Shown here piece after piece: positions 1 through 35,547 of a DNA stretch of 35,547 bases. The notes beneath the pieces are model-generated. The model was not told the origin of the DNA. It did not search any database and worked only from the letters and a program-made list of their open reading frames with translations. The position numbers and the translations under genes were made by a program. This stretch comes from a virus, in IMG/VR virus record IMGVR_UViG_3300046777_002287, positions 1-35,547 of that record; one strand, given 5' to 3'. The first letter of the stretch is position 1; every line of letters begins with the position of its first letter.

Positions 1-141
1 CCCCCATTAAGCCCGTAAAGAGTCTCATCCACCCCCCTTTCTAAAGCCCCTCTACCTCCTTTTAGCCCCTATCCGAATCCCCCGATACCTGTGCTATTCT
101 GTCGCTATCACCATTGCACTACAGGCCATTTACGGGGCTTT

Positions 142-2460
142 ATGGACGGAAGCAGCGAGATATTAAAACGGGCCTCGAAATTAGTATGGTTCCCACAGAA
201 GGGGCCTCAGGAAGACCTCCTTAAATACAGGAGCGTGCCGGAGATATTGTTCGGAGGAGCCCGAGGTGGTGGCAAAACTGCGGCTCTTCTAGGGGATTTT
301 GTAAGTGACGTTTCGGTTTATAAGCAGCACTGGATTGGGATGCTCTTCCGTAGGACTTACCCAGAACTAGAGGAGGTGATTCGACAGAGTTTCGAGTTTT
401 ATCCCCAAACCGGTGCTTCTTATAATGCGAATGAGAAGGTTTGGAAGTGGCCGAATGGGGCTAAATTGTACTTGAGGTTTATGGGGCACCCAAGAGATGC
501 CGCCAATTATCAGGGGCATCAGATGTGCCTTGTTCTCGGAGAAAAGGTTCTTACTCGAACGGGCTCTAAAGCTATTGAGGATTTACGCGTTGGCGATTTA
601 GTAATGACAGGGAGCGGATACCATCGAGTCCTTGGTATAACCGCCCCTGTTGATAAGCCATGCGTTAAGGTTCAGAAGTCTGACGGAACCTTTCAGGTAC
701 ATCCTGTAGACCACGAGATTTTATGCGATTCGGGTTGGCAGTCATATTCATCTCTTGTGGGTATAACCTCCAAAGAGATTCAAGAGAAACTCCAAGAATT
801 TTACACGCTTCCTTCCGTGGATGCGCTTGCAAGATGCGTAAAACGTGTTCCTTTGGTATCGAAATTGGAGGGACAAACTTCCAACGGATCTTGTGAAGTT
901 TGCAAGTCTTCCGAATTGTCTCGTGAGAACATTTTAACTTCTTTGAGGCGGTTTGTAGGGAGATTTTTGGGTCGGCAGCAGCAGCAATTACAGCACTCAC
1001 AAAGGCTGGATTATAAATCTTTGCCCACTGTTTTTGATGCAAAGAACTGTGTGCCGAAGTGTTTTCCATCACCTGCAAATTTTCAAGTCGATTGTCATCT
1101 TTCTGCTCGTTTACATGATGAACAACCTCCTTTGGAGAGAGAAATCGACCAAGATGCATTTCCATTACCAAACGGTGCTGAAAAACCCCGCCTGAATTGT
1201 TGCAGCGAGGATGTTCAGGACAATACTCATATATGTAACCATTCTCACTTTTCCAAGTACCCGCACCCTTACGTCGGACTGGAACTTCCGATGGCGTGGG
1301 AAAATTCACTAGAGGCATGTTCATTCTCCTATGTAGGGGTTAAGACGTGCGTGGACATACACGTTGAATCTGTTAACAATTATATTTCAGCATCTACAGG
1401 GTTTTTAAACAAGAACTGTTGGATTGGATTTGACGAATTGGGGAACTTTGCCACCGATGAGGGGTTCACCCAGATGATTGCATGTTTGAGAAGCCCTCAC
1501 GATGTGCCGCATAAGCGGATACGGTGTACTGCAAACCCGGGAGGCGTGGGCCATGGATGGGTTAAAGCGCGTTATGGGATAGCCGAAAACCCTCAAGGCT
1601 ATAAGCTCCTAGAGCAAGACACCGGACTTCATAGGATGTTCATTCCTTCTAGAGTCACGGATAACCAAATTCTGATGAAGGCCGACCCGACCTATGTTCA
1701 AAGGCTTCACGAGATTGGGAGCCCTGAGATGGTTCGGGCGTGGTTGCACGGGGATTGGGATGTGGTGGCCGGAGCCTACTTCCCTGAGTTTAGCCAAGAA
1801 CACGTTATTGATGCGATTGACCCCGATGATATCCCCAATCACTGGAAGATTTACAGGGCATACGACCATGGGACCTATCACCCGTTTGCTGTGCTCTGGT
1901 ACACGTATGCTGGAGAGGACTGGAGGGGCATCAAAAAGGGCTCAATTGTCATTTTACGAGAATGGTACGGTGGGAATGATAAAGATGAGGGGTTAAAAAT
2001 GTCTCTTGTTGACATCCGAGACGGCATAACAGAGCGAGAGTCGACAATTAAAAGAAGGATTGAGCCAGGGCCTGCTGATAACCAGATATTTGAGAACCAT
2101 GGAGGTCAGAGTATTGCCGATGCGTTGGCAATTGCAGGCGTGTACTTTTCAAGAAGCGATAAGTCTCGTATTCCGGGCTGGAACCAGATACGGATGAGGC
2201 TAAGAGAGAAGAGTTTGCTGTTTACTCGCAGCTGTAAGCACTTGCTTCGAACCTTTCCGATGCTTCAGCACGATGATAGAAGACCGGAGGACGTGGATAC
2301 GCAAGGAGCCGACCATTTAGCAGACGTACTCCGCTATATTTCAATGCAATGGCCGATAATTCCACGGTTTGACAAGAAGAAACGCCGAGATCCGAATGCA
2401 GTAACCTATTCGGATTTGGTGGAAGCAGTGGACGATGTGAGTAATCGGTGGCGGATTTAA
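142..2460 (+). CDS. terL: Terminase large subunit precursor with an in-frame intein
   Basis: ATPase-nuclease motor that packages DNA into the prohead. The precursor has 772 residues. Walker A GGARGGGKT lies at residues 38-46 (253-279). An intein fills residues 129-425, and Walker B WIGFDE follows at once at 427-432. The C-terminal RNase H-like nuclease shows the usual acidic residues in RAYDHG (D575), GPADNQ (D646) and GADHLAD (D724). After splicing the enzyme would have 475 residues, a normal TerL length. I chose ATG 142, just after a weak GGGG; an in-frame GTG at 91 would add 17 residues that do not resemble TerL. The intein separates the two Walker motifs, so an unspliced product should be inactive. 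A small-terminase-like gene lies at the far end of the window (35116-35469) and would be directly upstream on a circular map. Confidence 0.95.
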   Translation: MDGSSEILKRASKLVWFPQKGPQEDLLKYRSVPEILFGGARGGGKTAALLGDFVSDVSVYKQHWIGMLFRRTYPELEEVIRQSFEFYPQTGASYNANEKVWKWPNGAKLYLRFMGHPRDAANYQGHQMCLVLGEKVLTRTGSKAIEDLRVGDLVMTGSGYHRVLGITAPVDKPCVKVQKSDGTFQVHPVDHEILCDSGWQSYSSLVGITSKEIQEKLQEFYTLPSVDALARCVKRVPLVSKLEGQTSNGSCEVCKSSELSRENILTSLRRFVGRFLGRQQQQLQHSQRLDYKSLPTVFDAKNCVPKCFPSPANFQVDCHLSARLHDEQPPLEREIDQDAFPLPNGAEKPRLNCCSEDVQDNTHICNHSHFSKYPHPYVGLELPMAWENSLEACSFSYVGVKTCVDIHVESVNNYISASTGFLNKNCWIGFDELGNFATDEGFTQMIACLRSPHDVPHKRIRCTANPGGVGHGWVKARYGIAENPQGYKLLEQDTGLHRMFIPSRVTDNQILMKADPTYVQRLHEIGSPEMVRAWLHGDWDVVAGAYFPEFSQEHVIDAIDPDDIPNHWKIYRAYDHGTYHPFAVLWYTYAGEDWRGIKKGSIVILREWYGGNDKDEGLKMSLVDIRDGITERESTIKRRIEPGPADNQIFENHGGQSIADALAIAGVYFSRSDKSRIPGWNQIRMRLREKSLLFTRSCKHLLRTFPMLQHDDRRPEDVDTQGADHLADVLRYISMQWPIIPRFDKKKRRDPNAVTYSDLVEAVDDVSNRWRI
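665..1318 (-). CDS. HNH homing endonuclease encoded antisense inside the intein
   Basis: A 217-residue protein on the strand opposite to terL, fully inside the intein. The N-terminal third matches phage HNH homing enzymes: HRLVMEMHLGR, then VVHHVNEQKDDNRLENL, then paired His (HSSLH), with the HNH core at about 1039-1177. Two helix-turn-helix-like segments follow (ISLQTASKKLKCSHETIRKT and KEACKILGVSLESLWRL), as expected for a DNA-binding tail. The last 30 residues lie opposite intein block B and look like read-through to the first stop. I start at ATG 1318 because AGGAG lies 7 nt upstream; an ATG at 1324 would leave only 1 nt. A TATAAT is found 61 nt upstream of the start. Likely role: cleave intein-free terL and spread the intein. 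Function is from family knowledge; expression is inferred. Confidence 0.88.
   Translation of the reverse strand: MPLVNFPTPSEVPVRRKGAGTWKSENGYIYEYCPEHPRCNNSGGVFQHRLVMEMHLGRFLSPKEVVHHVNEQKDDNRLENLQVMENTSAHSSLHQKQWAKIYNPAFVSAVIAAAADPKISLQTASKKLKCSHETIRKTCKLHKIRWKFVPPISIPKEHVLRILQAHPRKEACKILGVSLESLWRLYPQEMNMTANPNRIKSRGLQDVPERFRQTSEP
1379..1408 (-). promoter_or_regulatory. Candidate promoter for the antisense HNH gene
   Basis: On the minus strand, TTAAAA (1403-1408) is followed after 18 bp by a perfect TATAAT (1379-1384). Transcription would start near 1372 and reach the AGGAG/ATG of the HNH gene after about 50 nt. The -10 box lies opposite the codons for NNYI of intein block F, so the same bases would serve splicing and promoter function. 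The -35 is only 4/6, so this is a candidate. Confidence 0.45.
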
Positions 2461-2542
2461 GCTCTTTTCATTTTAAGGCAATATCAGATACCCTTATCGC
2501 ATGTGGTTTGAGCGAGAATTCTCTACATGGGGTTAAAGCGGG

Positions 2543-4897
2543 ATGGCTGAGTACGAAAGCGACGACAAAGACAAAGAGCATCCCCTGCACACCGAGATAC
2601 GACGGTGGAAAAAGGCGCGTGAGCGTTACTATGAGATGGCAAGGCGCAGCGAGCAGCTGTATGCCGGAGAAGATTATAGTCCCTACGTTGAAAGACCTGC
2701 ACAATTGAACGTGTTCTGGTCGATTGTTAATACCCTAAAACCTGCCCTTTACGCTCAACCTCCTAAGCCGGAGATATTTAGGCGATACCCGTCAAAGGAC
2801 ACCACAGCCCGTTTGGGAAGCCAGATTCTAGAGCGTTGCACACGTTTCCAAGTGGAAGTATCGGGGTTCGATGCCGCCGTATCACGTGCCGTTGATGATT
2901 ACCTCGTCGTGGGCCAAGGTGCCCTTTGGGTACGTTACGAGCCAAAAATAGGCGTAGAAGTTCCTAAAATTCGAGTTCAAGAGTTGCCCGAGTCCCCTGC
3001 CCCTATGATGGGCCAAATGCCTGGAATGCCTCCAATGGGTATGGGCGAGGAGATGGGCGGCGAACAAGAAGGGCCGGAAGCTCCCGAAGCAGGTGAAGCC
3101 CCTGAAGGTTATCCAGAAGCACCGGAAGGCCAAGAACGGTATGTCGATGAGATGGGGCAACCTGTAGACCCTAGCCTCGTAAAGCAAGACGATGAAGGCT
3201 ATTACATTGATGGCGAGCCCGTTGAAACGCTTATCGATGAGCGATGCGTAGTTGATTACATCCACTGGACGGATCTGCTGTTTGAACCAGCAAGAACTTG
3301 GGCCGAAGTACGCAAAGTAGCCCGGAAGACCCATATAACTAAGAAAGAGTTTAAGGAGAAATTCGGCGAAGATGCTTACGTTAATTATCGCAACGCGCAG
3401 GAAGCGGCGCAAGAAGACGCGGAGAAGGAAATAAACAAGGGCCGTATCTGTGTCTATGAGGTTTGGTGCAAGGACTCCAATAAGGTCTATTGGTTAGCAG
3501 AAGGGCACAATGAAATCCTAAAAGAGGACGAACCTTACCTTACCTTTGATGAGTTCTTTCCCTGCCCTGAGCCTTTATTCGCTACTTTGACCACCGGACT
3601 TATCCCAAGACCCGATATCTGTTTCTACCAAGACCAGCAAGAGACGCTTAATCAGCTTTGCCAAAAAGCCCAAGATATCGCCAGATACATAAAGGTGCTT
3701 TCGATATCTAGCAGCGAAAATCCAGAGCTAGATAACATACTAAGAAAGCCAAACGGCACTCATATTCAGCTTTCTAACTTCCAGATGTATCTCCAACAGG
3801 GCGGCGTAAAAACCGCACTGGAAGTACTTTCAATGGCCGACCATGCGGCGATTTTGAGAGTGCTGCATGAAGCCATGGAGCAAGAAAAGCAGCAGATATA
3901 CGATATCACGGGTATCTCTGACATTGTACGCGGTACTTCTCGTGCTTCCGAAACGTTAGGGGCGCAACAGATAAAGACTCAATACGCGATGAGTCGAATT
4001 AGCGACAGACAGCGAAAAGTTGCCAAGTTCTGCCGCGATGTGGTCGCACTAATAGCGCAAGTCATCAAGAACCACTTCCAATCGCAAACCATGATAAAGA
4101 TGGCAGGTGTCAGCAACGACCCTGAAATAGAAGAGTATTTAGGCGGCGTAATTGACCTACTTCGCAACGATACGCAAAGCGATTATCGCATTGATATTGA
4201 GACAGATTCGACTACGTTTGCTGACCAAGAAGCTGCAAAACAATCTGCAATTGACCTAACAAATGCATTAGGTAATTTGTTCAACGTATTACTTCCACAC
4301 GCTCAAGCGATTCCGCAGTTGATGCCGGTAATTAACGAGATAACGCTGTACACGACAAGCCAGTTCGAAGCAGGCAGAGAGATTAAGGGCAAGCTCGAAA
4401 AGGCTCTCGTGGAAGTTGAAAACGAAATGGAGAAAGCAAAACAAGAAGCTAAAGCCATTGAAGAGCAACAGCGGCAAATGCAAATGCAGCAGATGCAACA
4501 AGGCATGGACGGCCAAAGCCAAGAAAACGCGCAAGCTCAACAAGAAATGCAACAAGCCCAAGCGCAAGCCGACTCCCAAGCTCAGCAAATGGCGATGGAG
4601 CAACAACTAGCGCAAATGGACGCTCAGTACAAAGCTCAAATTGAGAATTTAAAACTCTCAATGAAGGCACAAGAATTGCAAGTTAAGCAGCAGCTAGAAG
4701 CCCAAAAGATTGCAAGCAAAGAGCAAATTGAAGCTGCTAAACTTCAGACAAAGCGCGATATCGAAGAAGCAAAACTTCGTGCGTCACAAGTTTCTGAGCG
4801 TCAAAGAGAAATCTCAAAAGTGATTCAAGCCGACCAAAAGAATCAGACGGAAGTAAGAAAAGCGGCGATTAAAGAGTTATCACCTAAGGGGATATAA
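2543..4897 (+). CDS. Portal protein
   Basis: A 784-residue protein directly after terL, the normal place for the portal, the dodecameric ring through which DNA passes. The N-terminal region (LNVFWSIVNTLKPALYAQPP, then SQILERCTRFQVEVSGFDAA) and the middle part (YQDQQETLNQLCQKAQDIAR, IYDITGISDIVRGTSRASET) fit the large podovirus/P22-like portals. Two parts stand out. Residues about 149-209 are a Met/Gly/Pro/Glu-rich insertion of low complexity. Residues about 622-784 form a Gln/Ala/Lys/Glu-rich coiled coil, which may extend into the capsid like a portal barrel. The gene follows terL after 82 bp in which I see no gene, and its stop overlaps the next start (TAATG). Confidence 0.88.
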   Translation: MAEYESDDKDKEHPLHTEIRRWKKARERYYEMARRSEQLYAGEDYSPYVERPAQLNVFWSIVNTLKPALYAQPPKPEIFRRYPSKDTTARLGSQILERCTRFQVEVSGFDAAVSRAVDDYLVVGQGALWVRYEPKIGVEVPKIRVQELPESPAPMMGQMPGMPPMGMGEEMGGEQEGPEAPEAGEAPEGYPEAPEGQERYVDEMGQPVDPSLVKQDDEGYYIDGEPVETLIDERCVVDYIHWTDLLFEPARTWAEVRKVARKTHITKKEFKEKFGEDAYVNYRNAQEAAQEDAEKEINKGRICVYEVWCKDSNKVYWLAEGHNEILKEDEPYLTFDEFFPCPEPLFATLTTGLIPRPDICFYQDQQETLNQLCQKAQDIARYIKVLSISSSENPELDNILRKPNGTHIQLSNFQMYLQQGGVKTALEVLSMADHAAILRVLHEAMEQEKQQIYDITGISDIVRGTSRASETLGAQQIKTQYAMSRISDRQRKVAKFCRDVVALIAQVIKNHFQSQTMIKMAGVSNDPEIEEYLGGVIDLLRNDTQSDYRIDIETDSTTFADQEAAKQSAIDLTNALGNLFNVLLPHAQAIPQLMPVINEITLYTTSQFEAGREIKGKLEKALVEVENEMEKAKQEAKAIEEQQRQMQMQQMQQGMDGQSQENAQAQQEMQQAQAQADSQAQQMAMEQQLAQMDAQYKAQIENLKLSMKAQELQVKQQLEAQKIASKEQIEAAKLQTKRDIEEAKLRASQVSERQREISKVIQADQKNQTEVRKAAIKELSPKGI

Positions 4898-5304
4898 TGG
4901 AATTCACAGGCATTAGAGGCAAATGGGTATACGATTCCGCATCGGGCAAACTTGTTGAAAAAGTCCCGTCCGTTATCGTCTCCTCTGCCCCTGCTGTGCA
5001 TCAAGACACCATTAACCCAACATGGCACCCAGCAACTGGGGAAACCTTTGACAGCAAAAGCGCGTTTCGTCGTGTAACGAAAGAAAAAGGGTACGTTGAA
5101 ATTGACGACGATCGCACTTGGGCATCAGTTGGAATGCATCAGAATAAACAAATTGAAGGACTACGGGAGGATATCGAAGAAGTAAAAGCGTGGTATACAG
5201 CCGCGATGAGAGGCAATAAAGACTACATAAACGCCAATGTTCCGCAGGAATTAAGAGACTGCGAAGAAGTGAACCCAAATGATATCACTGAAGGTATACG
5301 CTAA
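4897..5304 (+). CDS. Conserved small phage protein between portal and scaffold
   Basis: A 135-residue protein whose start overlaps the portal stop (TAATG), preceded by AAGGGG. The segment HPATGETFDSKSAFRRVTKE followed by GYVEI is of a kind often found in short hypothetical proteins at this position in podovirus head operons. No membrane segment or catalytic motif is visible. Its stop again overlaps the next start by TAATG, so it is probably translationally coupled to portal and scaffold. The function is unknown; a head-assembly role is inferred from position only. Confidence 0.75.
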   Translation: MEFTGIRGKWVYDSASGKLVEKVPSVIVSSAPAVHQDTINPTWHPATGETFDSKSAFRRVTKEKGYVEIDDDRTWASVGMHQNKQIEGLREDIEEVKAWYTAAMRGNKDYINANVPQELRDCEEVNPNDITEGIR

Positions 5305-6257
5305 TGAGCGATATAAGAGACGACCTTGAGGCAGCTGCATTGGATTTAGATGTTGACTTGCCCGACCTTCCTGCATCCGTAGAAGCGGAAGAGGAACAAA
5401 TTCCCACAGAAGAAGCCGAGCCAACGGACGTTTCGGAACCTGAATCAGAAGCGCAGGTTGATAGCGCAGATGAAGACGACGACGAACCGCAGCCAGCGGC
5501 GTGGGCGGCAGAAATGCGCCAGCACTGGAAAGGATTGCCCAAAGATGTGCGGAGATACATCGCGGAGCGAGAACGCCAGCAGCACGCTTACATCAGCCGA
5601 TTCGGTAGTGAACACGGCAATCTCAAAAAACAAATGGGAGAGATTGAATCTGTCCTAAAGCCGTATGAGAAAGCTATCTCGGCAGCGGGTATCAGTCGGG
5701 GCCAAGTAATCGAGCAATTGATTACCGAACGCTCTGAAATGATGCGCGATCCGAAAGCTTTCCTAAAACGCTTTGCAGATGCAAATAAAATCGACCTATT
5801 GGACATTGCCGTAGATAGCGATATGAGCGAAGCCCCAGAGGTTCGCAGGGCTCGATGGGAAGTGGAAGACCAAAGGCGAGCAGTTGAATCACAAAAGCGG
5901 GACATTGAACAGCAGCAAGTTTCGATTCAAACGGAGCAATTAAGGAACTATATTGAAGATTGGGGTAGCAAAAAACCGCACTTTGGAGCCGTAAGGCAAG
6001 CCATGGCGCAGGTACTCCCCGAAATTCAGCAGAGCTACCCTTACTTGTCTTTCGAGGAGCAATTAGAAACTACCTACGGGGCTGTGATGCGCCACCCGAA
6101 CTTTTCCCGACTAAACAAGCCGCAAGGTGTTCCCCAGTCCGTAAAACGAGCCGCCAGCGGTGTAAGTGGTTTGAGTGGTGCCCCTACTCCTACCCCTGAA
6201 GCTGGCAGTATTCGCGAAGCTTTGATGCAAGCTGCAAAGGAAACAGGATATTTTTAA
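5304..6257 (+). CDS. Probable capsid scaffolding protein
   Basis: A 317-residue, highly charged protein immediately before the major capsid gene, the usual place of the scaffold. Residues 1-65 are strongly acidic (runs of Glu/Asp such as DSADEDDDE). The middle (about 85-215) is helical and rich in Arg/Glu/Gln, with coiled-coil character (QRRAVESQKRDIEQQQVSIQ). The C-terminal part contains a Gly/Ser/Pro linker and a short helix ending KETGYF. This composition and location fit a scaffold that directs coat assembly and is absent from the mature virion. There is no protease motif. Assignment is by context and composition. Confidence 0.7.
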   Translation: MSDIRDDLEAAALDLDVDLPDLPASVEAEEEQIPTEEAEPTDVSEPESEAQVDSADEDDDEPQPAAWAAEMRQHWKGLPKDVRRYIAERERQQHAYISRFGSEHGNLKKQMGEIESVLKPYEKAISAAGISRGQVIEQLITERSEMMRDPKAFLKRFADANKIDLLDIAVDSDMSEAPEVRRARWEVEDQRRAVESQKRDIEQQQVSIQTEQLRNYIEDWGSKKPHFGAVRQAMAQVLPEIQQSYPYLSFEEQLETTYGAVMRHPNFSRLNKPQGVPQSVKRAASGVSGLSGAPTPTPEAGSIREALMQAAKETGYF

Positions 6258-6267
6258 GGACTAAAAA

Positions 6268-7245
6268 ATGGCAACGCCTAATGCAAGTATCGGTGAAATG
6301 CTCACCGTTACAATGTACAAAAGAAGCAAAAAGATGGGAGATGGTATCTCGCGTAACATTCCGTTACTGAGATTCATGAAAGACAATCAGAAACTCGTTT
6401 CTGGTGGGGAATCGATACTCGAAGAACAGCTTTTTGCGGAAAACGCTGCCTATCAGCGTTACGCAGGAAGCGAGGTTCTTAACACTTCGCAGACCGAACA
6501 GTTTACTGCTTTCCGGTTCCTCTGGAAGCAGGTAGCTTGCGCGGTTGTTATTAACGGACTTGAATCCGATGTTCAGAACACTGGACCTGAGCAAGTATTC
6601 GATCTCCTCGAAAAGAGAATCGAAGCTGCTGAGTATACCATGATGAACCAGATGGCCGTTGATATTGAGTCCGATGGTACAGCAGATGGCGGTAAGCAGA
6701 TTGGGGGTCTTGGGCTTCTTGTTTCTTCAGCTCCTAACTCTGGAACTGTAGGCGGGATTGACCGAGGTACCTACACTTGGGCTAGAAACCAGCTTCTTGA
6801 TGCTTCCGATAACAGTATCACTTTGAGCAACCTGACCATTCAGGCATTCTATGGGCTTTGCGTTGACGCGCTTACCCGTAATGCTGAACGGCCTACGCTG
6901 ATATATGCTGGTGGAACGCATTACCGTTTCTATCGTGAATCGTTGCAGACCGTGCAGCGAATCATGAAGCAGGGTGAGGCTACGGTCGACACCGTTGGTG
7001 GTGGAGATCTTGAGTTCATGGGGATTCCAGTGATTAACGGTGGTGGATATCAGGGTGTTTCGACAGCAAACATTACTCGATTCCTCAACCTTAACCATTT
7101 GTTCTTTAAGACGGCTGCGAAGCGTAACTTTGTACCTCTTAAGGCTCGGGACTCGTTCAACCAAGATGCCACCGTCCGGTACTTGGCATGGGCCGGTAAC
7201 ATGACAGGAAGAAACCTCTTCCTTCAGGGCTACGCACAACAGTAA
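6268..7245 (+). CDS. Major capsid protein
   Basis: A 325-residue protein after the scaffold gene, with AAGGA upstream of its ATG. The pattern fits an HK97-fold coat of the podovirus type: a conserved N-terminus with GGESILEEQL and AYQRYAGSEVLNTS, a long helix segment (VFDLLEKRIEAAEYTMMNQM), a middle AGGTHYRFYRESL region, and the late FMGIPVINGGGYQG and KARDSFNQDATVRYLAWAG motifs. It would build the icosahedral shell. Codon use is regular and no truncation is seen. Confidence 0.85.
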   Translation: MATPNASIGEMLTVTMYKRSKKMGDGISRNIPLLRFMKDNQKLVSGGESILEEQLFAENAAYQRYAGSEVLNTSQTEQFTAFRFLWKQVACAVVINGLESDVQNTGPEQVFDLLEKRIEAAEYTMMNQMAVDIESDGTADGGKQIGGLGLLVSSAPNSGTVGGIDRGTYTWARNQLLDASDNSITLSNLTIQAFYGLCVDALTRNAERPTLIYAGGTHYRFYRESLQTVQRIMKQGEATVDTVGGGDLEFMGIPVINGGGYQGVSTANITRFLNLNHLFFKTAAKRNFVPLKARDSFNQDATVRYLAWAGNMTGRNLFLQGYAQQ

Positions 7246-7269
7246 AACCTTTTTAAGGAGGCTTTGATT

Positions 7270-7773
7270 ATGGGACTTGGAATAATGCAGCCCCTTGGCG
7301 GGGTAGAACTGGAATGGAACGAGCCAAGGTTGCCTACCGGATTTATGGCAGGCGACATGGTGTCGAGTAAGACTAACGGGATTTTCCGTTTGGTAAAAAA
7401 CGCGACCGCTGGAACGCTGGCACTTCGTTTTGCTTACATTCTTCGAGTAAACGCCACCACTGGCGAGCTTGAAGTAGGCGCAGCGGGTGACGATGCTTTA
7501 GTTGGTTGCGTAGGGATTGTGCAGTTCGCGACTGTTCCAGCCGGAAACTATTTCTGGATTGGTACAGGCGGGTTCCTTCGCGCAACCTCTGCACAGGCAA
7601 TTGCAGCTAACGCTCAGTTGTCGCTAAGTGCGACCGACGGGAAGCTCGATGACCTTGCGATCACTGGTAAAAACCTGTGCGCATTTCTCAATAACTCAGC
7701 AGCAGTTAGTGCCGCTGATGTAAACATTGGGATATATTGCCCAGGGGAATTGGTCTACGTAGCGACCAACTAA
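7270..7773 (+). CDS. Probable capsid decoration or head-associated protein
   Basis: A 167-residue protein directly after the coat gene. An ideal AAGGAGG (7255-7261) sits 8 nt before ATG 7270, which decides this start over an upstream in-frame TTG. The sequence is Gly/Ala/Thr/Val-rich and beta-strand-like (GDMVSSKTNGIFRLVK, AGNYFWIGTGGFLRATS), typical of small capsid cement or decoration proteins that follow coat genes. A strong hairpin terminator lies after the stop, so this gene closes the head block. The strong binding site suggests high expression, as for a structural protein in many copies. Confidence 0.65.
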   Translation: MGLGIMQPLGGVELEWNEPRLPTGFMAGDMVSSKTNGIFRLVKNATAGTLALRFAYILRVNATTGELEVGAAGDDALVGCVGIVQFATVPAGNYFWIGTGGFLRATSAQAIAANAQLSLSATDGKLDDLAITGKNLCAFLNNSAAVSAADVNIGIYCPGELVYVATN

Positions 7774-7781
7774 GTAAGGTA

Positions 7782-7808
7782 AGGGAGGAGAAGGCTCCTC
7801 CCTATTTT
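7782..7808 (+). terminator. Rho-independent terminator after the head genes
   Basis: A perfect 9-bp stem AGGGAGGAG (7782-7790) pairs with CTCCTCCCT (7795-7803) around the loop AAGG and is followed by ATTTT. It lies 9 bp after the decoration gene stop. It probably lowers, rather than abolishes, transcription into the following tail genes. Confidence 0.75.
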
Positions 7809-7825
7809 AAAATCAAAGAGGATTC

Positions 7826-8389
7826 ATGTTCCCACAGATTATTGAAGATAGAATGCCAGTGCCTGGTCAACGGATGCGCCACGGGGATGATTCGACCCTA
7901 CGCGTCCGATTTTACAGAGGACCAAAATATAAGGCTGAAGAAAGCCGCATCGAAGAACGCGATATCTACGACGATAGCATTCAGCTTGAATACATCGAAA
8001 TTAGGGTACCGGGCGGCGACACGGTGGTGCGCGTTGTAACCCCTGCTGATGTCAAACGGTTCTCCGAGATATATCGGCAATGGCAGCTAAATGAAGGTCA
8101 AGAGCTTGGCACCCCTCTTGATGTGCTAGGATTAACTGAAACTCAGAAAGATATGTGTACCCGAGCACATGTTTTTTCGGTTGAACAACTGGCTAAAGTG
8201 GGCGATCATGTGTTGAGCGCAATTGGTATCGGCGCAATGAACATGAGAAAACGAGCAAGTGATTTTCTAGATGCAAAGCCAACAACTAACGTTGAAGTTG
8301 AAGCATTGAAAGAACAGATGGCACTAATGCAGAAGCAAAATGCCGAACTACAAGACATGTTAAAAGAACTCGTAAAGGGTAAAAAATGA
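7826..8389 (+). CDS. Conserved virion-operon protein with helix-hairpin-helix-like and coiled-coil parts
   Basis: A 187-residue protein with AGAGGA before its ATG. Residues about 1-75 are beta-rich (RVRFYRGPKYKAEESRIEER, then YIEIRVPGGD). Residues about 85-150 contain short helices with the pattern LTETQKDMCTRAHVFSVEQL and IGIGAMNMRKRASDF, which resembles helix-hairpin-helix repeats. The C-terminus (155-187) is a coiled coil rich in Lys/Glu/Gln. Similar proteins accompany capsid genes in several phages, but I do not know a tested function. Its stop overlaps the next start by ATGA. Confidence 0.65.
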   Translation: MFPQIIEDRMPVPGQRMRHGDDSTLRVRFYRGPKYKAEESRIEERDIYDDSIQLEYIEIRVPGGDTVVRVVTPADVKRFSEIYRQWQLNEGQELGTPLDVLGLTETQKDMCTRAHVFSVEQLAKVGDHVLSAIGIGAMNMRKRASDFLDAKPTTNVEVEALKEQMALMQKQNAELQDMLKELVKGKK

Positions 8390-8766
8390 GCGGATTGTGG
8401 AACGGAGTACCCTTTGGCCATGCGGTAGATCGTCTGTGGAGTCCTACGGGAGAGCTTCTAACAGTTATTAGCGCACCGATTAACGCCAATACCCTTGGCA
8501 ATACAACGGTGGTTGCAGCGGTTCCAGATAAGGCAATATATATTATTAGCCTTGAGTTTTTAACGGCTGGAGCTGTAACTGTTGAATGGCAAAGCGGAGC
8601 TGGTGGAGCCGTAATCTGCAAGGGGCAAGCCTTTACCGCAAACAGTGGCAAAGTACTGCCGTTTAATCCAGCGGGTTGGGGTTCCACTGCGGTTGGGCAA
8701 CTGCTTAACGTGAACCTTTCTGCTGCTGTACAAGTTGCCGGATCTATTCAATACACGGTGTTTTAG
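8386..8766 (+). CDS. Small beta-rich virion-type protein, function unknown
   Basis: A 126-residue protein coupled by ATGA to the gene before it and by TAGTG to the gene after it. It is almost entirely beta-strand-like, with many Val/Ala/Thr/Gly (LEFLTAGAVTVEWQSGAGGA, then NVNLSAAVQVAGSIQYTVF), and has no charged catalytic clusters. Compact beta sandwiches like this are usual among head, neck or fibre-attachment proteins. Position between capsid and lectin genes supports a structural role. Confidence 0.6.
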   Translation: MSGLWNGVPFGHAVDRLWSPTGELLTVISAPINANTLGNTTVVAAVPDKAIYIISLEFLTAGAVTVEWQSGAGGAVICKGQAFTANSGKVLPFNPAGWGSTAVGQLLNVNLSAAVQVAGSIQYTVF

Positions 8767-9560
8767 TGACTGAATTACTCCTCAGATTTATCGGAAGCGC
8801 AGGGACTTGGACTCCGGCAAGTCTGGGGAGTGCGTTGAATTTATGGCTTGATGCATCGGATGCAAGTACCATAACGCTCAATGGCAGCACCGTAAGCCAA
8901 TGGAACGACAAATCAGGATTTGGGCGTAACGCAAGTCAGCCAGTAGCTGCGAGCCAACCTACTTATCTATCGACAGGCTTTAACGGCAAACCCACAATAC
9001 AGACCGATGGCGCGGATTTTCTTGAGATGGGGGCAACCGCTCTGGGTAGGAACGTTAGCGGGCTTACTTGCGCAATTGTCGGGCTGCATCCAATAGGAGC
9101 AGTGTTCCCTCAAAATGCTAATGAAATTTTCATATCTACACCTACATCTACCTCAACGCGCTTTAGCATGACGCCAAACCCTACATTTGCTACTGCTGAC
9201 ACATATTCTATTGCTGGCCGTCGCTTGGACGCCGACGCCTTTAACGCAATCTCAACCAGCACTAATTCTTTGGCGAACAGAGGCAACCCGTGGATACGTA
9301 TTGCACAACGAGCCTATTCGGATGGGGTAGCGAATGCTTGGCTCAACGGTTTGCAAACTCTAATAAATGGCGTAGTCGGTACTCAAGGATCAGGAACCAC
9401 AAGCGACACGGACGCGGCTCGTAGTGCCCTATTTACCGGAGTTGGCTCCCTTCCAAACGGTTCTCAGTTATCTGAGGTTGTATTAACGCATTCAACGATG
9501 ACAGATTCTGACCGCCAAAAACTTGAAGGTTATCTGGCGTGGAAATGGGGAGGGATGTGA
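8766..9560 (+). CDS. LamG/concanavalin A-like lectin protein, first of a tandem pair
   Basis: A 264-residue protein starting with GTG that overlaps the previous stop (TAGTG). It carries the recurring phage jelly-roll lectin pattern: LNLWLDASDASTITLNGSTV, SQWNDKSGFGRNAS, QPTYLSTGFNGKPTI, and the end motif LEGYLAWKWG. Such domains usually bind glycans and may decorate the capsid or tail for host adhesion. The usual C-terminal LPxxHPYR tail is missing here. It appears instead, in the +1 frame, at the start of the following gene, so the two genes may once have been, or may still be, one polypeptide. Confidence 0.75.
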   Translation: MTELLLRFIGSAGTWTPASLGSALNLWLDASDASTITLNGSTVSQWNDKSGFGRNASQPVAASQPTYLSTGFNGKPTIQTDGADFLEMGATALGRNVSGLTCAIVGLHPIGAVFPQNANEIFISTPTSTSTRFSMTPNPTFATADTYSIAGRRLDADAFNAISTSTNSLANRGNPWIRIAQRAYSDGVANAWLNGLQTLINGVVGTQGSGTTSDTDAARSALFTGVGSLPNGSQLSEVVLTHSTMTDSDRQKLEGYLAWKWGGM

Positions 9561-9561
9561 T

Positions 9562-10410
9562 ATGCCTTTAGAACTGGTAAGACGGCTCCCCTATGACCAT
9601 CCGTATAGGTGGGATGGCAGTTTGTTTGGCAATGCGAGATTGTGGCGCCCTTCAAATCTGGGATCGTCTCTTGCTGTCTGGCTTGATGCTGAAGATGCAT
9701 CATCAATCACTCTGAACGGCAGCACTGTCAGTCAGTGGAATGACAAATCTGGTAATGGCATAAACATAAGCCAAGCGGTAGGCACTCAGCAACCATTGTA
9801 TAGCGCAACCGGCCCTTTGGGAAAACAAACAATTATATTTGATGGTGTTGACGATGTGTTATTTACAGATACAGGATTGAATGGATTATCTAATGTATCA
9901 CTATTTGCTGTGATGCGGTATGTTTCCGTTGGGGGAGGTGGGGCAGACCTACCCTTGGGGATAGGAGAGACTAGCTCTGTCGGAAGGGTCAGGGCGTTTT
10001 TTAAGGCAACCGGAGGGACAACTTTAGGTTTCGCTGGTTGGGCTAATGATGTTACTGCATCGGCATACAATTTAGACGTAGGGGGTGCTTATCACATTTT
10101 TTTTGCAGGTAATACGAAGCTATCCGTGCCAAATAATGTTTTTATCGGTAGGGATGGTTTAAGCACAACTTATAGCACAACTGGCGGCTCGTTGAATACT
10201 ACATCTCCTGGATTTAGTGTTGGATCACTAAGAGGTAATTTGGTTGGTACTTATTATAGTAATGTGGAACTAGCTGAAATAGTTGTTGCTCCCGAAGCTT
10301 TGGATGTTATCAACAGTCAGACGCTAGAAGGATATCTTGCTTGGAAGTGGGGTTTAGAAGGCAGCTTACCGATTGCACATCCATATCGTGACACTCCACC
10401 AGTGGTATAA
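9562..10410 (+). CDS. LamG/concanavalin A-like lectin protein, second of a tandem pair
   Basis: A 282-residue paralogue of the preceding gene: LAVWLDAEDASSITLNGSTV, SQWNDKSGNGINIS, and LEGYLAWKWG followed by LPIAHPYR. ATG 9562 is chosen because GGGGAGGG lies 8 nt upstream. Its N-terminus (RRLPYDHPYRWDGSLFG) looks like the displaced tail of the first lectin plus a linker. The two copies are clearly homologous but diverged, so the duplication is not recent. Likely role: surface-exposed carbohydrate binding on the virion. Confidence 0.75.
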   Translation: MPLELVRRLPYDHPYRWDGSLFGNARLWRPSNLGSSLAVWLDAEDASSITLNGSTVSQWNDKSGNGINISQAVGTQQPLYSATGPLGKQTIIFDGVDDVLFTDTGLNGLSNVSLFAVMRYVSVGGGGADLPLGIGETSSVGRVRAFFKATGGTTLGFAGWANDVTASAYNLDVGGAYHIFFAGNTKLSVPNNVFIGRDGLSTTYSTTGGSLNTTSPGFSVGSLRGNLVGTYYSNVELAEIVVAPEALDVINSQTLEGYLAWKWGLEGSLPIAHPYRDTPPVV

Positions 10411-10412
10411 TT

Positions 10413-10763
10413 ATGAGCGTAAAATATCTTGTTTTTGTGACTCGAATCGAAGCAGTAGAAGCTGCCGACGCTATGTTTGCGCAAATGGTTAAGGCAAGAG
10501 CACAAGAGTTTGGCGGGTCATTAGAAGATTGGTCAAATGACCGCGTTCCAGTCGATATTGCTTCAATACCCGATTCGGAACTTACTGGCGAAAGATTCCC
10601 GCTGTACCCTAAAAACGCAGCAACGGGCGAATGGGAAAAGGAAATAGGCCATACTCTTTCATGGGCGCAACCAATACAAATTACTGACGGACGGTTTGTA
10701 ATTCCATCGTTTGACGGGACTGGTATAGATTCAGATCCTTCATGGTGGGTAAGTGGTTTTTAG
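10413..10763 (+). CDS. Small hypothetical protein after the lectin genes
   Basis: A 116-residue protein starting 2 nt after the lectin stop, without a strong ribosome binding site, so probably coupled to it. It begins SVKYLVFVTRIEAVEAADAM and contains LYPKNAATGEWEKEIGHT and a Trp-rich end (DPSWWVSGF). The acidic, Trp-rich character resembles short fibre-associated or assembly proteins placed after tail adhesins, but I recognise no family. The 115 bp that follow (10764-10878) hold no convincing gene, only a weak GC-rich hairpin near 10832-10853. Confidence 0.55.
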   Translation: MSVKYLVFVTRIEAVEAADAMFAQMVKARAQEFGGSLEDWSNDRVPVDIASIPDSELTGERFPLYPKNAATGEWEKEIGHTLSWAQPIQITDGRFVIPSFDGTGIDSDPSWWVSGF

Positions 10764-10878
10764 ATTTTGGTGCTGTAACGACTAAGGATTGCAGGTTTGT
10801 AGCCAATAAGGGTAAGATCATAGTACCTATCGCGGGGGCTTTGCCTCTCCGCTACGTTAAAGAAAACGAAGCGGCGAC

Positions 10879-12855
10879 ATGGCTACCCTACTTTCAATTA
10901 TACAAGATGTGTGCAGTTTTGGCGGATTGCCAATTCCGTCAACCGTTATCGGTAATAACGATGGGACGGTGCGCCAGCTTTTAGCGATAGCCAATGAACG
11001 AGGCACCGAAGCTGCTCGACAATTTAAGTTTCCTCAGCTAGCTCAAGCAAAAAACCTTACGCTGACAGCCTCCCAAGTCCAAGCTTTACCTGCTGATTTT
11101 TCAGAATTGGTTGATTCAACGGCGTGGCATACTGCGGATATGACGCCGCTGTTAGGTCCGATCACTTTTCAACAGTGGCAGCAAATAGTTCAAACAGGAG
11201 CCGCCGCGCTAAAATTTGCATTTAGAGTGCAATTGACAAGCACCGCTGGACGGGGGCTAGCCTTTGTCCCAACGCCGAGTGGTGGCGAAACTGTCGCAAT
11301 ATTTTATCAATCAAAAAGCTGGATTCGTCCTAAGTTATGGAGTGCGGCAACAGCAGTTGCGGCGAATACCTATGTTTATTCAGATTTTAGAATTTGGAAA
11401 AACGCGATAGCAGGGACAACCGGAACCAATGCGCCTACGGCAAGCAATAATGGGTTTGACGGCAGTGTTACGTGGGCCGCTCAAGACATGATTTATCAGA
11501 AGTTTTTAGCTGATACTGATGAACCATTAATTGAGTCATCAGTGCTAATGAAGGGGATTCTAGCTCGATTCTATCGCTTTAAAGGCTTCGAGTATCAGGA
11601 TTTAGAGGCCGAGTATATTCTCGGGTTAAAAGCGGATCTTGCTCAACAAAACGGCGGCAGAACTAGCAACCTATATAGAAACTATTGCGGGTTCCTTGAT
11701 ACAGAATGTCGAGACGTTGGGTTTATTGGCGGGATAACTACTAACACCGGCGGTTCTATAAGTCCTACTGTTCCAACTGACCTTTCCCCTTATGGAATTG
11801 GTTGGAATCAAAACGGGCAACTTGGTAACGGAACCGCATTCAATGCTGAAATTGCTCAACCTATTTCCTATTTAAACGAATACGCGCAAGTTTCGGCAGG
11901 AGAGCGAAACACTCTCTTTATAAAAACTAACGGCACAATGTGGTCGTGTGGCCGAAATATTGGGGCCATTGGCAACGGTAGTTTTGATGATGTTTCGGTA
12001 ACTCCGCCAGTTCAGATTGGTTCGCCTTACACTTGGACAGCCATTAGTTGCGGGTATCAATACGGGCTTGCGGTTCGGCAAGACGGGACACTTTGGGCAT
12101 GGGGCCAGACAGATAACTGTTTTTCTTTAGGAGATGGCACTAGCCTTGATCGGTCCTCCCCTGTTCAAATTGGTACCGATACGAATTGGTCAAAGGTTTA
12201 TGCCGGAGAACGTCACAGCCTTGCAATAAAAACTGACGGCAGCCTGTACGCTTGGGGGTTCAACGACTACGGCGGCCTCGGCAATAATACCACAACAAAC
12301 CGAAATGTTCCGACCAGAGTGGGAGATGCTTCAAACTGGGCATCAGTTGCAATCGGCGATAGGCACACTCTCGGCATTAAAACCGATGGCACCCTATGGG
12401 CTTGGGGTTATAACAATACAAGTCAATTAGGAGACGGGACCACAACTAATCGCTTATCGCCGATTCAAATTGGAACGGCAACAAATTGGAAAACAGTTGC
12501 AGCAGGGTCCCAGCATTCCGTTGCCCTGAAAACTGATGGAAGTCTCTGGTCTTGGGGATACGGTGCAAACTCTGCTCTTGGGCAAGGGAACACAACAACT
12601 TACTCTGTTCCTACGCAAATTGGGGTTGAAACTGATTGGTCTATTTTGGCATCAAGCAAAGGCGCGTCGGGCCATCATCACGCAGTAAAAACAAGCGGCG
12701 CAATTTACGGATGGGGAGCCAATTCCAGCTACAGTATTGGAGATGGAACGGTGACGACTCGCGCTGCTCCGGTATTAATATCGGCACCATTGAACACGGT
12801 TCATATTGCTGATGGGTACCTGCACACAATCTTTTTAGTCAATTCGGGGGCGTAA
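10879..12855 (+). CDS. Neck/head-tail connector protein fused to an RCC1 seven-bladed propeller
   Basis: A 658-residue two-part protein. Residues 1 to about 285 match a podovirus connector-type protein: ATLLSIIQDVCSFGGLPIPS, TVRQLLAIANERGTEAAR, QALPADFSELVDSTAWH, MTPLLGPITFQQWQQIV and DEPLIESSVLMKGILARFYR. A short GTTGTNAPT...DGSVTW insert lies at about 175-195. Residues about 300-658 hold seven repeats of the RCC1 type (GWNQNGQLGNG, GYNNTSQLGDG, each followed by LxxKTDGTLWAWG-like strands), enough for one closed beta propeller. Connector proteins of this family normally stop near the end of part one, so the propeller looks like an acquired surface module. The join is in frame, with no sign of frameshift. 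Confidence 0.8.
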   Translation: MATLLSIIQDVCSFGGLPIPSTVIGNNDGTVRQLLAIANERGTEAARQFKFPQLAQAKNLTLTASQVQALPADFSELVDSTAWHTADMTPLLGPITFQQWQQIVQTGAAALKFAFRVQLTSTAGRGLAFVPTPSGGETVAIFYQSKSWIRPKLWSAATAVAANTYVYSDFRIWKNAIAGTTGTNAPTASNNGFDGSVTWAAQDMIYQKFLADTDEPLIESSVLMKGILARFYRFKGFEYQDLEAEYILGLKADLAQQNGGRTSNLYRNYCGFLDTECRDVGFIGGITTNTGGSISPTVPTDLSPYGIGWNQNGQLGNGTAFNAEIAQPISYLNEYAQVSAGERNTLFIKTNGTMWSCGRNIGAIGNGSFDDVSVTPPVQIGSPYTWTAISCGYQYGLAVRQDGTLWAWGQTDNCFSLGDGTSLDRSSPVQIGTDTNWSKVYAGERHSLAIKTDGSLYAWGFNDYGGLGNNTTTNRNVPTRVGDASNWASVAIGDRHTLGIKTDGTLWAWGYNNTSQLGDGTTTNRLSPIQIGTATNWKTVAAGSQHSVALKTDGSLWSWGYGANSALGQGNTTTYSVPTQIGVETDWSILASSKGASGHHHAVKTSGAIYGWGANSSYSIGDGTVTTRAAPVLISAPLNTVHIADGYLHTIFLVNSGA

Positions 12856-12858
12856 TAG

Positions 12859-13767
12859 ATGCCTTACATGAATTATGTCGATTGGTATCGACAACAACAG
12901 CAGAACCTTAGAGCCCAGAATCAGATGCAGGGTGTGGGCGGCGTTGGCCAAGGTGCGCCATCTGGCTTCCAAGCTCCTCGATTCGGGGAAATTGAGTCGG
13001 AGATGGGCGATTATAACAAAGATGTTTTAATTGCAGGAGCCAAAGGGTATGCGTCCGGTGGCCAAGTGGGTGCGTTATTAAATGCAGGGGCAACAGCGGC
13101 TCCTTATTTAGCACGAGCGGGGCGAAGGGCTTGGGATGCTGCAAAAGCCGGAGACGCTAAAGGCATTTCTAGAAGCTTAGCTCCTGTAAGTCCTATTGCA
13201 TATCTCGACGCAAAACTTATGGATGCGGGGATGCCCTCATGGATGAGTCCCTCTTGGTTGGTTGCAAAAGGTATTGGCCGAATATTTGGCGGCACCGCTC
13301 CAAACATTGAAAAACAGCGGTGGGAACGCCTTAAAATGTACGGTTTCGATGTTCCAAAACCTGAATGGGTGGACACAAAAGACGCGGCATTAAAGGCCGA
13401 AAACAAGAACGTAGCCAAGGACTTTGTGGGTTATGACGAGTCGGGCAAATGGGTTAATAACCAGTTTGCGAACACGGGCAAAGACGAAGCGTTAAGACCT
13501 CAAGACATTTACGAGTTCGCTACAAACCATGAAACGTTTGGCGAAGCATACGGGAACCTACCCGAACAGGAAAAGCTTCGACTGATGCAAATTGCCCTCG
13601 ATAATAAGCTAGTGAAAGAGCATCAAGGGACCGTTGATATCAACTGGACACCAGAAACGCTCCAACAAGCTACAGATATTCTGGCTGCAAACGAAGCGAA
13701 GATGCCGGGCGCGAACCGAAAGGTTTACGTACCTGATTTTGGGGCTAGTTACAAACCGACCTTCTAA
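12859..13767 (+). CDS. Probable internal virion protein
   Basis: A 302-residue protein 3 nt after the RCC1 fusion and overlapping the next gene by TAATG. It begins with a Tyr/Gln-rich segment (YVDWYRQQQQNLRAQNQMQG), then a Gly/Ala-rich stretch (GAKGYASGGQVGALLNAGAT) and a helical, charged C-terminal half. Proteins of this make-up next to P22 gp10-like genes are often minor virion or DNA-ejection proteins. No enzyme motif is seen. Assignment by context. Confidence 0.5.
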   Translation: MPYMNYVDWYRQQQQNLRAQNQMQGVGGVGQGAPSGFQAPRFGEIESEMGDYNKDVLIAGAKGYASGGQVGALLNAGATAAPYLARAGRRAWDAAKAGDAKGISRSLAPVSPIAYLDAKLMDAGMPSWMSPSWLVAKGIGRIFGGTAPNIEKQRWERLKMYGFDVPKPEWVDTKDAALKAENKNVAKDFVGYDESGKWVNNQFANTGKDEALRPQDIYEFATNHETFGEAYGNLPEQEKLRLMQIALDNKLVKEHQGTVDINWTPETLQQATDILAANEAKMPGANRKVYVPDFGASYKPTF

Positions 13768-15272
13768 TGAGAGCTACGACCGCCACCATATCAGCACCCT
13801 ATCTCGGTTGGAACACCAGAGATCCGCTCGACCAGATGAAGGAGGGTTATGCTGTAAAGCTGGTGAACGTATATCCAGATCAGGGGTATGTACGAACTCG
13901 TAAAGGTTATCGCCTTCATTGCAATACAGGCGAAAGCGCAGACGTTCAGACGCTAATTGAGTTTCCTTTACAAAACGGCAACACCCAACTGATAGCAGGT
14001 GTAAACGGAAAACTGATTAACGTAACAGGCTCTACCCCTACTACGCTAGCAACTGGACTCACCAACAACCAATGGCAACACGCAATATTCAACAACGTAG
14101 TGGTGCTTGTAAACGGGGCTGATGCGCCACGGAACTATAACGGAACAACCGTTTCAGCTCCTACTTATCAATCGCATCCTTCGTATCCGGGGCTAGTTAG
14201 CTCTAACTTAATAGATGTCACCGTTTATAAGAATCGCCTTTATTTTGTCGAAAAAAACACCGCTAGTTTCTGGTATGGCGATCTTCGCGCAACAACCGGA
14301 GACCTAAAAGAATTTGACCTACAGACCGTTACACAAAGAGGTGGAACCCTTGCGTTCTTAGCCCCATTTAGCCGAGACACGGGCGTGGGCCTGCGGGATT
14401 ATTTGGTTGCAGTTACATCCGAAGGAGAGGTTCTAGTATATGAAGGAACCGACCCAGACACGGCAACAGATTGGGGGTTAGCCGCTCGGTTCTTTTTGCC
14501 CGCTCCTGTAGCTGGACGTAGAGCATACTATAACCTTGGAAGCGACCTGTTAATCGTCCACAAAGCGGGGATTACAGCTCTTGGGACGCTCTTAACGGCG
14601 GGTAATACCGCAAAGTACGCAGCGGTTACAGATGTAATCAATAAGTCGTTCTTAGATGCTGCGACAACGTGGGGCGATACTTCTGGATGGTGCTTAATGT
14701 ACCACCCAATAGCTCAAGCTCTTTATGTAAACATTCCAGTTTACAACGCCGCAGAACAGTTCGTTATGAACCCTACTATCGGGGCGTGGACTCGCTATGT
14801 CGGTATGCACGCTTTTCATTGGGCCACGATGGATGACCGCCTATTCTTTTCTTCCGCTGGCGGCAAGATATACGAAGCGCACTGGGGCACCGATGACAAC
14901 GGTGGATACATACGGAGCGAGATAAAGACGGCCTACACTTATTTTGGAAACCGAGCCTCTACCAAACGCTTTACGCTTGCTAGGCCAACGGTAAAAACCC
15001 CAACGGGACTAAAATTCAGCATGGCCGTTGATTGTGATTTTCAGGAAGGCGTTTTCGGTACTGTTCAGATTGGGGAGCCTAGCACATCACTATGGAACAC
15101 GTCGATCTGGAACGTGTCGCTTTGGGACTATCCGCAGATATCTTCCGAAGACTCATACTCATTAACGAGTATTGGGAGATGCGCTTCCTTGTCGTTAGCC
15201 GTTGAAACAAAAGTCGGAAGCGTCGAACTGTTTGCAGCATCTATCACGTTTGAAATTGGAGGGATTTTCTAA
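13767..15272 (+). CDS. P22 gp10-like tail hub / packaged-DNA stabilisation protein
   Basis: A 501-residue protein whose start overlaps the previous stop (TAATG). Its opening SAPYLGWNTRDPLDQMKEGY followed by AVKLVNVYPDQGYVRTRKGY is typical of the podovirus tail proteins that plug the portal after packaging. The rest is repeated beta structure (VNGKLINVTG, GDLVAVTSEGEVLVYEGTDP-like patterns, GAWTRYVGMHAFHWATMDDR, GGKIYEAHWGTDDNGG), as expected for a propeller-like closure protein. It would bridge portal and tail spike or needle. Family assignment is by recognition, not by alignment. Confidence 0.7.
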   Translation: MRATTATISAPYLGWNTRDPLDQMKEGYAVKLVNVYPDQGYVRTRKGYRLHCNTGESADVQTLIEFPLQNGNTQLIAGVNGKLINVTGSTPTTLATGLTNNQWQHAIFNNVVVLVNGADAPRNYNGTTVSAPTYQSHPSYPGLVSSNLIDVTVYKNRLYFVEKNTASFWYGDLRATTGDLKEFDLQTVTQRGGTLAFLAPFSRDTGVGLRDYLVAVTSEGEVLVYEGTDPDTATDWGLAARFFLPAPVAGRRAYYNLGSDLLIVHKAGITALGTLLTAGNTAKYAAVTDVINKSFLDAATTWGDTSGWCLMYHPIAQALYVNIPVYNAAEQFVMNPTIGAWTRYVGMHAFHWATMDDRLFFSSAGGKIYEAHWGTDDNGGYIRSEIKTAYTYFGNRASTKRFTLARPTVKTPTGLKFSMAVDCDFQEGVFGTVQIGEPSTSLWNTSIWNVSLWDYPQISSEDSYSLTSIGRCASLSLAVETKVGSVELFAASITFEIGGIF

Positions 15273-15694
15273 TGCCTAATGACATGTACAAAGAATATCA
15301 GAGCCTATCAGGGAATAAAGATCCAATGGCTATGCAGAAACGGCGTGAACTTGCCCGTGGGCTTCAGGCTCAACGGCGTGGGCAAGTACCTCCGGGTACG
15401 GTTGCAGCTCCTTCGTTACAGCAGTCTCGCGATAGGCAAGCAATATATCAGGGATTGCTCAAGCAGTCTCCCGATAGCCAAGCAATATATGAGGGATTGC
15501 CCGGAATGCCCGCGAATATGCCACAGCGTCCAGCCAACATGCCGGGCGACCGAATGGGACAGATGCCTGTAAATCCGGGCAATCGGATGCCGGTTTATCC
15601 GCAAGGCAACATCCCTGAATTTGGCGCATTTAACACCCCTGACATGCAAACGCGAATAAACCAGATTCTTTCCCAATTTAACAGAAGGGCCTAA
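15272..15694 (+). CDS. Small Pro/Met/Gln-rich virion-operon protein
   Basis: A 140-residue protein coupled by TAATG to the gp10-like gene. Residues 8-30 (EYQSLSGNKDPMAMQKRREL) resemble residues 52-74 of the next protein, so the two share a module. An internal near-repeat occurs (QAIYQGL and QAIYEGL), and residues 85-120 are rich in Met, Pro, Asn and Gly. The protein looks flexible and may be a minor virion or ejection component. No known domain. Confidence 0.5.
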   Translation: MPNDMYKEYQSLSGNKDPMAMQKRRELARGLQAQRRGQVPPGTVAAPSLQQSRDRQAIYQGLLKQSPDSQAIYEGLPGMPANMPQRPANMPGDRMGQMPVNPGNRMPVYPQGNIPEFGAFNTPDMQTRINQILSQFNRRA

Positions 15695-15696
15695 CC

Positions 15697-17163
15697 ATGG
15701 CAGTGCCTCGCACAAACCCAATGAACCCTCGACCCGTTGCCACTCCGGTACCGAAGGCAAAGCCTACCACAGCGGCAGCGACGACGAAGACCCCTACTAC
15801 ACCGCCACCGTTGGACTACGGGACTAATCCATACGATACGGCGATGACGGAATACCGAGGGCTTGCGGGGAAATCCGATGCAGCATCCATGCAGCGGCGT
15901 AGAGCTCTTGCGGGGCAAATCCAGAACGCCATAAAGACCCGAACTAAAGTCCCACCACCAACAGGCGGCGGTCTGACTGTCACGCCACCCGCAGCAACAA
16001 CACCTCCGGCCGACCAAGGCGCAACGACTACAGCACCGACGACTACACCTCCAACCACTGCGGCACCCGAAGAAGGTCCAAGCTATCAGCCGTTGCCGGA
16101 ACTCCCTGGGGATTCGGACCTATTTGATACAAACATTGGGGATTATACCGCGAACCTTCAGACGTACGTTGACCCCAATCTTATCAGCTCACTGATGGGC
16201 AATCTCCAAACTGCCGGGCAATGGACCCCGACAACGAAGATGCCGACTGAGCAAGAAGCGGGCCAATTCTTTAACAATATATATTCGCAGACTCTTGCCG
16301 ACCTACAAACAGGCGTAGGCGAGATGCAGCAACAGCGGCAAGCGCAACGAGAAGCCGAGCTGGTAAACCGAGGCATCCCAGTAGGCTCCGAAGCTTACAT
16401 GAGGGAGATGCAAGCTCTTAACAAACAAGCTGCCGACGAACAAGCAAGTCTGAGAAACGAAGCGCGAAACGTCGCAAACACCTCGACTCAGAACTTGATG
16501 AACCAAGCGCAGCAGCGATATCAAGCTGAACTAGGCGCACAACAGCAAAAAACAACTGAGATTCAGGGAGCTATCGGAGCAATAACCCCTCTTGCTGGCG
16601 AACAGCTACGGCAAGCTGGAGAACTGAACAAGATGGGTTTTGACCGTGATACGAGCGCGGGATTAGCTCGATTGAATCTAACAGGCCAAGAGCGGAATAC
16701 CTTAATTGCTGCAAACCAGAGCGAGAAGGAGTCCTACCGTAATTTCGGGATGGAAATGCGAAAGCTTGGAGTGAATCAAGAGCAGTTCGATCAAGAGATG
16801 AAGCTGGCAATTCGAAAACAAACGGAAGCCGAAAAACAATGGCGAAAAGAATTTAGTCAGACTCTCAAAAACTTTAAATGGCTAACCGATAAAGATAAAC
16901 GCGATTTTGCCGAATTAGTGCGGAGTAACAAAGCCAAAGAAGCTCTAGATCGACTAAGAATTGCAGCTTCTAACGCAGGACAAGACCCGGCATCAGTAGA
17001 AGCTATTGCTAAAGCTAATGTAACTGGAAAAACAGGCGGGTGGATTGCATCAATTCAAGAAATGGGAAGGAAGTTTAATATCCCACCTGAGAAGATCCAA
17101 GAGGTTGTTGTAAATACAATTCAAGGCGGACCAGGCGGGGTTGATTACGGCTTTCAGCAATAA
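15697..17163 (+). CDS. Large helical protein, probable internal/ejection protein
   Basis: A 488-residue protein 2 nt after the previous gene. Residues 1-140 are a Pro/Thr-rich, low-complexity segment interrupted by YRGLAGKSDAASMQRRRALA, shared with the small protein just upstream. Residues about 190-400 are long charged helices rich in Gln/Ala/Glu (EMQQQRQAQREAELVNRGIP, then QAQQRYQAELGAQQQKTTEI). This build is common in proteins ejected with DNA by podoviruses. No lytic transglycosylase or other enzyme motif is visible. Confidence 0.55.
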   Translation: MAVPRTNPMNPRPVATPVPKAKPTTAAATTKTPTTPPPLDYGTNPYDTAMTEYRGLAGKSDAASMQRRRALAGQIQNAIKTRTKVPPPTGGGLTVTPPAATTPPADQGATTTAPTTTPPTTAAPEEGPSYQPLPELPGDSDLFDTNIGDYTANLQTYVDPNLISSLMGNLQTAGQWTPTTKMPTEQEAGQFFNNIYSQTLADLQTGVGEMQQQRQAQREAELVNRGIPVGSEAYMREMQALNKQAADEQASLRNEARNVANTSTQNLMNQAQQRYQAELGAQQQKTTEIQGAIGAITPLAGEQLRQAGELNKMGFDRDTSAGLARLNLTGQERNTLIAANQSEKESYRNFGMEMRKLGVNQEQFDQEMKLAIRKQTEAEKQWRKEFSQTLKNFKWLTDKDKRDFAELVRSNKAKEALDRLRIAASNAGQDPASVEAIAKANVTGKTGGWIASIQEMGRKFNIPPEKIQEVVVNTIQGGPGGVDYGFQQ

Positions 17164-17172
17164 GGGGATAAC

Positions 17173-19047
17173 ATGGCGATAAATTTGGCTGATATTCTTA
17201 ATCTCGGATTGACCGCATACAACGCGAGCCAAGGCAACGCCGGAGGCGCAGCAAGTGGCTTAAGTGGCATCCTTGGGCCAATCTTCAGCAGCGGAACCGC
17301 ACCGACAACCGGAGGACAGGGCGGCGGATTTCTATCGTCAATATTCGGCAGTGATAGCCCTGTTTCAGAGAACCCCGTATCCGAAGGCGGCGGGATAATG
17401 GACTCGCTTGGAAGCATCTTCGGCGGCAGCAGTAGCGGGCCTACAGGTTACACAGGGCCAAGCGTATGGCCACAAGTTTTGGGTAGCCTTGCATCGTCTT
17501 TTAGGGCAACACCACGGGCTGGAGCAAGCCGCGAAGAAAGAGAGAAAGCGAACCGCTATAACATGCTTGCGGGGATTCTTGGAGCGGTGGCTACAGGGTA
17601 CGGCAAGGCATCCGATGAGGCGGCAAAGCAGAAAGCTACCTCGGAGTTGTATCAGATCTTTACGGGCGCGGCGCCGTCAACAGTTGGGGCAGAGTCATCC
17701 GACCCAATGCAAAAATTGCCGATGCCATATTCGGAACCGCCAGCAAGGAAAGAAGACTACATACAAAACTTACCAATGCCAGCGGGAGCGGCACCTCTTA
17801 CAAAGTCGGATTTAGAACAAACGCAGGAAATTCGGTTCGACAGACTGCCTTCGCAAACCCCTACTCCTCTTTCTCGAAACGAACGCCTAGCCGAGTTCAT
17901 GCGGCAGAATCCAGCAATGGCGGATGTAGCAGGGAAATTACTAGCTAAAGAGCAAGAGAATCAAATAACGAGGATGGATATTGCGCGTAAAGCAATGACC
18001 GGAGGGTTGCGAGAGGTTGATTTATATAATATCGCCGAATCGCGAGGGATTTTGCCAGAGGATCGAGCCGCGTGGGTAGAGGCTGAAAAGCAAAGAAGGG
18101 CGCAAGAAGGATTAGCTTCATTGGGAATGTTTGGTTTTGGGGCCCCAAAGCAGCCAGCATCGGCAAATTTAGAACAAATGACTGCGCCCGAAGTTACAGG
18201 GTCACAAACCATCCCAACACAACCAACAAAACAACAGGCTCAACAAAATGTTATTGCTCAGGACATTTTACGCAAAGCTGATAAAGGCCAAGAATTTGAC
18301 ATTACAGTACCAGCTGATCAAGCAGAATCGGTAATAAAAGGGTTAGAGCAGGGTGGGTATCAAGAACAACCTGTCACTGGAAAACCGAACTTTTCTACGC
18401 CGGAAGAACAGAGGGGATTTGAAAAACGACAGCAAAAAGAAACTCGTGAAACTCAAAAAGAAGACGTGAAAACAGTCGGGGAATGGATTGACCGCAATAA
18501 AGAACCATTTTTAGAAGTCAAGCGGCAATCCGTAAATGCTCGAAGTAGATATGACATAATTGTTAGAGATTTAATGAGCGACGACCCGTCGGTACAACAA
18601 AACGGGCTTACCGCCCTATTATCATCACGGGATGACTCTGTTGTGCAAATTGGGGAATTAGATCGATTTAACGAAACAGTTTATACCCCATTAGAAAAAT
18701 TAAAGCGTCAAGCACAAGGATTTTTAGGCAAGCGAATGCCACTGCCCAAAAATGTTCGAGATGCCCTGATAAAATCAGCACGGGATATTCGAGACATAAA
18801 AGTACAAGCTGGAAGTGCAGCCGAAAAATCAATTAGGAAAGCTGCGAGAGCAAATGCAAAAGGGAATTTTGATATATCTGGTATTTCTGAATTTGAAACA
18901 AATTACAAAAGCATTTCGGATTGGATAGAAGAGAATAATCAAAATAACAACAATTCGATGCCGCAAAACCTTTCGCCAACAGTCCAACAACAAATCGAAG
19001 CATTTCAAAAGCAGTTCCCCAACGCTAAGTTTCTTGGAGTGAAGTAG
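17173..19047 (+). CDS. Large probable internal/ejection protein
   Basis: A 624-residue protein with AAGGGG before its ATG. Residues 1-100 are very rich in Gly/Ser/Ala (GGAASGLSGILGPIFSSGTA) and mildly hydrophobic, as in proteins that may insert into or cross membranes during ejection. A middle part (about 105-290) is helical with YNMLAGILGAVATGYGKASD, and the C-terminal half is charged, helical and Gln-rich. It lies between two other large proteins of similar type. Function inferred from position. Confidence 0.5.
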   Translation: MAINLADILNLGLTAYNASQGNAGGAASGLSGILGPIFSSGTAPTTGGQGGGFLSSIFGSDSPVSENPVSEGGGIMDSLGSIFGGSSSGPTGYTGPSVWPQVLGSLASSFRATPRAGASREEREKANRYNMLAGILGAVATGYGKASDEAAKQKATSELYQIFTGAAPSTVGAESSDPMQKLPMPYSEPPARKEDYIQNLPMPAGAAPLTKSDLEQTQEIRFDRLPSQTPTPLSRNERLAEFMRQNPAMADVAGKLLAKEQENQITRMDIARKAMTGGLREVDLYNIAESRGILPEDRAAWVEAEKQRRAQEGLASLGMFGFGAPKQPASANLEQMTAPEVTGSQTIPTQPTKQQAQQNVIAQDILRKADKGQEFDITVPADQAESVIKGLEQGGYQEQPVTGKPNFSTPEEQRGFEKRQQKETRETQKEDVKTVGEWIDRNKEPFLEVKRQSVNARSRYDIIVRDLMSDDPSVQQNGLTALLSSRDDSVVQIGELDRFNETVYTPLEKLKRQAQGFLGKRMPLPKNVRDALIKSARDIRDIKVQAGSAAEKSIRKAARANAKGNFDISGISEFETNYKSISDWIEENNQNNNNSMPQNLSPTVQQQIEAFQKQFPNAKFLGVK

Positions 19048-19051
19048 AACC

Positions 19052-20443
19052 ATGCCGGACAAAAAAATACTACAGTTCCAATTAGATAATGGGCAAATTG
19101 CTGAGTTTGAAATTCAAGATGAGCAACCATCGGGGCCATCGTTAGGAACCAGCTTTCTTGAAGGCGTTAAGTCAGCTCCTTCTGCGTTTATAGAAAGCGG
19201 GGCAGGTCTAATTCCTGCCTTTGAAGCCGTCAAAGAAACGGCAATTGGCGATAGGGCTAAAGGGTTAAAAGATATTGGGCAGATACTTTCAGGCATGGGA
19301 GGGGCCGCCGTTGGAGGTGCGTTGGGTACGCTTGGTGGGCCTCTCGCTCCTGTTACCGTTCCAGCAACAGCTTATGCGGGGGGCGTTTTAGGGAGTTTGG
19401 CATCCGAGGCATTACGTAGAAACGTAGAAGAAAAACCGCCATTAACTCAAGAAGAAGTAGCATATATGGCGGGTCAAGCAGCCCCATTCGCAGCAATTAG
19501 CCCTACTCTAAAAGCGGTGGGCTCAATAAAGAAAGGTGGCTATACGACTCCAGAGCGTTTGACTCAAAAGGCTGTGGGAGTCTCAAAAGCAGAATTAGGA
19601 AAAAGCGTTCGCGCGAAAGGGATGGGCGAAAGCGGAGAAATTGCAATCGCAGAATCTTTGAAAAAAGTTTCTAACGAGCCCGGCTTTCGCGAAGTAGCTA
19701 GTGACCCATTAAAGCTAAAAGGGTTTTTAGAAAATAAGATTGCAAATCTTGAAGATATTGCAACCAATGAAGTTGCTTCCCTTGAAGCTCAATCAAATGT
19801 TACGCCTAAGTTCACTTGGGATAACGTTAAACAGTTGATTGAAAAGTCAAAGGGCAGCGGGAATGCGTCCGAAATCCAACGAGTTGCATCAGAAAGAATT
19901 GGAAACATTGCAAAAGAAACAGATCTTAAAACACTCTCAGGAGTCGATAAGGCTCGAAAGGCTCTTAACAAAGTAGTTTATAACCGCGATGACGTTGTGA
20001 CCGATGCCGTCCTTGATGCAATAAGGAAGGATATTCGGCAAACCCAAATGAAAACCGCAAAAAGAATCAACCCTGATTCTAAGCTAGAACAAGTGCTTCT
20101 TGATGAAGGAGATAGAATAAGTATCTTACGAAGAGCAGTTGAACCTAAAATAGTAGGCGAAACTTCAAAGATACCAGTTCCACGACAAATAATGCGAACA
20201 AGTGGGGGGATAGGCGTACCGATTTTAATTGGCGCAAGCACTCAAAATCCACTGTATGCTATTGGGGCAGCGGGGCTTAATTACCTATTTGAAAGTCCTA
20301 AAGGTCAATTAGCTTTAGCCGATATCCTAAGCGGTAAAAAACTTCCAAGCGTTGCCGGAGCTGCTCAAAGCACAATGGTTCCAGCGATGCAATTAGAACA
20401 ATTACAGCGTTTATTAAACGGTCAAAGCAATTCGGGAGAATAA
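19052..20443 (+). CDS. Probable ejection protein with a Gly/Ala hydrophobic segment
   Basis: A 463-residue protein 4 nt after the previous gene. Residues 1-25 (LQFQLDNGQIAEFEIQDEQP) form a short beta-type N-terminus often seen in large phage internal proteins. Residues about 80-125 are a Gly/Ala-rich hydrophobic stretch (GMGGAAVGGALGTLGGPLAP) that could span a membrane. The rest is helical and Lys-rich, with a second hydrophobic part near the C-terminus (GIGVPILIGASTQNPLYAIG). A role in DNA delivery is plausible but not shown. Confidence 0.5.
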   Translation: MPDKKILQFQLDNGQIAEFEIQDEQPSGPSLGTSFLEGVKSAPSAFIESGAGLIPAFEAVKETAIGDRAKGLKDIGQILSGMGGAAVGGALGTLGGPLAPVTVPATAYAGGVLGSLASEALRRNVEEKPPLTQEEVAYMAGQAAPFAAISPTLKAVGSIKKGGYTTPERLTQKAVGVSKAELGKSVRAKGMGESGEIAIAESLKKVSNEPGFREVASDPLKLKGFLENKIANLEDIATNEVASLEAQSNVTPKFTWDNVKQLIEKSKGSGNASEIQRVASERIGNIAKETDLKTLSGVDKARKALNKVVYNRDDVVTDAVLDAIRKDIRQTQMKTAKRINPDSKLEQVLLDEGDRISILRRAVEPKIVGETSKIPVPRQIMRTSGGIGVPILIGASTQNPLYAIGAAGLNYLFESPKGQLALADILSGKKLPSVAGAAQSTMVPAMQLEQLQRLLNGQSNSGE

Positions 20444-20447
20444 CTAT

Positions 20448-21437
20448 ATGTGGAGCGGCGGAACCTATACAAAGAGCAATGCAGGTACAGGCGGTTGGAC
20501 TGGCGACGCGGTGGCCGGAATTGCGATTGATGCGACGCGCCACGATACGCAGGATAACGACTTTGCGGCGGGTATTAACCAGTGCTTAACGAAAGACGGT
20601 CAAAATAGTTGTACTGCGGATCTCAACTTTGGCGGATTTAGACCGTCAAACGTAGCCGGAGGCAGTGCAGCCGCACCAGCTTATACCGCTAACAACGACA
20701 CCGACACAGGCGCGTTTAGTCCTGCGGCCAATGCTTATGCGATTGCTACGGGTGGTGTTGAAAGGGTTAGGGTTGATTCTTCCGGACGTGTTGGGATTGG
20801 TGCGCTTAGTCCGTTGACTCCGCTAAATGTGTCTGGTCAAGCAAATGATACGGATGGATCTGGGTCATCGCAAGGCCAAGTAATTATCCAAGACAGTGAT
20901 AATGCGGTCAGCGGCTTAGTTCTTGGCTATCGTTATCAAGTGGCCGTGGCTGAATACGCACGTATTCAAACAATTCTTGGAACCGCGTTAGCAATTCAAG
21001 CGGGGGGCGGCAATGTAGGCATTGGCCTATCAAACCCTGCCTATCGACTCCAACTATCTGCCGATTCCGCTGCAAAACCCACAACAAACACTTGGACGAT
21101 TGCGTCAGATGCTCGAATTAAAACAAACGTACAGGATTACACAAAAGGCCTAAACGAAATTAAGCAGGTTCGGCCCGTCACGTATGACTATAATGGGCTT
21201 GGCGGTAATGCCGCTGGTCCAGGCGGGATCTCGATTATCGCACAAGAAATCCAGTCGGTTTTTCCTGAATGCGTTGGCCATTTTTTTGCAAAACTTCACC
21301 CTGATGATGCTGAAGAGACTCCGCTTCTTAACTATAACGGCCACGCTGTTACCTTTGCGTTGATTAACGCGGTCAAAGAGTTAGCGGCAAAGGTCGAATT
21401 ATTGGAGGCTAAGGTTGCGGTTTTAGAGGGGGCATAA
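20448..21437 (+). CDS. Tail fibre/spike with C-terminal S74 intramolecular chaperone
   Basis: A 329-residue fibre protein, ATG preceded by GGGAG. The N-terminus (WSGGTYTKSNAGTGGWTG, IDATRHDTQDNDFAAGINQC) is of the type found in phage fibres. The middle has repeated beta motifs (GGVERVRVDSSGRVGIGA). The end is a peptidase S74 chaperone: SDARIKTNVQDYTKGLNEIK, VRPVTYDYN and IIAQEIQSVFPE, with the Ser/Lys pair expected for self-cleavage at S220 and K225, and a closing coiled coil (ELAAKVELLEAKVAVLEG). The chaperone trimerises the fibre and is then normally released. It is probably the receptor-binding protein. Confidence 0.85.
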   Translation: MWSGGTYTKSNAGTGGWTGDAVAGIAIDATRHDTQDNDFAAGINQCLTKDGQNSCTADLNFGGFRPSNVAGGSAAAPAYTANNDTDTGAFSPAANAYAIATGGVERVRVDSSGRVGIGALSPLTPLNVSGQANDTDGSGSSQGQVIIQDSDNAVSGLVLGYRYQVAVAEYARIQTILGTALAIQAGGGNVGIGLSNPAYRLQLSADSAAKPTTNTWTIASDARIKTNVQDYTKGLNEIKQVRPVTYDYNGLGGNAAGPGGISIIAQEIQSVFPECVGHFFAKLHPDDAEETPLLNYNGHAVTFALINAVKELAAKVELLEAKVAVLEGA

Positions 21438-21824
21438 ATGACAGAGGAAGAGCGGGTAAACCTTTGCGATGTTGTCGAGCACCTTCGGACTCAAACCGAA
21501 GCGATTGTCGAGCTCACGCGGAATGTGACCGCTCTTTCCAGTTTGCCCACAAGTTTGACCATGCAAGCTCAATCAGTGGCAGAGATACGCTCGGACTTAG
21601 CGGCTATCGAGACTCGGCAGAGTGCCTTAATCTCTCAAATAACTTCGCTCACAACGCAAGCGATTCAGAGTCATCGGCCAGCGCATTTAATTCAAGTCGG
21701 TGGCTTCACGCTTGCCGTGACTCTCTTGATTCTTAACCTTTTAGGATACTCAGCGGGGATGAAAAATGGCCGATTTGAAATTGCACGAGAACACGCCGTT
21801 GATGAAGATGCTCATACGAGATGA
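21438..21824 (+). CDS. Coiled-coil membrane protein of the lysis cassette
   Basis: A 128-residue protein directly after the fibre gene. Residues about 5-75 form a coiled coil (VEHLRTQTEAIVELTRNVTA and further heptads). One clear transmembrane segment follows (LIQVGGFTLAVTLLILNLLG) at about 85-105, with a short charged tail. The lysozyme gene starts inside its last 59 bases. It could be a holin, antiholin or spanin-like protein; topology alone does not decide. Confidence 0.6.
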   Translation: MTEEERVNLCDVVEHLRTQTEAIVELTRNVTALSSLPTSLTMQAQSVAEIRSDLAAIETRQSALISQITSLTTQAIQSHRPAHLIQVGGFTLAVTLLILNLLGYSAGMKNGRFEIAREHAVDEDAHTR

Positions 21825-22209
21825 GGGGTTCCACAATCGCATGTACACCTGCCCGCGGGGGAAGCTTACCATCGGCGTGGGGTTTAATCTTGAGGCAAAC
21901 GGCCTTTGCGATCAAGCTATCTTCGTTCAGCTGAGACACGATATCGCGAAATCTCAAGGCTCCGCCGAGAAGGTCGTTGGTCCCGTTTGGAAAGAGATGG
22001 ATGAGGTGAGGCAAGATGTTTTGACCAGCATGGTGTTCCAAATGGGCGCAGGAGGGTTTGCTAAGTTCACCGACACCCTAGCCGCGGTCCGAGAAAAAAA
22101 GTGGGCAGAGGCCGCCGACCATATGTTAAACTCAAGGTGGGCAAAGCAAACGGGCAAAAGAGCCCGAAGATTGGCTGAAATGATGAGGACGGGGGTATAT
22201 GTCAGATAG
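21766..22209 (+). CDS. T4-type lysozyme (GH24 endolysin)
   Basis: A 147-residue muramidase. The catalytic Glu is in RDEGFHNRMYTCPRGKLTIG; nine residues later, where T4 lysozyme has Asp20, there is Cys, and the Thr of LTIGVG matches T4 Thr26. The E-C-T version is common among phage GH24 enzymes. No signal peptide or N-terminal membrane anchor is seen, so release needs a holin. The gene starts inside the upstream membrane-protein gene, with GCGGGG 7 nt before ATG, and its end overlaps the next gene by 11 nt. Confidence 0.9.
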   Translation: MADLKLHENTPLMKMLIRDEGFHNRMYTCPRGKLTIGVGFNLEANGLCDQAIFVQLRHDIAKSQGSAEKVVGPVWKEMDEVRQDVLTSMVFQMGAGGFAKFTDTLAAVREKKWAEAADHMLNSRWAKQTGKRARRLAEMMRTGVYVR

Positions 22210-22381
22210 CAAAACAAATGCAGTAGCTAACGCCAGCTTCGCGTCGAGTGCAGGGCTCTTGTCTCTTGCTCAGACCATTGACCTACCCGCAAACCTTACC
22301 GGGGTCGGTGAGCCGATTGGGTTGGTCCTAGCACTAGTCGGAACTATTTTGAAATTGGTTCAGTTTTTCCAAAATAAATAA
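22199..22381 (+). CDS. Small holin-like membrane protein
   Basis: A 60-residue protein overlapping the lysozyme gene end, with GGGGG before the ATG. It has a hydrophilic N-terminus and a hydrophobic segment near the C-terminus (PIGLVLALVGTILKLVQFF) followed by a short polar tail, which fits a small holin or a regulatory membrane peptide of lysis. A second weakly hydrophobic stretch (SAGLLSLAQTIDLPANL) lies before it. Function is inferred from size, hydrophobicity and position beside the lysozyme. Confidence 0.6.
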   Translation: MSDSKTNAVANASFASSAGLLSLAQTIDLPANLTGVGEPIGLVLALVGTILKLVQFFQNK

Positions 22382-22391
22382 GGAGGCTCCT

Positions 22392-22454
22392 ATGGCATGT
22401 GGTGGCGGACACAAAAAAGGTGGTAAGAAAGGTGGCAAAGGCGGTAAGAAGTAA
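22392..22454 (+). CDS. 20-residue Lys/Gly-rich peptide with ideal ribosome binding site
   Basis: A tiny reading frame, MACGGGHKKGGKKGGKGGKK, preceded by AAGGAGG (22380-22386) 5 nt before the ATG. It has a Cys and a His near the start, eight Lys and no acidic residue. The binding site is the best in this region, which argues against chance. It closes the lysis block. A very basic Gly-spaced peptide could bind DNA, RNA or membranes; small Lys/Gly peptides occur near the ends of late operons in other phages, but I do not know a function. Confidence 0.6.
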   Translation: MACGGGHKKGGKKGGKGGKK

Positions 22455-22558
22455 CTCTCCCCTGCCCTCTTCTGCCCCTTTCTGGCTAGGATTTAGTCAA
22501 AAAGTGGGTGGAGAGGGTCCCCCGATGGGTGAGGGGAGGGGTTTTGGAGGCAAACGCG

Positions 22559-23098
22559 ATGAAAAAACTGATTCCTCTCATACTTCTAACCGCTTGTTCG
22601 GCAGAGCATCTGAAAGTGGCAGAACAGGTCTTAAGTGCGATTCAACGTCACTCGCAGAGTTCTGCAAAGCCATCGGTTGCACCGAGTCCCACGCCGACGA
22701 TAGAGCCCCTAGTTGCCCCGACAGTGGCACCGACCGCAACACCGACACCGATTGTGCTCGTTGAAAACAAAGAGCCCACAGCGGTCAAATGTGGGGCTCG
22801 GAATCCAGTTGATGGACCTAAGCGAGGGTTTGTCTGGAAGCCGAATTCTGATACTCAAAACTGGGCCGTTGCGATTCTCCCGAATGACCTAGGACCGGAG
22901 CTGCAATGCTCATTTGCCGGACTCCCTGCACGGCATAAGGGAGCACACCACGACGAGATTGGTACCGCTGGAACGAGGCAAGTTCATATTCTCGATGGTT
23001 GGACTGGGGAAAGGCTAGAGAAAAAACATGGCCGAATTGTGGTCCGATGCGGATGCGTACACTGGACTATTCCGCGACCTTCAAAACGAGTCGATTAG
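22559..23098 (+). CDS. Phage-encoded lipoprotein
   Basis: A 179-residue protein with a classic lipoprotein signal: MKKLIPLILLTAC, lipobox LTAC with Cys13. GGAGG (22546-22550) 8 nt before ATG 22559 fixes the start. A Pro/Thr-rich linker (residues about 38-75) leads to a C-terminal domain with several Cys (KCGARN, LQCSFAG, VRCGCVHW) that could form disulphides outside the cytoplasm. It is probably anchored to the outer or inner membrane. Options are an outer-membrane spanin subunit or a receptor-blocking superinfection-exclusion lipoprotein; the large globular domain favours the second. Its last 32 bases overlap the converging regulator gene. The 104 bp before it (22455-22558) hold no gene I can see. 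Confidence 0.75.
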   Translation: MKKLIPLILLTACSAEHLKVAEQVLSAIQRHSQSSAKPSVAPSPTPTIEPLVAPTVAPTATPTPIVLVENKEPTAVKCGARNPVDGPKRGFVWKPNSDTQNWAVAILPNDLGPELQCSFAGLPARHKGAHHDEIGTAGTRQVHILDGWTGERLEKKHGRIVVRCGCVHWTIPRPSKRVD

Positions 23099-23348
23099 TT
23101 TTTTGTCGTTTCCGCATCGGCCTCTCCTCGTTCCATTTTTCCATCAGCTCCCCAATCGTCTCCCAAGAAACGTTCGCTTCCCTCTTCATTGCAATCAGAT
23201 AGCGAATTGGAAGTAGCCGCACGCCTTCCGTTTCGTATTCGTGGACAACGCTGATCGGAATTCCCCCTGCCTGCGAAGCCTCGGTTATTGTCATCTCGCA
23301 GAATGTCCGCAGCGTGTAAAGAAAGTTTCGTTTTTCATCTCTTTTCAT
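23067..23348 (-). CDS. Cro/CI-like helix-turn-helix regulator
   Basis: A 93-residue DNA-binding protein on the minus strand. The region MTITEASQAGGIPISVVHEY with the following ETEG and then LIAMKREANVSWETIGELM has the layout of the xenobiotic-response-element HTH family. I start at ATG 23348, with AAGG 6 nt upstream; an upstream in-frame start would add 32 residues that do not fit the fold. It converges on and overlaps the lipoprotein gene and diverges from the recombination operon, with an 18-bp palindrome in between that is a likely operator. It probably controls the switch between gene groups. No integrase is present, so a lysogeny role is uncertain. Confidence 0.75.
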   Translation of the reverse strand: MKRDEKRNFLYTLRTFCEMTITEASQAGGIPISVVHEYETEGVRLLPIRYLIAMKREANVSWETIGELMEKWNEERPMRKRQKTNRLVLKVAE

Positions 23349-23359
23349 GTTGACCTTAT

Positions 23360-23377
23360 GTTTCGGAATTGCGAAAC
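23360..23377. promoter_or_regulatory. 18-bp palindromic operator in the divergent control region
   Basis: GTTTCGGAATTGCGAAAC has perfect 6-bp arms (GTTTCG/CGAAAC) around an AATT centre with a single mismatched pair. It lies 12 bp upstream of the regulator start codon and 54 bp upstream of the plus-strand operon's first ATG. Its half-site CCGAAAC recurs at 34662-34668, 34674-34680 and inverted at 34728-34734. A weak plus-strand promoter may overlap it (TTGCGA at 23369-23374, TAGTAA at 23393-23398). Confidence 0.6.
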
Positions 23378-23430
23378 TCACTCTACCCCAAGTAGTAAAC
23401 GGGGTGCAACACAAAAACAAAGAGGCAAAG

Positions 23431-23694
23431 ATGAGAAAAAGCAAACGATTCTACATTGATGGATTCCGCGAAATCCAAGCTTACGTAAGGAGGTCGGTGC
23501 CCGATCTGCGACGGCTTAAGATGTTGAGCGAACAACTCCGAGAGTTAAAGTTTTACAATCCGAAGTTCAGTGGACCTGAGATTCTCGGGGCATACCTCGC
23601 ATTAGATCGGCAAGAATGGAGCTTAGTCGATGAGTACAAAGCTGAGGGCTTTGACTTCGATATCTACGCTAACTCAGATGAAATGTTTATTTGA
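23431..23694 (+). CDS. First gene of the recombination operon, function unknown
   Basis: An 87-residue protein starting at ATG 23431 with AGAGG 5 nt upstream. It is basic at the N-terminus (RKSKRFYIDGFREIQAYVRR) and acidic at the C-terminus (DEYKAEGFDFDIYANSDEMF). No family recognised. It is the first gene rightward of the divergent operator and is followed after 12 bp by the RecT-like gene. Confidence 0.6.
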   Translation: MRKSKRFYIDGFREIQAYVRRSVPDLRRLKMLSEQLRELKFYNPKFSGPEILGAYLALDRQEWSLVDEYKAEGFDFDIYANSDEMFI

Positions 23695-23706
23695 AAAGGA
23701 AACACA

Positions 23707-24471
23707 ATGACAAACAATCTACCCGCATTAAGTATGAAAGATGTCGAAACAATGGCCAATGTGGTCTGCAAAAGCGGCCTATTCGGTGTGAAAGACCCTA
23801 CGCAAGCCATGGCGCTGATGTTGCTCTGTCAGGCTGAAGGGCTCCACCCAATGGTGGCTTGCCGACAATACCACGTCATTCAAGGCCGCGCTGCGATGAC
23901 CTCTCAGACCATGATGTCAAAGTTTTTGGCAGGTGGTGGACGACAAGAGATCCACTCTCTTAACGAAAAAGAGGCGGATATCACCTTATCGCACCCCGCC
24001 GGAGGCCGTGCCCGAGTTATATGGACTTTCGAGCAAGCGACAAAAGCCGGACTCACGAATAAAGACAACTGGAAAAACCACCCACGTTCAATGCTCTTGA
24101 GACGTGCTCAGAGCGAAGCAGTACGGGCGGTTGCTCCTTTCGTTCTTGAAGGCATCCCAACTGCTGATGAAGCTGAAGAGATTGAGCCGATGAACCCAAC
24201 GCTTCCGATGCGTCCTGATGTTGTGATTGAAGCGATGAGACCGGACCCTGTCTATTCTGAGTTTGTTTTGGACAAAACATGGGACCGTGACACCAAGGCA
24301 AAGGTTGCTCGTAAAGTCACCGAACTCAAAGGCATCGTTGACAAGACAGGCATTGCGAAGATTCCCGAAGAGTCGATCGCCGCATTCGATGAGTACCTGG
24401 CTGGCGTGATGCGGTCGCAAGATCCAACGGAAGCCGAGATAGAGGTTGCGTTCGAGACGTTCCAAGGGTAA
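23707..24471 (+). CDS. RecT-like single-strand annealing protein
   Basis: A 254-residue protein with AAAAGGAAACACA before ATG. The pattern CKSGLFGVKDPTQAMALMLL, CQAEGLHPMVACRQYHVIQG, AAMTSQTMMSKF, GGRARVIWTFEQATKAGLTN and NHPRSMLLRRAQSEAVRAVA is that of a common phage family related to RecT/Bet annealing proteins. It would anneal complementary single strands during recombination-dependent replication or repair. The next gene is a Gp157-family protein, a frequent neighbour. No exonuclease partner is seen nearby; the VRR-NUC nuclease on the other strand is a distant candidate. Confidence 0.65.
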   Translation: MTNNLPALSMKDVETMANVVCKSGLFGVKDPTQAMALMLLCQAEGLHPMVACRQYHVIQGRAAMTSQTMMSKFLAGGGRQEIHSLNEKEADITLSHPAGGRARVIWTFEQATKAGLTNKDNWKNHPRSMLLRRAQSEAVRAVAPFVLEGIPTADEAEEIEPMNPTLPMRPDVVIEAMRPDPVYSEFVLDKTWDRDTKAKVARKVTELKGIVDKTGIAKIPEESIAAFDEYLAGVMRSQDPTEAEIEVAFETFQG

Positions 24472-24477
24472 CCACAC

Positions 24478-24494
24478 GGGGGCTTTTTGCCCCC
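24478..24494 (+). other. GC-rich intergenic hairpin
   Basis: GGGGGC (24478-24483) and GCCCCC (24489-24494) form a perfect 6-bp stem around TTTTT in the short gap between the RecT-like and Gp157 genes. No U tract follows on this strand, so it is more likely an RNA-stability or attenuating structure than a full terminator. Confidence 0.45.
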
Positions 24495-24512
24495 ATTAAA
24501 AAAGGAAACACA

Positions 24513-24977
24513 ATGATATACGAAATTGAGCAGCAGATTGAGGAGCTTTTACTTGAGTCAGAAGGCGAGATAACTGAAGTAGTCGAGAGGCTGCTAGAGG
24601 ACAAAGAAAAGGCGGAGAAATGGCTTCACGGAGTCACTCGCGCCTATCTGAATGAGGTGGCGAGGCTAGAAGGACTGTCGCACGAAATAGCTCGGCTCAA
24701 CCAGCTGAAAGCCGACACCGCTAAACGCATTGAACGCCTCAAAGACTCAGCGGGACGGTTAACAGGCGGTCAAAAAGCCGATCTAGGATATGCGAAGATA
24801 AGCTTTCGCGCCTCGGAAGCATTGGAGATTGAGCAGGGGTTTGAAGAGAAAATACCCGACGATTATCTTGTCCCTAAATGGTACGCCGACAAACAAAAGC
24901 TCAAGGCGGCTCTTAAAGCGGGGGCGGAGGTGCCTTACTGTAAGCTGGTTCAACGACAAAACGTGATAATCAAATAG
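24513..24977 (+). CDS. Gp157-family phage protein
   Basis: A 154-residue protein of the siphovirus Gp157 type: a long N-terminal coiled coil (MIYEIEQQIEELLLESEG through about residue 85) followed by a beta domain with SFRASEALEIE, KIPDDYLVPKW and LKAALKAGAEVP, the family's characteristic end. The gene shares the AAAGGAAACACAATG start signal with the RecT-like gene. Gp157 proteins are regularly found with recombination or replication genes; an exact molecular role is not established. Its last 33 bases are repeated at the end of the next gene. Confidence 0.8.
   Translation: MIYEIEQQIEELLLESEGEITEVVERLLEDKEKAEKWLHGVTRAYLNEVARLEGLSHEIARLNQLKADTAKRIERLKDSAGRLTGGQKADLGYAKISFRASEALEIEQGFEEKIPDDYLVPKWYADKQKLKAALKAGAEVPYCKLVQRQNVIIK
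24945..24977 (+). repeat. 33-bp repeat, copy 1 (3' end of the Gp157 gene)
   Basis: The last 33 bases, encoding LVQRQNVIIK and the stop, match 25231-25263 at 28 of 33 positions. It marks a small duplication of a gene end. Confidence 0.7.
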
Positions 24978-24990
24978 AGGAGAAAGCACT

Positions 24991-25263
24991 ATGGAAATAG
25001 TAAGACAAAAAGCAAGAGATTATGTCGATAGTTTGGAAAGCCAACAAAGTGATTGCTATAACCAATCTTATGGGGAAGGGGCTTTAGAGGAAGCATTTAT
25101 CGCCGGATATCTGAATGGGAGCATAGATACCCAGGAACGCATCATGAACGAGTTCTTCGACCGATACGGTCCGAAAGAACATGCTTTTTTTGCTCTTGCG
25201 ATTGAAGCGTATGAAGAACCGGAAGCCGAGCTCGTTCAACAACAAAACGTAATAAACAAATAA
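24991..25263 (+). CDS. Small acidic protein, function unknown
   Basis: A 90-residue acidic, helical protein with AGGAG before ATG. The core AFIAGYLNGSIDTQERIMNE is of a kind found in short phage proteins with a helical repeat, but I do not recognise a family. The C-terminal LVQQQNVINK copies the end of the preceding Gp157 protein. Part of the recombination operon; 13 bp from its neighbour upstream and 10 bp from the one downstream. Confidence 0.6.
   Translation: MEIVRQKARDYVDSLESQQSDCYNQSYGEGALEEAFIAGYLNGSIDTQERIMNEFFDRYGPKEHAFFALAIEAYEEPEAELVQQQNVINK
25231..25263 (+). repeat. 33-bp repeat, copy 2 (3' end of the following gene)
   Basis: Encodes LVQQQNVINK and a stop, 28 of 33 bases identical to 24945-24977. 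The reading frame relative to the stop is the same in both copies. Confidence 0.7.
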
Positions 25264-25273
25264 AGGAAAACCC

Positions 25274-25561
25274 ATGACATACAAAAAAGTACTAATCCGT
25301 TCAGCAAATTCTGGCGTTCATTTTGGAGAACTTGCCGACAAGCAAGGCGATGAAGTTACCCTGCTCAATTCCCGCCGCGTATGGGCATGGGCAGGGGCTT
25401 GCTCATTGTCTCAGATGGCGGTCGAAGGCGTTAAAAAGCCGGAAGAATGTAAGTTTTCCGTCATCGTTCCAGAGATAACGGTTTTGGGCGTGTGCGAGAT
25501 TATTCCGCTGTCGCCTGACGCTGTGCAGAATCTTTATGGAGTGCCTGAATGGAAGATCTAA
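25274..25561 (+). CDS. DUF6948-type small phage protein
   Basis: A 95-residue protein with AGGAAAA before ATG. The string VLIRSANSGVHFGELADKQG, then EVTLLNSRRVWAWAGACSLS, QMAVEGVKKPEECKFSV and EIIPLSPDAV is the well-conserved pattern of a short phage family (DUF6948) of unknown function. Its last 13 bases overlap the start of a glycine-rich gene in another frame, an arrangement I associate with this family. Confidence 0.75.
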   Translation: MTYKKVLIRSANSGVHFGELADKQGDEVTLLNSRRVWAWAGACSLSQMAVEGVKKPEECKFSVIVPEITVLGVCEIIPLSPDAVQNLYGVPEWKI

Positions 25562-25713
25562 GCTATGGCTCTGGCGATGGCTCTGGCTCTGGCTCTGGCT
25601 GGGGCTCTGGCTGTGGCTCTGGCTGGGGCTCTGGCTGTGGCTGGGGCGATGGCTTTGGCTTTGGCGATGGCTTTGGCGATGGCTCTGGCGATGGGAATGA
25701 AGGTGAAGCATGA
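25549..25713 (+). CDS. Glycine-rich repeat protein 1
   Basis: A 54-residue protein overlapping the DUF6948 gene end. After MEDLSYGSGD it is almost entirely GX repeats, with X being Ser, Trp, Cys, Asp or Phe, ending NEGEA. The frame is supported by overlaps at both ends, including ATGA (25710-25713) with the next gene. Aromatic Gly-rich chains of this type are probably unstructured and may phase-separate or bind surfaces. Two other frames stay open here only because the DNA is a simple repeat. Confidence 0.65.
   Translation: MEDLSYGSGDGSGSGSGWGSGCGSGWGSGCGWGDGFGFGDGFGDGSGDGNEGEA
25566..25692 (+). repeat. GGCTCTGGC-type simple repeat
   Basis: Tandem six-base units GGC-TCT/GAT/TGG/TGT/TTT encode the Gly-X protein. 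Length change by six bases would keep the frame, so this tract is a candidate for size variation between isolates. Confidence 0.7.
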
Positions 25714-25979
25714 AGGAAATGGAAGATCTAGAAGATACTCTCTGCTTTGGCGACGGGCGCGCTGCTGATTTTCATACTGGTGTCGGGGCAAGCTCAGGGT
25801 TCGGCTATGGATGGGGCACAAGTCTCGGCCATGGCTATTCCGGCAACGGGTCGGGCTTTGGCTTTGGTGACTACCGCGCCTTTGGCGATGGCGCATCCAA
25901 TTCGGACGGAACGGGCCACGGGTTCGGACCTGCGGACGGCAGCTGTCAGTTTGACGGGATAGACGAGCTAGAAGAGTAA
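25710..25979 (+). CDS. Glycine-rich protein 2
   Basis: An 89-residue protein starting inside the stop of the first glycine-rich gene (ATGA). It carries MEDLEDTLCFGDG near its start; the DNA ATGGAAGATCTA is also the first 12 bases of the previous gene, so one probably arose from the other. The rest is Gly-rich with Phe, Tyr and Ser (SGFGYGWGTSLGHGYSGNGS), less regular than its partner, and ends in an acidic tail. Function unknown. Last gene of the plus-strand operon. Confidence 0.65.
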   Translation: MKEMEDLEDTLCFGDGRAADFHTGVGASSGFGYGWGTSLGHGYSGNGSGFGFGDYRAFGDGASNSDGTGHGFGPADGSCQFDGIDELEE

Positions 25980-25981
25980 AC

Positions 25982-26018
25982 AAAAAACCCTCCGCGCCTA
26001 ATTCAAGGTACGGAGGGT
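25982..26018 (-). terminator. Rho-independent terminator of the early minus-strand operon
   Basis: Read on the minus strand, ACCCTCCG and CGGAGGGT (26011-26018 and 25987-25994) form a perfect 8-bp stem followed at once by six T (25982-25987). It lies 24 bp after the last early gene and blocks read-through into the opposite-strand recombination operon. On the plus strand the same hairpin lacks a U tract. Confidence 0.8.
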
Positions 26019-26041
26019 CAAAAAAGAAACACAGGCCAAGT

Positions 26042-26425
26042 CTAAGCGATCCCGCAATAATCTTCAATCCACCGGATAGCTTCATCTACTCCGTAGCAAA
26101 CTTTTACCCGATAGCCTTGGTCCTCAAGCAAGTTCAGCCAAAACTTTTGAACGTCGCTGAGCTTGCCCTTAGGTTTTTTCATCTCAATGAACAACCCGCC
26201 ATATTTGCTGTTCACAATCGGCACAAAAAGGTCGGGAACGCCCGACTTTACGCCTTCTTTTTTTAGTTTGACCGCTACCGCCACGTGCCGGTCTCCACCA
26301 TTGGGAATGGCAAAGACGGGGATGCCTTTTAAGGCGCAATAGTCAACAACAGCACATTGGATCTGGTGCTCACTCAGCTCCGCTATCGCGGTCATAGAAC
26401 CCGAAGCCTTCTTGTTTTTCTTCAT
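26042..26425 (-). CDS. VRR-NUC domain endonuclease
   Basis: A 127-residue nuclease of the PD-(D/E)XK superfamily. Visible motifs: SEHQIQ (E19, Q21), FAIPNGG (39-44), GVPDLF with D65, LFIEMKKPKGK with E81 and K83, then SDVQKFW and VKVCYGVDEAIRWI. This is the complete stand-alone VRR-NUC fold seen in many phages, where it is thought to cut structured DNA such as junctions or flaps. It is the last gene of the early operon and overlaps the one before by 56 bp. An internal ATG at 26395 is a possible alternative start. Confidence 0.85.
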   Translation of the reverse strand: MKKNKKASGSMTAIAELSEHQIQCAVVDYCALKGIPVFAIPNGGDRHVAVAVKLKKEGVKSGVPDLFVPIVNSKYGGLFIEMKKPKGKLSDVQKFWLNLLEDQGYRVKVCYGVDEAIRWIEDYCGIA

Positions 26426-26756
26426 TTCTTACCCATTTGTTTTCAGAAATCTTGGTGAAGCCGTCAGATTGAGGTTTAGGCGGCTCAAGAAGGACGCTAG
26501 GCGACACGTCAACAACTTCCTTACCTACGACACCTACGCTCTTGAGGAGCTTAACTTGGTGCCGCAGGAGCTCTCTACAGGCGGGGTCTAGGTGCGCTCG
26601 GTCAGCCATGGCGATTACTAATTTGTGATGCAATTCCAGCTGAGCCTGAGAGATATCAGACCACGGCATTCCGCCTAAGCGGTCTTCGCGGGTCTTATAT
26701 CCCCACGCGCCGATAGCTATGCCCAAAAGCGTAAGAAAAATGATAAGTATATTCAT
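26370..26756 (-). CDS. Small membrane-anchored protein
   Basis: A 128-residue protein with an N-terminal transmembrane segment (MNILIIFLTLLGIAIGAWGY), then a helical cytoplasmic or periplasmic part containing LLRHQVKLLKSVGVVGKEVV and an acidic tail. ATG 26756 overlaps the preceding stop (ATGA), which decides it over an upstream GTG at 26777. No family recognised. Confidence 0.6.
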   Translation of the reverse strand: MNILIIFLTLLGIAIGAWGYKTREDRLGGMPWSDISQAQLELHHKLVIAMADRAHLDPACRELLRHQVKLLKSVGVVGKEVVDVSPSVLLEPPKPQSDGFTKISENKWVRNEEKQEGFGFYDRDSGAE

Positions 26757-27094
26757 TGTATGAGTCTCTTTGCCCACCAGCTACGAACGGGCAAAATCTT
26801 AACAACGCCAGTATCGAGCTCGGTTTGGCTTTCTTTAACCAAGTTTTCGAGCTTCTTAAAATGCCCCACGGCAATCGACTCAGAGAATCCGCATCGTTCT
26901 TCGAGAATCTCGCGCATGAAGTCGATGTGCAGAAGGAAGTCGCGAATCGCCCTCTGCCGGATGCGGAGAGGATGGTCAAGTGGGGCGCGAAGGTCTAACA
27001 CCAACCTCTCGATGACACCGCACCAGAGCGAGTGCTCCTGAATGCGGCCTACGTCATCGTCGTCAGTGAAGGGGATGATGTTTTTTATTTCCAT
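26753..27094 (-). CDS. Hypothetical early protein
   Basis: A 113-residue protein starting at ATG 27094 with AGGGG upstream. It contains an acidic loop (FTDDDDVGRIQEH) and an Arg-rich helical middle (PLRIRQRAIRDFLLHIDFMR). Likely soluble and helical. Coupled by ATGA to the membrane protein gene that follows. Function unknown. Confidence 0.55.
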   Translation of the reverse strand: MEIKNIIPFTDDDDVGRIQEHSLWCGVIERLVLDLRAPLDHPLRIRQRAIRDFLLHIDFMREILEERCGFSESIAVGHFKKLENLVKESQTELDTGVVKILPVRSWWAKRLIQ

Positions 27095-27111
27095 CTCGCG
27101 CCCCTCGATTT

Positions 27112-27456
27112 TTAGTAATCTACCGGCTCGCCGAAGCAATCTTTATGTTTTGCCCAGCCAGGTCGGACGCAGCGGTCATCCTCTTCGACGCAACCGAGAA
27201 TCATTACTGTAATCCAGACAAGGGCGCACAATGCGATCCAGCCGATGTCAGCCATCCCAGACTGTTTTCCGCCTTTGATAACTTTCAGGTCAGGACGGCT
27301 AGCGATGGCCTCTTTCTGGTCCATAATCGCGCGCATAAGCTTACTCATCTGAGCATCATCAATGCGGCGCTCCTCTTTGCTGCCGTCATTGTAAAACTTA
27401 ATTTGGTACAACTCGCCTTTTCTTATTTCTGTTTTGCAATCGATTATCTTTTTCAT
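27112..27456 (-). CDS. Hypothetical protein with one membrane segment
   Basis: A 114-residue protein: a polar N-terminal part (IKFYNDGSKEERRIDD), a transmembrane helix (DIGWIALCALVWITVMILGC) at about residues 70-89, and a Cys-containing tail (DRCVRPGWAKHKDCFG) that may form a disulphide on the far side. The ATG follows AAAGAGAAACACAC, a variant of the start signal shared by many early genes here. Function unknown. Confidence 0.55.
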   Translation of the reverse strand: MKKIIDCKTEIRKGELYQIKFYNDGSKEERRIDDAQMSKLMRAIMDQKEAIASRPDLKVIKGGKQSGMADIGWIALCALVWITVMILGCVEEDDRCVRPGWAKHKDCFGEPVDY

Positions 27457-27484
27457 GTGTGTTTCTCTTTCTTTTTTGTGTGTT

Positions 27485-27721
27485 TTACATCTCTAACAAC
27501 TTTATCTCCATCTCGTACTGCTCTATCTCTTTTTTGATGCGTCGCTTTGTGTCATCGATTCGCAGCAGAGCGCGCATCCAATCATCTTTCGCTTTTTCCT
27601 CTTCGTCCAGAGGTTTTTTCATCAACAAGCGTTCTTCTCTTCGCGCCCATTCCGCAAGCTCAAACTGCATTTCGCGGACGGCGCGCTGTTTCCGTATCAA
27701 CAACGCAGCTCCCGGAATCAT
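27485..27721 (-). CDS. Small helical early protein
   Basis: A 78-residue, highly charged helical protein (EWARREERLLMKKPLDEEEK, then RRIKKEIEQYEMEIKLLEM), probably a coiled coil. GGGAGG precedes ATG 27721, and the start overlaps the previous stop by ATGA. It may pair with the adjacent coiled-coil protein. Function unknown. Confidence 0.55.
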   Translation of the reverse strand: MIPGAALLIRKQRAVREMQFELAEWARREERLLMKKPLDEEEKAKDDWMRALLRIDDTKRRIKKEIEQYEMEIKLLEM

Positions 27722-28032
27722 TGTGGCCTCCCAACGCTTTCAATCCATTTTCTCTGTTTCTCAGCGAACCGATTCAACGGCCACTTTAAGTACAATACTT
27801 CCCCTAATTCGCCTAATCGCTCGTGGCATCTGTAAATTTTCTCCGCTAGATACAATTGTTCGTGCTTAAATTGGTTCAATCTTCGAATCGCTGCTTCGTC
27901 GTTTTCGTCTACTCGCACCAGCAATGCATTCATCATTCGAGCGTTTTTTTGTAGGTCGCCGTATAATGATTTGCCCAAACTTTGCAGGTCACGAATCTCG
28001 ATTTTCTTTTTTTGTGTGTCTGTCAATTCCAT
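27718..28032 (-). CDS. Small helical early protein
   Basis: A 104-residue, mainly helical protein with AGAGG before ATG 28032. It holds long amphipathic helices (QSLGKSLYGDLQKNARMMNA; LNQFKHEQLYLAEKIYRCHE). It lies directly after the SSB gene and is coupled to the next small gene, so a link to replication is possible but unproven. Confidence 0.55.
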   Translation of the reverse strand: MELTDTQKKKIEIRDLQSLGKSLYGDLQKNARMMNALLVRVDENDEAAIRRLNQFKHEQLYLAEKIYRCHERLGELGEVLYLKWPLNRFAEKQRKWIESVGRPQ

Positions 28033-28045
28033 TACTGCCTCTCAA

Positions 28046-28372
28046 TTAGAACGGTAAAAACTCATCATCATTCGAATGCGCTTTCGCGGGTGGTTGAATC
28101 TCAGTGATGTCAGTCACTCGCGCATCTCCAAACATTTTGCCGTTGTGCTCTTTGCCGCCGAGCTTGCCTTTAATCTCCACAATTGCCCCAATTCTTGCGT
28201 GTTTTGCAAGCTCTCCGTCGATTGTAAGGATGGCGAAGTTTTGCCCGAATTTGGTTAGGTCTAGGTCGATGCGCATCTTCGAGAGGGAGCGTCCGTCTTT
28301 GCTCCAAAACTCTTCCACGGATTTAACTTCGCCGCGCACTCGAATCATGTTTACGACTGATGTATCTGTCAT
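28046..28372 (-). CDS. ssb: Single-stranded DNA-binding protein (short SSB)
   Basis: A 108-residue OB-fold-like protein: VNMIRVRGEVKSVEEFWSKD, LSKMRIDLDLTKF, NFAILTIDGELAKHARIGAI and VEIKGKLGG, ending in the acidic tip DDEFLPF that SSB proteins use to recruit partners. It is shorter than bacterial SSB (about 170) because the linker is nearly absent. AAGGA precedes the ATG. With helicase and initiator upstream it completes a replication set. Three tandem 8-bp repeats lie just before its ribosome binding site. Confidence 0.75.
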   Translation of the reverse strand: MTDTSVVNMIRVRGEVKSVEEFWSKDGRSLSKMRIDLDLTKFGQNFAILTIDGELAKHARIGAIVEIKGKLGGKEHNGKMFGDARVTDITEIQPPAKAHSNDDEFLPF

Positions 28373-28384
28373 GGTTTTCCTTAT

Positions 28385-28408
28385 CGTTTAATCGTTTAGT
28401 CGTTTAAT
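28385..28408 (-). repeat. Three tandem 8-bp repeats before the SSB gene
   Basis: CGTTTAAT, CGTTTAGT and CGTTTAAT follow each other without gap in the 50-bp space upstream of ssb. They could be a binding site that adjusts SSB expression, or simple AT-rich filler. Confidence 0.5.
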
Positions 28409-28422
28409 TGTTATTCCGTCAG

Positions 28423-28851
28423 TTAAAACAAACCCCAAGCTAATTTAAGTTGTTCATTCCAAAGGTTTTTAATCGGGCGACAATGGCATTCTCTAAGTTC
28501 TTGTAAAACGTCAATAGCGATTCCAACCCGCTCCCAATCTTTCATGTCCAGTGCGTGATTTAATAGCGATTCAACTGCCTTCATTAGTTGGTAACGCTTT
28601 TCAATTTCACTTTCCAATCGATCGCCTCGGGCCGCTCTTTCTAAATGTTGCCGCTGAAGGTCGTAGAGACTTTTTGGTTTTGGAAGTGGTGGAGGCTCAT
28701 CTTGTTGGAACCTTCTTAATTCAAAAATTACGTCTTCAACATCTCCAAAATTCATTAAGCAAGTTTTGACAATATTCAAAATCTCTAATTCTTTTTTATT
28801 TTCATCCCAATGCCTATCATCTTCGCTTTCATTATGTAGTTCTTCTGTCAT
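28423..28851 (-). CDS. Hypothetical protein between helicase and SSB
   Basis: A 142-residue, acidic and helical protein with AAGGAGA 10 nt before ATG 28851. Notable parts are an acidic start (ESEDDRHWDENKKELEILNI), a Pro-rich loop (DEPPPLPKPKS) and a Leu-rich C-terminal half (MKDWERVGIAIDVLQELREC). Its position between the helicase and SSB genes suggests a replication accessory role, such as a helicase loader or partner, but no loader motif is seen. Confidence 0.55.
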   Translation of the reverse strand: MTEELHNESEDDRHWDENKKELEILNIVKTCLMNFGDVEDVIFELRRFQQDEPPPLPKPKSLYDLQRQHLERAARGDRLESEIEKRYQLMKAVESLLNHALDMKDWERVGIAIDVLQELRECHCRPIKNLWNEQLKLAWGLF

Positions 28852-28869
28852 CGTGAGCGATCTCCTTCA

Positions 28870-30186
28870 TCATTTCCACATTTTATCGTCAAAATCGTCA
28901 AAGCTTCTGTTAGATTGCGGTTGTGTTTCTGGTTTTGAGCCCTCCTTGTAGGTAAGTGTTTCAGGTTCAACGTCAAGGTAAACTTCTTCCGTTCGTCCGA
29001 ATCGCACCTTTGCAAAATCCGCTAACATGCGGCGCGGGTCGTCGTTAATCTTTGATAGCAGAATCGCGATATCTGCACTCTGTTCAATTTGTCCGGTATC
29101 TTTAAAGTGGATGAGAGCTGGCTTGCCATCCCCGTTTTTTATGTCCCTGTTTAACTGCGCAAGGATAAACATCGTAACGCCCGTATCTTTCGCAAAGATT
29201 TGAATCTCCTGACAGATATCAGCTAATTCTTCGCGGCGTGAGAATGAACGAGCGGATGATTTGATTAGTTGGACGTAATCGACCATCGCCACTGCAATGT
29301 TCTTGGTTCGTTTCAACCTTCGGATATCTCCTAAAATCTCCTCAAAGGTTTTTTTCTTTGATGTTTCAATAAAAAGTGGAATGCTGGAAACTTTTTCATG
29401 GGCTTGGAACGCCCGCTTGCACTCCGCTTCTGTCAGATTCATCTCCTGTACTTTTTCGCTGTTAATCTTGGCTACCTGCTGCACCAGCCTCACTCCATTT
29501 TCGTTCTCAGTCATTTCAATCGAGAACACTACAACGCCCGTCCCCGCTGCTGCCGTTTCAAGTGCGATTTGTTGCATAACCGCGCTTTTCCCAACACTTG
29601 GTCGAGCCCCGATATAGATGACGCGCCCCTCGATTTTTTTGAATTGTCGGTCAAAGGAGGGTATTCCCGATTTGACTATGACGGCATTGGCTTCCTCTGG
29701 TGGGTAGAGAATCGGGGTCATCAATTCGCCCGCTTGTTTCAGCGTTGGGCCTTCACCGCGATTAAGGGAGGCAAGCACAATCTCCATCTCGGCAAGGCAC
29801 TTCTGCCAATTCGACTCTTTTTCAATTTGAATATAGGTGCTCTTCAAGGCTGCAAGTGCTTTATTCTTCCTTGCCGTCTCGATCAGTTGCTTCGCGTCAA
29901 ACTTTGCAATCTCGCCAGTTGGACCGACCGAAGCGTCATTCGTTAGGTTCACAATCGCGCCAGGGTCCCCCCATTCCTTCCTAGATGCCTCTGGAAGCCC
30001 CATAAATGCCGCTGGTGCGTTTAGAAAGGGCCGGTCCTTGTCTACCCCTAGGCCTAGGCTCATCACGCGCCACAGGGCTCTGTAGCGGCCTTGGCTGAAG
30101 TGTTCTTCTCTAAGCCCCAATTCGACTAGGTTGTCGATTAGGGCCGTATCGAGGATGCATCGAGCTAGGATATTTATTTCTGACAT
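28870..30186 (-). CDS. DnaB-type replicative helicase
   Basis: A 438-residue hexameric helicase of the DnaB/RecA-fold family. The N-terminal helical domain begins NILARCILDTALIDNLVELG. Walker A GARPSVGKS is at 193-201, Walker B VAMVDYVQL at 299-307, the sensor-like LAQLNRD at 342-348, and KDTGQIEQSADIAILL at 362-377. It unwinds the phage fork and would be recruited by the initiator encoded just upstream, whose gene overlaps by 13 bp. The acidic end (SFDDFDDKMWK) is a possible protein-contact tail. No phage polymerase is present, so host polymerase is probably used. Confidence 0.9.
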   Translation of the reverse strand: MSEINILARCILDTALIDNLVELGLREEHFSQGRYRALWRVMSLGLGVDKDRPFLNAPAAFMGLPEASRKEWGDPGAIVNLTNDASVGPTGEIAKFDAKQLIETARKNKALAALKSTYIQIEKESNWQKCLAEMEIVLASLNRGEGPTLKQAGELMTPILYPPEEANAVIVKSGIPSFDRQFKKIEGRVIYIGARPSVGKSAVMQQIALETAAAGTGVVVFSIEMTENENGVRLVQQVAKINSEKVQEMNLTEAECKRAFQAHEKVSSIPLFIETSKKKTFEEILGDIRRLKRTKNIAVAMVDYVQLIKSSARSFSRREELADICQEIQIFAKDTGVTMFILAQLNRDIKNGDGKPALIHFKDTGQIEQSADIAILLSKINDDPRRMLADFAKVRFGRTEEVYLDVEPETLTYKEGSKPETQPQSNRSFDDFDDKMWK

Positions 30187-31316
30187 TGAAGAGCCTTATC
30201 AAGAAAGCATTTAACAAAAACAGCCCGTGTCATTTCGTAATCTCTCGTACCTTTTTTAAGGGGTTTTAACTGTTCCCGATAATTTGTGATGGCTTCATCG
30301 GAATCGTAGAGCATTGCTAGCGTAGGAAGCTTTTGGAATGCGCCATGGAATTGTGGTCCGTCACTTGCTGCGGCAACGAGGCGGTCGAACAAGCTGCGAG
30401 CTTTATCTCGTTTAGTTGCTTCCGTACTTTGCTTGTCCTCAAAAAAACGAGGAGCGTTGTTTGGCAACCATTTTTTAAAAGTAAGTTCCCATCCTGGCCG
30501 TTTTATCCCCTTACCTTCCGACCATGTGTGCATTTCATAAGAAAGGTTTTTGATTGCGGTCTCAAGGTTAGGATCTGATAGCTCCGCCCATTGCGGCACC
30601 TCTCGTGCATTTGCCTTTAATTTTTCCATACGCTCGGGGGTTAGCCATACGGATGGCGTAGGGCAGAGACTTTGGGGCTCTTTGATTCGGGCCTTTTTTT
30701 TCTTGGAAAGGGGGGGCGCGGAGTCTCTGGGGGGATGGGTAAGGTCCGGAGTCTCAGGTTCTTCCAAAATCTGAAAAGGCTCTTTAACAGAGTCGAGGTC
30801 TATTAAAGAATCCTTTAATTCAGGTTTGGTGGGGAGAGGAGCGTCAGCGACGACCTGATCTTCTAAATGATCTTCTTTATGATCTTCTAATGATCTTCTT
30901 GGGTGAACTGTATTCACTATTGATAGTGAACTGTATTCACTATTATGGTGAACTGTATTCACTATTGATAGTGAACTGTATTCACTATCTACAGTCTGAT
31001 AGTGAACTGTATTCACTAGTCGCCATATGTTTGTCTGCAATCCACGCGATTCCTTTATCAGCTGATTTTTTTCAACCAGCTTGTTTAGAACGTTGATTGC
31101 ATGGCGGCGGGTACACGCTAGCTCTTGCGCCCATTGTTCAAAGCTAAGGTAGCACTCAAGAGGCGGGGTGCTATTTTGAAAGCTCCAAACTCGGCAGAGT
31201 ATAACTCTCTCGTGAAGAGAATAATTGTGATCGTGCCAGATATGTTGAGGAAAGCGGTGAAACGTGATGGTTTTGTCCTTGCCGGATGGGCAGGAAAGCG
31301 GTATTTTTTTAGACAT
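30174..31316 (-). CDS. Replication initiator (lambda O-like layout) carrying the origin in its gene
   Basis: A 380-residue protein. Residues about 20-106 form a winged-helix DNA-binding domain (YSLHERVILCRVWSFQNSTP; LSFEQWAQELACTRRHAINV; LNKLVEKNQLIKE). Residues 100-154 are encoded by five 17-bp iterons and four 9-bp repeats, giving the repetitive SEYSSLSIVNTVH and LEDHKEDH segments. A Pro/Lys linker leads to a helical C-terminal domain (about 210-380) that would contact the helicase. Lambda O has the same order: DNA-binding domain, iteron-encoded linker, helicase-contact domain. AGAGG precedes the ATG. Function is inferred from layout and the neighbouring helicase. Confidence 0.8.
   Translation of the reverse strand: MSKKIPLSCPSGKDKTITFHRFPQHIWHDHNYSLHERVILCRVWSFQNSTPPLECYLSFEQWAQELACTRRHAINVLNKLVEKNQLIKESRGLQTNIWRLVNTVHYQTVDSEYSSLSIVNTVHHNSEYSSLSIVNTVHPRRSLEDHKEDHLEDQVVADAPLPTKPELKDSLIDLDSVKEPFQILEEPETPDLTHPPRDSAPPLSKKKKARIKEPQSLCPTPSVWLTPERMEKLKANAREVPQWAELSDPNLETAIKNLSYEMHTWSEGKGIKRPGWELTFKKWLPNNAPRFFEDKQSTEATKRDKARSLFDRLVAAASDGPQFHGAFQKLPTLAMLYDSDEAITNYREQLKPLKKGTRDYEMTRAVFVKCFLDKALQCQK
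30856..30899. repeat. Four TGATCTTCT repeats at 12-bp spacing (candidate unwinding element)
   Basis: TGATCTTCT occurs at 30856, 30868, 30880 and 30891 (12, 12 and 11 bp apart), right beside the iterons. The units resemble the GATCTnTTnTTTT 13-mers of the bacterial oriC unwinding region, which is only an analogy. They encode EDH/LEDH repeats in the initiator. Confidence 0.65.
30903..31018. repeat. Origin of replication: five 17-bp palindromic iterons
   Basis: Five exact copies of GTGAACTGTATTCACTA at 30903, 30926, 30948, 30971 and 31002 (steps 23, 22, 23, 31). Each holds a GTGAA/TTCAC inverted repeat around CTGTA, and the arms extend to ATAGTGAA/TTCACTAT in copies 2 and 4. Regular two-turn spacing inside the initiator gene is the classic arrangement for initiator binding sites, as in lambda ori. 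Confidence 0.85.
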
Positions 31317-31348
31317 GGCACCTCTAGTTAGGTTAGGGACTGCTTACT

Positions 31349-31445
31349 GATGCTTAAGAGGCGGAAACTCTTAGGCATCGGGCCTTTACGGCCTAGCCCC
31401 ACAACTAGCGGGCATGTAATGACGGTACACTACCGTTAGCGTACC
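31349..31445. other. Hairpin cluster upstream of the initiator gene
   Basis: This gene-free leader holds three inverted repeats: a 12-bp stem (31349-31360 with 31368-31379, one wobble on the plus-strand RNA), a GGCC/GGCC stem (31381-31393), and ACGGTA/TACCGT (31422-31427 with 31431-31436, alternative pairing GGTAC/GTACC to 31445). It could be a leader RNA, a priming signal or an attenuator. No U tract follows any stem. Confidence 0.5.
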
Positions 31446-31460
31446 GGAAAGAGGTTTTTT

Positions 31461-31535
31461 TCAGGTGGTGAGATACCAGATAAGTGAAACAAAACACATG
31501 ACAAAAAGGTCCCATTCGCTAACGTGGTCGCTCAT
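31461..31535 (-). CDS. 24-residue membrane peptide, translationally coupled
   Basis: A short frame starting at ATG 31535 inside the previous stop (ATGA), with GGGAG 6 nt upstream. The peptide begins MSDHVSEWDL and continues as a hydrophobic helix (FVMCFVSLIWYL) ending in TT. Coupling plus ribosome binding site argue that it is translated. Function unknown; small phage membrane peptides often modulate host membrane proteins. Confidence 0.5.
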   Translation of the reverse strand: MSDHVSEWDLFVMCFVSLIWYLTT

Positions 31536-31906
31536 CGTGTCTCCCAATTTTTTTCTAAGGGGAGGCTCCCAACCCTGCGCAATACCTCGTCGTCTCTAGC
31601 TTTTTCGTACTGTTTGTAAGCTTCTCGCGCATTGATTACTAACCATTTCATCTCGCGATCTAGCCTCTCATAGTCACCCATTTCATACATCCGATTGCTC
31701 TTAAACCCCAACAAATAAACGATATCCATTGATTTAAAAGTACTGTCGTGAATTTGTAATCGGTACTCAGAAGATTCAAAGTGCGTTATATATTTAAAGT
31801 GTACGTGCGTTTGACCGTCATTATTAAAAAAAACCAACTGCATCAAATCGCGGCCAAGGTCTAACCATGGATCGCGATACACCATTTTTTTTTGTTCTGC
31901 TGTCAT
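31532..31906 (-). CDS. Hypothetical early protein
   Basis: A 124-residue soluble protein, ATG preceded by AAAGGAACACA. It has a beta-type middle (GQTHVHFKYITHFESSEYRL) and a charged helical end (EAYKQYEKARDDEVLRRVG). No family recognised. It is followed by a coupled 24-residue membrane peptide. Confidence 0.6.
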   Translation of the reverse strand: MTAEQKKMVYRDPWLDLGRDLMQLVFFNNDGQTHVHFKYITHFESSEYRLQIHDSTFKSMDIVYLLGFKSNRMYEMGDYERLDREMKWLVINAREAYKQYEKARDDEVLRRVGSLPLEKNWETR

Positions 31907-31950
31907 TGTGTTCCTTTATTTTTTTTTAGTCTTTGATTACTCGCACGCGA

Positions 31951-32103
31951 TCAGAGGTTCCATTTTTTAAAAGGCTTAACTGCTGCCTGATCTCTTTGAA
32001 TCCCCTTTGTGACGGTGACAAAAAACCAGCCAAACAATCCCAAAAATGCCAGACTGACTACGATGATCACGCCAACAACTAGATAAATTATTGTTCCTAA
32101 CAT
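31951..32103 (-). CDS. 50-residue single-pass membrane protein
   Basis: Starts at ATG 32103 after AAAAGGAGAAATA, a near-ideal ribosome binding site. One long hydrophobic helix (YLVVGVIIVVSLAFLGLFGW, residues 7-26) is followed by a basic tail (TKGIQRDQAAVKPFKKW). Too short to be assigned, but signal and composition make it a convincing gene. 15 bp from the upstream gene and 44 bp from the next. Confidence 0.65.
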   Translation of the reverse strand: MLGTIIYLVVGVIIVVSLAFLGLFGWFFVTVTKGIQRDQAAVKPFKKWNL

Positions 32104-32118
32104 TATTTCTCCTTTTTT

Positions 32119-32427
32119 TTAGCTTATCCCGTTGAACGGCCTTGGCTTTCTTGGTCTGCCTACACGCCTGCCAGGGTTAGCCTCTCGATTCGCCCGTCTC
32201 CTCAGTGTCTCCAACCGCACCGCTTCCGCTAATTTTTTCCGCTCCTCAATCTCTTCCAGCCGATACATCAAGGAACGGCAACCCGATTCGATGTAGCGGA
32301 AGATGGCTTGCTCGATGACCTGAAACCGGCTCATACCCGTTTCGACCATCATCTTCTCAACTCTATCGGTCAAGTCTTTCGGACGCTGAGCTATCCTTAG
32401 CAGCGTTGCCCCTTTCCTGATTCCCAT
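32119..32427 (-). CDS. Ribbon-helix-helix protein with AT-hook
   Basis: A 102-residue DNA-binding protein. Residues about 10-50 (PKDLTDRVEKMMVETGMSRF followed by QVIEQAIFRYIESG) match a ribbon-helix-helix domain; the end is basic with the AT-hook core GRPRKPRPF. AAGGAGG lies before ATG 32427, which is preferred over an upstream TTG. It may repress early genes or bind AT-rich phage or host DNA. It overlaps the upstream gene by 65 bp. Confidence 0.7.
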   Translation of the reverse strand: MGIRKGATLLRIAQRPKDLTDRVEKMMVETGMSRFQVIEQAIFRYIESGCRSLMYRLEEIEERKKLAEAVRLETLRRRANREANPGRRVGRPRKPRPFNGIS

Positions 32428-32761
32428 TGTGTGCGTCCTCCTTGGTTTCGTTCTGTTCAAGCCATTTTTTAGCGCGTTCTAGAGCCGCCTCTCTCTTATT
32501 TTTTTTCTGGTTGGGGGTGAGAAGCCCTAGGATTTTAGCTCGCGCCTTCTCAGCTCGATTCTTCGCCGTGCTGACTTGCTTACCCTCAAAAAACTCAATT
32601 CGGTCACTGAAGGGGTGCTGAGAACAGCGAAATTTTAGGTAGTACTCTAGCGCATGAAGTATGAAGACGGCCTCCGGTACGTGGAATTTTTCCGAGCCTC
32701 TGCGAACGGCTTCGCGAATCGCGGGACGCATGACCACGTCATAGGGTTCCTTTGTTGGCAT
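32363..32761 (-). CDS. Hypothetical basic protein, possibly ribbon-helix-helix-like
   Basis: A 132-residue, very basic protein with GGAGAGACACA before ATG. Residues about 10-45 (MRPAIREAVRRGSEKFHVPE followed by AVFILHALEYYLKF) have a pattern similar to ribbon-helix-helix proteins, followed by a Lys/Arg-rich helix (KNRAEKARAKILGLLTPNQK). It overlaps the next RHH gene by 65 bp, so the two may act together. DNA binding is inferred. Confidence 0.55.
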   Translation of the reverse strand: MPTKEPYDVVMRPAIREAVRRGSEKFHVPEAVFILHALEYYLKFRCSQHPFSDRIEFFEGKQVSTAKNRAEKARAKILGLLTPNQKKNKREAALERAKKWLEQNETKEDAHNGNQERGNAAKDSSASERLDR

Positions 32762-32803
32762 TGTGTCTCTCCATTTTTGTGGGGGGATTGCTCCCCCGTT
32801 GAA

Positions 32804-33112
32804 TTAAGCAATGTACACGCCGCCACCTATCCGATCACCGCTCTTCGGTTGGGCGGCTTTGATCGTTTCGATCGTTTCTTTATCGATCGTGATCAATTCG
32901 AGCCCCTTCATACCGTTTTGAAGATGTAAAAAAACAGGGTAAGAGCTGCCATGTTTATAGTTGATTCGAGCTTTGCCCGTCTCCTGACGCACCATCCCGA
33001 CAAGCCTATCGCCTTGAAACTGCAACCACCCGCGATCGTCTGGTCCAGCCGGATAAACAACGCAATCATCCGCCTTACGCATTTTGGAAAGTTTTAGCTG
33101 TACTCTTTTCAT
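32804..33112 (-). CDS. Hypothetical early protein
   Basis: A 102-residue protein with AAAGGAGACACAAAA before the ATG. It is beta-rich (GWLQFQGDRLVGMVRQETGK; GSSYPVFLHLQNGMKGLELI). No family recognised. A GGGGG/CCCCC hairpin lies in the gap before the next gene (about 32781-32798). Confidence 0.6.
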   Translation of the reverse strand: MKRVQLKLSKMRKADDCVVYPAGPDDRGWLQFQGDRLVGMVRQETGKARINYKHGSSYPVFLHLQNGMKGLELITIDKETIETIKAAQPKSGDRIGGGVYIA

Positions 33113-33139
33113 TTTTGTGTCTCCTTTTTTGTGGGGTTA

Positions 33140-33340
33140 CTACTTCGTTGCGCGGAATGCTCTCACGTCTGAAACGGGCCATCCGTACGTTGAACAGTAC
33201 CGTGCCACAGCGTCTCGTTTAGTCTTTGATTGGATCGTGCTGCATCGGTACGCCCATTCCGATTGCCCGTTTCGCTGCGTGCGCACGAAGAGATCGAGCT
33301 TGCTGTACGTTTTCGTGCAGAGGGTTATTTTTTGTGTCAT
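33140..33340 (-). CDS. Small hypothetical early protein
   Basis: A 66-residue basic protein, AAGGA 10 nt before the ATG. It contains KLDLFVRTQRNGQSEWAYRC and KTKRDAVARYCSTYGW, a pattern resembling small beta-beta-alpha proteins, but no metal-binding motif is complete. The 58-bp gap upstream (33341-33398) holds a G5/C6 hairpin. Confidence 0.5.
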   Translation of the reverse strand: MTQKITLCTKTYSKLDLFVRTQRNGQSEWAYRCSTIQSKTKRDAVARYCSTYGWPVSDVRAFRATK

Positions 33341-33398
33341 CGTATGGTGTCCTTTTTTTGGGGGTTGCCCCCCCTAATGTTTAATTTGTCGAATCCGC

Positions 33399-33638
33399 TT
33401 AGCCTATTCGATATCGGGCTTTATAACTTTTAATATATTTTTGTACGCCCATTGTCGTCTTGAGAGGATCTCGATCTCGAATCACCGATCGACACCATTC
33501 CCCTTTGTAGTTTTTTGAATACTGCACGGGCCAGAATTGCCCTAATCCGTTTTTGAACGCGCCAAAAATGTTAGAGTCACTCGACTCCTGATCAGCGTAA
33601 TAATCTAACTCGCTTATAATTTGCTCAGCTGTTTTCAT
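33399..33638 (-). CDS. Small hypothetical early protein
   Basis: A 79-residue protein with AAAGGAACACAAAA before its ATG. It shows KTAEQIISELDYYADQESSD and later aromatic residues (GQFWPVQYSKNYKGEW). No known family. Part of the early run of small, possibly host-takeover genes. Confidence 0.55.
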   Translation of the reverse strand: MKTAEQIISELDYYADQESSDSNIFGAFKNGLGQFWPVQYSKNYKGEWCRSVIRDRDPLKTTMGVQKYIKSYKARYRIG

Positions 33639-33663
33639 TTTTGTGTTCCTTTTTTGTGGTGAA

Positions 33664-33864
33664 TTACAATACCGGACTAGTCCATGTCATTGCCTGTCGA
33701 TCACTCACGCATCCAGCTTTATTCAACCGATCTACTAGCACGTTCCAGACTAATCGCTTTTTCACTCCGTCTGTTTTGTTCGAGGGGTTCAGCTCGAGCA
33801 TGGCCGCCCACTCAATCCGAAACAGTTTGATCACTTGGGCTTTGGTGTATTGTCGCTTGTCCAT
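33664..33864 (-). CDS. Small hypothetical early protein
   Basis: A 66-residue protein with AGAGGAACACAAT before its ATG. The layout TKAQVIKLFRIEWAAML, DGVKKRLVWNVLVDRLNK and SDRQAMTWTSPVL resembles a short, widespread phage hypothetical family of three helices. Function unknown. A structured repeat element lies in its leader. Confidence 0.6.
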   Translation of the reverse strand: MDKRQYTKAQVIKLFRIEWAAMLELNPSNKTDGVKKRLVWNVLVDRLNKAGCVSDRQAMTWTSPVL

Positions 33865-33890
33865 ATTGTGTTCCTCTTGTTTGTTTGTTT

Positions 33891-33948
33891 TAGCCGGTAA
33901 TGTTACCGAGACTCCGCACCGTGATGCGGAGGAGTCGGGACCACTAGG
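33891..33948 (-). repeat. Structured intergenic element, copy A
   Basis: Contains GGTAA/TTACC and CTCCGCA/TGCGGAG stems. Aligns along its length (roughly three quarters identical by eye) with 34184-34240, which sits at the same place after the neighbouring gene. Confidence 0.65.
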
Positions 33949-34162
33949 CGTTAGAACGAATTACACTAAAAATGCCTCGCAGCAGTTCCGCATACTCGTT
34001 CTCATCCGCACTTTTACAATCAATCCAGCTTGTTGAAGCACGTTCGAATCGCACTTCTGCACCATTCAAATTGCAATTCGATGTCAACTCGCTTTGAACG
34101 TACTCAATAATCTGAGCCATTGTTTCGTCGTTTACTGTGCTTTCGATGTAGATAGTTGCCAT
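33944..34162 (-). CDS. Small hypothetical early protein
   Basis: A 72-residue protein, ATG 34162 after AAAAAGGAAACTT, which decides this start over a longer frame reaching 34276. It is acidic and contains MATIYIESTVNDETMAQIIE and RASTSWIDCKSADENEY. No family recognised. Confidence 0.6.
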   Translation of the reverse strand: MATIYIESTVNDETMAQIIEYVQSELTSNCNLNGAEVRFERASTSWIDCKSADENEYAELLRGIFSVIRSNA

Positions 34163-34183
34163 AAGTTTCCTTTTTAGTTTGTT

Positions 34184-34240
34184 TAGTCCGGTAGAATTAC
34201 CGATACTCCCCACAGTAGCGGGGAGGCTCGGGAACACTAG
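34184..34240 (-). repeat. Structured intergenic element, copy B
   Basis: Homologue of 33891-33948: the same CCGGTA...TTACCGA hairpin, then ACTCCCC/GGGGAG stem, then CTCGGGAACACTAG. The stem bases differ between copies but still pair, which hints at conserved RNA structure. Confidence 0.65.
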
Positions 34241-34533
34241 AACCGTTTCGCAAACTCTCGATACCAACGGTCCCATAGTTCATTAGGAGTAGAAAACATA
34301 TCCCAACCGTCATGATATTCGATGCCGTCAAAGCGATAGGGAGTTGGACGATATGCGCTTGTTTCGGCGATACCAACGGCAATCATAGGAGCATAGTCGG
34401 GATAGTGATCTAATACCTCGTGCTCCCATGCTTTTTCCATGAAATCTTGGACGGCCTCGGCAACCGTGGTTACATTCTCCCATTCTCCGAGGGTATCAAG
34501 AGCTATTTCATGTTCGATTACAATGCGCTTCAT
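34237..34533 (-). CDS. First gene of the early operon, acidic hypothetical protein
   Basis: A 98-residue acidic protein, AGAGGAACACG before the ATG. Many Glu/Asp and aromatic residues (LGEWENVTTVAEAVQDFMEK; MFSTPNELWDRWYREFAKRF). It follows the strong early promoter and so would be among the first phage proteins made. Acidic first proteins sometimes mimic DNA or inhibit host enzymes; here this is only a thought. Confidence 0.65.
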   Translation of the reverse strand: MKRIVIEHEIALDTLGEWENVTTVAEAVQDFMEKAWEHEVLDHYPDYAPMIAVGIAETSAYRPTPYRFDGIEYHDGWDMFSTPNELWDRWYREFAKRF

Positions 34534-34561
34534 CGTGTTCCTCTTGTTTGGTTGTTATTGC

Positions 34562-34580
34562 ATCAACCGTGTCAGTTGAT
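34562..34580. promoter_or_regulatory. Inverted repeat in the early leader (operator candidate)
   Basis: ATCAAC and GTTGAT are separated by 7 bp, just downstream of the early -10 box. Same 6-7-6 layout as the repeat over the -35 box, with a different sequence. Confidence 0.5.
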
Positions 34581-34586
34581 AAGATG

Positions 34587-34615
34587 ATAATATAATCAGT
34601 CCTTGCCATAGTCAA
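34587..34615 (-). promoter_or_regulatory. Strong sigma70-type early promoter
   Basis: On the minus strand TTGACT (34610-34615) and TATTAT (34587-34592) are separated by exactly 17 bp, both one base from consensus. It points at the long early operon starting at 34533. Confidence 0.75.
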
Positions 34616-34618
34616 GGA
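34600..34618. promoter_or_regulatory. Inverted repeat over the early -35 box (operator candidate)
   Basis: TCCTTG and CAAGGA, 7 bp apart, cover the -35 hexamer. A repressor bound here would block RNA polymerase. Confidence 0.5.
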
Positions 34619-34661
34619 CATTTACAAAAATAAATGAGGAAAGTTAATAGAGCCTAACCAC

Positions 34662-34734
34662 CCGAAACTACTACCGAAACTTTAATCTTGAACAAAGGAC
34701 TCAAGATTAAACTCGAAAAAAAATGTTGTTTCGG
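34662..34734. promoter_or_regulatory. Half-sites and 11-bp inverted repeat upstream of the early promoter
   Basis: CCGAAAC at 34662 and 34674 (12 bp apart) and inverted GTTTCGG at 34728 match the arm of the operator at 23360. Between them lies a perfect 11-bp inverted repeat, TTTAATCTTGA with TCAAGATTAAA (34681-34691 and 34701-34711). No gene here. Confidence 0.5.
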
Positions 34735-34744
34735 ATGTTGACAT

Positions 34745-35115
34745 TGAGATACTTTGAGGGGGGAAGGGGGGTGCTAACACGAGTATAGCGATTGTCTCAA
34801 ACGAGTCGAACGTAGATCGGCGAAGTGAAGAGACAAGAGCGCATTAGCAAGCATCAAGCACAAGTCATAGAGCGAGTATGGTGAGGAGTTAACGGCACGT
34901 TGACGACGATACGATACGAGCTCGTAGGGGAGTAGATAGAGGTTAGATAGACGTAAGTGAGTGAGGTTGATCGGTGTGGTTAGATGGTAGGGGTTAGAGT
35001 GTAGATTGATCGTATAGATTGAGGTTAGATTCAGGTTATAGATAGAGGTAAGGGATGGTAGGGTAGCGAAACTCCCAAGCTTGTCAAAAAAACAAAAGCC
35101 CATCGTGAGGAAGCA
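34745..35115 (+). other. Gene-free region before terS, with C-depleted GGTTAGAT repeats
   Basis: About 370 bp without a convincing gene. GGTTAGAT occurs at 34941, 34978 and 35023, with variants GGTTAGAG at 34992 and GGTTATAG at 35034. From about 34931 to 35060 the plus strand holds only about four C but many G. A perfect palindrome TACGAGCTCGTA lies at 34915-34926. Upstream-of-terS location makes a packaging (pac) signal or terminase-binding site possible. Confidence 0.45.
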
Positions 35116-35469
35116 ATGAGTATCCGGTTGAGATTGGAGCATCTAGTTCCCGAAGCGATAGATGCGCTGAGGGAGGTTCTGCGTGATGGTTCGCACCGCG
35201 AACGCGTGAATGCGGCTAAAGAGGTTCTCAGTTGGGTATACGGCGACAGAGAGACCGTTCAAACGGTCGATATTCAACTATGCGCCGTGGCACCAGAAGC
35301 AATTACTCTTGATGAGATACGCGCAGAATCCGAACGTCGAAGGATTGAATCCTCTTCTCCGGTTCTGATGTCCGATAACGTTCAATTATCGGACACTAGG
35401 AAATTGAGGACGAGTGACGACCTCTTTCAAGCAATCGCGAACATCCGACCCGACTCTGAGCCACAATAA
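35116..35469 (+). CDS. terS: Small-terminase-like protein
   Basis: A 117-residue protein, GAGGAAG before ATG. The start RLRLEHLVPEAIDALREVLR and the string RERVNAAKEVLSWVYGDRET are similar to the helical part of many small terminases (AAK.ILDRVYGKP-like), followed by an acidic tail rich in Ser. On a circular map it lies directly before terL, with 219 bp between. It would recognise the packaging site and load TerL. No clear helix-turn-helix is seen, so the assignment depends on context as well as sequence. Confidence 0.6.
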   Translation: MSIRLRLEHLVPEAIDALREVLRDGSHRERVNAAKEVLSWVYGDRETVQTVDIQLCAVAPEAITLDEIRAESERRRIESSSPVLMSDNVQLSDTRKLRTSDDLFQAIANIRPDSEPQ

Positions 35470-35547
35470 TCCGCAACCTGACCTCAACCGTTCACCTGAC
35501 TAGGCTCTTTTCTTGCGCTTTTTCGCCTACTTGCCTTTCTCCGCGCC
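35470..35547 (+). other. Pyrimidine-rich space after terS (continues at position 1 if circular)
   Basis: No gene here or in 1-141. The plus strand is rich in C and T on both sides of the window break, with AGCCCCT twice at 45-51 and 64-70. If joined, it forms one 219-bp pyrimidine-rich terS-terL spacer. Confidence 0.5.

Follow-up and report, generated by a model that had tools for sequence, protein, structure and literature searches.

The 35,547-base virus record analyzed here (the window) belongs to a tailed phage. Its plus strand carries the gene for the terminase large subunit (terL) together with portal, capsid, tail and amidase genes, and its minus strand carries genes for a DnaB-type helicase and for replication initiation. 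Adjoining the portal and capsid genes, terL is a late-type gene. Its product matches the PHROG terminase large subunit family (E 8e-30) and Pfam Terminase_6N, and intein-free relatives are 93-99% identical to it in their best segments. An in-frame insertion splits the gene at the Walker B motif of TerL (GHQM/C...NKN/CWIGFDEL; slashes mark the junctions). The features of the locus are as follows.

142-2460, plus strand: open reading frame of the TerL precursor, exteins at 142-525 and 1417-2460
526-1416, plus strand: predicted intein of 297 aa, Cys1 (526) to Asn297 (1416), with the +1 Cys at 1417-1419
526-564, plus strand: intein block A (CLVLGEKVLTRTG), from the translation and the intein alignment
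685-723, plus strand: intein block B (GTFQVHPVDHEIL), His63 invariant in the intein alignment
856-1242, plus strand: sense overlap loop, intein residues 111-239, an open frame only, predicted to be disordered
1342-1386, plus strand: intein block F (KTCVDIHVESVNNYI), Asp277, Asn284 and Tyr286 invariant in the intein alignment
1396-1419, plus strand: intein block G and the +1 Cys (TGFLNKN/C), from the translation and the intein alignment
665-1318, minus strand: HNH homing endonuclease gene, 217 aa, from Pfam, PHROG and a structural model, conserved in 77 distinct sequences
1061-1180, minus strand: HNH core (HNH_3, Pfam PF13392, E 6.4e-10)
764-961, minus strand: two helix-turn-helix-like segments (about 884-961 and 764-841), weak matches, presumed to bind DNA
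1326-1330, minus strand: likely Shine-Dalgarno sequence AGGAG, 7 nt before the HNH start, from the sequence and a codon-resampled null
1379-1408, minus strand: putative sigma70-like promoter TTAAAA-18-TATAAT (10/12), within intein blocks F and G

The intein and the reading frame on its opposite strand

Uninterrupted homologues, the key splicing residues and a HINT fold identify the insertion at 526-1416 as an intein in TerL, predicted to self-splice. Residues C1, H63, D277 and N297 are invariant in the family's intein alignment and the +1 residue is C, S or T; the penultimate residue is a non-canonical Lys, where His is usual. In the AlphaFold model both ends adopt the HINT fold (pLDDT about 95), and the model's best match in the PDB is to the structure of the gp41-1 intein (prob 1.00, E 2.7e-6). 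Pfam Hint_2 matches the start of the intein weakly (E 1.8e-4, below the curated cutoff). One could envision instead a self-splicing group I or II intron with an antisense endonuclease gene, the open sense frame being incidental. Phage introns often carry HNH genes. Group I introns with an endonuclease gene in antisense orientation have been described (PMC9548176). However, no Rfam intron matched window 1-2600 at E up to 1, a result on which we discarded an RNA intron; moreover, the intein blocks and the HINT fold coincide with the exact ends of the insert, and the sense frame, for which an RNA intron would have no need, is open in 75 of 75 copies. We give this explanation almost no credence. 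The sole sub-threshold Rfam match, to OxyS at 606-707 on the plus strand (29.9 bits vs a gathering score of 75), is most likely due to chance.

Inteins normally carry an in-frame endonuclease domain between blocks B and F. At this position of the window intein we found no in-frame endonuclease motif: the sense frame at 760-1320 matches no Pfam family, and most of intein residues 111-239 lie below pLDDT 50 in the model. The minus-strand frame matches PHROG HNH endonucleases (E 7.8e-19). Its product is modelled with confidence (pLDDT 89.5), with I-HmuI as the best, albeit weak, PDB fold match (prob 0.91, E 0.06). The helix-turn-helix-like segments appear as helices in the model and as sub-cutoff matches to RWP-RK, HTH_17, HTH_23 and NUMOD1. 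A PDB sequence search with the HNH profile returned only helix-turn-helix matches to a zinc regulator, which we took to be spurious. H48, H68, N76 and other catalytic-region residues are invariant in 26 diverse copies, and those of the active region are so even in copies only 30-46% identical to the window's HNH. The catalytic core, together with sporadic occurrence and transfer relative to the host gene, places the protein among the HNH homing endonucleases, and its predicted activity would be to cut intein-free terL alleles. Translation likely starts at 1318, because the upstream ATG at 1324 (219 aa; minus-strand ORF 1324-665) is changed in L002/L026, which carry the same intein, and because AGGAG lies 7 nt before 1318.

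A chance antisense frame is ruled out by homology, by the substitution pattern (see below) and by codon shuffling: synonymous shuffles of the window's HNH gene create a mean of 9.7 sense stops, and none of 1000 leaves the sense frame open. A first reading made from the letters of the window without database searches (hereafter, the sequence-only reading) had proposed an intein retaining blocks A, B, F and G, a sense frame that stays open across about 765-1318 without endonuclease motif, a full HNH protein of 217 aa with its core and two helix-turn-helix-like segments on the minus strand, and a phase in which the third codon position of each frame faces the second of the other. Each of these points was borne out by the analysis, the helix-turn-helix segments by weak matches.

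A mobile family in viral metagenomes

To define the family, IMG/VR was scanned twice. The first scan used a profile of the antisense HNH protein, blind to the sense frame. It returned 80 loci, of which 59, including nearly all the closest matches, have the HNH gene antisense inside a long terL ORF and in one register; the more distant, free-standing HNH genes do not show this layout. The second scan used the N-terminal half of the sense-strand intein alone, and 75 of the 80 loci returned carry an antisense HNH (two of them decayed), always in the same register. In this register, position 1 of the antisense codon lies opposite sense position 1, position 2 opposite 3, and position 3 opposite 2. 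Together the scans yielded 133 loci at the same terL site, but as they share contigs, the number to use is that of distinct DNA sequences, 77, which form 44 clusters at 70% identity and 27 at 50% protein identity. The inverted insert suspected in the window is thus present in other TerL inteins (about 130 related loci in IMG/VR), and its occurrence on many independent metagenome contigs rules out a one-off or an assembly artefact. Outside IMG/VR, tblastn searches of the INPHARED cultured phages with TerL, the intein N-terminal half and the full intein revealed no antisense-HNH intein; the most promising candidates turned out to be an unrelated helicase-like P-loop gene and a TerL that has an apparently ordinary in-frame LAGLIDADG intein. 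Plasmids gave distant HNH cores only, and bacterial genome contigs distant free HNH genes only.

All 75 full-length copies are free of sense stops, and in none of them is any other alternative frame open. When the HNH codons of 31 clusters were shuffled synonymously, the mean number of sense stops ranged from 3 to 15 and the frame remained open in 0-1.8% of trials. In the family register, a Phe whose next residue is Ile, Met, Thr, Asn or Lys cannot be encoded without a sense stop. Such pairs, common in free-standing control HNH genes, are absent among the 473 Phe residues of the family.

The intein is sporadic among close relatives. When the TerLs of the window and its close relatives were compared at the site, 12 of 14 lacked the intein; only the window and L006/L026 carry it. 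The two share the junction GHQM/C, whereas empty alleles read GF, then various residues, then Thr, Val or Ala, a pattern consistent with co-conversion of the immediate flanks. Between the window and L026, the intein differs at 0/27 and 1/14 fourfold-degenerate sites, the exteins at 7/44 and 41/133. Lower divergence at such sites in the single-coding intein parts than in the exteins was seen in each cluster tested. It indicates that movement of the intein postdates the divergence of the host genes.

Other members appear to be losing the homing gene. In L124 and L181 the HNH gene has suffered deletions and stops, and the sense frame is still open. L195/L196 carry, at the same TerL site, a sense-open mini-intein of 146 aa without HNH, apparently a deletion derivative. 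These shortened, decayed copies and the mini-intein are the only ones in which the antisense frame is broken, as expected on loss of a homing gene. It might be argued that the HNH protein serves the phage directly rather than the intein, as a packaging-associated protein or an exclusion nuclease acting on rival phages. In some phages, packaging does depend on an HNH protein (HK97 gp74). In addition, HNH homing enzymes can exclude co-infecting phages (PMC7468147). A direct service of this kind seems unlikely to us, for the gene is absent from most near-identical TerLs, sits within a splicing element that diverges less than the host gene, and is lost in decayed copies that retain the splicing blocks.

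Selection on the two frames

Across the exteins and most of the single-coding intein parts, sense third positions hold 56-95% of the differences between copies (the window/L026 pair has three differences in its single-coding intein parts, too few to count). In the overlap, by contrast, 55-73% of the differences fall at sense second positions, which are the third positions of the antisense codons. Changes that are silent in the HNH protein and alter the sense residue occur at 1.3-2.7 times expectation. HNH-altering changes are mostly depleted; in the most diverged pairs, changes altering both residues are near expectation. Since the pattern favors HNH-silent changes, selection in the overlap acts to maintain the HNH protein: the antisense gene is under purifying selection, and the sense frame is kept open with its amino acids mostly drifting. 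The sequence-only reading, which had placed both strands under selection, was right as to a conserved antisense protein and a stop-free sense strand, but the sense residues are for the most part unconstrained.

Two frames that overlap may conserve one another passively. The antisense ORF could therefore be a passenger, an unused HNH gene that landed in the intein and owes its conservation to constraint on the sense frame. This is very unlikely, as it is the sense amino acids of the overlap that change more, with wobble at antisense third positions; furthermore, the active region is invariant across the copies that retain as little as 30-46% identity to the window's HNH, and a Shine-Dalgarno sequence is enriched (see below). 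The converse idea, that the sense middle is a functional domain that goes unrecognised and is overlapped by the HNH gene, draws on the few sense residues conserved in the overlap, such as an HPY motif also found in the HNH-less mini-intein of L195. We consider it improbable: the sense middle is predicted to be disordered, corresponds to a recognisable domain in none of the homologues examined, changes its amino acids faster than the antisense frame does, and can be deleted, as in L195/L196 and L124. The retention of HPY as a loop motif in the L195/L196 mini-intein suggests that this motif may have a role in the sense protein.

Probable expression signals of the antisense gene and relation to known systems

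If the HNH gene is expressed on its own, signals should lie upstream of it, inside the C-terminal blocks of the intein. The window has a perfect TATAAT on the strand complementary to the NNYI codons of block F; 18 nt upstream, opposite block G, is TTAAAA, a weak -35 hexamer (4/6). Two members (L032 and L064) have TTGACA-16-TATAAT without mismatch and three others (L031, L036 and L079) TTGATA-16-TATAAT. Because the encoded residues themselves favor a promoter match, a null was built by redrawing the codons according to the usage of each gene. The summed promoter score is 217 vs 196.7 +/- 4.2 after resampling (z 5.0, a value that, like other z-values here, overstates independence because family members are related); 1% of permuted and 0.75% of random hexamer pairs give a z at least as high. 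The match is strong only in lower-GC lineages and at chance in high-GC members. For the Shine-Dalgarno sequence the summed score is 108 vs 64 +/- 9.8, somewhat flattered in that the start codon of some members was chosen with a Shine-Dalgarno sequence in view. These data point to a likely ribosome-binding site and a probable, putative promoter within the C-terminal blocks. That endonuclease expression would be separate from that of the terminase, another element of the sequence-only reading, is supported by codon choice favoring both signals but remains a supposition.

Taken together, the data suggest a mobile TerL intein whose HNH endonuclease is expressed from the minus strand, independently of the late expression of the terminase, a reading to which we assign a probability of nearly nine in ten. 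The plus strand would be translated through the intein as part of TerL, and the HINT ends would splice the precursor, excising all 297 intein residues, with the sense overlap carried along as an unstructured, stop-free linker or floppy loop. The minus strand would yield the endonuclease by separate translation from a dedicated ribosome-binding site, with transcription most likely driven by a dedicated promoter. During coinfection, the enzyme would cut intein-free terL alleles, and repair of the cut gene would copy the intein in. An independent promoter could allow the HNH protein to be made early, while phage genomes replicate and recombine, since its synthesis would not depend on transcription of terL. 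Such decoupling would make sense because homing is useful during replication, whereas terL is a late-type gene. It is tempting to speculate, though we would bet slightly against it, that the DNA of the C-terminal blocks serves three purposes at once, encoding the splicing residues (NHYI and L(I/V)NKN), providing the -10 and -35 elements of an early antisense promoter, and setting an endonuclease schedule independent of the late host gene. The NKN found in place of the canonical HN may result from the dual use for splicing and promoter.

In the usual view, splicing and homing by an intein are the work of a single polypeptide, the rate and timing of the endonuclease being tied to the host protein. 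The present family departs from this rule: it is a protein-splicing element whose mobility gene occupies the complementary strand, and the register is the same in the 27 clusters. In the literature searched (open-licence papers only) we found no description of an intein with an antisense endonuclease. The nearest descriptions there concern group I introns with an antisense endonuclease gene and the out-of-frame HNH insertion of ShiLan (see below). The arrangement explains TerL inteins whose sense middle seems meaningless, and its full, decayed and mini copies offer a natural series for the homing cycle. Antisense expression and dual-strand coding in phages become directly testable. As gene callers discard overlapping antisense ORFs, genes of this kind probably escape them.

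Several known systems invite comparison. Bifunctional in-frame inteins such as PI-SceI likewise combine HINT with an endonuclease between blocks B and F; the window endonuclease, by contrast, is of the HNH type, and its gene lies on the opposite strand, has start signals of its own and specifies a separate protein. I-HmuI-like enzymes resemble the window protein in having an HNH core followed by DNA-binding helices, with weak global fold similarity; the gene of I-HmuI, however, sits in an intron in sense orientation, whereas the window gene is antisense in an intein. Fractured genes, reportedly described by Dassa et al. in 2009, have split inteins with a free-standing endonuclease between the halves. 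There too the endonuclease is expressed apart from the splicing domain, but the host gene is broken, whereas here a single sense ORF is continuous. Group I introns with antisense homing endonuclease genes, invoked in the sequence-only reading, are indeed described, for instance Didymium squamulosum L2066 (PMC9548176). They are self-splicing mobile elements with the endonuclease on the other strand; RNA splicing, however, needs no open sense frame, whereas in the protein-splicing window element both strands are stop-free. In phage ShiLan, a methylase gene contains an insertion with an HNH in another frame of the same strand (published 2025), with no detectable splicing domain or ribosome-binding site and without splicing (PMC11855218). 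Like the window element it hides an HNH in an insertion that leaves the host frame open, in a phage gene and with sporadic distribution, but the window HNH is antisense and within a HINT intein.

Other inteins were encountered in the course of this work. RecA/UvsX-like genes in L190 (1868-4318), L197 (463-2586) and L198 are split within an intein, with a GIY-YIG-like ORF between the halves; L190 and L197/L198 look like the fractured-gene split type. TerLs of sister phages have P-loop inteins (GGGK/...HN/T; L007, L009, L010 and L019, in the 1001-3577 region, 88-2661 in L009) with apparent in-frame LAGLIDADG motifs. They seem to be ordinary bifunctional in-frame inteins and, like the window intein, are sporadically present in the same host gene. 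At the C-terminal TerL site, L006, L016, L017 and L018 carry a mini-intein of about 130 aa without endonuclease; L006 therefore has inteins at more than one site. A further TerL intein at the C-terminal site (ADH/C...HN/CADV) occurs in L013 (2470-3111, plus strand), L014 (2398-3057) and L204-L208. In these sister phages an HNH-like ORF of 213-219 aa lies within it in the +1 frame of the same strand, and the intein frame runs through that stretch without a stop. In codon shuffles the frame stays open in less than 2% of trials in 4 of 5 copies and in 11% in L204. One TerL gene family therefore hosts in-frame, out-of-frame and antisense endonucleases.
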